A stretch of 64,000 nt of DNA from Diplonema papillatum (lineage: Eukaryota; Euglenozoa; Diplonemea; Diplonemida; Diplonemidae), in contig JAPJBO010000016.1 of the NCBI GenBank assembly GCA_030068145.1, positions 496,001-560,000 of the forward strand, written 5' to 3'. Both the position numbers and the translations under genes were made by a program. Below, in pieces: positions 1-64,000 of this stretch. The notes under the pieces are model-generated. The model did no database searches and was not told the origin of the DNA. It was given only the letters and a program-made list of their open reading frames with translations. Position 1 is the first letter of the stretch, and each line of letters opens with the position of its first letter.

Positions 1-75
1 TGTTTGCGGTCCTTTAAGCCACGGACACGTAAGGCGGACCATCATCAGCGCGGAACCTGAGTGTTTGCAGACAGG
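1..75 (+). repeat. Dispersed repeat G, copy 1
   Basis: The block from the left edge to about 75 is repeated near 4630-4712 with a few substitutions. Both copies contain 'ccatcatcagcgcg' followed by 'aacctgagtg' and a TGCAG. It is cut by the window edge, so its full length is unknown. No coding meaning was found. Confidence 0.55.
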
Positions 76-224
76 ACAGCGGTGTGAGTCCGGTTGGTTG
101 GTATAGGTGAAAGGGGGGAGGCCCTGGGACTGCCAAGACGCGACAACTCCCGCCCCTGTCACGGGGAACCCCATTGGTTTTCTGATGGTCGCGTTTGGCG
201 TTGAGAGAGAACCATGATAGACGG

Positions 225-805
225 CAAAATACTCGAGGGACTGCCTTGTGCTCATTCCGAAGGAGGCTAGAGGGGAGAATAGTTGAGTTGCAGCTCTTGA
301 CAAAGATAGATGGAAAACCGTACACCGCGAGAGTAGGAGAAAGTAGAAAAGGGAAACTAGAGTTTTCGTTGACCGCACTACCCTGAGCCCAAATCCTGGA
401 CGTGGTTTCAGGTGGCAAATTTGGCAAATGATCATGATCAGAAGGTCCTACTTGGGCGGTTCAGTTTCCTCACACATTGCATGTGGCTAAAAAAAGAAGG
501 TGTTTCTATTCTTCGCTTTTTCTCACGAACGGGGGGGGTCGGTCCTGCTTTTGGCTTTGTAGGTTCTCCCGACTCCCCGCACAAACTCAAGAGGTCTAGT
601 CAACTATTCCCTGCAGTATTAGCATAGTTCATCAAGAAAACAATACAACTACAAAGTCGGTCTTTGTTGTTGAACGCTTACGCCCGCCACTAAACCCAGA
701 TTTGCCTGTGTTTCGTGTGGGCTACAGCACATTTACCTCCTTTGATCTATCGCAACTGGCAGTCTCCTCAAGCATTTCCTACAAAGCAGGTGCTTATACA
801 ACAAC
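225..805 (+). mobile_element. Family A TIR element A1, split by nested element I1
   Basis: The element starts with 'aaaatactcgaggg' and ends with 'tttcctacaaagcaggtgc'. The two ends are imperfect inverted repeats, of the form GGAAAATACTCGAGG versus GGAAATACTTGAGG. The middle (from 636 on) matches copies at 19914-20490, 21520-21800, 23674-24006, 25692-25900 and 55352-55548. A foreign block at 275-616 interrupts it after 'ggctagaggg'. Its right end lies about 30 bases from the donor of apyrase exon 2. It has no ORF of its own, so it is non-autonomous. Confidence 0.75.
275..616. mobile_element. Family I TIR element nested in A1
   Basis: This insertion within A1 begins GAATAGTTGAG...CTCTTGA and ends with the inverted form TCAAGAGG...TCAACTATTC before CCTGCAG. 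A shorter relative with the same ends lies at 59870-59978. The ends resemble those of a MITE. No ORF is credible. Confidence 0.6.
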
Positions 806-832
806 AAAAAAACGAATACACACCACAACAAC

Positions 833-2395
833 ATTGGAACCTCGCTTCTCGTCCATTGCCTCGTCGTACGGCTCTGTGCTCACACGGCGGGGCAGTACGT
901 ACCACTTCCGGTGGACAGGCGACCAGCAAATGGTCTCTATGATCATGTAAGCCGGATGAACAGAGCTCGTGGTTGCTCGGATTTTGTTGTACTGGTTCGT
1001 CCAGTCTTCGTGGGTGACGATGCCCTCTGCGCTGATCTTGGAGACCCACAGATTGTTCCTCGACGTGATCTCTCCCTTCTCGTTGACGTACTCCTTACCG
1101 AATGACCCAGCGTACAACGTATTGTCTTTCACAGTGGCCCACTCCGTTTTCTGACCCTTCGTCGTGTCGCCGTTGCCTTCCATCATTACATACCGGGGAA
1201 CTACCTTTCTGTCGCCCGTTATCTGCTCGAGGGGAATTTATAGCGATGAACTCCGACCGAAGAATTCTTTGAGTTGATAATGCATTGTTGGTGCTAGAAA
1301 TCGGTAGTTAGCAGCATTACTACTGAGCGTACCTACATGAAACTTACCAATAGCAGGTGAGTTTCGCTTGTGCGCAGACAAAATGTTGTTTTCGCTGAAA
1401 GCATTTCTATGCAGCTCCACGAACTGGTTGAACGCTTACGCCCAGCACGAAAATCCAGGTGGTACCGTGTGTTTCGTGTGGAGTACAGCCCTCCTTTGTG
1501 ATTTCGCAAATGGCGGCCCCTCGGTATTTCCTACAAAGCAGGTGCCTATGCAGTAGTTGTATTGCCTTAGCCGCAGACAGCAGGCACGGATGACAGGTCT
1601 TGCTTTGCTGTTGCGTTGCCGACAACCAACGGGTTGATGTACAGTCTGGTGTCTTTCGCCGTATCTTGTTGTCCTTCCTTTGGGTGGTGGTTCTGCTATC
1701 AATCCGTTTTCTTTTCCTTTTCCGTTCGCTGATTTTCTTGCTTTTTGTTCGGCTTATCCGCTTAGATCCCGCAGGGTCCATTGTGCCCACTGGGTTGCCT
1801 TCTCGTCTGATGCCTGCGTCTCCGGCTCCTATTTTTTGTTGTTTGTTCTCTTGCGGACGCTCCGGCTATCCCCCTTTCCTTCAAATCCCAAAGAACGTGA
1901 GCGCGTATGTGTTGTAATACCGCATTTGAGATGGGTGCAAACCTCAAAGACCAGTCCTGAACGATCGTCGAATGTGTAGAGTTTGTTGTTGAAAATTACC
2001 AACTCGCTGAGTTCCATCCCTCGGCCGGCTTCGTTGTGTTGCCCGATGAGTTGCTTATCACTTTCGGGTTGCCATTCGACGGTCCACTCGTCGTTGGAAA
2101 CTTTCTTCAGAATCCCTTCCTTCAGATACGATACAAAGGACAGCTTCTTGCCTTCCTGCTTCGACTGCTTGTCCAAGTCCGCCACGATTGCGATTCGGTA
2201 GGTGCCCTCGTGCATGGTACCGTGCGTCGCCGCAAATGGACCCGCAGTGGCAATTGCCAACGGCCCAGACCCACCTGTAACCTTCTGGGACAAGAACACG
2301 ATCATTAACACCACCGCTACGACACCGATGAGCTTCGTATGCTTCATCTTGCGAGTGAGCTTGTTGGACAGCAGTTTGAGCTCCAAGAACCCCAT
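833..2395 (-). CDS. Ca-dependent apyrase / soluble calcium-activated nucleotidase (CANT1 family), 3' end missing
   Basis: A secretory-pathway nucleoside di/triphosphatase; the family hydrolyses UDP, GDP and UTP in the ER/Golgi or outside the cell. Exon 1 is 2395-1943 (alternative Met at 2347) and exon 2 is 1204-about 833. The donor after TTTGAG and the acceptor before GTAGTTCCC both give phase 0. Exon 1 shows a short basic tail and one membrane anchor (KLIGVVAVVLMIVFL), then the family blocks YRIAIVADLD, GRGMELSELVIFNNKLY and DDRSG. Exon 2 continues with TEWATVKDNTLYAGSFGKEY, CWSP and KWYVLPRR...DEKRGSN. The usual last ~90 residues are not seen and probably lie beyond the left edge. The 738-nt intron holds a family A fragment, and another A element follows exon 2. 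A type II membrane form is likely. Assignment is firm; the exact 3' splice site is not. Confidence 0.9.
1428..1558 (+). mobile_element. Family A fragment A3
   Basis: The sequence from 'ttgaacgcttacgcccagc' to 'tttcctacaaagcaggtgcc' matches the 3' half of family A with substitutions. It lies in the intron between apyrase exons 1 and 2. It runs directly into a piece of repeat H (about 1565-1615), also seen at 33480-33545 and 55695-55760. Confidence 0.65.
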
Positions 2396-2754
2396 CCTTG
2401 TGTTGGTCTTCTTATTAGTATGTGAGGCTTTGGTAGAAGTGACCTACTGTGTTCTCACCGACCGAGCTGGACTCGTTGATGAAGCCTAGTATGGAAGCCC
2501 TCTGGTAACCACTGGTGATGTGCGGCAAGGTTGTGCTGCTGTGCAGCTGATAGCTTAATGACACCTGCATGGCTGGCTGCCGAGGCCGCATCACAGACGG
2601 CGCAAGTAGACGCAAGTTACAGGAGATGCAGCCACAAGCCACACCGATCCTCCCCACTGCACCCCGTTGCCGCCTCGTGTGAAAACATGTGTATGGCTTG
2701 AAATTGCTGTTTCATGAGAACGCACGAACCGGCTTCATCCTGAGCATGAAGCGA

Positions 2755-2885
2755 GACCAAAGGATCGTTAGGCCATGCTTTCAGACCGAAGATTGGTACT
2801 GAAGATCGTGTCGAGCAAGCTTTTACCCTTATGCTCTACGCGAGATTTCTGTTCCCGCTGAGTTGCCGTAGGACACCTGCGTTAA
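2755..2885 (-). rRNA. LSU (28S-type) rRNA fragment
   Basis: Read on the minus strand, this contains the conserved LSU wording TAACGCAGGTGTCCTA, GGGAACAGAAATCTCG, AAGGGTAAAAGCT and AAAGCATGGCCTA-CGATCCTTT. This is the stretch just before the peptidyl-transferase region. Only about 130 bases are present, with no flanking rDNA, so it is a dispersed fragment and not a working locus. It lies about 360 bases upstream of apyrase exon 1, in the same orientation. Confidence 0.85.
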
Positions 2886-2889
2886 ATTA

Positions 2890-3857
2890 ACTACGGTTTA
2901 CGTGTGACAGATGCGCTGCCCCACCAAACGAGGATTCGCGAGCCGAGCGCCCGTTTATCGCTGGAAACGGATAAGCTACGGATCCTAAGACCCTAGCACA
3001 AGGGAGCAGCTGCCGTCTTCCCATCATTGGACGGGGAAAGCGACAACAACAGTAGTGGTATTTCGTTGTTGCGGCGTCCACCTTCCTTGCGATGCTACCT
3101 GTCCCTGACTTTTGGCCCGGATCTCTCACGACGCTCTCTTTTCGTGGCAATTCACACAGCGACTTCTGCGTGTGCCGGACCCCCTCGTTCCAGATTTCCT
3201 TCAGGACCGGCTCCAGGACTGTCTACAAGGCGCTACGCTTAGACTTGACCGGCTCCAGGACTGTCTACAAGGTGCTACGCTTAAGTCTGAAGGCCGCACA
3301 GTGGACAGAACGGAGAACTAACAACAGCAAGAAAAAAGAACAGTCCGAACTCTCGGCTCGAGGTACACGGGACACCTTCTATTCCGCTTTTTCAACTCTT
3401 GCCAGAATACGTTTATTCTCCTCGATACCAGTATAATATTATCTTAAGCACAAGATACAGGATTGTTCATCAGGAGAGACGTGAGATTTGCTTACTGAGA
3501 GCGCAAATGGAGAGGGGCCCACTAAGGAGTACATCTCGATACTGGCTTCTTCTAGCTCCGACCAGACCGCGGGCAAACGCGTCGGTAATAGCCAATTGGG
3601 TCCAGGTGGAGTGGCGTGATCGGTGGTTTAGTCAAGAGAGCTGAAGGTTATTGGCGTGTTTTCCTACCCGCTTGTTAGGGAAATAACAAATGATTTCCCA
3701 TGTGATCCCATGTGTATTCACTACAGCTGTACTTTCATCACACGTTTGTATCATGTGAAACTCCATGGCAAGTGGGTCGTCAGAAGGGGTTTCTCGGGCG
3801 CCGGGATAGGCGATCTTCCACGGACTTCTTACGGGACCCCCCCCTCATAGGGCTGCT
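2890..3857. other. No gene recognised; contains a two-copy tandem repeat
   Basis: The only structure seen is a tandem pair at about 3207-3286. Its unit of some 40 bases begins 'accggctccaggactgtc' and occurs twice with two or three differences. Short ORFs on both strands show no family resemblance. Confidence 0.5.
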
Positions 3858-3877
3858 GGCCGACAAGGAAGTAGATG

Positions 3878-4112
3878 GCTAAAGATAAAGTGGTGTCACC
3901 TGAGGGGGAAATCTCAGGGCCGCCCACGTGATAAGCCGTTAAGCATTGAGTTCTTTTGTAAGTACATGAACCACATGGATTAACATGCACTGTTAAGCAG
4001 CGGCTGCCGGCTTATCCCGTGACACCTTTTATATGAACGTTATAGAAAGAGTAGCGTTGGCACTCTTACAGGTTCGTTCCCTCGTAGCTCGCCGGGAACG
4101 GCACTCCAGTGA
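3878..4112 (+). mobile_element. Family B TIR element B1
   Basis: The left part is 'ataaagtggtgtcacctgag' and the right part is 'cggcttatcccgtgacacc'. GGTGTCAC and GTGACACC, and GATAAGCCG and CGGCTTATC, are inverted with respect to each other. Related copies are at 7997-8125, 8262-9525 and 52527-52680. The right flank (about 4036-4112) is also shared with 9441-9522, so the mobile unit extends past the inner inverted repeat. Confidence 0.65.
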
Positions 4113-6480
4113 AAAACTGCTTGCAACGGCGGAATCGTACGGGTTTTGTGGAGCGGGACTCAGGTATGCGATGGTGGCCGCTTCGAGCTTGAGGCAATGC
4201 CGGGAGCTCAGGCTCTTGCTACCCGAGCAACTAGCAGATCCGAGCTGTTCCAAGGGACGACAAGACGCCATCTACACTGCTGGGCGGGGGGAGAAGACGA
4301 AAGCGATTCTTGCTTGCGCAGTAGACGTCGTCTCGTATTTTTTGCATGGTTCCCTTCACAAAGGTGTTTATTTTCTCTTTTTGGTCGGGACGGATTCCTC
4401 ACCCCGAGTCGCCGACCTTCGCGCAAAGGACCGGCCCACGGAGCAGATCCGGCACGGTGAGCATATTGTTGCATTCCCCTTCCCCCGTCTTGTCGCGGGA
4501 CTCACTGGAACACAGAGCTTTGACAATACGTTTGCTTTTCCCGGAAAGAGAAGACGGTGGGGGGGGATTGCAAGAACGTGCTCGGAATGGTGTGTGTGTG
4601 TGCTTGACATCCGCGCCGTGTTCTATCTGCCCCGTGTTCGGTCCTTGAAGCGGTTTCGTTAGGCGGGCCATCATCAGCGCGAAACCTGAGTGCCTGCAGT
4701 GTCTGGAAGAGGATTGTAGAAGAACGAGGGCAACACTGCTTCGAGTTTCAGTCCTCCTCTAATCTCCTGACACGTTGCTCCAGCGTGGATCCGTTCCAAG
4801 CGCGTCGCGCAAAATGAAGGAGAGGAGAGCCACCAAACGTGCACCTGAATACGACGATCAAGACGAGCTAAACAGATAGGGAAAAGCTTGCGCAAAGCGG
4901 GGCGGAACCACGACCTGGGCCGTGTGGGTTGCCGCCGGTGCCGCATCAAGTCATTCGGTTGCTTGTGTTGGACAAGAGGAGGTTGAGAGCAGAGGCGTTT
5001 ACAGTTTTTCTTCTTTCTTCGACTTGGCATTCCGACCAGGGATCTATTTGGCTTCCAGAAATTAGGCCGAAACTTGTGACCCTGGGCCGACGTGAGGTCA
5101 AACCAAATGAGCCACAGGGGGTGGCTCAATGTTGCCGTAAACAGCTAAGTCAGTGCAACTTGTAGAGAGAGGGTGGTTGTAATCTTCGCTCTTTCTCACG
5201 AAGGGGGGGCGGAGCAGTACTCTATTTGGTCCCACAATCGTGAGCAGCAGCAAGGTTCAAGTATCTCTTTTTCAAACAATTACAAATCTCCCAATTTTTG
5301 CCGTAAACCAAGCCGGGCCGTCCACAGCACCAGCCAGCCTAGGCTATAGATCCCTGGCCCCTTCCAACTTGTTAAGACTTGTTCACAGGGTTTGTCCGTT
5401 CTTTTGTCTTCTTGTTGCGTTAGTGGGGAGTCATTTGCATGCAAATGAGTACCGCACAACCGTTTTTTTCACTGATCGGCGCGGTGGTTATTCCACTGAA
5501 TTGAAAGGCGCGCTCTGGCTGGGTCGCGTGTTCGCTGTTTTCGACGTGAAACAAAAACAGAGTTATTTCGTCCTTAGTCGCACTCGCGTTGCGAAAGCGT
5601 AGGCGGACACGGTGGGGCCGGCCCGCCATGGCCATGATCGCAGCACTGATCGGACAGTCTAGGAAAGCGACCGGCCACTGACCAACTGCGGTGTTGGCCC
5701 AGTCGGTTTTGGAGCGGTCAAGAGAGCGGCCAACGGACATGGTGGGCCTGTAACCTCACACCTACCGCCAACGGTTGCATTTTCCCAAAGTGCCACAGGT
5801 GGGGGGGGGGGGTCGTTGTATAATGGTTTAGCTTGAAGGGTGTTGGAAAGGTTGAAAAAGGTTTTGGGGGTCACCGTCGGTTTGTGTTTTTATTTTTTTT
5901 TTTTTTTTTTCTGTATATTTTTTTTTGGGGGGTAATTCTTTTTTCGGGGGTTCGCGTAACCCTTCTTTTCCGGAAGATAACGTTATCTTTTCTTTTCTCT
6001 CTGGCGCTCTTTTTCTCTCTATCTCTCTCTTTGGCTAGCAAAGCGACTATTGCGACCGACACCACGACCACACCCGTAATGAATGTGATCAAGGGCCCCC
6101 CACGTTCTACATGTTGAGCAGGGGTTGCCATGTAGCCCGTACCGGTCTAAGCCTTCATTGCAGCTTCCATAAGCACCCCCGTTGGGACGGGTCCGACGGT
6201 CCGTTAGTCATCAGCGACATCGGGCGGGAAAAAGTAAATAAAAAGAAAGGGGAAAAATGGGGGTGTGGGTGGATAAGCTCGTGGTAGGTTGTTCGGAAAT
6301 AAGTACAACCTCAAACTACGCCTAGCACAGGGCCAGGCGGCATATACGTGCCTTCATCCTCTCATGTTAGTGTGCGTTCACTCGTACAGACACTTCGAGT
6401 TTTTCCCGTTAGTCAGGGTAAACGGGTGCGGAGTGAAATATAGACCAGCCAGCAATCAAGAATCCGATGAGGCTCAAACG
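4113..6480. other. No gene recognised; repeat G copy 2 and a pyrimidine-rich tract
   Basis: A second copy of repeat G lies at about 4630-4712. A G run at about 5802-5812 is followed by a T-rich stretch at 5888-6020 containing a run of more than 20 T. Several ORFs of 70-200 codons occur on both strands. They overlap each other, and none shows a recognisable domain. Confidence 0.5.
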
Positions 6481-6487
6481 ACGTGGA

Positions 6488-6960
6488 TCAGAATCTCACA
6501 CCCGCGAGGTGGCAACGTCTCTCATGCGCGCGGAGTCCCCTCAGACCTTGGAACGTCTGGCCATCCTTCGTGCATTCGACGGAGCAGTGTTGACATCGCA
6601 GCACCGGGGAACCTGTTAACTGCTGTTCAAACAACTGACCATGCGGTGTCAGACATTGGGAGTCCGGCAAGGGCGGGCAGGGTGGCGAATTACCAAAGGG
6701 GCAGAAGGAGTCAGGTGATCCTTCCGACTGCCGGCTCATCAAATTACCGGCTGAACCTGGGGGTGCAGGCAAGTCGGGTAGCCGATCCTGAGTGGGAAGC
6801 ACCATGGAGGGTGACGGGGCACGGACAGTCATGTCGTGGGCATTCCGGGGGATCCGGACAAAGGCCGCGAGGTAAACGTCACCCCACGGAATGTCGTCGA
6901 CAGAGGTGACGTGCAGGTCGTCGAAGAGGATCCACCCCGTGTCTTGCGCAGGTGCGGGGG
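6488..6960 (-). pseudogene. USP-type protease C-terminus plus C2HC finger (retroelement remnant)
   Basis: The minus-strand frame ending at 6488 begins, after a C-rich tract, with GWILFDDLHVTSVDD...VYLAAFVRI. This resembles the end of a ubiquitin-specific protease domain, where an aromatic/Asp block after the catalytic His is followed by a final hydrophobic strand. A proline-rich linker leads to a finger RCQHC...FQGLRGLRAHERRC. The same order (USP end, linker, CxxC...FxGxxGLRxHMxxC) occurs in the intact ORF at 47989-50052. The catalytic Cys and His regions and any RT are absent here. It is best read as a 5'-truncated relative of that element. Confidence 0.6.
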
Positions 6961-7555
6961 GGGGGGGTGGGCGGCATTGACACGGGAGGGAAGGTAGATT
7001 CACTAAGAAGGGGACTGAGCATGATCATCGCACCCGTAAGCGGCCACTGTGCAGTGGGCTCAAAAGCTGCGATTCCCTATAGCTTTCTGCCACATTCCCG
7101 CTGTCGGAATTCGCAGATGCCAAGAAAAATGGCTATAGAAGCGGCCCGTCGAAGGGATTCGGTCGTGTCACGAGCGGCACTCGGTTTAGCCCGGGGAGGC
7201 GTTCTCTCCTCCCCACTGGCCACCACTACCTCTACGCTCATCATACTTGTCACTTTGCCGGGTTGAACCGCTTCTTGTTCCAGCGCATCCATGTCATCGC
7301 GTATCCGATGATGTCCTGAGAAGGGGTGTTGGTACCTCTGATGATGTGCAATCGGCTAAGCTTAATTCAAGTACAAAAGGCGATGTCCTATCTCCCATCT
7401 TTCCAGTGCCTTGTGATTTTCTTCTCTCAGGGTAAAGAGAGCAAAGCATCGGAACCGCTTCCGTGCTCATGCAGAAAGGCGGTACAATCTCTCAAGCAGT
7501 GTGCCTCTTGCTCTGCTTTGCAAACTCGACAATGAAACGCGGCTAGGCATACTAC

Positions 7556-7864
7556 GTTCCCCTCTTCATTGACGGGGGCGTCGTCGACCATGCTGGTGAG
7601 GAACTCGTCGAAGATGAAGTGTATCCGGTGCTTGTGCAGATAGTCGGCAGATTCTTGGTTCATGTAGGGGGTCGCGTCTTCGCACGCCTGAACGCCAACT
7701 TCAGGGCTTACAAGATGCTTGATAAGGTGCGCGATTGGGTCCTCAGGCTTGTCCCTGAGCAGGATGGCAGTCAGCCGACTGATCATCGAAGCGATGTCGT
7801 GCCTCTTGTAGAAGTCGACCATAGTCTTCGTCTTGTCGGTGGCGTCCTTCCGCTGTCCGACAGC
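7556..7864 (-). CDS. Exon with two tandem RIIa/DPY30-like docking domains
   Basis: This minus-strand exon of 103 codons runs from an acceptor (ACTCGCAG|GCTGTC) to a donor (GGGAAC|GTAGTA), phase 0 at both ends. The first module reads FYKRHDIASMISRLTAILL, then KPEDPIAHLIKHL. The second reads DYLHKHRIHFIFDEFLTSMV. Both have the helix-turn-helix look of RIIa/DPY30 dimerisation-docking domains, which in protists are common in flagellar proteins that bind AKAP-type partners. Flanking exons were not found. Translation beyond the donor (to 7427) gives a Cys-rich tail that is probably intronic. Function as an axonemal docking protein is inference. Confidence 0.6.
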
Positions 7865-7996
7865 CTGCGAGTGCGTTTTTTGACTTTTTCAGAGCGAGAG
7901 AGAGAGAGAGAGGTTTATTACTTGTTAGTTGTCGACAACTTGTTTTTCTTGAGGTGTCCTTCAGATGTAAATCTAAAGCCGTCCACGTCAAATTTT

Positions 7997-8125
7997 GTTA
8001 AGCATTGAGTTCTTTTAAGTACATGAACCACATGGATTAGCATGCACTTTGTTAAGCAGTGTGAACTTGCAGGTACCACAAGGGGTAGGCTTGCATTTGT
8101 ATTTTAGAGTTAAAGTTCGCTTGAA
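7997..8125 (+). mobile_element. Family B fragment B2
   Basis: 'gttaagcattgagttctttt' through 'catgcactttgttaagcag' matches B1 around 3940-3995. It continues into 'agagttaaagttcgcttgaa', which recurs at about 32545-32580. It has one end only. Confidence 0.55.
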
Positions 8126-8261
8126 ATTCCGGGGGTTTAGGGTCTCCGTGTGACCGTTCATGAATGGGTTCTCTTAGAGCAAGAAAGGGCTATGCGGTTA
8201 CGGGTTGTATATTTAGTGCACGCTTTCGTTATGGGTTATGGCTAGCCATGTCCGGGACTGC

Positions 8262-9525
8262 TTGTTAAGCAGCGGCTGCCAAAACTTGCCGTGTCACCTA
8301 TGATCAAAGTAGTTGAAGTATGGCTAAAGATAAAGTGGTGTCACCTGTGAGGGGGTAATCTCAGGGCCGCCCACGTGATAAGCCGTTAAAGCAGTGTGAA
8401 CTTGAAATGCAGGTACCACAGGGGTAAGCTTGCATTTGTCATAGGCTAGGGTTATTTGAATACGTCGTCCGAGGACGATCTCAAAGCGGACGAGGACGGT
8501 GATAATAGGCTGGTGATATCCAGCTCCATTCTTCGTTTGTTGCGCTTTCGCGCCGGCTGTCCTGCCGAAGCAGTCGCTCGAGGGGGCGATCCTGACATGG
8601 ATGAGGATGAAGTCGAGGTGGCAGGGCTGGTGATATCCAGCTCCATTCTCGAAATGTTGCGCTTTCGCGCCGCGTGCTTTTTTCCGGGTTTTCCCGCCGG
8701 GTCATTCGGTGGTGTCGGGAGTCGGGCTCTTTTCTGCCCCTTCCTTGGTGGTGTCGCTCGGGCCGGCTCGGTCGGAGCGTGCTTTTTCGCCATCTTGGCC
8801 GCCTTTGGGGACGCTTGACGCGTCCTCTTCATGCGCGGTGGTGTCGTCGGCTTCTGTCGGCCCTTCTTCCGCGGCGTTGTTGGCTTCGGCTTAGCGGGGG
8901 CTGGCTTCGGGGGCGCTGGCACGTGGTGGCCCTTTTTGCAGCAGGCTGACGGCCGCCGTTCCGCTAGCGTCGGTAAGCCGCGGCAGTCGTCACACGGACC
9001 GCGGGCGTGTTCGCGGCAGTCATGGTGGCCGGCCTTGCAGCACGCTGTTGGCGTGTTGCACTCCACGCATCTCGTCATGCGGTGCCGGTCGCAGACGGCC
9101 GGAGGTAAGCCGTCGTTGTCGGCGTGGTGGTGTCGGCAACATGCCTCCGCCGTAGGGCCGTGGTGGTGTCCGAGTGCGCGACAGACTGCGCACTTCCCTT
9201 TGTGATGGGTAGCGCACTTGGGGGCATTCTTCGTCGCCTCCGGCACTGCGTGTGGGAGGTGCAGGGGATCCGGGTTGGCCAGTGGCGCTCTGGGGATTAC
9301 CCATCGCCGCGCTCTGTCCGTCCGCTCGGGCGGGTACGCCGGCGCTGTGCCGTAGCCGGTTTTCACCTGCTGCATGATGGTCGGCCCGGTTTCGGGCATG
9401 CGGTTAAGCAGCGGCTGCCGGCTTATCCCGTGACACCTTTTATATGTACGTTATTGAAAGAGTAGCGTTGGCACTCTTACAGGTGCATTCCCTCGTAGCT
9501 CGCCGGGAACGGGCACTCCAGCGAA
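8262..9525. mobile_element. Composite family B element carrying an ORF
   Basis: The left inner inverted repeat (GGTGTCAC...GATAAGCCG, about 8336-8385) and the right one (CGGCTTATC...GTGACACC, about 9417-9437) flank a single long minus-strand ORF at 8452-9399. The right flank to 9522 matches B1. The arrangement suggests a larger, perhaps once autonomous, version of the short B copies. Target-site duplications were not identified. Confidence 0.55.
8452..9399 (-). CDS. Cys/His-rich basic protein in a family B element
   Basis: A 315-codon ORF starting within 10 bases of the right B terminus. Residues about 60-160 are packed with Cys and His in short pairs (CATHH, CAVC, EACCRHHH, CDRH, CVEC, ACCKAGHH, CDDC, ACCKKGHH), as in a multi-zinc fold. 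No catalytic family could be named. The rest is Lys/Pro/Arg-rich with PRKK, KKHA and similar clusters. Near the C-terminus a unit ending in RMELDIT occurs twice (RKRNISRMELDIT and RKRNKRRMELDIT), and the DNA repeat is visible near 8510-8556 and 8630-8676. A nucleic-acid-binding protein of the element is plausible but unproven. No DDE or RT motif was seen. Confidence 0.5.
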   Translation of the reverse strand: MPETGPTIMQQVKTGYGTAPAYPPERTDRARRWVIPRAPLANPDPLHLPHAVPEATKNAPKCATHHKGKCAVCRALGHHHGPTAEACCRHHHADNDGLPPAVCDRHRMTRCVECNTPTACCKAGHHDCREHARGPCDDCRGLPTLAERRPSACCKKGHHVPAPPKPAPAKPKPTTPRKKGRQKPTTPPRMKRTRQASPKAAKMAKKHAPTEPARATPPRKGQKRARLPTPPNDPAGKPGKKHAARKRNISRMELDITSPATSTSSSSMSGSPPRATASAGQPARKRNKRRMELDITSLLSPSSSALRSSSDDVFK

Positions 9526-9535
9526 ACTGGGTATG

Positions 9536-9784
9536 TTACCATTTCAGGTTTGGATTTTGGGAGCATTGCCTCATGTGAATTCTGAGACCAATTTCTCCCA
9601 CGAATGGTGAACCAGCTTTGGTGACCGCTGTTCCGCAGTGGATACATCGATATGTTTCCCGACTTGCGGATCGTGCTCGGTCATTGGAAGGGGCGCGGAC
9701 AGTCGACGAGTGGTCTGGTTGAGATGAGGAAGCTCCTCGTAAGTAGGAAAGGAGAAAGAGACGAGTTGGAGTGCACGGGGCCAT
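9536..9784 (-). pseudogene. Isolated C2HC finger related to the RT-USP element
   Basis: The minus-strand frame contains RCIHCGTAVTKAGSPFVGEIG then LRIHMRQC. It has the same spacing and the same AG-x-x-F-x-G-x-x-GLR-x-HM core as the finger in the ORF at 47989-50052. The upstream part of the frame is repeat C (9745-9830) and is not coding. No protease or RT sequence is attached, so it is most likely a remnant. Confidence 0.5.
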
Positions 9785-9830
9785 CTCTCCGGAGAGTTTC
9801 CGGTCTCCTCACTTCTCGACGCACTGCCAC
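9745..9830 (+). repeat. Repeat C, copy 1
   Basis: 'gacgagttggagtgcacggg', then 'ctctccggagagtttccggt' and 'ctcctca', recur at 15790-15850 and 35210-35272. In those two copies the block is preceded by a GA-rich run. The conserved core is about 60 bases. Confidence 0.6.
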
Positions 9831-9879
9831 CGCCGGCGGGCGTAACTCGCTCTGGATGCGCGCCGCGGGTCGGGCGTGA

Positions 9880-10090
9880 CTAGACTACCCTCGAAGAGCG
9901 TCCTTTCACGGACGAGGGTTGCATGACAGTGACAAGAAGACACCCGGCAGGTCCATACTCACCTGAGGCCTTCGGCTAGCAACAGCGATAGCACGTCTGC
10001 ACTGGGGTTCTCTTACGTGAACATGCATGGCACCGGGTAAATACGACACGCGTTGGAGATAGCACAAGTGGAACATGAAGAAGCTAAAGG
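9880..10090 (+). repeat. Dispersed repeat F, copy 1
   Basis: About 200 bases starting 'taccctcgaagagcgtcctt' and running to 'agcacaagtggaacatg' recur at 38131-38340 with few differences and small indels. No ORF or inverted ends were seen. The high similarity suggests recent copying. Confidence 0.75.
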
Positions 10091-11354
10091 TGCACGCCTT
10101 TGCCGGGCCGGAGAACTGACCTTCATCCTTTTTGAGCTGCACGTCCGGCACAGCGAAGTCCAGGGCACAGTCACCCATGGCGCAACCGAACAACGAGTGC
10201 GGCGCGGTTCTTTGTGCTGCAATCAACCGAGGGGTTGGATGTGCAATCTGGTGTCGTTCGACCTTATTCCTCCCTTTCTCGGTTTTGTTTTTTGTATTTC
10301 TACTCGGGCGGCGGGCCGGTACAAGTCGTGCTTTCTTTCTGTGTGGCTCCCCTCTCTTCAGTTTTTTCTCTGTTTTCTTTTCCTCTTTTTTCGGCTTTCT
10401 TCTTTGCGAAGAGACTCCTGGGGTTTTGTTGTTTCAGGCAAGCTGACTCGGACGGTTTTTTTTCGCGCCGGCTTGCACAGTCTCAGACCTTAACGTTCCT
10501 GACCCAGAAGTCCTTTGGGTTCAGATGCCAGGAGGTTTTCGTTTGGAGTCCCCGATGGTTTTGGCAACAGAAGATTCCGTTGGGTTTCGGAGGGCATGCC
10601 CGAAGCTATTCCAGCAGACTCAGTGTCGCAAAAAAGTGGTGTGTTTCTGGCCAAGTCGAATCTTGGCGGGGGTTTGCGTCAGAAATCGCCATCTCGGGTT
10701 TCCAGTGTTTCCGGAGTGTGTCAAAGGATGCACATACGCCGGTCTTAACAAAGGGTTTCGGGTCCCACAAACGCAAGCCTGAGCAAAAGGTTCGTCTATA
10801 CTCGCAAAGCAAGGAGTGGTCGTAACACCACACACGTACTTATTTTCGCTTGTGTTTCAGGGTGCGAGCAGGGAGTATGTTTTAGCCATTCGGACCTCAA
10901 TTCCAGTTTCAGTGGGTCGTACGGTACTGTGCGTTCCCCCCTGGCTGCATCGTCGCATTGCCCACCGCTGTCTGCCACGGTGAATCTCTATCCGCAGGTG
11001 CTGCATATCGCCACAATTCTTCGCATTCTAACCAACCTCAACCTTGCAGGTGCATCACGGGCACACCACGGTATATCAGGTCCGTCCCTATCCTGGAGCT
11101 GCATCGGGTTGTCTGGTGGAGTCTTGCACGGGAAGAGGAGGCGATGGACCCGGTCAAACGAAAACCCTGGTAGGCTGGCTCAGCCGCACTAGACAGCAGT
11201 GTGATGGACCTTTCTTCGGAGGGGCTCACGCACTCAAAGATCGACTTATACGCACTGACAGCAGGGATCGACCTCGGGATACGGGCGCGAACTGACTCGC
11301 AATTATTCAATATTCAGGTGATCCTACCATGCAATGCGAACGCCCCACCAGACC
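10091..11354. other. No gene recognised; motif E near 10240
   Basis: The plus strand is T-rich from 10260 to 10460. A short motif, 'ggttggatgtgcaatctggtg' class, at about 10235-10256 resembles sequences near 1630, 37690 and 63225. ORFs up to about 200 codons overlap on the plus strand but look low-complexity and unrelated to known families. Confidence 0.4.
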
Positions 11355-11364
11355 GCGGGCCCAG

Positions 11365-11553
11365 TGCTTTTTGTCGACGGAGGCTAGAGGAGGAGGAGAA
11401 ACAGTACACCCACACACTGGAAAATGGGTCTTCCTTCTACTTGCTGAACGCCTGCACACCCGGCACCTAGGTTTACCTGTGGTACGTGTGGTTTGTATGT
11501 GCAACTGGCCTCCTCGACTCGAGTGTTTCCCACAAAGCAGGTGCACATTCAGC
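11365..11553 (+). mobile_element. Diverged family A element A4
   Basis: 'gacggaggctagaggagga', 'ttgctgaacgcctgcacacc', 'aggtttacctgtggtacgtg' and 'tttcccacaaagcaggtgc' fall in the same order and spacing as in intact family A copies, but with many substitutions. Confidence 0.6.
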
Positions 11554-13526
11554 AAAAGGGTGGAGCAGACGGCAGCCATAGTGTAGTGATAGGGGGGAGA
11601 AGACTAATTTTTTTAGGAATAAAGTTCTTTCTTGAGCGGACATCACTCCATTACTTGAACGCTTCTTCTTGCTTTTCCTTTCTTTATACAGAACGCGGGA
11701 TCTGCTGGTCGTCGTTTGTGGGGGGATATACGATCAGGCGGCATTGTGTTTGCCCTCTAACAGCAGACTTGCAGCTTCGTGTTGCATCATGTCTTTCGAC
11801 TGTTATTTCGGAAATCAGGAATGACGAAAACAACGCAGCTGCTGCGTCTGAGGAGAGCTAGAAGCGCGTCCGAAGCATGCAACCACGATCACCGGACACA
11901 CGAAGCAAGAAGGTGTTGGCGAAAAGAGCAAAAGCGACTTGGATGCAAGGAGGCGTCTCCCCTTTGAACTTCTCATGGGGGTTCGCTGCCCTGTACGTAC
12001 CACACCGAACAACCAATGGACGTGATGCCACAGCTGTCGTGTGCACGTACTCATGGTACACGTGGACGCGGGCGGCATTATCTTCCCCCCTTTCCCACTT
12101 GGTTTAGCCAGCAGCGGCTCGTGGTGAAAAGTGGTGCACCCTGTGCGCAAGTGTTCTCGAGCATGGGGTAGGTCGTCAGCGAGTTGAGCCGTGAAAGGTT
12201 TGCTTACGCACCTTCGTCAGAAGGACTTTCTCCGTTCCCACCATCTGCTGTCTCTCCGTCCACGCTGGGGTGCTGCCGTTGCTTGTTCTCATCCGCATCA
12301 CCCCCATCTGGTAACCGTGCGACTCACTTGCTGCCCCAAGAAAGAAGACGGGTCCAGTGAGCTTCTTTGATAAACCCCTTTTCCAAATTAAAACATGAAG
12401 GGTTGGCTGTGTCCTCGCTTTCCTCCTTAGGGGGCCTGCGAGCGTTACCTTTAACCGTATCAAGACAGCTCGGGCAGGGGGCTGAGGACGATACACTCCT
12501 GCTTGCTTTGTTAGCATCAACTGCTCTGTGCGCTAGGGTGGAAGAAATACTCGACGTAGCTGCTTTGACTCCGAATGGAAGGGAGGAAATATAAAGGTAG
12601 AGGGGAAAATACAATACAAACACACTCTGATTTGTTCTTCGCTTACACCGTGTGTACTCAGGACTTTTGACCTGTTATGTTTGTGTGAATTGTCGTGTTG
12701 GGGTAGACCCGCATGACCTCACGTCCGTTCAACACGTGGTTCGCTAGTTACAGCACTTGGGATCCCTTCGGTTCTTTGTCTGGCAGTTTATTGTCGAGCA
12801 ATTTCTTCCAAGCTGGTGCCTATGTAAAAATACTGAGTTGGTTTTGAGAGAGGGGAAGAAGACAGAACAAACGTTGATGTATCTTAGGTTTGCAAAAACG
12901 ACGACACTGGTTCTAGTTTTATTTTTCCCTTCTTCTTTTTTGCTAACTATAGGGAGTCAACGCCTGGCCTCTTTTTTGAGTTGACTGCTGCCATAAGGCA
13001 GCAGGTTCAAACCGCGACCGTAACTTACTTTGTTGTGTGCACCCGATGCGACCGTTTGGACTGCGTTTCCAGTCGACGAACCGTTTCGTCTGAAACGGAG
13101 CCTGGAGACGCGGCCGTTTGTGCATCGGCAGCAAAGCGTGTAGTCACCGTCGCGGAGCCATTACCGACTGCATTTTTCGTAAGCGACTGTTCGTGTATCG
13201 TCTGATACGCGGTTGTAGGGAGGTGCTGTCAGTGCGCGAGCTCAGGTGGCTCCGCTCGTTTTCTTGAAGTGCTCACGATGTTTATTGCCAGTGACGCCTG
13301 AGTAACCACTCGGGATCGAAAGAAGGCGACAGACTGCATAGGCGCAAGACCTTCTGCGCGTGTAGAGGCGGTCAACTGGTCGAGATTCGACCTTATTCTT
13401 CAGTGGGAGACTGCTCTTTATTCAGCGACTTCTTTCGGTTTCTTCGCACTCGCGCAGCTGCACCGGAAACGGCGTTCGGGCCCTGGCTGCATGCCGGGGC
13501 GGACGACAAGCTCCGGTACGGCTGAC
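11554..13526. other. No gene recognised; one strong short hairpin
   Basis: A degraded family A end may lie near 12740-12835. A hairpin CTGCTGCC-ATAA-GGCAGCAG lies at 12985-13004. The minus-strand frame 12176-12520 (LTGPVFFLGAASESHGYQMG) looks mildly coding but matches nothing recognised. Confidence 0.4.
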
Positions 13527-14980
13527 CTACTCCGGTATGGAAAGCGTCATCAGCGACGAATGCGTCCCTCCGACCACTACCTCGTTCGGCTTTTGCGGGT
13601 TGATGTCAAGCGTGAAGTACGTCTCGGGCAGGCTGTGATACGAATTAATCAGGTAAGCATTGCGACGAAGCAACTTGAAATGCAGGTACGGCTGGACTCC
13701 TTGCGCCAGCACAAGGGCTACGCATGGCACGAATAGTAGGGGCTTGGAAGCGTGACTTGTCCTCATCGGACTACAGTCTGTGATACAGGCTTTCAACAGC
13801 CATGTAACCTCAGAAGACCGGACAAAATCTCACGTTTAATCTGCGAATGAAACTCCCTGCAACCCGGTGTCAGATGGTGGCGTCGAAACTCCTGGCTTTT
13901 CATGCCGAAGTACAACGACTATCACTCCATGCGTAATAAAGAGGCGCTGACTACTTACGCGCGACTGCTCTGGCCCCGGATCCAGCGTGCCCCACCTGAC
14001 GGCGGAGCTCACCCCTGCCCAAATACATACTTTTTGATGCAGCCGATAAGGTCACCGGTCCGAATGTCCACCAGGTAGATAGCATTCGGCTTCGAGCCGA
14101 GGCACACGAGGTACGACTGGTTCGCGGCGAGTTTAACGGAGTACAAGTTAGACCCGTTGAACCGGCGGGAAATGTTTGGCGGAGTGGTTTCTCGCCCAGT
14201 TGCTGGGTCGAAGAGCATGAGCTGGTTGGTGGCGCGGTAAGACGCGACGATAACGGTAGAAGCCGCCGGCGCCACCTCAAGCCCGTCACTCCCGACATGG
14301 GTTCCGAGGAGTTGCCTGTCTGACCTCCCAGTCCTCAGGTCCCACACCTGGCACGCGGACTCCCACCCGCCGGTCACCAGTCGATGCGCGTTGAGGAATC
14401 GCACGGAGAATATGCGAGAGGTGTGCCCCTGCTTCGCGAAGCCACGGGCGTCGATGCCGGTGTCAAGCTTGTGCGACAACTTGCCGCTCATCGTGTCGTA
14501 AATCCTGACGATCCGGTCCGAGCCAACGGAGGCGAACTGCGTCCCGTCCGGCGAGTAGTCGACGCAGAGAATCTCGTTGCCGGGCTCCACGATAGCGCCG
14601 ACGTACTCGGCATCGGTTTCCTCGTCCCACGACCACTGCTGGATCACGCCCGACGCGCACGCGACGATGAGGTCATAGGCTTTGGTCGGGCCGTGCGGCC
14701 TCCAGCGGATGGCTGTGGCTGCGTGGCCTTCCGCGTTGTGCGCCATCGAGCGCAGGCGCTGCACCGGGGTCCACGTGGCCGTCTCGAATATGCGGGCAGC
14801 TCCGTTGCCGCAGGCTGCGGCGCAGTACTTGCCGTCGCCGCTGTACCGGACGCAGAACACGCTTTCACTCTGCTCCCGCGCGGCGACCGTACCGCTGATG
14901 CGGATGCCGCCCATCGTTTCGACGGTGCCGTCGCCGGAGTGCTGCGGCTTCCAGCCCATGTTGCTCTCGCGGCGGGCCAT
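13527..14980 (-). CDS. WD40 beta-propeller protein, two exons
   Basis: Exon 1 is 14980-14031 and exon 2 is 13632-13527. The donor is AAAAA|GTATGT and the acceptor CACAG|CCTGCC. The phase matches and the joined CDS gives 351 residues. Repeats end in typical WD/YD blocks: FCVRYSGDGKYCAAACGNGAARIF, CVDYSPDGTQFASVGSDRIVRIYD, FSVRFLNAHRLVTGGWESACQVWD and YLVDIRTGDLIG. Exon 2 closes the propeller with TYFTLDINP...EVVVGGTHSSLMTLS. The length fits a single seven-bladed propeller. No other domain is present, so it is a scaffold whose partners are unknown. A flagellar or trafficking role is possible but not shown. The intron is 398 nt and lacks recognised repeats. Confidence 0.88.
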
Positions 14981-15919
14981 CGTAGGCGGCGGAGGAAACG
15001 GAGGTGCTTTGCAATACGAACAGTTTATTCGCTTGTTCTTTCTTAGGTTTCTGTAGCGGTTAAGACTTCTGCTCCCGTGTGGGAATCTTGCACGACTTCC
15101 TCATGGACACCACCAGACTCGGCAGGCCATTTGGAAGGGCGCTTTCTCGAACAAAGAAGGTGCGGTGCAAATTCGGGCACCTGGTTGCCGCTATATAGGC
15201 GGAAACTGCCCTCATGGCTCCCATCTGCACAGCGGACGAACAAAGCGGCGGCCACGGACATCCGCGGAACAAGAGTTTTCGTGTTCTGCACTTTTCGAGA
15301 GTTGGGCAACGAACGAAAAGAAGGGGTTGCTGCAAGCAATTGGGCCGGAGAACGTTGCGACCGCAAGGACGAGGCTGCAAGGACAGAACGGCTTGTCGCT
15401 GTGGACATGCAACACAGTGACAGGGTTCGAGCGGGTTCGGCACGAAGTCAAAAATAATGCCAGAAGCTACACACGAGATGCAGCACGCTCGTGCGGCGTG
15501 CAGCCAGCAGCAGGAGGGACAGGGGCGAGGGTCGTCACGACTCAGAAGTCTGGCTTCTCCCACCGCATTTTGTTCTCGTGGTCATCGCTACCACGCTGAC
15601 CTTTTCCAAGAAAGAAAATGCATCAAAGCAACTCAAAAAGCCCCATCGTCAGGCGGGACAGGCTAGATCCGCGGCGGCCGCTCGGAGGAACACGGGCAGG
15701 GGTAGTCACATAGTAGCACCATGGCCTCTCCCCACACACGTGCACGTGTCCACAGTCGCTACCGCGCTGACCTCTTTCCGAGAGAGAGAGAGAGAAGAGT
15801 TAGAGTGCAGGGACTATCCCTCTGCGGAGTTTCCGGTCGCCTCAGTACTGTGCTGGACTATGTCATCCTGGCAGATGCAACATAATAATATGCGATATGC
15901 AGAAGGACAGGACCAAACG
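14981..15919. other. No gene; two related blocks and repeat C copy 2
   Basis: Blocks at about 15525-15610 and 15700-15785 share 'cgctaccacgctgacctttt'-like text and look like diverged direct repeats. A GA run and repeat C follow at 15780-15850. ORFs on both strands through 15043-15600 overlap and show no domain. Confidence 0.45.
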
Positions 15920-16459
15920 CTACACTGCGGGTGTCTTCTTCTCTGCCCGGGACAGAATCTCCTGCAGCGTGCAATCAACGAGTAGAAACTTAACGGCGGA
16001 ACGATTTTTCTTCTGGTACGCCAGCAAAGCCGAGCGCACTTCGCGGCATCTCTCGTATCCTGGGGTTCCGACCCACTCGTTGATGCCATCGGGCATTTGT
16101 TCCTTCGTCAGCTTGAGGTCGTTAATGTGATGCATGAGGTTTCGGAAGCCAAAAATACACATGCCGACCGTCGTTGAAGCTGGAATATCAAGTTGCGACC
16201 GGAGAGCGACGAGTACTATGTCGAATGTGATGCGCTCAGTGATGCAACCTTCGGTCATCTGCATTGCCAGCATCTTCAAGATGTCGCCCTCTCCCGTGTC
16301 TACGATGTGCCCTGGGCGGAACACGAGCGTTGCCTGGTATTGGCACCAAGGGTCTCCTGGCTTGAGCACGGCTATCACGTCTTGACATTCTTCAGTGATC
16401 GGCTGCCACCCGAGCAGAGTGCTTGGGGGGAACACGCCTGTAGGGTGTCCCCGATGCAT
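15920..16459 (-). CDS. Unknown protein or exon
   Basis: A minus-strand frame of 179 residues with the composition of a folded protein: LVFRPGHIVDTGEGDILKML, ITFDIVLVALRSQLDIP, VGMCIFGFRNLMHHI, INEWVGTPGYERCREV and VKFLLVDCTLQEIL. No family is recognised. An acceptor-like CCTACAG sits just after the first codons, so the true start may be an upstream exon. The frame at 17330-17447 (HPAWFIDLIDRATRDFEAF) is a candidate. It keeps the common minus orientation of the cluster. Confidence 0.4.
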   Translation of the reverse strand: MHRGHPTGVFPPSTLLGWQPITEECQDVIAVLKPGDPWCQYQATLVFRPGHIVDTGEGDILKMLAMQMTEGCITERITFDIVLVALRSQLDIPASTTVGMCIFGFRNLMHHINDLKLTKEQMPDGINEWVGTPGYERCREVRSALLAYQKKNRSAVKFLLVDCTLQEILSRAEKKTPAV

Positions 16460-18004
16460 CCTTTTCCCGCCTCCCCGAGCCCCTGCTTTCGATTCAACTG
16501 AGGGGTGACTCCTCTGTCATCGATCCGTTCCAGCTTTCTGCCCTCCTTGTGTTAAAGCCGGCAGCCACTTGACGACGCAGTGGGTCGACGTCCGTGTTGC
16601 AGGACCTCCTATGCCGGAAGAAGTGGTAATCGTGGTAAACTTTCTTTTTGTTCCTTTTACGGCTATTCTCTCCTTTTATGCGTCTTTTGCTCTCTATTGC
16701 TGGGAATACCGGTATTCTTGGACTTTTGGTGCTGAAGGAAGGGATGAATCCGTTCACTTCAAGAAGAGAAGGTCTACCTACCCTCCCCGCGGGCGGAAAA
16801 TCTAGCACCAATTCTTCTCCAATTTCTTTGTTGCGATACTCGAGCTACGTGTGCAGGAGGGTGTCATTGCACCACTGGCAGGGAACAAGCCCCCGCTTCT
16901 CGCATGCTGCGGTTGTGGAGATCAAAAGAAACGAAGCGTGCGAAGTAGGGAACACAGAGGTTTCTCGTTACTGTCGACCGCTGAGCGGCGACTAAGGGAG
17001 TGAGATAATAATCATGGAACGCCACATTCGGTGTAGGGTGTTGCAGGTGGAACAAGGCCGCACCCCTGCGCCACTGTTGATCTATGTATTCTGAGACTTG
17101 CACGGCTTAATAATTGAAACAAGCACACGGCTGGCAGAATCAACCAGGTTTCGTGTCACTCGACTATAGATTGAGGAATCTGACAGGTCAGACATTCTGC
17201 GACACCAGAGAGAGACTGTATCGTGTCAGCCGTTAATGATGCATTTGTGCATTTCGTTTATTCTCGAGCTTTCGGGGGGGGTTGTCCTCGTTCGATGTTG
17301 GAGAGCTGAGAGGCTCACCAAAACCTTTGAGACCCGACCACGTAATAAACAGCGCGCGATGGTCTGAAAAGCTTCGAAATCCCGTGTGGCTCGGTCAATC
17401 AGGTCGATGAACCAGGCTGGGTGCTCTCCCGTCACCTGACGCCACGAGACACACGCAGCGGCCGTCACGCAAGGATGCGGTACCGACCGGTCCCCAGCAA
17501 AAAAGAGAATAGCAAATCCGAGGTTGCCATCCGACGCAAAACCAGGAGTTTAATTTTCACAGGTTTGCGGTGTAGGTGGGCGAGTTCGGAGTGCGGGTTT
17601 TGAGGTTCGGGCTCGGGCGCAGGCTGAATGTGTCATGCCGCGAGTGGCGATGTCCAACAAGACTGTGGACTAAAAGAAATGCGTGGTTTTGTTTTGCTAT
17701 TTTCCTTGTTAGTTAGAAACGAACAGGGTATCTAAGTGCCTCCCGTTCGACCACAGAACTGAAGACTATATTATCATGACGACAGCACGTGTCAGTATTT
17801 TCCCTTATATCCCAACTTTGTGCTTTGTTCCCACTTTAGACGAATCTTGAACGTGGATTCTGGCTAAGAGGCGTTCAGTCATAATCCATCCAGGTAGCAT
17901 CACGGCACTGTTAGATCAAATAACCATAGATACCAGGGACTGGAAACAGGAGTTCCTCTTGTACTACCTACTACCCCGTATTGCTGTCGCAGGCCCGATG
18001 GGCT
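16460..18004. other. Possible exon near 17330-17447, otherwise nothing seen
   Basis: The minus-strand stretch after GGCGTCAG| reads VTGEHPAWFIDLIDRATRD and then FEAFQTIARCLL, and could be a short exon. The rest has no repeats or motifs that could be assigned. Confidence 0.3.
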
Positions 18005-18140
18005 CTCCCTCCATCAGTAGGGTAAAACCAACCTGTCTTACGACGGTCTGCACCCAGCGCTCGTTTTCTGAATGCGGATGAGCATCGAACCGACATCGAA
18101 GGATCAAAAAGCAACGTCGCTTTGAACGCTTGGCTGCTCT
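18005..18140 (-). rRNA. LSU (28S-type) rRNA fragment with internal deletion
   Basis: On the minus strand: AGCCAAGCGTTCAAAGCGAC, GTTGCTTTTTGATCCTTCGATGTCGG, then after a short non-matching join CAGACCGTCGTAAGACAGGTTGGTTTTACCCTACTGATG. These are the conserved blocks on both sides of the sarcin-ricin/peptidyl-transferase region. The usual sequence between GATGTCGG and the GACCGTCGT block is shortened and altered, so the copy cannot be functional. It is isolated from other rDNA. Confidence 0.88.
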
Positions 18141-19205
18141 CAACTGGGATGTAAGGCGCAAATTCTGTTGGGCGAACAATTTCATCGTACCCTAGCCAGA
18201 GAAATGCACAGATCCAAAACTTGGCCCAAATTTTGGACTCAAAAATTGGACCCAACATTCGGACCCAAGATTTTGGAAAAGTGGAAATTTAAAGTTTCCT
18301 GTAACAAATGTGTGCCCTAACATCCCAGTTTGTGATATAAGGACACAACTTGTTTTGAGTGGATACAAGTGGGAATACACCTATTTCATCCCTCCCTTTG
18401 CGTTGCGTTGGCAGCTTCCCTGCATGAACAACTTTGATTGTACGATTTATCCTGGTTGAGTGGTTGTTGGCTTCCGGTAACAGCGGTGGAGACTATGAAG
18501 ACTCTCCCGAAGCTCAACAAGACGACATCATCAGGGGCAGAAGGCGGATTCGCGAAAGGCGGCGCAGCAGAATCTGGGTCGACCAGAATGGGGTGCTAAG
18601 CTTTCATTGACACGTGACCAATTCGTGTGCAAGATTTCGGTGTCTTTTGAGCGTGTGGCGGGTCATTCTCAGCAAGCGAACGCATGGAATATCAGTCAAA
18701 TTGCGACCGGTCAGTCAAGTAAGTGCACAATCATCACAGACTGACCGGTCGTACCAGCCTCGCACCCGCAGACAGCTTCTAGTCGTAGACAGGGAAGGGA
18801 ACCGTTCAGACCAGAAACGCACTCATTCTTCCGATTGTTCTTCAAGATGCAGGCTCGAACCCGGAAGACGTCAAGCCAGACCAAACTACCAGTCATGACC
18901 AATGTCCGGGCCTACTGACATCGAGCACTGCAGCGCATTCCATACGTACTGTCATTCGGCACACTTCTTGGCCACCTCCCGATGCTTGGTTTCCTGACAC
19001 TTTCTGCTTCCGGGACAGCTTGGGCAGACCCGCTAGTATTCTGGGGTTCTCAGCTGCCCATGCAATGGCCTGTATAGCTGTACACCAGGGAATCTCTGAC
19101 CGGAAGCAGAGGTCGCCCTGGCGCCCGACCAACAGCAGCTGGTCTTTTGTATCTTGGCAGTCCCGCAAGATCGATGATCCTGAAACATACCTGCTCAATT
19201 ATGGC
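18141..19205. other. No gene recognised
   Basis: About 18200-18290 holds short imperfect repeats of 'ttgg(a/c)ccaa'-type text. No ORF or RNA was identified. Confidence 0.4.
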
Positions 19206-19500
19206 CACCCCCTGCACGAGCCCAAATAATAAGCGGATCGATATTCGGCACGTAGCTCTTGGTAGACGAGCAAAGCTGCATGGAGCACAGAACGAGGATC
19301 GCGCTGATGACAGCAAGAAAGCTCGAACTGGACAAGGAATTCGACAGGGGATTGGGCAAAACAGCTACACTAGCAGAACTGAAGATCGGGACAACCCTGT
19401 CTGCGGCGTCATCAGATAAGCGACGGTATTCCCGGAGCAAAACAGCAGGGCTACCACCAACCACGAAACCCGTAAACGGCGGTTCCACGGTTGCGGGGCG
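19206..19500 (-). pseudogene. Decayed copy of the nucleotide-sugar transporter last exon
   Basis: A minus-strand frame reads ISAILVLCSMQLCSSTKSYVP, clearly related to [20 protein letters not shown] in the intact exon at 19518-19864. DNA similarity continues at lower level to about 19500 (for example 'accacgaaacccgtaaacgg' against 'accacccacacgaccggtgt'). Stops and indels interrupt it. It lies directly downstream of the working gene, so it is a tandem partial duplicate. Confidence 0.7.
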
Positions 19501-19517
19501 TTGAATTTGCGTCAACT

Positions 19518-20922
19518 TTACACCAGAGACTCGGGGCCCTCCCTGTCGGTCTTCGGGAACAGAAACGACGGCAAGTAGTTCTTGGATGTGGAATAAAGCT
19601 GCACCGAGAACAGGACGAGGATCGCGCCGAACACAAAGTACGGGGAAGGCTGGAACTGAAACAGGGGAATCGACAAGACCGTCGCCAGCAGCAGCGACAT
19701 CGCGACGCTGAAGTTCTTGACGATGTTGTCCGCGATTTTCATCACAAGGGCAACGATGATCCCGGAGCATGCCTGCAAAACCACGACCACCCACACGACC
19801 GGTGTGTACCCGTTGAAAAACCCCTCCTCGGCGACTATAGCACCGTCATTCGTGCTGTAGATTCCTGTTGGATTGGTTGACAAGATTGCCGTCGAATCCT
19901 TCTGCCCGAGGATGGAAAAATACTCGAGGGGCTGCCTTGTGCTTACTTCGAAGGAGGCTAGAGGTGGGAGAAACAATACAACTGCAAAGTGGATCTTTTT
20001 TTGTTGAACGCTTACGCCCGCCACTAACCCCAGATTCACCTATATTTCGTGTGGGCTACAGCACATTTACCTCCTTTGAACTTGGAATATGGTTGCGATA
20101 GCGGGGAGTCGTCGGCATGCCGATGAGTACCACTATGCCTGCCTTTCGCTACGTGACACCGGATGGTCGTCGTGGTGCAATCCGCGACGGCTGCAACTGC
20201 TGCTGGTGCTTGTGACGAGTTCGTAGTCAGATCCAGAATCGGAGTCCTCGTTCTCTCGCTCCCGGCGAGCGGCACGGCGAGATGCGGCAGTTGTTGAGGG
20301 TCGAGCTGTGTTGGCAGGGGTGCGCGATCGTCGTGCGACCCGTAGCGGTCGCAGAGGCCGAGGAGCCGCGTCTCGTTCAGACCCGGTACTAGTACCAGGA
20401 CTCGCAGCGTCGTGTGTGCGCTTCCGCTGGGTGCCGCTTTGATCTTTCGCAACTGGCAGCCTCCTCAAGTATTACCTACAAAGCAGGTGCCTAGACAAAA
20501 AAAAGAAACACCAAGGGCGAAAGGGGTTCTCCTTCTGCTTGCTACCCAACCCGTTCAGCATGGGGGCGAGGCCCTCGACACCTTCGATGAGTGTGCTAGC
20601 CAACCCGGGGCGAGGGGCCCTCGACACCTTCGATGAGTGTGCTAGCCAATACTGCGAACGGCCATGAACTCGTGATAGAGGGGCACGGATTCGCCAGGGT
20701 GCAGAAGGACCTTTGGTCGTAGGAAGACGAACTTCTGCGAAAGCATTCGACAAGAATGTCTTCATTAATCAAGAACGAGAGCGTGGGGATCCAAGATGAT
20801 CAGATACCGTCGTAGTCCACTGCTGTAAACGATGCCGTCTCAGGATCGAGGGAAGTCATTTTGGCTCCCACGGCACTCCCCGAACGAGAAATCAAAGATT
20901 ATGGGTTCAGGGGGGAGTACAT

Positions 20923-20955
<33 letters not shown>

Positions 20956-22731
20956 TGACACCACCAGGCGTGGAGTATGCGGCTTAATTTGACTCAACAC
21001 GGGGAATTTTACTAGGTCAGGACGATCTCAAGGATTGACAGATTGAGAGCTCTTTCTCGATGAATTGTGTGGTGGTGCATGGCCGCTCCTGGTTGGTGGA
21101 GTGATTTGTCAGGTTGATTCCGTTAACGAACGAGATCTCGACCCTTAAATAGGTGGGCGTGTCGTTGTAGGGGGTGTCTTTTGGCATCGGCGGCTTGCTG
21201 CTTACCCGAGACGCGCACTACTTCTTAAGGGGGGAAAACTTTGGGACTAACCCAATGTCTTTCAGATGGGGACGTAGGAAAGGTTTCGCGACACAACATA
21301 CCCGCAGCAGCTAACGCTTGCGATGTTTATTTGTTCCTTGTCGGCAACGTATCGTATTTGAGGTGTCACTTACTAATTTGTGCGTGACTTAGAAATAGAA
21401 ACTGCAGCATACCGATGAAGCCGGCTACGACACTCCAAAGGGCAAGCTGAATGTTCCGAACCCAGAGCGATGCCTGCGTCTGCTTCAGCAGCTTCTCCGT
21501 ATAGACCTGGTTGGGTGGTGCTTTGAAGGAAATACTTGAGGAGGCTGCAGTTGCGAAATCTCAAAGGAGGTGCATAGTGTGGTACTCATCGGTATGCCGA
21601 TGACTCCCCACTATCGCAATAATATTCCAATCTCAAAGGAGGTAAATGTGCTGTAGCCCACACGAAATACAGGTTTATCTGGGTTTAGTGGCGGGCGTAA
21701 GCGTTCAACAAGAAAGACCCACTTTGTAGTTGTATTGTTTCTCCCACCTCCAGCCTCCGTCGAAATGAGCACAAGGCAGTCCCTCGAGTATTTTCCCCTT
21801 TTGACGAAATCCTCTGGATCGGCCGAGGGCCCGCAGCATGCGGTTGAACATGCTCGAGCCCTCGGTGCGAACTCCTCCTTCTTCCGATTTTATCAAGCGA
21901 TTGTCGGCCATTGTCCCCTGTGCGGACTCGTGCCCCGACGACTGCCCGGTCATGATCTGCAAGTACTGTTGACGCGTCGCTGCAGCTCTCTTGCGTCACT
22001 CGCATTAGTTTGTTGTTTGCTGCGACGGCACCGCTCCCTCCCACTCCTCGTTCGCTCTCGACAAGCAAATGGCAGGTGCGTATACAAAAATGGTCAAAGG
22101 AAATGCGTACCCCCGCGAAACCGGACGTGAAGCAGGCAACAAGAAGCGCAGCGATGCCAGCACTCTGCTCGGAGATCCCGTGCACGTCCGCGTCTGTTGT
22201 AGACTTCGTCGAGGGTGGCTGCAGCTGTGCAAGAGCCACACCGAGTGTGAGAACGATGAGCGCCGTCCATTGTTGCGCAGAGAGTCGGCGGTCCAGCATC
22301 AACACTGTGCACATGGCTGTGGTCAAGATTTTAAGCTGGTACGTCACTTGGTAGACGGCGGCGTCGAGATTAGCCATCGCGTAGAACAGCAGATTATTCT
22401 GCACGAGGTACAATAAGGCGGGCACGGCAAGGAGGAGCATATCCCTTGGCTTTTGGGCGAGTTCGGCGTTGAGGTGCGAAAAGATCGAAGTGCCGTACTC
22501 CGCCGCAAGCACAGCTACGCAGATGAATATCTTGCCGAATTCGGCGGTCACGACGGCGGTAGAGGAAAGGTACTTGGTGGTGGTCTTGCTGTACCGGAGT
22601 GTGAGCACCATCGCGGTTACCTGGAAAGTCAGCAGAACTGCGACGCCGATCTTCTTGTTCCTTTCCGACAGCAGCTTTCGGTGCGACGCTTCTGCCGCCT
22701 TGTCAGTCGTTTCATCGGTGTCGGGGGTCAT
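19518..22731 (-). CDS. Nucleotide-sugar transporter (SLC35A family), three exons
   Basis: A Golgi/ER antiporter that imports UDP- or CMP-sugars in exchange for the monophosphate. Exons are 22731-22111, 21506-21413 and 19864-19518. Sites are GGG|GTACGC, CCAG|GTCTAT, ATCG|GTATGC and CAACAG|GAATC, and the joined CDS is 1062 nt (353 residues). Exon 1 begins [10 protein letters not shown] and carries [15 protein letters not shown]...[33 protein letters not shown] (the family signature) and [12 protein letters not shown]. Exon 2 gives [21 protein letters not shown]. Exon 3 gives [40 protein letters not shown] and [15 protein letters not shown]. About ten membrane segments are visible. Intron 1 (604 nt) contains family A element A7. 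Intron 2 (1548 nt) contains element A6 and an antisense SSU rRNA fragment. Substrate cannot be told from sequence. Confidence 0.94.
19914..20490 (+). mobile_element. Family A element A6, with a ~300 bp insert
   Basis: Ends are 'ggaaaaatactcgaggggct' and 'attacctacaaagcaggtgc'. The long form of the element is present, including the 'gtcggcatgccgatgagtac' palindromic block. From about 20135 to 20440 it is interrupted by unrelated sequence, whose minus frame is rich in Ser, Arg, Thr and Asp/Glu ([30 protein letters not shown]). The element sits in transporter intron 2, about 50 bases from the exon 3 acceptor, antisense to the gene. Confidence 0.75.
20565..20648 (+). repeat. Two-copy tandem repeat
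   Basis: A unit of about 42 bases containing 'ccctcgacaccttcgatgag' and 'tgtgctagccaa' occurs twice in a row. It lies between element A6 and the SSU rRNA fragment, within transporter intron 2. Confidence 0.8.
20690..21280 (+). rRNA. SSU (18S-type) rRNA fragment inside an intron
   Basis: Conserved SSU blocks occur in order: GACGAACTTCTGCGAAAGC, TTCATTAATCAAGAACG, GATCAGATACCGTCGTAGTC, GGCTGAAACTTAAAGGAATTG, GCGGCTTAATTTGACTCAAC, TTGGTGGAGTGATTTGTC and GGTTGATTCCGTTAACGAACG. The match weakens after about 21150. This is the 3' half of helix 23 onward to the decoding-region side, without the ends of the gene. The text GGTTGATTCCG and CACCAGGCGTGGAG suits a euglenozoan, as far as I can judge unaided. 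It lies antisense within intron 2 of the transporter gene and is presumably non-functional. Confidence 0.93.
21520..21800 (-). mobile_element. Family A element A7 (long form, ~280 bp)
   Basis: One of the most complete copies. The minus-strand ends are GGGGAAAATACTCGAGGG and CAAGTATTTCCTTCAAAGC. It includes the palindromic 'catcggtatgccgatga' block and two direct copies of 'tctcaaaggaggt'. It lies in transporter intron 1, in gene-sense orientation. Its end is 13 bases from the exon 2 acceptor at 21507. Confidence 0.85.
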
Positions 22732-23673
22732 TGTGGCTTTTTTTACGCTTTCGCCTCTTTCTTTCGTAGCGCGACAGCAAGTGCCAGATAAACCCCCTGA
22801 AGCTGAGACAGATGGGCACACGTTTTTTGCCTGCTTTTTACGACTGGTTTTCGGCGGTCGCACCTACACGGCGTATGCTTGGGGTGCAACTGTCGGAAGC
22901 AAACGACGACTTCGACTGGCGAAGAGCCATTACCGATGAGCCAGCATCGGCATTCCGATCAACCACCGAAGCCCGCTTGTCACGTCTTTTTGGTACACCG
23001 CAGAACAACTCACAAAATCGTAGGCGGACTTGAAACGAAAAGGGGCAACGCTATCTCGTCAGCGACGACTTTTGTTTGTTCGCGAAGAAGCAGACGCGAA
23101 GGGAGGAAGAATTGAAAAGGCGAAAAGAGACTCCACCCGACGCAAAGTCTCCGCCTTTCTTGCACAAGCGCAGACACGCGACCCAGGGCTTTATACGCTC
23201 CTTTAGAAGCGGTGAGTATCGTCACGTTGTTTGTACGTGCCGATTGATCGTTTTCCCACTTGTTCTAGCCATTAGGAATTCGCTGCCTTCACAATACAAT
23301 GAAGGGCAACCGGCAGGACTGTTAGCAGCGCAAAACGAATTCCCCAATCTGGGGAAGGATCCTCCAAGGGTTTCATCGTGTTTAACAGATGCAATTTTTC
23401 AAAAGAGCGTACAACGATCCATGACAGCGTACTATTGTCACACCACATGAAGACACCAGGTTGAAGGAAGTACGCACAAACGAGACGGGCCTGAAGGGCG
23501 CGTAGGCCATCGGTGCACCTCCCGAGAATACTTGGCTACATAGCTGGCATGTCTTGCTAATCAACGCACAACAAAAATTGCACGCAGCTTTAAGTTCTAG
23601 ATGCCCACCACTTTGTTTGGCCCCCGTCAAAGGGGCACTGAAGGTCGTATAAACCCCTGCTCCATACACGAAC

Positions 23674-24006
23674 AAAAATACTGGAGGAGTTGCCTTGTGC
23701 TTATTGCGACGGAGGCTAGAGACTGTTGTTGAGCGCGTAAGCCCGCCACTAAACCCAGATTTACCTGTGTTTCGTGTGGGCTACAGTGTGAGTCGATGCC
23801 TCTCATATCACCTTTAAGACACGGCCGCGTCACGCATGCTCTACAGATGCTAGAGATCGGTGTGCTACACTCGTTGGGCAAGGGGTTGCATCGGACACTC
23901 ACTCGTTGTGATTGTGGGTAGTAAACGGCATGCTGATGAATACCACACACAATATTTGAGATTTCGTAACTGGCAGCCTCCTCAAGCATTTTCTACAAAG
24001 CAGGTA
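23674..24006 (+). mobile_element. Family A element A8 with nested insert
   Basis: It begins 'aaaaatactggaggagttgc' and ends 'ttttctacaaagcaggtacc'. After 'tgtgggctacag' about 120 bases of other sequence intervene (about 23787-23906). The insert starts GTGAGTCGATGC and ends GCATCGGACACTCAC, so it appears to have short inverted ends of its own. Confidence 0.65.
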
Positions 24007-24298
24007 CCGTACTGAGGTACGTACAAATAAAAAGAAGAAACGAACATGAACGGCAGAATGCAAGCGAGTGGGGGGGAGATGCATCACGGGGATACAGGAG
24101 CTGCTTGACACCGAGAAGGGTCTCGGTTTGTTTGTGCACGACCCAAACTCGCCCATCGACGCAGTGGTCAAAGTCTTGGCGGTTCGGGGCAGTCATCTTT
24201 GCACGCGCGTGCCTGTTTGCGCGCCCGGGAATCCATGGGTTTCCTGCCGCTGTTCACGGTATTTTTTGTTTGCCACCAGTTGAAACGGGTGTTCCGGT

Positions 24299-24665
24299 GT
24301 ACTCATGACGGGCGAAGAGAGGGAGGGCTGGCGGGTATGGCGATCACCACAACAGAAACACGACCTAACTAAACGAGAACTATGTGATCGCCCCCAGGGT
24401 AGATAGGGCAGGAGCGTACCCTAACCGCAGCTCGTCGGTGAAGGCAGACGAAGAGGGTCCTTGAGTTTGCGTGACACCGATGTAGTGCACTCATGACGGG
24501 CGAAGAGAGGGAGAGAGGGAGGGCTGGTGGGTATGGCGATCACCACAACAGAAACACGACCTAACTATACGAGAAATATGTGATCACCCCCTCGTCCCCC
24601 TTGGGAAGATTTGGCAGGAGCGTGTCCTAACCGCAGCTCGTCGGTGAAGGCAGACGCAAAGGGCG
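24299..24665 (+). repeat. Direct duplication, ~185 bp period
   Basis: The block starting 'actcatgacgggcgaagaga' and ending near 'gctcgtcggtgaaggcagac' occurs twice (about 24299-24450 and 24487-24645), with small indels including an extra 'gagggaga'. It lies just upstream of the LSU 3'-end fragment, so it could be displaced rDNA spacer; that is a guess. Confidence 0.75.
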
Positions 24666-24974
24666 TTGTATCATTGCGCGTCAGACTCAGCACTTAAACC
24701 GCTTCTTAGACGCAGACGGCCTCGCGCGGGTGTTGGTGTGCAGCCCCGGTAGCTTTCCGGGAACAAAGCCGGTGTCATCCTTCACCTGTCGGTAGGAGTG
24801 TAGATTGAACTAGAGCAGGTATAAGAAGAAGAAGACCGACGGAAACCCTAAGAACATGTCTTTGCCCCCTTTGTGCCCCATCCCCTCGTCCCCCTTCAGT
24901 GCGTATAGATAGCAGTTTCAGTTTTGCATGCTGTTACAGTGGTCTGTGTTCGCCGTCCAATGGTTGTAGCTACT

Positions 24975-25110
24975 TTGTGGTCTCGGCCTGAAGCTACAGG
25001 CCTTACCGCTGGATGAATTATGGCTGAACGCCTCTAAGACAGAACCCAGTCTAGAGGAATGCGTAAGTTACTCAGGGCACATCGGATTTATCGAGCCACG
25101 ACTAGCTTCG
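24975..25110 (+). rRNA. LSU (28S-type) rRNA 3'-end fragment
   Basis: It contains GAAGCTACAGGCCTTACCGC, TGGATGAATTATGGCTGAAC, GCCTCTAAGACAGAACCCAG and TCTAGAGGAATGCG. These correspond to the conserved block close to the LSU 3' end (GAATTATGGCTGAACGCCTCTAAG). Nothing upstream is recognisable LSU. It lies downstream of the Rab7-A exon 2, in the opposite orientation. Confidence 0.88.
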
Positions 25111-25350
25111 GCGAACGGCAACTTCCAAATTCACATCCAGATCCCGTGTCTCCAACCGGGTCCAGAGGAGTCCGAATGGACCGGCGGGCGTAACGCACTG
25201 AGGAGCCTTGTTGTTCCGAGGGTTTGAGCCTTATGGCCGGTTCCTACTGTCACATAAGGCATCCAGTGTGTTACGTGAATGGGGGGCCTCCGGAAATCAA
25301 GAAATAGCGAGCGGAGGCGCGCATTGCGCCGCGACGAGAAAAATGCACAC

Positions 25351-28300
25351 CCCACTTTTCGCGAGGACGCACCGGGCGAGGGAGACGAAGGCTTGCTCAA
25401 CGTTGTAGTTCTCCCGGGCTGACGTTTCAAAGTACGGGATCGACGAGCCTTCGCTTGCGCACTTTTGCGTCCAGGATACTGCCGCCTTCTGCGACACGGT
25501 GCGCCTGTCCTCCAGATCATTTTTGTTGCCCACGAGCGCGAACTCACGGCCCTCGCCGACCTGGATCGTAAACTCGTCTTGCCACGAAGACAAGTGAGCG
25601 AAAGAGTCTTGAGACGTTAAGTCGAAGACCTGTTGTGTAGGTTACGGTGATGTATCGGAATGGTCCCGAGACGGATGTCCGTAAACAAGAGCTCGGCGGG
25701 ACTGCCTTGTGCTCATTTTGAAGGAGGCCAGAGGGGGAGAAAACAATACAACTACAAAGTGGGTCTTTTTTTGTTGAACGCTTACGCCCGCCACTAAACC
25801 CAGGTTTACCTGTGTTTCGTGTGGGCTACAGCACATTTACCTCCTTTGATCTATCGCAACTGGCAGTCTTCTCAAGCATTTCCTACAAAGCACGTGCTTA
25901 GGGTGCCCTGACTTTTTTTTTTCTGGTCCCGCGTGCGTACAGATTTCTGAGAACCGTCGGAAAAAAAGATAATCCAAGAAAAAGATAATTTGTACAAGAA
26001 GTGACCACTACGTTACAAACTGGTCGGTTCGCCTGTGTCTCGTCGTTCTGTGGAAGGGTTCTGAAGCACGCGCTCTCAGTGTGTCCAGAACCAGGCCACA
26101 GCTACAGAGAACGCTGTGAACGCTGTATGAACGCTGTGGAGGCTCGTCTTGGGACCGCTCAATACAGCAGACAACCCGTGGTTGTATTGAATGAGGATAC
26201 CGCAGCCTAGCAGGCATCTCTTCTTGCGTACGTCCGGGAGAAGTATGGAACTCTGGAAGGCCCATGGTGGAGCAAATTCATCCCCGCACCTTGTCAACCT
26301 GCGGGGCTGCGAGGATACAAGATGTCTTCTTATTGTCGACAAAACCGACCTCCTCGAGTGCCCAACACCTTTAGCCCAAATAGGAGAGAATTGCTGAGGA
26401 AGATTTGAGGGGGTGTTTGACAAAGTTGACATCGGTCACGAGGACACCTTCAGACCGTCGCCCGCTGCCCCGAGGCGCACCAATCGGCCTGCATCAAGAT
26501 ACAGAATCTGCACCAGCCTATTCAGTGCCCAATGTGTAACACATTTCGCGGAATCTTTCGGGCAAGTGTATCCCAAGCCAAGCTTCACCAGGGTGCCTTG
26601 TCTCAACTCATCGAGGAAACACATTGCACATTGACATTTCCTAAGGAGGCTGCTACGAGTACAGTGGGCGAGGGAGACAGGAGGCATTGGCGGACGTGGT
26701 CTGGGCCCTCTCTTCAGGTAGTTGCAGCCGCTATGCAGTATCTCTGTATCTCTACGGGGCGAGGCTCGTTTCGTTCGAAAAGTCTGGCCCATCGCCTGCG
26801 GTGCGATCTTGCGTCCAAGGTTCTCGCCGCCGACCGAGCAATCAGGGACCTGGGGGTGAACAGCCTTTTGCGGAGTGGACAGCAAGCGGGTCCAGGTGCC
26901 GGGTCGCGGCCTTGTACCGCGACAGAGGCGGTGTGTGTGGCCGCGACAGAGGGGTGCACTGCAGATCGATCGATCTCGCAAACACTTTGGAATTGCGTTG
27001 TGAACCGATTTCAAACGGCGCCCCCCAGCTGGGGTACGCGTGGCTGGGACCGCTCTCTTCCCAATTCGGAGTCCAACAAGGAGATCCAGACAAGGAACAG
27101 CCGCCCCCACGACGACAACACAAATGCCTGCCCAGCCCGCTCCCGCGACGCCAGCCTCACGACGCCGGCGGGGTGCAGGCACCAGTTGATATATATCCAG
27201 TTGGTTCGACACATCGGCGCGTAATCGCCGCCAAAAAGCCAAAAAAGGAGATTTGGGGGTGCTGGTGTACTAAAGCTCAGCCGGGGTTCCGTCCGTGGGC
27301 GAGATCCGGGCCTTGAACGTGCCGGATGCCCCACACGCGGCAGCCGCCTCGAAGTGGAAGCGTGGCCCATGTCTCTGAAGAGCCTTCATCAGAAATGTAG
27401 GACGCCGGGGCGTCTCGTGCGATACGCGATTTCTTGCCAGGAATGAGATCAAGCTGTCATCCGTGTTTGCCACCAAGGGAGGGATGTCCTGTACTGCCAT
27501 GTCGAGTGGACCTTGAACCTGATGATATTCTACGGAATTCAAAGATCTGTGATCTGTGTCGACAACGTGGACTGCACCCTGCGAAAATGTTGATCAACGA
27601 GTCTGTGCCGCCACATCGCAGTCTCAGAGTCAACCACGACAGATGTGACGCCTTACTGAAGCAGAGGCTCAGAGAAAAACGCCTTTATATGCCCTAGTTT
27701 TTTGGGCTATTTTTTTTTTTTTTTTTCCTGTTGACAACTTGTGTCAGACTAGCCCACCCGGGGATGGTTGATTCCTTCAGGCAGGGTCTCCCCCGTCCAG
27801 AGATTGCTTGGGTCCAAGATGATGGGCGCCCTTCGGCTATTTATTTTCTCTTTCGCTCTCTTTTTTTTTTTTTTTGCGTGCGTGCGTACATATTTTTTGG
27901 GAAATATACAGATATATGTGCACTTAAGTTTTTTTGCAAATATATGCATGTTTATTTGCAAATATATGCATATGCATATATTTGCAAAAAAAAACTGCAT
28001 TTTGCGTATGCATGTCACAAAAAGTTGCAGTTTTCTGCGCATATGTCTGCAAGTTTCCCTTTTTTGGGGGGGCCGGGGACCAGAAACGAACATTTCCGGA
28101 GTTGGGGCTTGCACTGATAAACGAAGCAACGGACGATCAGCATCAACTGACCAAAGGTGATGAAAATGATAAGGTAAAAGTTTCTTGTTCTTCGCGTGTA
28201 CAGGGTATAAACTTCTCTGGGGGGGGGTTTCCTGTATTAGCACTTTTTCGTTGGCTTCGTTTTCTCTTCATGTGCAACCGTTGTTCCGGAAATGTTCCCT

Positions 28301-31300
28301 TCAGTACAGATGTACCCAGGGTTTTTTCTGGGGTGGGCTGGAGTGGGGATTTTCCCCACTCCAGATTCTTGGCGAAAATCTGAGTGGGCTGGAGTGGGTT
28401 TTTTTTTTCTGTTCATTGCAGCATCGCCAGAAAAGCTGCGACCCCACATCGCAACGCAATCGCTCCAGAAGTGCGGAAAAAGGGGCAGAAAAAAGAAGAG
28501 AAAGGAAGAAAGAAAAAAAGACGAGACAGGCAGGAAATGCAGCACGTGTTGACAACCAACGACGAGACCCACCTGAGAGAGTACAGAACGAGCCCCTGTG
28601 CGGCGCCGACGAAAACGAGATGACACTGGAGGAGGTTCTCAACGGCTTCGTAATAGGTACCAGGAACCGGGATGACAAGGCGGCAGAACGGGCATCGTGG
28701 CAACCAACAAAGACCTGCAAATCGGTACCCGACGACTACGCAAAATCGCCATCCCACCGCCTCCGCACGAAAGAGCGGCAGCAAGAAAGAAGAAAGAGAC
28801 GAAGGACCCTGTTCAACCTATCGCTTCGTATGAGCAGTGGGATCTTGAGGTCTCGCGGTTTTTGGATCAGAGCGTTGTCGTTGAAGACCTCGAAAGCTGC
28901 GTCGATGAGAAGGATGAGGATTCCGATGCGAGCGATGACTGGGCCAACGACGAACGGTTTGCAAAAGTCAAAGCTCGCTATTCGTGGCTTGTCGCGGGGC
29001 GGCACGGCTACTACTGTGCGCTGTGCCGGCACCACCGGATGCTTCTCCGAGGAATGGGGGGAAAGAAGACCGGGAGTGCTGCAGAAAAGTGGATTGAAAC
29101 CCCGTTTGTGAACATGGACAAACTCGGGGAACGATCTACGTCCCATGGGAACACCGCCTCTCACAAGGCAGCTGCAGAGGCAGAAATGCACCGATTGACC
29201 GGCGTGGGTTTGGGGGGTTTGCGAAAGGCCGCAGTGCAGGAAAACCGTCTCCAGCTCATGAAGCTGGTTTGCGTGCTCTATTTTCTCGTCAAGGAGGGGA
29301 TAGCCCACACAACCAACTACGAGCCCCTGATCCGTCTCATCACCCGAACCGACACAGATCTCCGGAGCTTTGTGTCTTCCACCCGTAATGCAACCTACAC
29401 GAGCACCAACATTGCCACTCAAATCCTGGAGGCAATCGACTGGGTCCTGAGGACCGAAATTGAAGAGCGAGTGAAGAAATCGCCGTATCTCGCAATTTTG
29501 GCTGATGAGACGGAGAATGTGAAGCACCAAGAGGAACTCTCCATCTTCCTTCGTGGAACATCGGAGCGCGGGGTGTGGGACGTCTTTTGGTGCATGCTTC
29601 CATTAGATGCTGGCAAGGATGCCGCAAGTGTCACTAAGCAGCTCATCAAGCGCCTGCGGTACCGTCTCCCACCAGAGGAACTCGCTCAGGACGCGGCGGT
29701 GCCGCCCTTGGGGGCCCCTGTTCCCGCAGAAAAGTTCGTGGCGATTGCACTTAATGGCACGAATACCATGAGCGGTGAGTTTGGAGGGGTTCAGGCAAGG
29801 CTGAAGTGGGAGTACAATGCCTTCGCTGTGTACGTGTGGTGCAGTTCTCACAAACTGCAACTGGCAGTTGTCTGGGCTGCCATGCTCACCTTTGACGTTC
29901 TCAGTTGTGTCAACAGCCTGAGGGACTTGTTCTTCTTCCTCAGGGCGAGTACACAAAGGATGGGACGGTACCGCGACACCATCCAGGAGGTGAGGGAAAA
30001 GGAAAGGTTCAGCCGAATGCCGAACAAAGTCTTGGTTAAAAGCGGTGATACAAGATGGTTGACTAACGAGAGATCGGCTGCTGTGACCCTTCGCACGTGG
30101 CCAGCCATTTACGAAACAATCGAAGACCTCCGGGCAGAGTCCGGAGACGCTCTTTCGACTGGGCTTGTCACACGGTTGCTGTCCCCGGCATTCATTGCGT
30201 CCCTCTTCCTCTTGCGTGAAATCTTTGGGATTGTCTGTCCTCTTTCCCTGCAGCTACAAAAGGGGGCCTCCGCTCTCATCGGTGTTTCCCGACAAGTTGA
30301 AGTTGTAATCAGTTCCATCACTGCCATCAAAGACCTCGCTCCCCCGACCCTGGACCCCCAGTCCATCCAGCCTGCCGACATTGGCTACCACACGTGGCCG
30401 CTGTACTACAATTGGTACATATCCGAGCACGCAAGCGGGAAGACAGTCGGCAAGCAATCGTGGTCCCTTTACCATGCTGCGACTGGAAAGGTTTACTGTG
30501 AGAAGCTAGTCGAGCAGCTCAAAACCCGGTTCAAGGATTACGGTATCGTGAGTGTGCTGGCTCTCTTTGACCCAAAGTACGCGTTCGGACACGACTGCGA
30601 TAGTGATGCAGCATTGATCGACACTTTCGTTGAACACTTCACAACGTGCAAAACGGTCCAAGTGACAGGAAAAGAGGACAGACATTTCCAGCCGATGTGG
30701 AGTGCTGCCCAGGGTCGGGGTGTGAAGCACGAGCTACCCCAATTGCTCAAGACCATTCAGATGACCAAGGAAAGGTGCACAGATCCCGAGGCTTTCAGCT
30801 TTCAGGATGCCTTGCTTTATGCCATGAAGCACGAGGCGCAAGCACTCCCACGTGCAGTCTCCGCCATGCGGTTGGTCGCCACTTATCCCTCAGGGACGAG
30901 TGCTGTTGAGCGATCATTCAGTGTTCTCAAAGACACCCTGGATCTTTTAAGGAACCGGCTCACGAGCGGACATTTGGATATGATCCTGCGCATCCGTATC
31001 GAGGGTCCACCAGAGCTTTCGATGGTCTTTTTGGAGAAGGTTGTTGACCGTTTTGTCGAGATGGTCCCGAGCCGTCGCCTAAACTTTGTGCAGGCGAAGG
31101 CCAATTCTGCATAGTGGGATCTGTCCCAGGTTGTTCCACGACTATCATTCCTAAATGCAGCACCCGTTTTTTTGTGACACAACCCTCGTTCACTCCCTTC
31201 CTGCTGTGGCAACTGAACCCATGTGAAGACAACGAACTAACCGGCCTAATAGGCACCAGGAGAACGTCGAACTAAGCTGCCTTGGGGGAAAAGCCCGCAG

Positions 31301-31968
31301 CCAGCACCACAAAGCGCAATTTGCGTGGATTGCTTGGCAATTCGGCTCTGAAAACGCGTCGAAAAGTTTCCCCACTCCAGCTCGAAAATTTGAAATCCTA
31401 GAAAAACCCCTGGTACCATTAAAAAAAAAAGTCAGAGCACCCTTATACAAAAAAAAAACGTGGGAGTGCTCGTTGGAGCTAAAACTAGAAGTTTCTGAAG
31501 CTCAATCATTATGCGGGCACTCAGAAAACTATGGCAAAGTGGTTCAAACCGAGCAGACCTATTCCAGTCGTATTCCAGTCGATATCCTTGAGGTCGAACC
31601 CCTGCGGTTTCCTAAATGCTTCCAACGGTTGTTCTGTTAAAATCCCGCCTTTTTTTGACGTACCACCAGGAGAAAAAGGGAGAAGGGGCGGGGTGTCATA
31701 CCAACATGCACGCATCAGCACCGCGGTAATAAGCGGACCCGAGGCTTTGGAACCGTTCTTGGCCTGCCGTGTCCCAGATCTGGAGGGTGACCACTTGGCC
31801 GTCGATGTCGATGGGCGCCGTGAGGAAGTCTGCGCCGATGGTCGCTTTGTACCGCGAGTCGAACTTGCTGTTGACGAACTGATTCATCAGCGACGACTTG
31901 CCCACGCCCGAGTCGCCGAGGATGATCACCTTCAGGATGCACTTCTTCATGGCGCTGCTCGCTTGCAT
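25351..31968 (-). CDS. RAB7: Rab7-like small GTPase A, split by a 6.07 kb intron
   Basis: A late-endosome/lysosome membrane-traffic GTPase by family. Exon 1 is 31968-31702 (Met also at 31950 and 31992) and exon 2 is 25629-25351. Sites TTG|GTATGA and CAACAG|GTCTTC join in phase 0. It has G1 [10 protein letters not shown]2 with switch [13 protein letters not shown]3 [25 protein letters not shown]4 GNKNDLE and G5 ETSAREN. These, together with KVIILG and SWQDEF, place it nearest Rab7. No C-terminal Cys pair is seen. A donor-like GTGTGC after LAKSG (25350) suggests a further small exon. The intron holds family A element A9, a decayed RT fragment, an AT palindrome and a complete hAT element, whereas paralogue B has only 234 nt there. 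Confidence 0.9.
25692..25900 (+). mobile_element. Family A element A9 (short form)
   Basis: It runs from 'ggcgggactgccttgtgctc' to 'tttcctacaaagcacgtgc', without the palindromic block of the long form. It lies in the Rab7-A intron about 60 bases from the exon 2 acceptor, antisense to the gene. Confidence 0.85.
27010..27160 (+). pseudogene. Possible non-LTR reverse transcriptase scrap
   Basis: In one plus frame [12 protein letters not shown] appears, close to the SxxGVQQGDPLGP block of LINE reverse transcriptases. The LGP part is lost, and neighbouring frames show no other RT motif. It is inside the Rab7-A intron. Confidence 0.35.
27700..28060. repeat. AT-rich tract with a 34-bp perfect palindrome
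   Basis: T runs occur at 27707-27726 and 27860-27876. Positions 27955-27988 form a perfect palindrome starting TTTGCAAATATATGCAT and continuing as its own reverse complement. A second, partial 'tttgcaaatatatgcatg' precedes it at 27934. It is within the Rab7-A intron, just left of the hAT element. Confidence 0.8.
28317..31412 (+). mobile_element. hAT DNA transposon, ~3.1 kb, inside the Rab7-A intron
   Basis: The left end CAGGGTTTTTTCTGGG and the right end, inverted, CAGGGGTTTTTCTAGG form imperfect TIRs. A further inverted GCTGGAGTGGGGA block lies inside each end. Between them is a single long transposase ORF. An exact 8-bp target duplication was not found: the flanks share only GTACC, which may be part of the repeat. 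It is the only long credible ORF on the plus strand of the window. Confidence 0.85.
28697..31114 (+). CDS. hAT transposase with TTF-type zinc finger
   Basis: 805 residues without stops. Residues about 90-170 form a TTF/BED-like zinc finger (YYCALCRHH...[14 protein letters not shown]...SHGNTASHK). The RNase H-like core follows. The first acidic block is [18 protein letters not shown] with D270. The second block reads [20 protein letters not shown]. The C-terminal dimerisation block [21 protein letters not shown] contains E738. Families of this type usually have Asp where N353 stands in the second block (xDGxxNMSG), so the catalytic triad may be broken, although a neighbouring acidic residue cannot be excluded. 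The intact reading frame argues for recent mobility or for an ORF maintained after domestication. Confidence 0.92.
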   Translation: MATNKDLQIGTRRLRKIAIPPPPHERAAARKKKETKDPVQPIASYEQWDLEVSRFLDQSVVVEDLESCVDEKDEDSDASDDWANDERFAKVKARYSWLVAGRHGYYCALCRHHRMLLRGMGGKKTGSAAEKWIETPFVNMDKLGERSTSHGNTASHKAAAEAEMHRLTGVGLGGLRKAAVQENRLQLMKLVCVLYFLVKEGIAHTTNYEPLIRLITRTDTDLRSFVSSTRNATYTSTNIATQILEAIDWVLRTEIEERVKKSPYLAILADETENVKHQEELSIFLRGTSERGVWDVFWCMLPLDAGKDAASVTKQLIKRLRYRLPPEELAQDAAVPPLGAPVPAEKFVAIALNGTNTMSGEFGGVQARLKWEYNAFAVYVWCSSHKLQLAVVWAAMLTFDVLSCVNSLRDLFFFLRASTQRMGRYRDTIQEVREKERFSRMPNKVLVKSGDTRWLTNERSAAVTLRTWPAIYETIEDLRAESGDALSTGLVTRLLSPAFIASLFLLREIFGIVCPLSLQLQKGASALIGVSRQVEVVISSITAIKDLAPPTLDPQSIQPADIGYHTWPLYYNWYISEHASGKTVGKQSWSLYHAATGKVYCEKLVEQLKTRFKDYGIVSVLALFDPKYAFGHDCDSDAALIDTFVEHFTTCKTVQVTGKEDRHFQPMWSAAQGRGVKHELPQLLKTIQMTKERCTDPEAFSFQDALLYAMKHEAQALPRAVSAMRLVATYPSGTSAVERSFSVLKDTLDLLRNRLTSGHLDMILRIRIEGPPELSMVFLEKVVDRFVEMVPSRRLNFVQAKANSA

Positions 31969-31999
31969 TTCGCTCCTTTTGGATAAAAACAAGAATTTA

Positions 32000-34900
32000 G
32001 GGTAAGCCCTGATTATTGGATTCCCGTTTAAACGAAGCTAGCGCGCACAAGGTTTGCCTGGTTCACACTTCTTCGTTCCGCATCACTTCGTCTCCCTTCC
32101 CTCCGGAGAAAGACCATTACGTCCCATACTGTTGAGCCCGGATCGTCTGGTCATGTAGCTAGTACTGTCGCACAAACGAAAGGACGACGTGGTACGGCTT
32201 GAGGAAAGCTGAAGCTGGCGAAAGGAAACAGGCAGTACGAGCGTCTGTTCTATTGTCTCGAGCTATTCAACGTATTTCATTGTGACGAACAGCGGCCTAA
32301 TATGCCGCGGCCGCTGACTTCTTCTGACCGTGGAGCAGGTCCCGTCTCGGTGGGGGAGATCGTAGAGGGGCTTTGGCTCTCTACCAGCCGTTCCTTGTAT
32401 AAAAGTGTGGTGCTCATCATTGCTCGGTTTCGCGGAGAACAACGAGAGAAACACGTCTGCTATCTCCAGGTGTCACTTTCCCACAAACGAAGCACCCGGT
32501 TCAGGTTTCTCTAAAGGTCTTTCGTAACCCTCCGCTCTTTTTTTAGAGTGAAAGTTCGCTTGAAACTCCGGGAGTTTTGTCTCCATATTCGCGAAGGGAG
32601 GTCCGCTGGTGCGGAGACAGAAACAGAATAGAGCATCTATTTGGTATCGGAATGTAGGTGCGAGACAGGAGCTTTTCGTGTTGTTCTGCAGATGCTTTGA
32701 GCCGAGTCTAGTTTTCGTACGTCTTCTTAACCATGGTTAAGGGCGCAATATGATGTCAGCCGAAACTTCGACGCCGCCCACGTGATGTTTGAAGCGCGAC
32801 CTGGCCGACCCGGACACACCAACGCGCTACAAGACCAGGCAACCAAAAGAAGGAGGCTCGCGCGACCCAGAGATTTGGCTCAGTAGTCTAGAACAGCGTG
32901 ACGGGTCTTCCCCGAAGGGCTCACACACTCAGAACTCGACTTACCCAACCGCCAGTCAATCGAGGTAGAAATCAGGTATTCGAATCTTAGATCTGAACCG
33001 AACGGTTTGTCCTTGCGGATTCGGGCTGGCCCCGTTGGTGAGTGTTCTACATGAATACTTTCATTCCCCAGGCTAACAAATTCGAAAGACGAACAGAAAT
33101 GTTGCATTTCATCGAAGGTGGTCCGAAGGCGCTGGCATGGCACGTGAGGCTCCTAGGCATGAAAGCGCGATAGAAGCGGAGAAATGGCATCACAAGGGCC
33201 TGCATAGAGAGATGCGACACGGGAAGATAATGAGAGAATAAAACAAGAAAGCCGTACGTCTGGGTCAAAAAGGTCAAGCGTGACAACGTAGGTGCCACAG
33301 TCAGGGCGCCCGGATCACAGGAGGGAGGGAAATCGTTGGACGTTGAACCCCGTGCCGGAAGTGCAAGAGCATTGAAGTATGGCTTAAAGAAAAGCATTCG
33401 GGCGACTATCTTTCTATGTTGTTCCGCGTTACACGCGGCCCCAAAAGTTTCCACGCGCACGCGTAGTAGTAATTGTCGAACTGCCGAAGCAGCCGGAGAC
33501 AGCAGGCGCAGGGCAGGTCACTTGTTTTGCCTTCTATTTTCTAGTTCTCGTGAATGGGGACCCGGCCCCGCCAATCTCGACTGTCCAATCGCGGCCGCGG
33601 GTTATGCCCTATCGTGATGAGGAGGTAACCTGGGCCCCACGCCGCCTTATGCACAACACGGCTACAACACGAGGATGCAGCCCTGCTTAGGTGTGCACTC
33701 GGTCATCACAGAGCCTCAGAGCTCGCCACTTGAGCTGACACATGGTGGTCGGCAACCTCCACAATGAAGGCGCGCGCAGCTGGAGTACGCGTAGGCAACT
33801 CCATACAACAGCTGCACCAGACGCAGGTTGATCCGAGAGCTCGCTAGGGGAGGTGGCGCTGCATACATGTCAGTCTCACGACTATCTGCTGCCACATTTA
33901 CTAGTGTTTATTAGAGTTAAAGTTATTGTTGGAGGTGTCTGCTGATGACACGACTGTGTAGCACAACCGGTCCAGAAGTCTCGAGGGTACTCTCCTTGAA
34001 GCGCCTGGTGTTTGGGTGGGATGGCCCGAGCATGGAGCATGGATGTGCATGACATGATATGGCACTGTGCCACCCACCGTTTCCCAGCCACATGCGTGGG
34101 TGGTTCGGCTGGGACCCCCCTACACTGTTTTATTTTCTACGCTCCAATAGCCTGGCTGTGGGGGGTTCAGTGAAACCCGCGCAAACCCCACTTGAACTCT
34201 CGGGTTGAGGCCACAAACGCAGAGAAAGATCAGCAAGTTCCGGCTGTCCGAGGTCTGCTGGGGCGGTTAGAGGCCCAGCATACCCAAACACAAAACACGG
34301 AAAACACCAAAGAATGGGTGTTGGACACAGATTACACTTTGTCATAGTTTCGAGGGTTCTTTTTTGCCGTGGTCTTCCTGTGGAACGACTAAGAAGTTTC
34401 CACGCGCGCGAACGCAGAACAAATGAAATTTCATAGTCCACCCACTGACCACGTGCTAAGAGCATGCAATGAAGCTGGTGCGCTGAAACATGTACATACG
34501 AACAGGCTTAAAATTGTGGACGGAGGTGGGCCGCTGATGGCTGAAATTGGTTGCCTTGATTGATGTCGCACTCCTGGTCTACTTCAGTACCTTTACTTAC
34601 GACTTTCAGGAGGAAATGCTTTGAGATAAAGAGAGACGAGCAGGCTTATTTTGAGCCCTCGAGGTGGGTGAGCTAGGTATATAGTACGGGCGCAGTCCCC
34701 GCAAAAGCCTCTGCAAACAACTGGCGAATTTCGTGGGCCTAGCACCTTTCGGAGGCAGCCTGCCGAAGGCTTGTGCAAGCAAAACACGGCATGACCACGG
34801 AAATTGGTGGGGTTTGTTGGCAAGGGCTAATTTGACACTGGTTTGTCTCCCGGTCTGTTGAACCCTTACGCCCAGCGAGCCAGTACTACCTGTGCTTCGC

Positions 34901-36511
34901 GTGGGTTACACATTTCCTCTACGATGTTTCGCAGTCTGCGGCCTTCGTAGCAGAAATTGAAATCAGGTGATTCGCGCCACCTGTTGCGCAACGTGGGCAG
35001 AAAGGCGGCACTGGCCCAACGCTCGGCAGCAAATTGCACTTCGATGGCACAGACCACCCCTCTTCAGCGCATTGTGACCGCTCGTGGCACGTAAAAAATA
35101 GGCGCAAAAACATCGCGTGCCTTTTTCGCGCGCAACTTGCGTCAAAGATCGCGGCGAGCACGAAAGCGCGCATTGATGATGGAGGGAAACAGAGACAGAG
35201 AGAGAGAGAGAAAGAGACGAGTTAGAGTGCAGGGACCATCTCTCCGGGGACTTTCCGGTCTCCTCACTGAGAGACATGAAAAGCCGGGGGCCGCGCACGG
35301 GAGGAAGAGCCAGCAGTACAATTTGCGATTGCATCGGGCTCCATTAATTTCTGAGTTCCACGGATGTCGTGACGACACAAGGCAGAAAAGGCACAGGGTT
35401 TTGGGTGCTGCTTGGGTGCTGCTACTTTTCGTTCGTTATCGCAGGCACCGCGGCTACACCAGTTTTCCACAGAAAGCGTCAAGGCGTGGCGAACGTCGGG
35501 CTCGGTGCTTGCGCTAACGCGAGCCTGTAGAGACGGGGCAAAGCTGCGGTCCACCCTGCTGATAGACAGCTACAGCTAGACTCTGTAGCTTGGATTAGTT
35601 TGGATTCGAATGCAACGAATCTGTGGCAATAATCTGCATCGCCGGCGGTTATCTCTTCGCACGTGAAGTGTCATGCTTTCATCTCTTTAGCTCGTCTTGA
35701 TAGTCGCGTTCAAAAGGACATCCGGGCTTGAAGGCAAGACACGCATTGCAAGTCCCCCGCCCGGTTTTACGGGTCAGCAACACATCTCGGCGGTGGTCTT
35801 TTTGAGCTGGGTAGACCAAATATGCGAACATTGGATTTTCTTGGAGCTCAGCATGCATTTACTCTTGGGGGTTCCGATTTCTTCTGTTCTTGCTGATGAA
35901 GTGGCAGTTTGGAATGCTTCCATCTTGGCGCCATCATCCAGAGGGCAGTGCCGAGGATTCGTGGGCGTTTGAGGCTTATTCAGTGTGTCCGAGTTTCAGT
36001 AGCGACTGCTTGTAAGCTGCCTTCCTTTCACGCAGGTATTTCGGGAAATCGTTGCGGAAAGTAGGCGGGGTAAGAACCGACGTCTCCGAACACGCCAGGT
36101 GTTGCAATCCATCGAGGGATTTCGACCAGGCATAACGAACGCCCACCAGGTTCTCCGTGCTGGCGGGGCAGGGAAACTCCTTTTCCCCGCCCATCGATCT
36201 GAGACGATTGTGTCCTCGTGCGGCGAGAGGATCCTCGCTCCGGTCGCCCAAAACAACTTAGCACCTCGATCTTCTGGACGGTTTTCGTTCCTGCATCAGA
36301 TTTCCCGGTGTGTATTCTGCACCCGTAACCTGCGAAGTTAAGGTTCGTTAAACTGCTGCCGACGTTTCTGGACGCATGCTCTACAAGAACTCGGCCGGGG
36401 AACAATTCATGGCTCCGCAACCAAATGACATGAAACTGATTCCTTTTGAACTCGCCAATTTTTCATGCGCACTGTTGTTCCGGAAAATGTCATTTTCGGT
36501 GGAAACTAATG
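32000..36511. other. Long stretch without a recognised gene; repeat fragments
   Basis: It contains a scrap of the B-family flank at about 32540-32580 ('agagtgaaagttcgcttgaa'), repeat H at 33480-33545, family A fragment A10 at 34855-34945, and a GA run with repeat C at 35195-35275. A third Rab7-B exon coding the C-terminal Cys residues might be hidden here but was not found. ORFs such as 35976-36251 minus show no domain. Confidence 0.45.
34855..34945 (+). mobile_element. Diverged family A fragment A10
   Basis: 'gttgaacccttacgcccagc', 'ctgtgcttcgcgtgggttac' and 'acatttcctctacgatgttt' follow the family A order. The first third and the last end are lost. Confidence 0.5.
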
Positions 36512-36580
36512 TTAAGACAAAGGCTGGACTGGGCCTGGCGGTTCTTGGTTGGGGGGGGCTTCTAATAGAGGGCGGTATAC

Positions 36581-37348
36581 CGTTTCGTTTTTGGCGAGGG
36601 CGCGTGCGGCAAGGGACCGGAAAGCTTGCCCGATGTTGAGGTTGTCCATGGCGGACGTCTCGTAGTACGGGAGGGACTCTTCTGCGCGGCTGTTCGCCCA
36701 TGCCACCGCGACCTTCTGCGACACAACGCGCTGTTCTCTCAAATCGTTTTTGTTGCCCACGAGCACGAACTCGCGGGGCTCGCCCACCTGAACCACGAAC
36801 TCATCCTGCCAAGCGGACACATGCGCGAACGACTCAGCAGACGTCAAGTCAAAAACCTACAAGATGTTGTGATCAGTCGATGCACAAGTGTTGCCGGGTT
36901 TGTGTCGGGTTCTTGGAAAGGGTGTGGATCGCACCACTGGACTCAAAGAGGACAATACCGTTGCGCAGTCGACTTTTCTTTTAGACTGTTTCTTGCGTGA
37001 AGGAGTGACCGAGTCGGTACTTAAGCCTCCGAGTGACAATGCAAAGATAGGTCGGAGTCTGGGCACGAGGGGGTGGGATGGAAGTCATACCAACATGCAC
37101 GCATCAGCACCGCGGTAATAAGCGGACCCGATGCTTTGGAACCGTTCTTGGCCTGCCGTGTCCCAGATCTGGAGGGTGACCAGCTGCCCGTCGATGTCGA
37201 TGGGCGCCGTGAGGAAGTCTGCGCCGATGGTCGCTTTGTACCGCGAGTCGAACTTGTTGTTGACGAACTGATTCATCAGCGACGACTTGCCCACGCCCGA
37301 GTCGCCGAGGATGATCACCTTCAGGATGCACTTCTTCGTGGCGCCCAT
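36581..37348 (-). CDS. RAB7: Rab7-like small GTPase B, compact paralogue
   Basis: Exon 1 is 37348-37091 and exon 2 is 36856-36581, joined in phase 0 across a 234-nt intron (TTG|GTATGA, TTGTAG|GTTTTT). It has the same motifs as copy [43 protein letters not shown] and ETSAMDN. Exon 1 is nearly identical to copy A at DNA level; exon 2 differs more. It begins MGATKKC. After LAKNET a GTATAC donor follows. Reading through instead gives a tail ending PVQPLS at 36512, without the Cys pair needed for geranylgeranylation, so a missing third exon is the better reading. It lies head-to-tail with copy A, 4.6 kb away. Confidence 0.9.
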
Positions 37349-38557
37349 CGTGCCACGCTTCTTGCGCAAGGAGTCAGCACGCGCGGTTTCCGCTGGCTAC
37401 TCGGCGGCGACAGTGCAACGCACGGGGCAGTGCCTAAAAAGCACCGCAAGAGGGCCGACGAATCGCTGCCACGTGCCGAGGACGATCTTCGGGTTCCTCC
37501 TCGCGTCTCGTCGAGCTGCTACGGCGCGCCAGCACTCAGACGTCCCGGCCTGCCTGCACTGCTGTCCGGAAACGCCAACCGCAGCACCTCCCGTTGATTG
37601 CCGTCGACAACCTGACCGTGTGCCCTCACGCGCCGACTGCGCGGGAGGAAGTAAAATCTTTTCTTTTTTGTGTTTCCGACGATCCCGTGGGACGTACAGA
37701 CTGGTGTCTTTTTTTTTTTTTTTTTTGGTTGCTTGCGCTTTCCGGCTTGTTTGTCTATCCTCCGGTGCGCTCAGTCCGCTGAGCGTCGGAAAGACTTTCT
37801 CTTGTGCTGCAGTGTTTTCCTAGTTTCGGGTCGAGTCTGGTAAGTATTAACCCTGCAGTTCAGGCCAGGAAGATGGCGCAACGCCCTTATCTACGCACTC
37901 ACTCGAATCTATCGATGAGACATGGAGGAACAACCCCAGTTGGTCCAGTCCTTCATTTGAGACGGATGCTCCGCTCGTCCATCTGTATGGCCGTCGTCAA
38001 TGTAACGGTGTCGTGTTTAACATTGAGCGGTAGTCGCTCCAGGCAAATGTTCGGTTCAGCACAACAGTACCGAGCAAAGAAAAAGCGAACGTGGAAAGGA
38101 AGAAAGCGGCAACCTTTTCTCAGCCTGAGCCTAGGCTACCCTCGAAGAGCGTCCTTTCACGGACGAGGATTGCATGGAAGTGACAAGAAGACACCCGGCA
38201 GGTCCATACTCACCTGAGGCCTTCTCGCTAGCAACAGCGACAACATGTTTACACTGGGGTTATCTTACGTGAACATGCAGGGAGGCGTGGCACCGGGGTA
38301 AACACGACACGCGTTGGAAATAGCACAAGCGGAACATGTGTCTGCGACACTACAACTAAAAAAAATATGGATATCGTGGGGCACTCGAGTATGGCGAGCC
38401 AAGCAGCAGTTGGGAACAAAAGCCGCGGCTCTTCTTTTTTGGCAAGTTCCTAAGTCAAGCGCGTTTCAGGGTACGCACTCGAAAAGCTGGAGATGCCAAA
38501 AGGGCACGCCAACCCAAACACAGCAACCGTGTTCAAACGAGAATTCTAGGATGCTGC
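37349..38557. other. Upstream region of Rab7-B with motif E; repeat F copy 2
   Basis: On the minus strand about 37687-37710 reads GACACCAGTCTGTACGTCCC then ACGGGATCG. Nearly the same words lie about 100 bases upstream of the kelch-like gene (63210-63240). Repeat F copy 2 occupies 38131-38340. No other feature was seen. Confidence 0.45.
38131..38340 (+). repeat. Dispersed repeat F, copy 2
   Basis: It matches 9880-10090 over about 200 bases, with an extra 'cagggaggc' near 38279 and scattered changes. It is between PARG and Rab7-B. Confidence 0.75.
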
Positions 38558-40204
38558 TTAGAGGAGTTTCATGACGTGTTCGATGGCTGACTGATTCGAG
38601 TCATGTGCATACGAGCTGAGAGCTCTGTACAGTTCACCGATCATCGGAGGGTTAGCTGCAAGGTGATCGCGGCACAGCGCCAGCTTCGCTGCTAAGTTAA
38701 TGTCGCCGTATGTGTGGAAGATCAGCTCCTCGCACCCAGCAGCGGCTGCAGCACACAGCTGCAGCAGTGCCTTGAACTCGGCATCGCCGCCGAAGACGCC
38801 GCAGCCCCACTTGCCTGTCGCCAGCGTCCGCGAGATCGGAGCCTCCTGCTCCGACGGCGATCCCGAGACGGCGGCGTACATCTTGTTGACCTCCCGCTTC
38901 TGAAACCGGCCCGAAAACTGCTTGCTCGGGTACATGCCGTACGCATTGAAGTTCACCGCATCCGCGGCAACCACGCATACATTGCAGTACAAGCTCGCCT
39001 TCGGTCCGGACACGTTGGGCGTGGGGTCATCGTACGGTCCAACATAGCAGAAGGTGTCGGAGTACCCTGTGTATGTACTGTACTGCCGGCAGCCGATGAC
39101 TCGGACCGCCTCTTCTTCGGAGAGACACTCGCAAACGAGCCGAGCGAGCATCAACCCGGGGGTCATGAGGAACCGTATTTCTTCCTGCACGCAGCCGTTC
39201 CCGATGACGCCGCCGCCGAGGTATCGGTTGGCGAAGTCGACTTGCAGACACCCGATCTTCGACTCGATGCATCCGGATTCGTCGACGGACAGCCGGGTTT
39301 GCAGCGGGACGGTGCATGCCTTCCAGTCCGGGAAATCTTGGACCGCGGTCCGGATGACCTGCAGCCTCGTCGGCGGCGTGCCGGCGCGCGCCAGCCGCTC
39401 GTACGACGAGACAAAGTACTGCACGAAGCAGTGCAGCTTTTCGACGGCCAGCCCCGCCTGCACCTGCGCCACCGGTGGCGTGAACAGCGGCAGGAAGTTC
39501 GCGTTCGCAAAGCCGCCAGCCAGCAGCTCCTCCTCGGTCGCCACGGCGGACCGCGCCCCGGACTTCGCGCCCTTGCCGCCCTTCTTCTTGCCGCCCTTTT
39601 TGCCGCCGCGCCGCGCGCCCGGCGCGTGCCGGTTCGGCACGACGCAGAAGAAGCAGTGCGCCAGCAGCGCCGCCGCCTGCAGCTCATCGCACGTCCACGA
39701 CCCCGTCACACCCTGCCGCAGCAGCGGAACAGGGTCCCGCAGGTGGGTGTGCGTGTCAAGGACAAGCGAGCACATCCACGGCAGCACCGACTCGAAAAAG
39801 TACCCGGGCTTGACGACCTTCTCCAGGCCGTGCTCCAGGTAGTACTCGAGCATTCCCAGGTCCCAGTCTTGCGCGGCGTCTCCGCCGCAGGCGGTGATGG
39901 CTTTGACGAGCTCGGGCCCGCCGGCTATCGGCCGGGACAGCGCTTCTTTAACGATCACCCACCGAGCGTCCGTCGGATCGCGGCCGAGCAGCGTCAGCGT
40001 CAACCCGATTGCCGGCGGCGCCGCGGGCTCGCCGGCATCCGGCATCGGCATGTCCACGTCCCAAGCGGACTCAGCCGCGGCTTGCGGCTCGGGGGGGGTC
40101 GCCTCGCTGTCGCGCTTCCGCTTTTGGCTGACGCTGAAGCCGGCAAAGCTGGTCAGCGGGGTGAGCCCGTCGGTTTGCTTTTGCTCGCGCCGGGCGGCGG
40201 ACAT
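38558..40204 (-). CDS. PARG: Poly(ADP-ribose) glycohydrolase, single exon
   Basis: It hydrolyses the ribose-ribose bonds of poly(ADP-ribose), reversing PARP signalling in DNA repair. The Met at 40204 is preferred over 40333, whose extension would encode an A-tract Lys run; 548 residues. An N-terminal disordered segment carries KRKR (likely nuclear). The macro-like catalytic fold follows, with CLQVDFANRYLGGGVIGNG and VQEEIRFLMTPGLM. GGG is at residues 330-332 and Q340-E341-E342 is the catalytic acid pair, spacing GGG-X7-QEE. Further family blocks are QYSTYTGYSDTF, FQKREVNKMYAAV, TGKWGCGVFGGDAEFKALLQ and FHTYGDINL. A low-complexity Gly/Lys insert (GGKKGGKKKGGKGAK, near residue 215) is unusual. 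No intron interrupts it. The catalytic residues are intact, so it is probably active. Confidence 0.97.
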   Translation of the reverse strand: MSAARREQKQTDGLTPLTSFAGFSVSQKRKRDSEATPPEPQAAAESAWDVDMPMPDAGEPAAPPAIGLTLTLLGRDPTDARWVIVKEALSRPIAGGPELVKAITACGGDAAQDWDLGMLEYYLEHGLEKVVKPGYFFESVLPWMCSLVLDTHTHLRDPVPLLRQGVTGSWTCDELQAAALLAHCFFCVVPNRHAPGARRGGKKGGKKKGGKGAKSGARSAVATEEELLAGGFANANFLPLFTPPVAQVQAGLAVEKLHCFVQYFVSSYERLARAGTPPTRLQVIRTAVQDFPDWKACTVPLQTRLSVDESGCIESKIGCLQVDFANRYLGGGVIGNGCVQEEIRFLMTPGLMLARLVCECLSEEEAVRVIGCRQYSTYTGYSDTFCYVGPYDDPTPNVSGPKASLYCNVCVVAADAVNFNAYGMYPSKQFSGRFQKREVNKMYAAVSGSPSEQEAPISRTLATGKWGCGVFGGDAEFKALLQLCAAAAAGCEELIFHTYGDINLAAKLALCRDHLAANPPMIGELYRALSSYAHDSNQSAIEHVMKLL

Positions 40205-40638
40205 GTAGCAAACCCGGGCGAGCCTCGCCGAATGGAGCGAAAGTATCGTTTTTTTTTTTTTTTTTCTCGGCGGTCTTCTTTTTGAACTCTGTTTTTTCTC
40301 CCCCCTCGCCGGACAGGAGGGTTCCAACGACAACGCGTGGCTACTGCTCGCGCGCCTGTGCGTTACGTTTGTCTTGAGCCGCGGTCCCTCACACGTACAT
40401 TCCCCCGCCTCGTTTGCTTGTTCGGTTAGCGGGCGGACCCTGCTTTGTCTTTGCCTTCTTTTGCCCGCCTACTCCCCCCTTCCTGGGTCTCAGACTGTTT
40501 GTACCCTTCGCACGAGTGCGGCCGCACTGCCACGTCAACATGTCTGCCACGACGTTACGCAAAGCCATTCCGGTCCCCGCTGGCGTGCAACCGAACAGGC
40601 TGCTCATTGGATATGCCCCACGAGAATGCAATGAAATA

Positions 40639-40690
40639 ACCCTCCACGTGGAGGATTGGGGGCGTGCATGCCGTTTCACGGCATGGTCGC
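40639..40690. repeat. Two adjacent perfect hairpins
   Basis: CCTCCACGTGGAGG is a 14-bp palindrome at about 40641-40654. It is followed by CATGCCGTTTCACGGCATG (7-bp stem) at about 40667-40685. They are upstream of PARG on its coding strand. No function is assigned. Confidence 0.6.
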
Positions 40691-41139
40691 TTCTTTGGCC
40701 TTTCTTGGCAATGGCTTCAGCAGGTCTCGTTTCAGCGCTCAGACTCGTGGGGTGCAGAAAGGAAGGCCGAAACAATGTCTTTTTCTTCTGAACTGAGCTT
40801 GTTGCCGGGGAACACCCGGCAGACCGTTCTGATTTTCAGCGGGACTGAAGTTCACGAAGAAACTTGCGACGAACTTGCTTCTTTAGCTGTTTCGTGGTCT
40901 ATTCAGTGCCATGCAATGTGCGCATGGTTCGCAGTTTTTCAAGCTTACTTTGTACACCAGAGTTCTAAAGAAAACTCGTGTGGCTTTGCTTTGTCCGTCA
41001 CAGAGCACCCTTACTCTGGTTGCGATCGAATACATCAGCACCCGCAGTCCCGGCGGTGTCTGGTCGGATATCTGCGGTAGCATAGTCAAGATGGCACGTG
41101 AACCGTTCGAGCCTCAGCTGACCGTTGATACCGTACGTC

Positions 41140-41215
41140 GCAGTTGACGAGTTGGTTCACCAGCGAAGACTTGCCCACGCCGCAGTCACCCTGCAGCACC
41201 ACACATCGTCGTCGG
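41140..41215 (-). pseudogene. Orphan GTPase P-loop exon fragment
   Basis: The minus frame reads VVLQGDCGVGKSSLVNQLVNC. The DNA is alignable with Rab7 exon 1 (GACTTGCCCACGCC on the plus strand in all three). Switch and later motifs are missing. It could be a decayed third Rab copy or the first exon of another small GTPase; a donor-like GTACGG follows. Confidence 0.5.
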
Positions 41216-41311
41216 CTCGTGTGCAGAGTTCGGGGCACCCTTAGAGAGCAGCGAGAATACTTTTGATGCCGGTCTGGGCGTCGGGCGCTTGGGTAAGGTA
41301 AGAGCGGCATC

Positions 41312-42913
41312 CTACAGCACCACATCGTCGTCGTCGTTGTCGTCCGCCGGACCCTCCCAGAGGTTCGGTGCGCCTTTGTAGTACAACGAGTTCTTTTTGA
41401 AGCCGGTCGGCGTCCAGCCTTTATCCCAGTTCCTAACAAATGGACGATCGTAGGTGTCGCGGCTCGTGGACCAGTGCGGAAGGGTCTGGATGCCGTTCAG
41501 TGACCGAGCGCCGCCGACGGCCTGGGTTGGTTGGAGGAACGACGGGTCTGGCGTCGGATACGGCGACCTGTTGACGATGAGGTTGTTCTCGGCGCGCATG
41601 TACTCGAGGTGGTGCATGAAGCGGGAGTGGTCGCCGCCGATGTACTGCATCCGCGGCTTGAAGACGGTGCTGGGCGGCAGCAGGTCGACGAAGGTCGGGG
41701 GCACCATGTGGTGCATGAACGGCTCCACGAAGATGGAGAACAGCGGGCGCACCAACTCCGAGGCCGCCCAGTCCCCTGCCGCGTCGCTCGCGACGACGGC
41801 TGGGGGGGCGCTGTTTTTGAAGGCCCGTTCGGCTCGCTTGTGCGCGGCCCTCTCCCGCTGCAGCTCGCCCGCCGCCCGCGGCAGGTCGAACGCGTTGGCC
41901 CCGCCTTCGTCGGCGCCGGTGCAGTCCGCGAAGGAGACCGCATGGGTTCCGAGGTTCTCGGATCCGAGGACGCTCTGCAGTGCGGCGGCGTGCGTGTGCT
42001 TGCTGCCGCCGGAGAGGCTCCTCTTCGTCCGGCGGCGCCGCATCAGCATCTTCTCGGCGACGGTCTGCAGCGTGGTTGCGATACCCTCGACGCCGAGCTC
42101 GTCGTACGACTTCCGCCGGCCTTCGGAATCAAAAATGGTGACTTCTCCGTCCTGCGTGCAGATCTTGCCGTACGCGTACCTGCGTTTTGGTGTGGTTTGT
42201 TCAAATCTTCGGAACCCGGGTAGGATGGCGCGAGGGAAGAGCACCGCGCGCGTTGCTGGTTGTGCCCGTTCGGCTTTGCCTCTCTGGAAACTGCAGGAGC
42301 TCCGCAGAGCACGAAAAGCTTGGCTTTCATTGTGCGGCAGGCTGGCTTCCCAGATAACTTTGTGAACGTGAGCGTGAGTTCTAGAAGCAAGGGCCGTGGC
42401 TATACCAGGATGGCCGCGTGATAGCGTCGTGAGCCGAACGGCTGCCGGCGGGAGCAAGCCCCAGGGGCACAGGTTGATCGACAACAAGGGAGCAGTTAGG
42501 TTGCTTGGCGAAAACCAATCGGTCCCACTGTTCCGCACAGAAGGCGGTGCGCGAGGTGCAACGCCAACAATCGCAGCGCAGGAGAAAACGGCATACCGGG
42601 GTTGCATGTTCAAGACGATCATCACTGACCCGACATCCGCGAAATAGACGTGCGTTGTCGTCAGGGAAAGGGCGGGGTCTCTGAAGCGCTTGACGAGCGT
42701 ATTTTGGTAGATGTACATGATTTCCTGCTCGACTTGCGAGCGCGAGTGCTGCAGGGCGCTCATCAGCAGCCCGAGCTCGTTCTGGTACATGGTGTATGGA
42801 ACCGAAGCGAGCCCTCGGAACTGCTGCTTGAGCGACTTTTCCGCGTCCAGGACCTTGATCCTGTACCTTCGCTTCAGGAACTTCTCCTTTTCTTTCAAAA
42901 ACCCATCCGACAT
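41312..42913 (-). CDS. Unknown protein with a frame-keeping intron
   Basis: No family is recognised. The N-terminus (MSDGFLKEKEKFLKRRYRIK, then a Lys/Glu/Gln-rich stretch to about residue 75) looks helical, perhaps coiled coil. From about 42640 to 42180 the frame stays open but turns to atypical low-order sequence. The clear acceptor CAAAACGCAG|GTACGC at 42179 indicates an intron of about 450 nt. The 3' exon codes YAYGKICTQDGEVTIFDSEG, a basic patch (MLMRRRRTKR), FSIFVEPFMHHMVPPTFVDL, many short aromatic/Pro blocks, and an acidic end (DDNDDDDVVL). The donor could not be fixed. The gene follows the cluster orientation and starts about 2.3 kb downstream of the next gene (45207-46769). Confidence 0.65.
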   Translation of the reverse strand: MSDGFLKEKEKFLKRRYRIKVLDAEKSLKQQFRGLASVPYTMYQNELGLLMSALQHSRSQVEQEIMYIYQNTLVKRFRDPALSLTTTHVYFADVGSVMIVLNMQPRYAVFSCAAIVGVAPRAPPSVRNSGTDWFSPSNLTAPLLSINLCPWGLLPPAAVRLTTLSRGHPGIATALASRTHAHVHKVIWEASLPHNESQAFRALRSSCSFQRGKAERAQPATRAVLFPRAILPGFRRFEQTTPKRRYAYGKICTQDGEVTIFDSEGRRKSYDELGVEGIATTLQTVAEKMLMRRRRTKRSLSGGSKHTHAAALQSVLGSENLGTHAVSFADCTGADEGGANAFDLPRAAGELQRERAAHKRAERAFKNSAPPAVVASDAAGDWAASELVRPLFSIFVEPFMHHMVPPTFVDLLPPSTVFKPRMQYIGGDHSRFMHHLEYMRAENNLIVNRSPYPTPDPSFLQPTQAVGGARSLNGIQTLPHWSTSRDTYDRPFVRNWDKGWTPTGFKKNSLYYKGAPNLWEGPADDNDDDDVVL

Positions 42914-43442
42914 CGAGAGGCCGAGCTGATGATGCTCCTGTGAGTGCGGTGGGGGTTGTAATAATAATCATCACTTACGTTTGCTGGAAATGTGTCAGAG
43001 ACGTGTCTTTGCAGGCCCAATATGTGGTCCAATCGGATACCTCTACATTTGCGTGGGTTCAAATTTGATGGTCTTTTATTTCACCCCTGTAGAGCTGAAA
43101 GAACGGAGGGTGTGCTGGAAGGTCAGGCCTGCAAGCCTTGACCCGACACAACTGCTCGGGGCGCGGTGAAAGCCTGCACACCTTCCAATCACGAACGTGG
43201 CTGATCAGCTCTGTTTGCGAAATGTGCCGTTTAACCTGCGGCTTCACGACGTGAGTGATGCGGCCCAACGACATTGCAGCGCGTGACAAGAAATCTCCAC
43301 GGGTTACACGAGATCAAACAAAGGCTTTCCACTCACAGTGTCAATCGCGTGTCTCGCATCCTCCCACTTCGTCTACCCCTCCCCCACCCTAACACTGGAT
43401 TAGACCTATTTGGTACGTTGGATTGTTCACGAGAGCCTCCAA

Positions 43443-44573
43443 GCATACAGTGCATACGAGTCGTATTCTCGTATCAGATTCTCGTCTAAACTCGTCATAC
43501 GAGTTTAGACGAGAACATTTTGACGGTGACATTTTACTGGGGGTATTTTGGCCCATTTTGGGACATATTCTTTGGTGCTAAGAAATGTTGTGTCCGGAGG
43601 AAACCTCCTGGGCTGGTTCTGGTCCATAAAAGACGCAACGCGACCAAAGAGGAAGTGATGGCAGCTGCAGAAGCGTTTCACCGTGATAAAATTGATGTCG
43701 ATGCTGCCAACATCAATAATGCCGCCCTCACCCAAGCAACTTCAACATTCTGACCGTCACGCTTTGTTGCAATTCGTTAGTCAGGAACTCGCGAGGCAAA
43801 AAAAGCCTGAAACTCTCCGAAAACTGGCGTCCCTGATCGACGGAACACAGTGCTCGCCTGCTTGATTGATGGCACTTGCACTTTAAACAACTATGTGGGT
43901 GACTGGGGAAACATGGTCGCCGAGCGTGCTTGCTTATGGGCTATCATGGGACCAATCATGTGGCTCATCCGTCTCGTGCTAAACCCTCGTTAACATTTCT
44001 CTGTAACATTTCCCTGCTCTCATCTCTCGGTTCAAAGAAGTCACGGTGAGCACCAGGTGTCCTGCTGAGAATCGCTCAACGAAGTGCACAGCACGTGGTC
44101 GTCGCGGCACCGCCTCCGTATGCTTGACCGGATGTCGGGATGGGGTACTTTGCTGGTTTGTGGACATTCAAGTGTACCGGACCCCCGTCTTGCCGATGCT
44201 GTTGCGAATCTTCTTGGTCTTCTTGGTCATCCTCGAACTATCCAACCGTAGCCTTGAAAACCGTAGGCTGAAAAGCGACAGTTCGGGAGCAGGAATTCTT
44301 GGAATACAGGAGCTGAAGGGAGCGGGTCGCAGGATACCGGTCTTGTGGTGAAGGAAAGTAGCACAGAAGGCCAAATACCGTGTTCCACAGTGAAAGTAGC
44401 CTGTACTCGTCTAAACTCGTCAAAACGAGTTTAGACGAGTTTTGACGAGTTCTGACGAGAATGATACGAGTTTAGACGAGTTTGGCACGAGAATGCGAGT
44501 CGTTTGGCGAGAATTTGCCCTGAAAACCGAAATACGAGTTTAGACGAGAATACGATTCGTATGCACAGTATGC
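43443..44573. mobile_element. 1.13 kb TIR element with GACGAGTTTA subrepeats
   Basis: The left end GCATACAGTGCATACGAGTC and the right end, inverted, GCATACTGTGCATACGAATC are long TIRs. Inside each end CTCGTCTAAACTCGT and its complement ACGAGTTTAGACGAG recur many times (43455-43520; 44400-44555). Short internal ORFs (such as 43520-43753 plus) have no recognised domain, so it is a non-autonomous or unknown DNA element. A target duplication is not obvious. Confidence 0.75.
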
Positions 44574-44911
44574 CTAAGGGGAGAACCAGCCTGCAACAAA
44601 CTGAGGTGGCAATTTGAAAACAGGTCGCGCGAGAAAGGCCCATCACGGCTAGCTTTGGGCGGGTCTTGACAGCAGCGCCTTCCCAACCAGGTCTTGTTTT
44701 CCTCAGTGTGGTTCAGCTTGCATGTGGGCCACAGACGGGTCGTCGGTTGCTGCTGGAGTATTTGCGGGGCACATTTTCGTGACAACCTACCGCGCGTGCT
44801 ACACTGTGGCGTGACGATTGGATTCGTTGTCCTGGCCGCCGTCTCCTCTGACTCCCTGCAAGATCAGCCCTCGTCTCGCCTCCATACGTCGCTCGGTGCA
44901 GTGTCAGCCCC

Positions 44912-44915
<4 letters not shown>

Positions 44916-44970
<55 letters not shown>
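44916..44970 (+). repeat. (CA)n microsatellite, 55 bp
   Basis: An uninterrupted CA dinucleotide run. ORFs crossing it (Thr-His or Val-Cys runs) are artefacts. Confidence 0.98.
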
Positions 44971-44975
<5 letters not shown>

Positions 44976-45206
44976 AAGGTTCTCCCCGCCGGAGACCCAG
45001 ATAATTGGCTACCGCGGGTACTAAAGGGGGAGGAAAGGATGTACAACAGTCTACTGTTTTGGGAAAATACAGTCGAGGAGGCTAGAACACAAAGTCACCA
45101 TGACCCGGACCAGCACAGTCGTCAGGTGGTGTGTAAAGTGCAAGCAGTAAAGATTTCAGTGCGAGGTGGCTCGTACTCGTAAGTGTACTCTCTCTTATGA
45201 ACAAGG

Positions 45207-46769
45207 CTAGCGCTTGGAGGGCGGCCAAGGCTTTGCGGGGGAGAACTGGGCTTTCTCCCACAGGAGAGAGACGGAGCCGAGCGACGAGTTCACCGAGCTG
45301 TCGGAGAGGTCGGCGGCCGGCGTTTCGACGACGGGCGGGGGTCGCAGGTTGTGGTCGAAAGCGTCGGACAGGTGGGCAAGGTCGGCAGCGATACGTGCCG
45401 CCTCTTGGGACAAGGCCGACGACGACGAGCCTCGGGCGCCGCCAGCCGCAGGGGGTGAAAGCGAGCGCGCGGCGGGCAGCAGCAGCAGCATGTCAGCGGG
45501 GTTGAGCGGCGCGACGGCGCCCGCCGGCGTGACGGCCTTCCGCTCAGCCTCGGCGCTCTGGTAGAAGGTGACCAGCGACTGCCGCGGCGTCGGAGGCGCC
45601 GACAGCAGCCGCCGCCGGGGCGCGCCCTCCCCCGCCCGTCCCCCAGCCCCGCCCCCCCGCAGCGCGGGGAAGCTGCGGGCGACGGACAACGGTGGATACC
45701 TGCCGCCACCAGCGTCCAGCCGCGTCGGAGCGGAATGGGCGAAGTACCGGTAGTCGTTGTCGTACCCTGTCGGCAGGGGGTCCGTGGAGGAGGCAGGTGG
45801 CGGGACGGCAGGGGTGGAGAGGCTCGTCTCGAGGCAGTCCATGGCCGCGTCAAGGCGGAGGGCGATGGCCCGTTTTTCGTCGTGCGTCACTCCGACGGCC
45901 GCCGGCGCCGCGCGCGCGGCCGGCACCGGCGGCTCAAAAAAGTAGCCCGCCGGGTATCGCAGCCCCGGTTTAAACATCTCCGGGCTGTTCCACCGCCGAG
46001 CGTGCTCCGCGCACTCGCCGAGCCACGCCTGCGGCCGTCCGGGACTGCCAGGACTGCCAGACGACGACGGGGGAAGGGGCACGGGCGGCGGCCTACCGTG
46101 GGGGGTCCCGCGCTGCCGGGTTTCCTGAAGGGAGACGGGGGACGCCGATGGGCGGTTTGAGGAGGGCGATCCGGGGGGGGTGGTGTCGTGGTCGGCATCG
46201 GAGCATGAGGGTGTGCTTAGCAGGATGCTGTCCAAGTAGGCTTGCTTGCGGGTGAGCCATTCGAGCAAGTCGCCGGCTTCGGTTGCGATGTCTTGGACGG
46301 TCGCCTTCGCGCGGGCGGCGTCGATGGGGAGATAGGGCAGCAGCGGAGCGGCCGGCGCAGCGGGCTCGCCGTTACCCGGCTTTTCGTCCGGCTCGGAAGA
46401 GCCGAGGGAGCCGTCGCTTTCGTCTCGGCTGCCGGCCTCGCTGCCCGCGGGCTTCGCTGCGGGGTGGCGGGGCTCTTGCGAACCTGGCTCATGTTCGTCC
46501 ACTTCTGTCGGAGGGGCTTCGCCGACCCCCTCGGTCTTCGAGAGCGGCTGAAGGTCAGCCGCGGCATCCCCGGCGAAGCGAACGGACTTCGTATTGACGA
46601 GTGGATCTGCGGCCGCCGCCGGGGAGACCTGCGCGCCGTCCGGCGTCAGGCACGGCTCCGCCGGAACCTCGGGCGGCGGCCCTTCTTCGACGCCGGTTGG
46701 CGAGATCTGCGCGACGGTCGCATCCGCGGCGGTGAAGGCGTCGGGGAATTGCTCCTCCACTTCATTCAT
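45207..46769 (-). CDS. Proline/serine-rich protein of unknown function
   Basis: 520 residues in one open frame of high GC, starting MNEVEEQFPDAFTAAD. It is largely disordered: acidic and Pro/Ala/Ser-rich to residue 140, then a short helical-looking block (DAARAKATVQDIATEAGDLL, EWLTRKQAYLDSILL), Pro/Ser/Gly linkers, and another block (HDEKRAIALRLDAAMDCLETSL). No domain or targeting signal is recognised. Opposite-strand frames are weaker, and the composition and orientation match the surrounding genes, so coding is likely but not proven. It could be a cytoskeletal or regulatory scaffold; this is unsupported. Confidence 0.6.
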   Translation of the reverse strand: MNEVEEQFPDAFTAADATVAQISPTGVEEGPPPEVPAEPCLTPDGAQVSPAAAADPLVNTKSVRFAGDAAADLQPLSKTEGVGEAPPTEVDEHEPGSQEPRHPAAKPAGSEAGSRDESDGSLGSSEPDEKPGNGEPAAPAAPLLPYLPIDAARAKATVQDIATEAGDLLEWLTRKQAYLDSILLSTPSCSDADHDTTPPGSPSSNRPSASPVSLQETRQRGTPHGRPPPVPLPPSSSGSPGSPGRPQAWLGECAEHARRWNSPEMFKPGLRYPAGYFFEPPVPAARAAPAAVGVTHDEKRAIALRLDAAMDCLETSLSTPAVPPPASSTDPLPTGYDNDYRYFAHSAPTRLDAGGGRYPPLSVARSFPALRGGGAGGRAGEGAPRRRLLSAPPTPRQSLVTFYQSAEAERKAVTPAGAVAPLNPADMLLLLPAARSLSPPAAGGARGSSSSALSQEAARIAADLAHLSDAFDHNLRPPPVVETPAADLSDSSVNSSLGSVSLLWEKAQFSPAKPWPPSKR

Positions 46770-47988
46770 TACCGCGTGGCCCGCATGGTTTATGAGGCGG
46801 TCCTGTTGCCACCTTTTGGTTGTGTCGGGTACGATCGCAGATCTTAGAAGAAGAAGGTGGTGTTGGTCATGTTGGTCACCGTTCGTTCAAAAACTTGCTG
46901 GCAGACGAAGAACAAAAATGTAGGTACAAAGGTGTGAGTAAAGACACAGATAACACAGCTGCAACGACCACCCAACAGACGAACTAACAGGTACCAGCTA
47001 TACCCACATCCAAGGAAAGAACACCAACCCGCCTTGACTGTCGACCGGACACACAAAACACGGATCTTTAAACCGAAACAGCCTAAGAAGGTTGGTGTAT
47101 CGATGCCTAACACTTGCCAAGGTTATCATCACCACGCTCTTCCCGCCGACTCAACACGGCCGCTCGATGAAAACGCGCAAGCGAGGATCTATGAACTCGT
47201 CAATAGATCGCAGCGATGTACAATTTTTACCCCCCCCCCCCCCCCGGACAATCCGTGACATTTGTCACACCCTCTGCTCAGGTTAACCGCGAAAACTCGT
47301 TGAAGGTAAGCCTTGTCTCCGCCGGGCTCTTTTGTTTTCTAGCGTTATTTGTGGATTAGAAGGTCGGTATTTTAAAGTCTCCGGTTGACCGTAGAGGCTT
47401 GAGTATGGCGGGGGGTTGAGAAAAGTGAGAGGGTGCAGCTCGTTTCGGGTGTTGTGTCACTCCGTTGTGAAACCTTGTGAAGTCCCCTAACGCGTTTAGG
47501 GGGTGCTTGGGATTGGGTAGGGTGTGGTCGTTCTGCTACGGCGTGAAAAGCCAGGAAGTTTCGACGCTAATCTTCGACTCTTGATTAAGTTCACCGGGTT
47601 GCGTGCTCGTCAGGAAGATCCCGGTGCCTGGCTTTTCTTCTGGGTGGTTTCGTGTTGATCGGCGGCTGTGTGTTACGAGGCACGGATTAGGGGAAAAAGG
47701 AAAAAGAAATGGGGGAGAAAAAGAAGGAGGGAGAGGGGAAGTTGGGGTTTTGAGGGTTGTCCTCGGGGTACAGGGGAGGGTTTGAGTGACAGAGGTTACG
47801 CTTGCGCTGTTCGCATGAAGGCTCGTTGGCTCGAAGAAGTGGAAGTGGCGTAGGTTATTGTTCGATGTTATTCTTACAGTCGTAAGATGTGATAAAAAAA
47901 ATTTATTTAAAAAAAGCCTTATTTGACTGTTTGTTGTCCTCCACAGTCGGGGTTCTCTAGCTGCACGAGGCAGCCGTGGATGATGAAA
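46770..47988. other. No gene recognised; C homopolymer and AT-rich 3' flank of the retroelement
   Basis: A run of about 16 C lies at 47229-47244. The minus strand just downstream of the RT-USP stop (47880-47985) is A/T-rich with A and T runs, consistent with a 3' tail but not a clean poly(A). Confidence 0.45.
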
Positions 47989-50052
47989 TTAAGTTCCTCG
48001 CTTACTTTGCTTATTCTTTTTCGTAGCCTTGAGCGTGTGCGATACCGCTGGGTTTCTCTTGCATTTTGAGATATGGTGGCGTAGACTTTTGAAGCGCGCT
48101 TTCCCTGCGGTCCGTCCGTCGTTGTTGCAGTATGGGCATTTGCGTTTTCCGAGGGCTTTCTGTGCCGCCTTTCGTACTGGGCTTGTTGCTAGAGTCATCT
48201 CTTTGCAGTGAAGCATGTGTGTACGGAGGCCTTTGGCGCCTTTGAACTTGTTGCCTGCGTCCGTGGTAGTTGCTTTGCAGGCTGGGCATGCCCAAATCAG
48301 CGTTCCTTCATGTTGTGTTTCTTCGGATGAGGTCTCGTCGTCTGAGGTAGGGGTGTCCCCTCGCAGTTCTTCGAGCAGTTCGAGTGTTTGTGTAGGGTCC
48401 GTGTCGGTGAGGTCTTCTTTCGTGTACAGGAACATGTACGTGGCGTTGTCTGTGTACGTAGGTTCCCGGGAGTGTGAGGTGGTTTCGTTGTTGTAATGTG
48501 TCCAGTTTTGGTCTGTGAAAGGGGTGCGGTTACGTTTGTGGATGGTGTAGTGGCCGGCGTTCTCTCTTCCTGTGTGTGTTATAACAGCTTGGAGTTCGTA
48601 TTTGTGTTCGTGGTCCGGAATGTTGAGGGTGGGATCAGCTGCCACCGGGGTTCGATTTTCGTTTGCGAACTCGTTCCGTCTAAGACACAGTAGTAATGTG
48701 TCTTGTGCTGCTCGGATACTGGTTTGCGTTTCTGCTGTCTTTGTCTTTTTGCACTTGTCACATCTGTAATCTTTGGGGGTGCTTTTCTTGCAGAAACTGT
48801 CCAGACATCCTTGAGCGGTGCTGGCCTGTATTGCGAGGATTGTCATGCTGTAGGGTTGATCTTCTGTTTTGATGTAGCCGCAGTTGTTGCAATGGATTGT
48901 TGTCGTCTGTAGGTGTAATAATTCGTTGAAGGCGTCGCTGCAGTTTGGTTGGCACGTGCGGTGTTCTTCGTTTTCGTTCGCTATCGCAGCGAGTAGTTGA
49001 AGCAAGGCTTCTTCTAGGTCGTGTTGTTCTCCGTCGCCGAGGTGTGTGTCCATGTGCTCGAAGAGTCTTTGGACGACGTTTTGGGTTTTCCTGCCGCTTA
49101 TCCATTCGTTCACGTCTTGGGTGCATGGGCCTGTTTGGTGTTGTGGACAGTCGGTGTACTTGCGTATTTGATTTGACAAGTGTGTCGCTGCTATGAGGTT
49201 TAGCGACGCTTGCAGGAAGCAAGAGTTTCTTGTCGTGTATTTGCGAAGTTGCTGTGGGTGTTTCCGCTTCGTTTTGGCTGCTACTGCTGCGGCGATGGTG
49301 ATGGTTGCAACGAGGCTGGCTACTCGTTCCGTGACGGTTAATTCGTGTGAGGGTTGTGATGGAGAGTCAACGGAGGATGGTGATTCGCTCGGTAAGTGGG
49401 CTGGGAAGAAGTTAGTTGGCCTGTGTTTGCCGGCGTATTCCGGTTCGTTGATGCGTGGTTGGCGTGTTTTGTGTCGGGCTATGCAGAATCCAAGGAACGG
49501 CTTGAGCTGGCTGTGGAGTCGTGGCAGGTTGCAGAATTCTTCTGTGAGCCATGCGTTCCAGGGTGCGTATAGTACCCGTGGGTTGTGGCCTCTGTCGATC
49601 ATGGCATATACGCTTCTCTGAATTTCTACACGCAGGTCTTGTAGGTGGTTCGTTTGTCGGATTGCTCGTATCAGCGCGCCCTTGAATATCCCGCTCGCTT
49701 GCGCTTTGGGAGCCGTTGTGAGGTGGTGGGTATAGCGGGTTCCGTAGTTTTTCGGTTGTATTGTGAGGCGGATGTGCGGTGCGTGGGGAGGATCCGGACG
49801 TTCGACGCGTATCCGGACTCCGAGAAATACTACGTCGTCGTGTGCTGTAGTTGTGTTTTTGTACCGCATGTTGTAAAGGTGCTGCGGTGGTGGTGTGGTC
49901 CCGAAGTTGAGGAAGTCGTCGATGAAGCGGTAGGTGTGTGCGTGTGCCTTCGCTTCTTCGATCTTTCCTTCATCTACGAGGCTGTCTACGTATGCTTTCT
50001 CGATCCGATAGCAGAAAAGGTTTGCTATGTCCGAGCTAGCATTACCGCCCAT
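47989..50052 (-). CDS. Retroelement polyprotein: reverse transcriptase C-half + USP deubiquitinase + C2HC fingers
   Basis: 687 codons from the first Met. Residues 1-120 are an RT palm: GIP (before the Met) MGGNASSDIANLF, catalytic YRFIDD with D45-D46, then VVFLGVRI. The thumb-like GIFKGALIRAIRQ pattern recalls Penelope-like RTs, but lineage is unsettled. A Ser/Pro linker leads to a peptidase C19 fold: Cys box TTRNSCFLQASLN with C278, a CxxC pair (CNNCGY) and a CDKCKK pair as in USP zinc ribbons, and His box YELQAVITHTGRENAGHYT with H501, followed by WTHYNNE. Two C2HC fingers end it (CPACK...GLRTHMLHC; CPYCN...LRHHISKC). The RT 5' half is missing or frameshifted near 50080: the frame at 50094-50312 ends EAVKELLAISVTAT, which would precede YIAQGDQVLRQTDGIPMGG. 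GC is lower than in nearby genes. Confidence 0.85.
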   Translation of the reverse strand: MGGNASSDIANLFCYRIEKAYVDSLVDEGKIEEAKAHAHTYRFIDDFLNFGTTPPPQHLYNMRYKNTTTAHDDVVFLGVRIRVERPDPPHAPHIRLTIQPKNYGTRYTHHLTTAPKAQASGIFKGALIRAIRQTNHLQDLRVEIQRSVYAMIDRGHNPRVLYAPWNAWLTEEFCNLPRLHSQLKPFLGFCIARHKTRQPRINEPEYAGKHRPTNFFPAHLPSESPSSVDSPSQPSHELTVTERVASLVATITIAAAVAAKTKRKHPQQLRKYTTRNSCFLQASLNLIAATHLSNQIRKYTDCPQHQTGPCTQDVNEWISGRKTQNVVQRLFEHMDTHLGDGEQHDLEEALLQLLAAIANENEEHRTCQPNCSDAFNELLHLQTTTIHCNNCGYIKTEDQPYSMTILAIQASTAQGCLDSFCKKSTPKDYRCDKCKKTKTAETQTSIRAAQDTLLLCLRRNEFANENRTPVAADPTLNIPDHEHKYELQAVITHTGRENAGHYTIHKRNRTPFTDQNWTHYNNETTSHSREPTYTDNATYMFLYTKEDLTDTDPTQTLELLEELRGDTPTSDDETSSEETQHEGTLIWACPACKATTTDAGNKFKGAKGLRTHMLHCKEMTLATSPVRKAAQKALGKRKCPYCNNDGRTAGKARFKSLRHHISKCKRNPAVSHTLKATKKNKQSKRGT

Positions 50053-50093
50053 AGGTATGCCGTCGGTCTGCCTGAGTACTTGATCGCCTTGTG

Positions 50094-50312
50094 CTATGTA
50101 GCTGTTACCGATATTGCAAGTAGTTCTTTGACTGCTTCTCTGGAGTATGCGCGCTTCGTGTCGTTCGTCTGCCGGCTGAAGGTGAAGGTTTTCTTGCCTT
50201 TCTGTTTCGCTCCACGTGTTAGGTTAGGGTTGCCGTTCTGTTCTTCTGCCTGTATGCGATTCCGCCTGTATGCGATACTCGAGAAAAAAGGAGGGGGCAG
50301 GTGGCGGTCCAA
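50094..50312 (-). pseudogene. Upstream RT piece in another frame
   Basis: The end of this frame (YSREAVKELLAISVTAT) fits the helix that precedes the YxxxGxxxxQxxGIPMGG strand of an RT. That strand is found one frame over, immediately after (NSYIAQGDQVLRQTDGIP). A single-base shift within about 50070-50095, or a programmed shift, would join them. Upstream of 50300 no earlier RT motif is seen. Confidence 0.45.
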
Positions 50313-51530
50313 GTTTTGTTTTCCTTTGTCCCTCCTTCCCGGAGAGCTTCCTTTCTCTTCTAAGCGTTGTCTCTAACACCACAGAGCTATCTATTTTTGC
50401 GCGTAACAAAAGGGCGGATCGGGGGGGAAGGGGACAACAGCAATCGACATCGTCTTATAACATGACACAATCTGCACGTTTATTCACACAAGTAAGGAAA
50501 CGGGTCGAATACGAGCGACCGCGAATAGTGGTCAACACAGCTTGCGGCCACTCGAACAAATGATCGGCCCTCTGGGCACGATGATTTGACATCTATGTCG
50601 GTCCATTCCCACCGGAAGGACCGTCGTGCACCGTGAAACGTTTAAGGTTAGAATGCAAAGAATCTGTGGCGGCACAGCTCGACAACTGTTGGAATAGACC
50701 TGATAGGCCGTGGTGCGCCGTGCTAGACAGACAGGGTAGACCGGCTTCATAATACAAGACGGGAATGCAACTAGTCCCACACGGTCTAGACGGCGTACCT
50801 TTTAACACGGGTGTGCAAACAGAGATCATCAGCCTCACCGAGATGCCGATGATTGTAAAAACCGCTAGCGAATAGGACGAGTAAGCTGACAGAGGCGGGT
50901 GGAGGAGCGGATGCGAATCAAGCTGGGAGATGGATTGCAACGCAGTAGCAGTACTGGAGTGTCGCAGCTACAAATTGTTTTGTGTCACGAGGGAGGTGCA
51001 GGCGAGTGATGCCCTCTTCTTGCAAGTTGCGCAGAGCATTCCAACGCAAGCAGAAGGCCATTTGCCCTCAGAATGGAAGCGCCCTCTGGGGCTTCAGGAG
51101 TCTTTGCTTCTTCTGCGCTCTGCACACCACTGGTCCTGGATCCAGCAATAGCGGCTAGCGGAACAGATGACTTCTGCTACTTGTGGTAGAGGCTGCCGGG
51201 AAGTCAGATACGAAGCAATCGTCCGTTAGACTCCGTTCGAGCTGGGATATGGAATTCAACGGCTGCGTCGCTAGGGCAACTCGACATCGACTTCGGGTCC
51301 GGCCGGAAGACTGTATGCATTAAGTTAAAGCAATTGAAGCGCATAGCGACCACTGGCGAAAGCCTGACTTGTTGTTAGCAAGCATGTTTGTGCCCATATT
51401 TTTCAAATTTTGTTTCAACGAACGGTGAGTGACTAGCCCACCCGAAAGCGGGTCTTCTTCGTTTGCTTTACGCTGAAGGCAGGAGCCCCTGTGTTGCTTT
51501 ACCTCCCCCGCCCCCTGCGAGCTGACATAC
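50313..51530. other. No gene recognised; probable site of the last BILBO1-like exon
   Basis: A small phase-0 exon completing the BILBO1-like protein is expected here. Candidate acceptors exist (for example before GCTTTCGCCAG near 51360), but none is convincing. No repeats were identified. Confidence 0.35.
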
Positions 51531-54480
51531 CTTGAAGAACCCGGTGGCATCAGCGCGGAGCTGCGACTCCCGGCGCGCGATGCTGTCTCGCTGCTCTTTC
51601 AGGGCAACCTCCTGGTCCAGCAACGGCTGTTCAGCGGCCTCCATCTCCTTTCGTTTCTCGGTATACAGCTGATGGTCTTCGCTCAACCTGCAAGCGTGGC
51701 GAGTGGTTGAACGTGCACAGAGAGGCATACCGGACTGCGCATACAGGTTTACCCCGTATAGGTAGCCAGCTGGAACATGAAACGACAATTGGACAAGTGA
51801 ACCCAACAGGGCTCGAGGTCATGATGATTAGCCCGGCTGTGTCCCTGAGCACCGCAAGGCGGCATTAGACAGTGTAAGGTACTCTTGATTGAAGCTGCGG
51901 ACGAGATTCGAAGAAGCGCGCGTGGGAGCTGACTTGACTTGACCCGGGGAAGACGAGACGAAGAGCACACCTTTGCAGAACGTCCCTGTGGTCGTGCACG
52001 GCAGCCGCGGACTGCTCTGCCTCGCGGTGCGTCTTGGCCTCGCGGCACGAGACCGCGTGCAGCTGCTGCTCGAGCTCTATTTTCTGCTGGTTCAACGACC
52101 GGATCGAAGCCTGCTCCCTTGCGAAGGCCGCCTTCGCGTCCTCGAGGGAGGCTGCGAGCCGCTGGTGGGCGTCTTCGGTCTTCTGGGCGAGGGACAGCGC
52201 TTCGTCGACCAGGCGGGCGGCTTCGGCGATGCCTTGCTCCGCCTTTGCGACGCGCTGCTTCGTCTTCTTCAGCTCTTGGGCGCCGGCGTTAATGAACTTG
52301 TTCTGGCGGTCGATTTCCCTCCTGCAGCTCTCCAGCGCCTCCGCCAGCTGTTGCTCCTTCTGCTGCTGCCGCTTCAGCTCCTGCTTCTGCACAGCGAGTT
52401 CATGATCGGCTGCGAGCGCCTCTTGGATCACCGTGTTCAGTCCCTTCTTCGCCTTCTCCGCCTTTTCCTTTTTCAGCTGGGCGTCTGCTTAGAAGATCAC
52501 AGGTATGCAACAGCAAGAAGGTTGAAGTATGGCTCAAAGTAAATCAGTGGTGTCACCTGAGCGGGGGAATCAGGGCCGCCCACGCGATAAACCCGTCGAG
52601 CACTGGGAACTTTTGAGTACATGGACCACATGGACCAGCATGCACCCGTTGAGCAGCGGCTGCCGGCTTATCCCGCGGCAAAAGTAGGTGTGTTTTGTGA
52701 GTTTAACTGCTGTGGCAAAAGCAAGCAAACCTGGGAGGGGGTCGTCGCAATTGGATCTGGTTTAGGGGAAGAGGGAGCGGTACGCCCGATGGGAGACAAT
52801 GGCAACAGCTGCGTTGCACATTGAGAGAGCGGAGGGTAATTGACCTAGCACCAGCAGGGCCGTATACAAGCGCTTCTGACCACTTTGTGGTCCTCTGGAT
52901 CATTACTGTTTTCGCCTTTCACTTCGCTGGTTTGCCCGGAGAGATCTACATCCAATAACATCCAACAACCCTTCCCAACCCAGGTAGTGGTGTCAACCAA
53001 ACAAACCCACACCCAATGCTCGATGAGTCATTTCTCTGAGTTTCCTACCCAGCGGTCTACGTGCCATGATGCCCTGGAAGGCGTTCACAGATGGAATGCG
53101 AGCTTGTGGGGCGGGGGTACAAACCTGTCGTGTGGTCCTGCATCTCGCGAGCAAGCTGCTGCAGCTGCACAGTTTGGTGGTGCACATTGGCTTCGGCTGC
53201 AGCGGCTGATTCTTCCTGATGCCGGATGTGGTTCTCCGACTGCTCGAGCTTCCTTTTCCCATCGGCAACCTGCTGCCGCACCCCGGCATTCGCCTCCAAA
53301 CACGCGTTGTGTTGCTCCTGCTTCAGCTTCAACACCTCCTTAGACGACTCCAGCTCCTGCTCCAAGCGGAACGCTTCCCAGAAGTCCCTTGTTCGATAGT
53401 ACCTGCAAGTGGAGGTGGTGACGATGTGGCATGAAAGCACAAGTTGAGCCGGACAAAGTCCTCAGTCACCAATTTCTACCGAAAGTCCAAGGATTTGTCC
53501 GGCTCAATATAAGTCTAGTCCAATATGCGTCCGGTCCAATATAGTCCAGTTCGGAAAATTTGACGATGCTAAAAGGGGTAATCTGCCAAGTTCTTTCTGC
53601 CCAAACCCCCTCCCATCCCTTTTGACATCCTTCCCTATGGCTGCACGCCGCGTAGCCACCGCGTGTGCCGCCCACAAGCAGTTGAGATGTAAGGCGCATA
53701 CATGCAGTCGATGAGGGTCGGGTACGTCTTCGCAAACTGCGTGAGGTCTTCAACGCGAAGTGCGTGGGCCTCGTTGGGGAGAGCGTCGAGGTACATGTTT
53801 TCCACGACTGACGAAGCGAAGTGTATGCCGAGAGTCTTGAAGCAGCGGGACAGCTCGTTGAGGTCGATGCAGCCATCGTTGTTGACGTCGATCTCCCTGA
53901 ACAGCGCCTCCACCTTCTGCGTCACGGTAAGCGACGGCGCGTCGGGCAGCGCGAAGGACATCGGCTTCTGCGGGGGAGGAATCTGCTGGCAGGTTTCCGT
54001 GTGCCACGGGGTGACCTCCTGGGATGCGTAGACCTGGGCCCAAGGCGACAGCTGCCCGGCGGAAGTCAGGTCTTTCCAGGAGCTCGATGCCTCGTCGTAC
54101 ACTTGGAGCTGCGCGATGGCAAACGGCTCGGAAGGGACCCCTTCGGGCTTTTGTAGCGCCTTTTCCATGCCGTAGATGTGCTGCATCATCTCCTTGAGCT
54201 CAACGATGCTCGGGTGGTGCGGAAACGTTAGCTCGAGGTTCATCTTCGTCCCAAACAACTCCGCGGCTGCCAGCATCACGAAGCCGCTGGCGCAGTCACT
54301 GATGCAGTCGTCCTCGTCGTCGGTGTTGCACGCGTCGTACGTGCTGTTCGGAGGCGCGTCGCCGGCGGAGAATTCGGCTGATCGGCTCGTCTCCTTCCCG
54401 CTGCGGGAATCAAACGGCTGCGCCGCCGGGGGCGCGGGCGCCGAAATGCCGCCCGCCGGGCGCACCACGGACATCGGCAT
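51531..54480 (-). CDS. BILBO1: BILBO1-like flagellar pocket collar protein, at least four exons
   Basis: Exons are 54480-53702, 53402-53125, 52487-51971 and 51687-51531. Donors are CAT|GTATGC, ACAG|GTTTGT, AAAG|GTGTGC and CAAG|GTATGT; acceptors are GCAG|GTACTA, TAAG|CAGACG and GCAG|GTTGAG. All phases agree, giving 577 residues before a likely short last exon. Domains are an N-terminal globular region about 68-152 (AAAELFGTKMNLELTFPHHP, VYDEASSSWKDLTSAGQL), an EF-hand with complete loop DVNNDGCIDLNE (198-209) plus a second degenerate hand, YYRTRDFWEAF, then long coiled coil (RQQQKEQQLAEALESCRREI and more). Order and length match trypanosome BILBO1 (587 residues), the scaffold of the collar around the flagellar pocket. 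The 69-residue N-terminal extension is extra; a start at M69 is possible. Intron 2 holds a family B element. Identity is from memory, not alignment. Confidence 0.82.
52527..52680 (+). mobile_element. Family B element B4
   Basis: 'gtatggctcaaagtaaatca', 'gtggtgtcacctgagcgggg' and 'cggctgccggcttatcccg' are in the B order, with GGTGTCAC...GCGATAAACCCG against CGGCTTATCCCG inverted. It lies within intron 2 of the BILBO1-like gene. Confidence 0.65.
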
Positions 54481-56618
54481 TTCCTTTTGGTGTGCTCGCT
54501 TGTCGACGGCCTGAGTGTTCGGAGAGAGTGGCCCAGAGAAATGGCAATATGACAGGCAGTCACACTGGTCGCGCGTTTGACCCTTCTCGGCATGCCTTGA
54601 TCACCGCCTTCGGACTGTTGCGCTACTTCGACCTGGGTCAGTCAGCGTGCGTCTGGATTGCTTCTCTTCGCCACTTGGGCTCGGATAGGTTCCCGTTTGT
54701 GTCGATATCGAGGTTGCCCATCGCTCTTTGTCGCTCTCTTGTGAGCGCCCACTGTGGTTCGATGGCATTAGGTGCACAGCGTCTTGAAACTTTGTTCCAC
54801 CAACCACCTTCTATTTAACAGGCTGCAGTCATCACCATGGCGGTGCTGGATCCGCGAAATCGTCTCAATCGAAGGGTGGCACGTGTTGAATATCCAGGTA
54901 CGATGGCTCAAAGGTGGCCGTGCTGGTTGCTGACGGGAAAGCTAAAAGAAGGATGCTGTGCTACGATTTACTTGCGCAAGTACCAAACACAGGGTCCGCC
55001 AAAAGGCTCATACGGCTCGTACCCTCACCAGACTTGAACGCGGTTGGTATCTCGATTGAGGTTCAAAACAGAGCCGTTCCAGGTTCCTGACCTGGTTGTT
55101 GTCAGGCAAACTGACCCCAAACAACGAAACTGAAGCACTAAAAATTGGTTAATCCGATTCTGGACGTGAAAAACTACACCGAGAACACTGCACGACAGTC
55201 ACCAGCTGAAAAATTCAACCTGAGCCTTTGACTTTCCTCGAATGACTGTCCTCTGCTTGCAGTCTGCGGCACGACCCGCAGACTGAAGGAAAAGGCCGAG
55301 AACAGAACAGAAAGGTTCGGATCGCTTCTTTTCTCTGTTTTTTTTTTAATAAGCACCTGTTTTGTAGGCACTACCCAAGGAGGCTGCCCGGTGCAAAAAT
55401 CTCAAAGAGACAACAACTGTTGCCGTAGCCCACGCAAAACACAGACGAGGCTGGGTTTCGGCCGCAAGCGTTCGGCCCATGTTCAGTTGTATTGTTTCTC
55501 CTCTAGCCTCCGTCCCAACGGCCGGGCGGCCCCTCGAGTAGTTCCCGTATCCCTGTGCTTTCGATCGCATTTCTTCACTCAGAAAAGTGGCAGGGGCGGC
55601 TAGCTCATAAAGACGAAGCGTCTTTCGTCCGAATGGTGTCGTACAGCCGGCCTAGTCAAAGACAGTTGCAGTGGTGATTGTGGATGTTGTCGTACTGACG
55701 AAGCAGCCGGAGACCGCAGGCGCAAGGGTCGGGCCTTGCTTCGTTTTATTTCTTCCGGAAGGGGAAAAAGAAGTGTGAAAACGGGTTTTTGCCTGGAGGC
55801 TTTTCGTGTTATTCTGAAGAAAAGGTGGGGATGGAGATGCTTCTCGGCGCATTCGTGGTACGAAGTCGGCTATAATTCAATTACTCCGTGCAGTGCGGGG
55901 TAAGTGGCAAGGGGACACAACGTGTTGGCTCGGTCGAACTCGACGCATGTGCAGCTTCGGCCGGATCGTTACAGATCAGCTCCGGGTGTGCTACGCAAGA
56001 TGTCGGCTCAGGCCGGACTCGACGTGTATGTCAGCCCCGGCGGGGTGTCCTACATAATGGATCAGCTCCGGCTGGCCAGCAAGTCAGCATACTCGCCGGG
56101 TTCGATTTGTGCGCAACGACTCGTGCAGAGAAACACACAGGCCGCCCCGGACTTCTTGAGTGATACGATAGAGAAAAAAGATCTCGAGTTGGGTTCCCGT
56201 ACGAGTTCTCTCGAGTGGGTCGAACGGCTTTTTCACAAAAGCAAGAAAATACGGAAGAAACGAGGAACGCATGCTCTGAACTTGAAATGCAAATGGTCAA
56301 ACGTGTCGCTTGTACGCGGTTGGTGACAGGGAAAAGGGAGAACGGTGCAGCATGAATTCAGTGCCGTTCGGCTCAAGGGACTGTTCGTAGCTCGTTGTAG
56401 CGGAGACTACCCATACGCGGCGGGGGAAAGGATGACAGTAAGGTAGCTCCATTGGAAAATACAAAGTTCCATGAAGAAATCTCGGACGGTCGGTGCTCGT
56501 GTCCTCGAATGCTCCATCGGGCAGCTCCTCGCCTAACTTCGGCTTGGACGCTGTTTGCTCGGGGTTGATTGAAAGGTTTGAGCTCTATATATGTATCTGG
56601 TGGCAATGCTACAGCACA
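54481..56618. other. No gene recognised; family A element A11 and repeat H
   Basis: Element A11 is at 55352-55548 and repeat H at 55695-55760 ('cgaagcagccggagaccgca'). The ORFs at 55888-56330 plus overlap each other and contain 'gatcagctccgg' repeats; no domain was seen. Confidence 0.45.
55352..55548 (-). mobile_element. Diverged family A element A11
   Basis: On the plus strand it reads 'aagcacctgttttgtaggca', 'aatctcaaagagacaacaac', 'agttgtattgtttctcctct' and 'agcctccgtcccaacggccg', ending 'cccctcgagtagttcc'. This is the complete A order in minus orientation, with many changes. Confidence 0.65.
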
Positions 56619-56807
56619 TCAGTTGCGCTGGTTTGGAAGTAGTGCAGGTTTGAAACTGTTGCGCGGCAGAGGGGCAAAATGCCAGTTGCCGCAGGAAAAG
56701 TCCACAGCTGTAGCTTCTCGGTTATCTGCGTCTACAAGCCCGACGAGCTTTCCGCTCTTCACGAGGACGAGCTGCGGTTCCACAGGCGGCTCCATTGAGC
56801 GAAACAT
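56619..56807 (-). CDS. Possible small ORF or first exon, unknown
   Basis: The minus frame MFRSMEPPVEPQLVLVKSGK then LVGLVDADNREATAVDFSCG has protein-like composition and an upstream in-frame stop. No family is recognised and no splice partner was found. Confidence 0.25.
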   Translation of the reverse strand: MFRSMEPPVEPQLVLVKSGKLVGLVDADNREATAVDFSCGNWHFAPLPRNSFKPALLPNQRN

Positions 56808-57680
56808 CGTAAGCTAGTGCACCTCCACCACCATCCCGATGATTGAGTGCCACGTCTATTATATACGAGAAAACGTCCCATAGGGCACCAATGGTTTGCT
56901 GCGATAGATCCAAGAAAGGAAGACCTGTTATTCTTCCGACTCGGGGCTGGGTGATTGGGATCTTCTTGTTGGTTTTTGCATGAGGTAGCACAAATCGCCT
57001 CGCGGGTCTATCGGTCGTGGAACACGTGGCAACTCAGCAGAAGAACGCGCGCGGTAAGGCAGTGACCCGCTCTACGGGGAAGGGCCAGCACCTACCGCTT
57101 GAGCTCGAGCAAAGGCCGACGCGGTCAGGAAGACACGAGGAGAGTGCGGTTGAATGGAATAAGGTTTGCGTGCCAGAGGCAGTGGCTGATGAATAAAACA
57201 GACGGCTGTGTTGCACTGACCGACCGACGGCACAGGGCGCAGGGAATTTCCCGCGGCTTTTCTTTTTTGCTGCCGGTCACTCTCATTGGCAGTCAGTCAG
57301 AACTGTATTGACCGACGGAATCGAAGAGTCCACGACGACCTTTCTTTCCCCTGCTTCGCCACTCACAGGCAGTCTGTCACATTATTGGACACAGCGTGTT
57401 TGACTTTTCTTTGCGGTTGGAGACCTTGCGCCGTTGGACGCCTCGTCAACGAGGCGCCATAGTGCCGGCCGCTTTGTCTCCGCTGGTTTGAGTCGGTGGA
57501 CGCGAGTGGTGTGGGGACTGAGAAAAGACATTTGCCACGTCGCCTACCTGTTTGGATCTATCAATGGGTTGGTTGCTTCGGCTTTTCGGGGGAATCTTAA
57601 TTTTGTGTTTGGGAAGGAGCTCGCCTCTCCTGTACACGATGAACCAGCACCGGGGGTGTGGCCAATGTGTCGGGTGTGAG

Positions 57681-57827
57681 CACACCCGCAAATCCAATGT
57701 GAAATCCAGCGTGGCGCCCGCAAATCCAGTGTAGAATCCAGTCCACACCCGCGAAAACAGGTGTTCACACTGTGGATGTGCGGGGGGAAAATGTCACACC
57801 GGATTCCATACTGGATTTGCGGGTGTG
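57681..57827. mobile_element. 147-bp MITE with CACACCCGCAAATCCA ends
   Basis: The left end CACACCCGCAAATCCAATGT and the right end, inverted, CACACCCGCAAATCCAGTAT extend as similar AATCC blocks for about 30 bases. A third 'cccgcaaatccagtgta' lies inside. No ORF. A clear target duplication was not identified. Confidence 0.75.
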
Positions 57828-58957
57828 TGGTCCTATTTAAGATGGATTGTGCCTGGCGCTCCCTTAAGGTTGCTGCCCGAGGGAACCGGCTGTGAGCCGA
57901 AACTCGACGCCGGTCTCTCTGGGTTGCATCAGGAGAGAACTTCGCGGCGGATCACAAAGCACCCGCCCTGCACGAGGCACGCGCCCAAGACCCATGCACG
58001 GCTACCGTAGCACCCTCCATGTTTGCACCTTCCTCGGATGCTACGGCCGGGAAGGGGCTTCAATGTAGTTGGGGAAACACGTTCCCCTTCCCCGCGTTCT
58101 GCGTGTGGGGTTGCCACCGGGCAACTGCCGCAGCTGCAGATGCGTCCTTCGCCATTGGCTCAATTTCGGGAATAACACCCCGGCGAAATGTACCGCACAG
58201 TGTAACTCCCCCACCCGGTGCAGGAGTACACCGTGTATGGGGGGAGATCTTAGTTTAGCGCTTCGGCAAAATATTGCCTCATGTGGGGGAAGGTCTGTCT
58301 TTCACGCGCGGCAGTGAACGTGTCGAAGGTAACGAAGAATCGTTCACGCCGGCGCTCTTGCTTTTTTTTTTTTGCTGGCTGCATACAAATTATTACAATA
58401 TTTTCACCGTGCCATGTGTTGGAGAAGCTGAAACCGCAACCCCCTGGCGCCTGAAGCCAGTTTGCCAGAATTATCAGGCACTGCGTTCAACGAAAACAGC
58501 TACTGGATGCCAGCTCGGCAGATTCTCGTTGTCGGATCTCTATCTGCAGCGCAAACGTTCGCTCAACCGGTAAAGTAAGGGTGCAGACCATTATTGCTTG
58601 CTCGTTGTTTGGTCTTACGTTTTAAGAAACTCAAGTCGGACTTCAAAAAGCTCGATCGTGTGTGTATGTGTGTGGCCGGGCGCCAGTCTGACATAAGCCT
58701 GAAAAGGACGAGCCAGACAAGGGTAGAACCCGCCAATTTTCACGAGACCTTGAAGAATAGTTTCGCAGGCTTACACACGTTCGATTCTAGCTGCACTAGC
58801 CTCTAGCAACCGTGTGCTAAGTACGCAAAGGTAACCCGATGGCACAGTTCTTTGGTCGAGGTGGATGCTATTTACGAAGACAAGAACCAACGACCAATGC
58901 TAGCAATACACTGTAGAGTCCAGAAGCTGGAGCTAAGCTGGCGCTAAATTAGCGGGT

Positions 58958-59038
58958 GGCACACCCGCTTTTAGGGTGTGACTCTGGCACATCCGCATTA
59001 ACTTCAGCTTCTGAGGCTGGACCCTATCGTGTAGCAGC
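58958..59038 (+). ncRNA. Hairpin-bearing repeat D, copy 1 (possible RNA)
   Basis: CACACCC-GCTTTTA-GGGTGTG forms a 7-bp stem. It is followed by 'actctggcacatccgcatta' and 'acttcagcttctgaggctgg'. Copy 2 at 63390-63470 keeps the layout, with a compensatory change in the stem. It could be a structured RNA or simply a palindromic repeat. Confidence 0.35.
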
Positions 59039-59869
59039 GGTGTGTAGATGAACTAGTGTGTGTTAGCACACGACTCAAGTCGGTGCAAGCCTGCGAGCAG
59101 CAAAAACTCAAAAGAGGTCTGGAGGTCTGGTCAACGATTCCGGCAGGAACTGCCGTACTTCCAGTAAAAGAAGTTCCGCACTGCTTCAAAATCCCATGGC
59201 CAGGCCTTGGCAGCCTCGGCGCACTGCGCACAGGAGGTACCGGTGGCAGGGTGTGGTTGCATGTGAGGGGGGGTCGTATGTATTAGGCTACGAAGCCGAT
59301 CTTCGGGTGATGTGTTCAAAATAGGCTCAGTGAAGTTGCACCACCCAGCTGTAAACGATCTTCCGCAACTCATGAGGGGAAGGGGAGGGGCGTCGCTCAT
59401 CTGTGCCTTCTTCGTGAAACAGTCTTTCTAGCTAAGGTACTCCACTTCTGCTACCTATGCGGCACTAGGAAAACGGGGCTTGGGACCACCTTAGATTTTT
59501 CTTGTTGGTTGTTGATTGCTGAGAAGGGATGGATGTCTTTCAGGTTAGGATTGTGATGAAACCGTTGACGTGGCACCAGAACATGAGGACACGGCGGTGA
59601 TGGCTCGGATGCCATCTGTGCTCGTTTTGTGGAACGGGTTCGTGGGAAGCCGTTGGTGTTCTTGTGTTTTACCTTCGGAACAGCACACTTCCAACTTCAA
59701 TATCCGCATGTGGCATGGATCAATCACCTGTATGGTAATTTCCACGTAGTACGCTGCCAACCGTCACTTTTTGATAATGACAACCGCGGTTGTTACCATA
59801 AAAAAGAGGGCTTTGTCATCACGACCATCGGCAACAGTTTCCTCACATCGTATAACTATATTTGCGACT

Positions 59870-59978
59870 GAGAATAGTTGAGCGGCAGCTCTCAGTTCTT
59901 TGCCTCTTCTTTCAAATATCTGAATCTGTGTGCATGACCGCACAAACTCAAGAGGCGTGGCCACCTATTCCCTGCAGT
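59870..59978. mobile_element. Family I element I2 (109 bp)
   Basis: It starts GAGAATAGTTGAGCGGCAGC and ends ACAAACTCAAGAGGCG...CTATTCCCTGCAG, the same ends as the insert in A1 at 275-616, with a shorter middle. Confidence 0.6.
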
Positions 59979-60522
59979 AGGAGACTTCAAACAAAAATGG
60001 AACTTCAGATTCGTTACTAGTAAGGAAAAGAAAATGAGACTATAAAGTAGACGGGTAATTTTTGCCTGTTTTGCGCTGCGGGAGCGTTTGTGTGTCGTAC
60101 GAGAAATCATTCCCACTTGTAGCGAGAATGCGAGATTGCTACCTTCGCAAGGTTTTCTTTCAGCTTCGTGAAGTACGAGAGACCCAAGCACACTGTTGTG
60201 ATCCTCCGGGCATCGGATGAATCGCGTGCTTGTCATTCCAGACCCCAGCCGCGTTCGCATGAAATTGCAACACGCGACCGACAACCGACTCGGATCATCA
60301 AACCTCAGTTTCGTGACATAGAGACATAAGGTCTATCCGAGGCCGGCCTTTTGGTCTGCTGGCAGATGTTCGCTGAATGATGTGCTGGCAACCTTTCTCA
60401 CCATTCTCTACTCTCCACACCTATTTTGCTTAACCCCGTGAGCTAATTGTTGTCAGCCACGGGAACATTCGCTGCCTGCATGACAGCTAATCACGTGTCA
60501 ACCCCGAGCCGGTTCAGCAGCG

Positions 60523-61683
60523 CTACCGGGCATTGGGTGCCGTGATGGCGGGCATTTTTCTGGCCCATTCCGAATGGGCCGGTGCCGCCCAGTTTTGTGC
60601 AGACCCAGCACACGTGCGGGGGATATGTCGCGGCGAGAAAGAGCCGACGTTCAGCTTCGCAAGGGAGAAGTCCGCGCAGAAGGGCGCCGGCAGCGGGACT
60701 GGCAGCGCCCGCACCCTCAGGCTGGTGCCATCCTCCGGCGGCTGCAGAAGCAGAGCGGCGTGTTCTTGCAGCGACATGTGCTGATACGGCAGCATCTGCG
60801 ATGACTTGAGTTCCTCATACCGCCACAGAGCCCGCTCGAACGCGAGCTCCTCGCTCGTCGCTGCCACGTCGCCGGCAGCTCCGCAACCACCGCCGTACGA
60901 TGCGACGGTTCCGGTTTCTGCGGACTGCCGTCGTCTGCCCATTTCTTCAGCAGGCGCGTCGCTTTCTCGGTCGAAGAGAACCACCGCGGGAAGGGACATT
61001 CGCTTGCGGGCGAGCGAGGTGAGAGATGGATTCCTTGTGCGTTCGTCGTCGTGCGCGTCGAGGAAGGATGGTTTCCTCATCGACCTCTCCCGCATCCGAG
61101 GTGTCGACACCTTCGAGCAGATGCTTAGTGCGGGGGTGGCCGGACGAGACGCGTTCAGCCTTGGGGTGTCGTGCTCCGAGCCGCACATGGACTCCACCAT
61201 ATCAACCTCCAACTCTTGGCAGATCTCGGCGCTCGTTCTTCTATTGTAAGGATGTTGCGCTAGTTTGCCATCAGGCTGATCCAAGACGTTGGTGGGGAGA
61301 ATGCTGCATCGAGGAGTCCGGCGGAGGACTCCTTTTAAAGGGAGAGGCGTCAGCCCACCAGGGCTGCGACCCCCCGACGAAGTTGAACGGTTGACAGGCG
61401 AGGCGACCGCGTCGCAGTAGAGCGAGTCGACCGTGCTGCAGCTGCTGCGCGGGGAGTGAACGGCGGGCAGCAGGGGCGGCGCGCGCCGCAGGGACGAGCG
61501 CAAGCGGGGGCCGGCCATGTCGGAGGTTTCGCTCGGAGTTTTCGCCAGGGGCCTTACGACGACACCGTCGGGGTGCGCGCTGCTCCGCGACGACTGCCGG
61601 AGAAAGGTGGGCGTGCCTACAGTCGCGCGCGGGGTGCCGTGCTGGGAACCGTTGCCGAGGACAGATCCTCGGGTGAGGATCGC

Positions 61684-61716
<33 letters not shown>

Positions 61717-63126
61717 GAGTTTAGCGATGTCCAACTGCAACACGCTGACCTTCCGCCCGCGGTCTCTTGCAGCGGAGCGCCCCGTGGCAGGGCGGCACGT
61801 TACCTCGGGTGTAAGCTGCGTGTGGGCTCCGCCGACGAGCCTGCCTGCCTCGTCGAGCACGAACGGGCGGGTCTCTTCTTCAGCAACGGCAACCGTCTCC
61901 GCCTCGCAGGAAGCTGCCCCCGCGCCGGCCGAGTCGAGCAGGTCGGAGAGGTCGCGGTCCATGGGGGTCTGCGCCCTCGTCCCGCGGGTGGCGGCTGTTT
62001 TTTCGGACAAAAACGTCTTGCCCGTCCGCTGCAGCTCGTCGGCCTCTTCGTCGTTGTCTCCCCCTCCTCCTCTTCCACCTCCACCGCCACCTCCCCTCGC
62101 CCGCTTGCATACGGTCCACTCCCGGGAGGCCAGGTCGTAGGCCAGGAGGGACAGCGTGTTTGACAGCGCGAAGCACACGCTCCCCCCCCGGTCCGCTGGC
62201 GCCGCGGCCAGCGCCGCCAGCGGAGGGCACGGGCTGCCGGCCCATGCGGCGAAGCCGTCGCCCGTCAAGCGCGTGCGGTGCAGCTTTTGGGATGCGTCGT
62301 AGCACACGATAGTCAGCGGCGACTCCGCCGCCCCGGCACAATCCGACCCAGCCGGTTCACCGTCGTCGGAGACGCCGCCGGGCGCGGCTTGGAAGGAGAG
62401 CGCGTGGAACGGCAGGTCCGACGCCAGCTTCCGGCACGCCCACGCGTCCCCTCCCCGGGCGAAGAGCCAAAAGTCGTTGTTTTCGGCGCCGCCGCGCGCC
62501 GGCAGGACCCCGCCGCCCGCCACGACGCCCTGTGCCGTGTCGACCATAGCGTGCCCGGCCAGTTGCGGAGGTGTGCCTTGGCACTCCTCGCGCGTGCAGA
62601 GCCCGGTGTCGGTGTTGACCGAGTACAGGTCGTGATTGCCCGACGGCTGCTTCGAGCGCGAGTGTACGGCCGAACCTCCCTGCAGCAGGAACGTCGATTT
62701 CTCCCCCAGCAGCCCGCACATGGCCGCGTTTTCCAAGCGGAACCCCGCTGTGTCCGGGTCCGGGGCTCCATCCGATGCATGCGACAAGGTGACCTGCAGC
62801 GGTCTCCACGACGCCTTGCTGTCGCCGCCGGTCCTCCGCGTCTGCTTCGTGAAGGAGTGCACGGCGCCCTTGGCGCTGTAGCCCACCAGCCTCTTGCCGC
62901 AGCCGGCAATCCCCTGCAGCCGCTCTTGCTTCTCGGCCGCGGCCCACCCGACGCTCCGCCGCAGGACCCCTTCGTCGTCGAAGCAATGCACCACCTGCGG
63001 CGGCGGCGGCGGCGGCCTCTTCGCGCCGTCCCCCGGCGCGCTCACGCACCGGCCTTGCCCGCTGCTCGGCGGCGGCGCCGCGTCCCTGAGGAAGCACAAG
63101 TACCCTCCCCAAACGGCAGTGGACAT
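60523..63126 (-). CDS. Kelch-like propeller protein with poly-Q, unknown role
   Basis: 867 residues in a single open frame from MSTAVWGGYLCFLRD. The N-terminal 340 residues look like a kelch or RCC-type beta-propeller (GHAMVDTAQGVVAGGGVLP, NNDFWLFARGGDAWACRKLA, LSLLAYDLASREWTVCKRA). A Gly run (GGGGGGGRGGGG), an acidic linker, and a poly-Gln tract of about ten residues (61685-61715) follow. The C-terminal half is Ser/Arg/Pro-rich and disordered, with repeated SS/RR clusters, and a conserved-looking WRYEELKSSQMLPYQHMSLQEHA block near residue 790. No catalytic motif is seen. Motif E lies about 100 bases upstream. It is probably a scaffold; the partner is unknown. Confidence 0.75.
61685..61715 (+). 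repeat. (CTG)n trinucleotide repeat encoding poly-Gln on the minus strand
   Basis: About ten CTG units, read as CAG in the kelch-like gene. A potentially variable tract. Confidence 0.95.
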
Positions 63127-63389
63127 CGCATCCGCCGGGTGCTGCGTGCGGCGGGCGGTGGTGGTGCGCTAGGCGTCGAGCGGGGAGGGGTATAGGTACG
63201 CCCTTTGTGTACCGTCGATCCCGAGGGACGATCAGTTTGGTGTCTTGTGACGTTTGTTTGCTTGGCAAGGGATGTTGCCTTTTCTTTTTCCTGGAGTAGG
63301 GGAGGTTCGCCTTCAGAGAGATGCTGTGGGACAAACCCTCAAGCTTAACCTCGGGTTCATGCGGTCGATTTACACGCGGTTTTGGTTGT

Positions 63390-63470
63390 AGCACGCCCGC
63401 TTTCCGGGCGTGACTCGGATGCATCCTCTTTAACTCCAGCTCCCGAGGTTGCACCTCGCCGCGTAGGGGC
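63390..63470 (+). ncRNA. Hairpin-bearing repeat D, copy 2 (possible RNA)
   Basis: CACGCCC-GCTTTCC-GGGCGTG is followed by 'actcggatgcatcctcttta' and 'actccagctcccgaggttgc'. A second stem AGGTTGCACC...GGCGCAACCT follows to about 63480. It is the partner of 58958-59038. Confidence 0.35.
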
Positions 63471-63801
63471 GCAACCTCCTGCTAGCCACGGTGGGTAACG
63501 CGGCGGCAAGGGAGCACAGTTCCCACTGCGATTTATCGGCGGTGGAACCAAGTATGCCTTGGCTGTAAGAACGAAGACCGCGGGCCAGTCGCGATGGTCA
63601 ATGGGGAAACTCAGCAGGTCGCATCAGCACGCAACAGCGGGCGGGGTTCGCCCTCGCACTACCAGCAGCCAGGGTCTTCAAAAAGCAGGATTTTTCGTTC
63701 GCGTTTTCCAGTTGGTTACCATCTGCGCACTGACCGAAGAAGAATCGCACGCCAGCAATGTTTATAACCCACTCAATTCTTCAGCGTTGTGTTGTTGCTG
63801 G

Positions 63802-63832
<31 letters not shown>
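63802..63832 (+). repeat. (GTT)n microsatellite
   Basis: About ten GTT units. The poly-Gln or poly-Cys ORFs across it are artefacts unless part of an unseen gene. Confidence 0.95.
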
Positions 63833-64000
63833 CAAGCCTACCGGCTCTGCGTCTCCCGGCAAGTAGGGTCATGGCATAGACGGGCGTCTCTCTAGAAAGC
63901 AAGAGCGAAAAAAAGAGTGGAGGGAACACAGAACTTGCTGATGGGTCGCACTGACGCACCCGTAGAAGGACTCGTGGCGGCAGGGTATTCCGACAGTTCC

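Follow-up and report, generated by a model that had tools for sequence, protein, structure and literature searches.

An open frame on the minus strand of a 64,000-nucleotide stretch of the genome of Diplonema papillatum, a unicellular marine flagellate (the window, in what follows, being this whole stretch) raises the question of whether a reverse transcriptase (RT) and a USP-type deubiquitinase belong to one mobile element, what kind of element this is, and what a deubiquitinase might do for it. The locus bears on the general question of why proteases directed at ubiquitin or SUMO (OTU, Ulp1, VTD) recur in several mobile elements that are not related to one another. It adds the USP as a further type, here joined to the nuclease and RT in the single protein of a retroelement that is young and present in many copies. 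Because four families can be compared and selection on the domain can be measured, the question becomes testable.

The window copy and its full-length relatives

Translation and homology to full copies define a 744-aa open frame at window positions 47989-50223 (minus strand) that holds the C-terminal half of an RT, a USP domain and two C2HC fingers. A first-pass annotation had assigned an RT-USP fusion to 47989-50312; the lower border stands, while the upper one has to be withdrawn, as the frame ends at 50223 and a frameshift near 50120 leaves its first ~34 aa out of the frame of the element. The RT portion, from motif B onward, occupies 49459-50121 with approximate borders set by alignment to the full copies and to the gene models P0002 and P0003 and includes the two motifs named in that annotation, IPMGGNAS (motif B, aa 56-63, 50035-50058) and YRFIDD (motif C, aa 98-103, 49915-49932). 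It is followed by the USP, or peptidase C19, domain (aa 331-600, 48424-49233) and by the two fingers, which had likewise been read correctly (C646/C649...C673, 48205-48288, and C696/C699...C721, 48061-48138) and whose motifs are conserved in the related element L058. Comparison with the full copies assigns 47335-47988 to the 3' untranslated region and 3' tail, which carries the tail motif GTCAACCGGAGAC at 47377-47389, all on the minus strand.

Comparison by blastn with ten full copies revealed that the element itself spans 47335-50246 (minus strand), is truncated at its 5' end and retains an intact 3' end: homology runs from 50246 to 47334-47340 in nine of the ten (97.2-97.5% identity) and covers only 50246-47882 in the tenth, L040 (98.4% identity). 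As homology to the full copies stops at 50246, the window copy lacks roughly half of the RT together with all parts N-terminal of it, and the idea that the window frame represents the whole protein was rejected. No clear target-site duplication was seen at the window copy, where only the 10-base TTTTGTTTTC was seen, once beside the 3' end and once ~70 bases beyond the 5' end. The window copy is a 5'-truncated and frameshifted member of a high-copy retrotransposon family.

A search of the genome (271 Mb, 2910 contigs) with the window frame, in which 60 of 1576 candidates were scored, returned 62 matches, 58 of them at 95-100% identity by hand count and the others at 93, 85, 83 and 46%. The match at 85% (L041) was considered as a diverged subfamily and rejected, its value being the effect of a frameshift in DNA that is 99.9% identical to the full copy L031. 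Hand counting further placed 13 of the 62 matches within a 2210-aa frame and showed 14 that start at query residues 120-301 and reach residue 744, i.e. are 5'-truncated and 3'-anchored. Searched with 361 bases from the 3' end, the genome gave 1889 initial candidates, and the 40 that were scored are 98-100% identical. Full-length copies with the same order do exist, as the ten that were fetched (L031-L040) comprise nine with the 2210-aa frame and one with 2199 aa; an arrangement of RT and USP as adjacent separate genes was therefore rejected. The joining of RT and USP in one open frame, central to the first-pass annotation, recurs in dozens of copies of the window family and is shared by three additional ones. 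Between the nine full frames 0-18 nt differ (on average 8.1 of 6633), and the 3' flanks of the full copies differ from one another, so we regard these copies as separate recent insertions. In five of the ten, the 5' end directly abuts the 3' end of another copy, and in each case the junction lies 1639 nt ahead of the frame.

The complete domain order, GIY-YIG, CxC linker, RT, USP and fingers, is best described for L031, the one protein of the window family submitted in full to a Pfam scan. Its first 840 aa are Thr/Pro-rich and fit a loose TYEPQPY-like pattern in 13 places; the first ATG is codon 409, with none in the 408 codons before it, and a single substitution gives the copy L032 an earlier Met. 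The GIY-YIG domain follows at aa 858-947 (27.0 bits, cut-off 22.6, E 5.8e-6), then the linker PEHCACHRYN (aa 1148-1157) and the motifs LPVDKT, HDFEDMYTRLP, GIPMGGNAS and YRFIDD, which we take to be those of an RT, and finally the UCH match at aa 1796-2065 (E 5.7e-14).

The order was read in L031-L040, in L058 from the RT onward, and in L063 and L064, the latter three representing the additional families with RT, USP and finger in this sequence. The genome match at 46% led to L058 (contig C744), a 1035-aa frame with RT, USP and two fingers that is cut before any GIY-YIG. A Pfam UCH search of the genome (149 scored of 935 candidates) gave single genes as well as sets of matches with almost the same score; counted by hand, 54 fall at 85.3-85.9, 15 at 77.7-81.1 and 41 at 76.5 bits. 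L063 is one member of the set of 54 and L064 one of the set of 41, an RT being assumed in the other members. Both show GIY-YIG (22.9 bits in L063, just over the cut-off of 22.6, and 22.4 in L064, just under it), a CPC linker, RT, a USP with canonical Cys box and one C2HC finger. At 6437-6950 (minus strand) the window also contains a 5'-truncated remnant of the L064 family, which is 99.8% identical to L064 over 514 nt and whose encoded last 151 aa, the end of the USP and the finger, are identical to L064.

Placement of the element

Profile searches bore out the protease half of the first-pass annotation far above the cut-off, as detailed below, and did not do so for the RT half. RVT_1 scored 14.9 bits in the window frame (cut-off 29.6, E 0.023), stayed below the cut-off in L031 (E 0.11) and P0003 (E 8.4e-5), and gave no match at E <= 1 in P0002, L058, L063 and L064. 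With the profile this weak, the RT identity of the window frame relies on its motifs and on the alignment with P0002 and P0003. These two D. papillatum gene models were the only matches of L031 aa 840-2210 in the protein database (2 of 6942 candidates, E <= 0.001); P0002 departs from the element after the RT. A structure model of the RT was of low confidence (pLDDT 40.7).

N-terminal-endonuclease Penelope-like elements are distinguished by a GIY-YIG domain N-terminal to the RT, a CxC linker and the lack of a canonical hammerhead ribozyme. In L031 and L063 a GIY-YIG domain above the cut-off precedes the RT, as does the one just under it in L064, and the linker in between reads CAC in L031 and CPC in P0002, L063 and L064. 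A hammerhead ribozyme was absent among the Rfam matches at E <= 1 for L031, L034 and window positions 46900-50600, and two 3' tails that were folded gave z-scores of 0.09 and 1.49.

A separate class of GIY-YIG and RT retroelements outside the Penelope-like group would account for the weak or missing RVT_1 signal, for the sole NCBIfam match of P0002, a weak one to a group II intron RT (E 0.0032), and for the failure to find relatives outside D. papillatum in the protein database, with a GIY-RT alignment (0 of 7993 candidates) or in two viral contig scans. A GIY-RT profile retrieved three unrelated PDB matches (E 0.23-1.7), and the USP region found none of 1655 protein candidates at E <= 0.01. 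We nevertheless consider such a class quite improbable, because the N-terminal GIY-YIG, the CxC linker and the head-to-tail partial copies fit N-terminal-endonuclease Penelope-like elements, the tandem, pseudo-LTR habit being described in passages of PMC11167929. By this architecture and the tandem copies, the window element looks like a Penelope-like retrotransposon of the N-terminal-endonuclease branch, which would suggest the presence of Penelope-like elements with N-terminal GIY-YIG in Euglenozoa.

Conservation, selection and origin of the USP

The assignment of the USP to peptidase C19 is supported by a Pfam UCH match of 54.9 bits in the window frame (cut-off 23.9, E 1.3e-14, profile positions 6-254 of 254), with 45.7, 82.3 and 74.4 bits in L058, L063 and L064, respectively. 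A profile built from the USPs of two families matched 82 PDB sequences at E <= 0.01, and the 60 of these that were listed are all ubiquitin hydrolases. The best among those listed is human USP36 (E 1.1e-11), aligned from the Cys box to the end of the domain with Cys box, zinc pairs and His box in register. The matches also include chains of 3m99 and 3mhh annotated as hydrolase 8, which we take to be Ubp8, the yeast enzyme that deubiquitinates histones within SAGA. A single-sequence AlphaFold2 model of the USP was of low confidence (pLDDT 34.8).

The catalytic residues previously given as Cys278, His501 and a following Asn, counted from Met58, correspond to Cys335 in the Cys box RNSCFLQ (49219-49221), His558 in AGHYT (48550-48552) and, as the third catalytic position, Asn578 in WTHYNN (48490-48492), all on the minus strand and assigned by motif and alignment; the two CxxC pairs reported with them are CNNC (aa 445-448) and CDKC (aa 488-491). 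All of the 30 best among the 62 genome matches (L001-L030), of which the window copy is one, retain the Cys, the oxyanion Asn, the His, the third-position Asn and the four zinc Cys. L058, L063 and L064 likewise keep the catalytic and zinc residues, with Asp replacing the last Asn and with the second zinc pair in the form CxC in L063 and L064. By these features the element USP is a complete-looking, predicted USP-type deubiquitinase.

Codon comparisons were made with four of the less identical genome matches (L059-L062). Relative to L031, the USP of L059, a subfamily copy, carries 24 synonymous changes against 12 nonsynonymous ones, whereas ~21% synonymous would be expected (binomial P 7e-9), and L060 and L062, which may share history with L059, agree (1.4e-7 and 4.9e-8); pN/pS amounts to 0.14, 0.18 and 0.17 for L059, L060 and L062. 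Between L063 and L064 the USP shows pS 0.726 and pN 0.251, with synonymous sites near saturation. L061 has no synonymous and three nonsynonymous changes, and the nine near-identical full copies show no synonymous and four nonsynonymous variable codons in the USP, few differences that by themselves point in the opposite direction and might reflect young copies drifting after insertion. The substitution pattern indicates that the USP is under purifying selection, i.e. kept intact by natural selection.

This bears on the possibility that the USP is a passenger of no benefit to the element, retained by its position between RT and fingers. The USP does evolve faster than the RT (40% versus 62% identity between L031 and L058, 59% versus 79% between L063 and L064), and the few changes among the nine near-identical copies fit a passenger as well. 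Its catalytic residues, however, are kept throughout the best-matching copies and the three other families, pN/pS is low in three comparisons, and the domain is present both in the L031-L058 and in the L063-L064 pair, between which RT identity is 37-40%. We therefore disfavour a passenger as highly improbable.

In a tree of 15 USP sequences, seven element USPs lie on one side of a branch and eight host USPs on the other (support 96/94), and the split agrees with the RT identities. An RT was read for four of the element rows (L031, L058, L063, L064), while L073, L074 and L076 are fragments of a USP that were assigned to the elements by their similarity, L073 having been relabelled from host to element after a first tree placed it among the elements. 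The host rows (L065-L072) were taken as host genes since their scores in the UCH genome search stand alone, and L075, L077 and L078 were left out as near-duplicates. A single acquisition of the element USPs is favoured, and no more than favoured given eight host USPs, three element rows assigned by USP similarity, one of them relabelled, and long branches.

Possible roles and comparison with known elements

From sequence we infer the substrate of the USP, as well as the expression and enzymatic activity of the element protein; the USP probably interferes with the ubiquitin system of the cell. The reading towards which we lean, if only slightly, is that of a truncated N-terminal-endonuclease Penelope-like element whose polyprotein includes USP and C2HC fingers and whose USP deubiquitinates its own RNP. 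The element RNA would be translated into one protein, whose fingers and RT would bind that RNA; the GIY-YIG domain would nick DNA, and the RT would prime at the nick, giving rise to 5'-truncated and head-to-tail partial copies. The USP would then strip ubiquitin from the RNP, allowing it to escape the proteasome long enough for insertion, a shielding role that the first-pass annotation had also put forward. It is the domain content, together with the 5'-truncated and tandem copies, that points to nicking and priming. Comparable functions have been suggested for other deubiquitinases of mobile elements, namely for VTD in Helitrons, as a protection against proteasomal degradation (PMC9741609), and for OTU and Ulp1 in Ginger transposons (PMC2836005).

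As the main rival, the USP may act where the element inserts, on proteins of chromatin or DNA repair such as ubiquitinated histones, PCNA or repair factors, more than on the element's own protein, and thereby aid the joining of cDNA. Being in one polypeptide with the nuclease, it would arrive together with it, and the PDB matches include 3m99 and 3mhh, the presumed Ubp8 of SAGA; Ubp8 likeness is, however, common to any USP, and USP36, as well as USP15 in another PDB search, score better. The Ginger authors also suggest, in the relevant passage, that the transposon OTU and Ulp1 domains may work via DNA repair (PMC2836005). On balance we judge a role at chromatin less likely than not.

Alternatively, the USP could be a processing protease that cleaves the element's own protein. 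USPs cleave after ubiquitin-like C-termini, and a Pfam scan of the 2210-aa protein of L031 listed no ubiquitin-like domain at E <= 10, which renders self-processing very improbable, even though some viral deubiquitinases also process polyproteins, as described for TYMV PRO/DUB (PMC5695851). Beyond the preferred action on the RNP, we tentatively entertain, at somewhat less than even chance, that an ancient Penelope-like lineage gained a USP once and that it has since been a necessary part of integration, acting both at the cut chromosome and on the RNP. If so, this would be, to our knowledge, the first lineage of retroelements to have a USP as its defining part.

The closest likeness is to the N-terminal-endonuclease Penelope-like elements Chlamys and Naiad, reportedly described by Craig et al. 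in 2021. They share the GIY-YIG before the RT, the CxC linker, tandem or pseudo-LTR copies and the lack of a hammerhead ribozyme, which was not found here either, whereas the Diplonema elements add a USP and C-terminal C2HC fingers after the RT, the window family has a long repetitive N-terminus, and the host is a diplonemid (Euglenozoa). Canonical Penelope and Poseidon elements also have GIY-YIG and RT in one frame and form 5'-truncated and partial tandem, pseudo-LTR copies, a habit described for Penelope-like elements, but carry the GIY-YIG at the C-terminus, and the passages on them in PMC11167929 and PMC3846280 describe no deubiquitinase. The D. papillatum genome paper, in the passages covered, reports retrovirus-related, LINE-1, SLACS, R2, jockey, TATE, MULE and Helitron elements (PMC10161547), and the word Penelope does not occur in it.

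Among elements with comparable proteases, Helitrons carry VTD and OTU deubiquitinases and thus resemble the Diplonema element in having an active-looking deubiquitinase in the main protein, but these belong to other protease families and to DNA transposons, and the term reverse transcriptase is absent from the text of PMC9741609 as available. Ginger1 transposons carry OTU or Ulp1, and the same account mentions one Trichomonas transposase with a peptidase C19 domain (PMC2836005), which is of the same protease family as the Diplonema USP but is a single DNA transposase protein lacking an RT. RT and an Ulp1-like protease do share one element protein in Utopia-1_TSP and nematode NeSL non-LTR retrotransposons, where the protease is Ulp1 rather than USP and N-terminal, and where Utopia uses a restriction-like endonuclease instead of GIY-YIG (PMC4640811, in the passages concerned). 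An RT-USP fusion was not found among the matches listed in the open-licence literature, a body of text that lacked the main publication on this branch of Penelope-like elements. Mobile elements are already known to carry deubiquitinase-like proteases (VTD, OTU, Ulp1 and one C19), and the RT-USP arrangement appears to be a new variant.

A second RT-USP family in the window, and RT fragments in a gene model

The C-terminus of an RT-USP element of the L064 family, one of three further families with the RT-USP-finger arrangement, was located at 6437–6950 on the minus strand (frame 6488–7024), matching at 99.8% over 514 nt. In P0003, a D. papillatum gene model annotated as 'Kinesin-like protein 3', a GIY-YIG-RT fragment is embedded within the kinesin gene model, which also holds a second RT fragment that was judged by eye to be L064-like.

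Tail motif and other coding frames

The 3'-tail motif GTCANNCGGAGAC, common to the element's 3' end, recurs exactly at 8142–8154 (minus strand), where it was noted together with a Cys-rich frame at 8452–9450 on the same strand. As three matches were observed in the window against 1.48 expected with one mismatch allowed, the motif is weak evidence on its own. A tail of this kind, judged by eye, adjoins element copies in L036 and L039, two full copies of the family. The window further contains an 812-aa open frame at 28676–31114 (plus strand), with a weak hAT dimerisation match below the cut-off (E 0.0047), and a poly(ADP-ribose) glycohydrolase gene at 38558–40468 (minus strand; PARG_cat_C, E 1.1e-59).

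Start of the 2210-aa frame and an RGD tripeptide

In the full-length copy L031, codons 1–408 of the 2210-aa frame lack an ATG and form a long, open, coding-like stretch; splicing, trans-splicing or a non-AUG codon could possibly provide the start. L032, another full copy, has one earlier Met relative to L031. Directly C-terminal to the USP domain, an RGD tripeptide is conserved between the window frame and L058, a member of another of the further families, and is present in both families.
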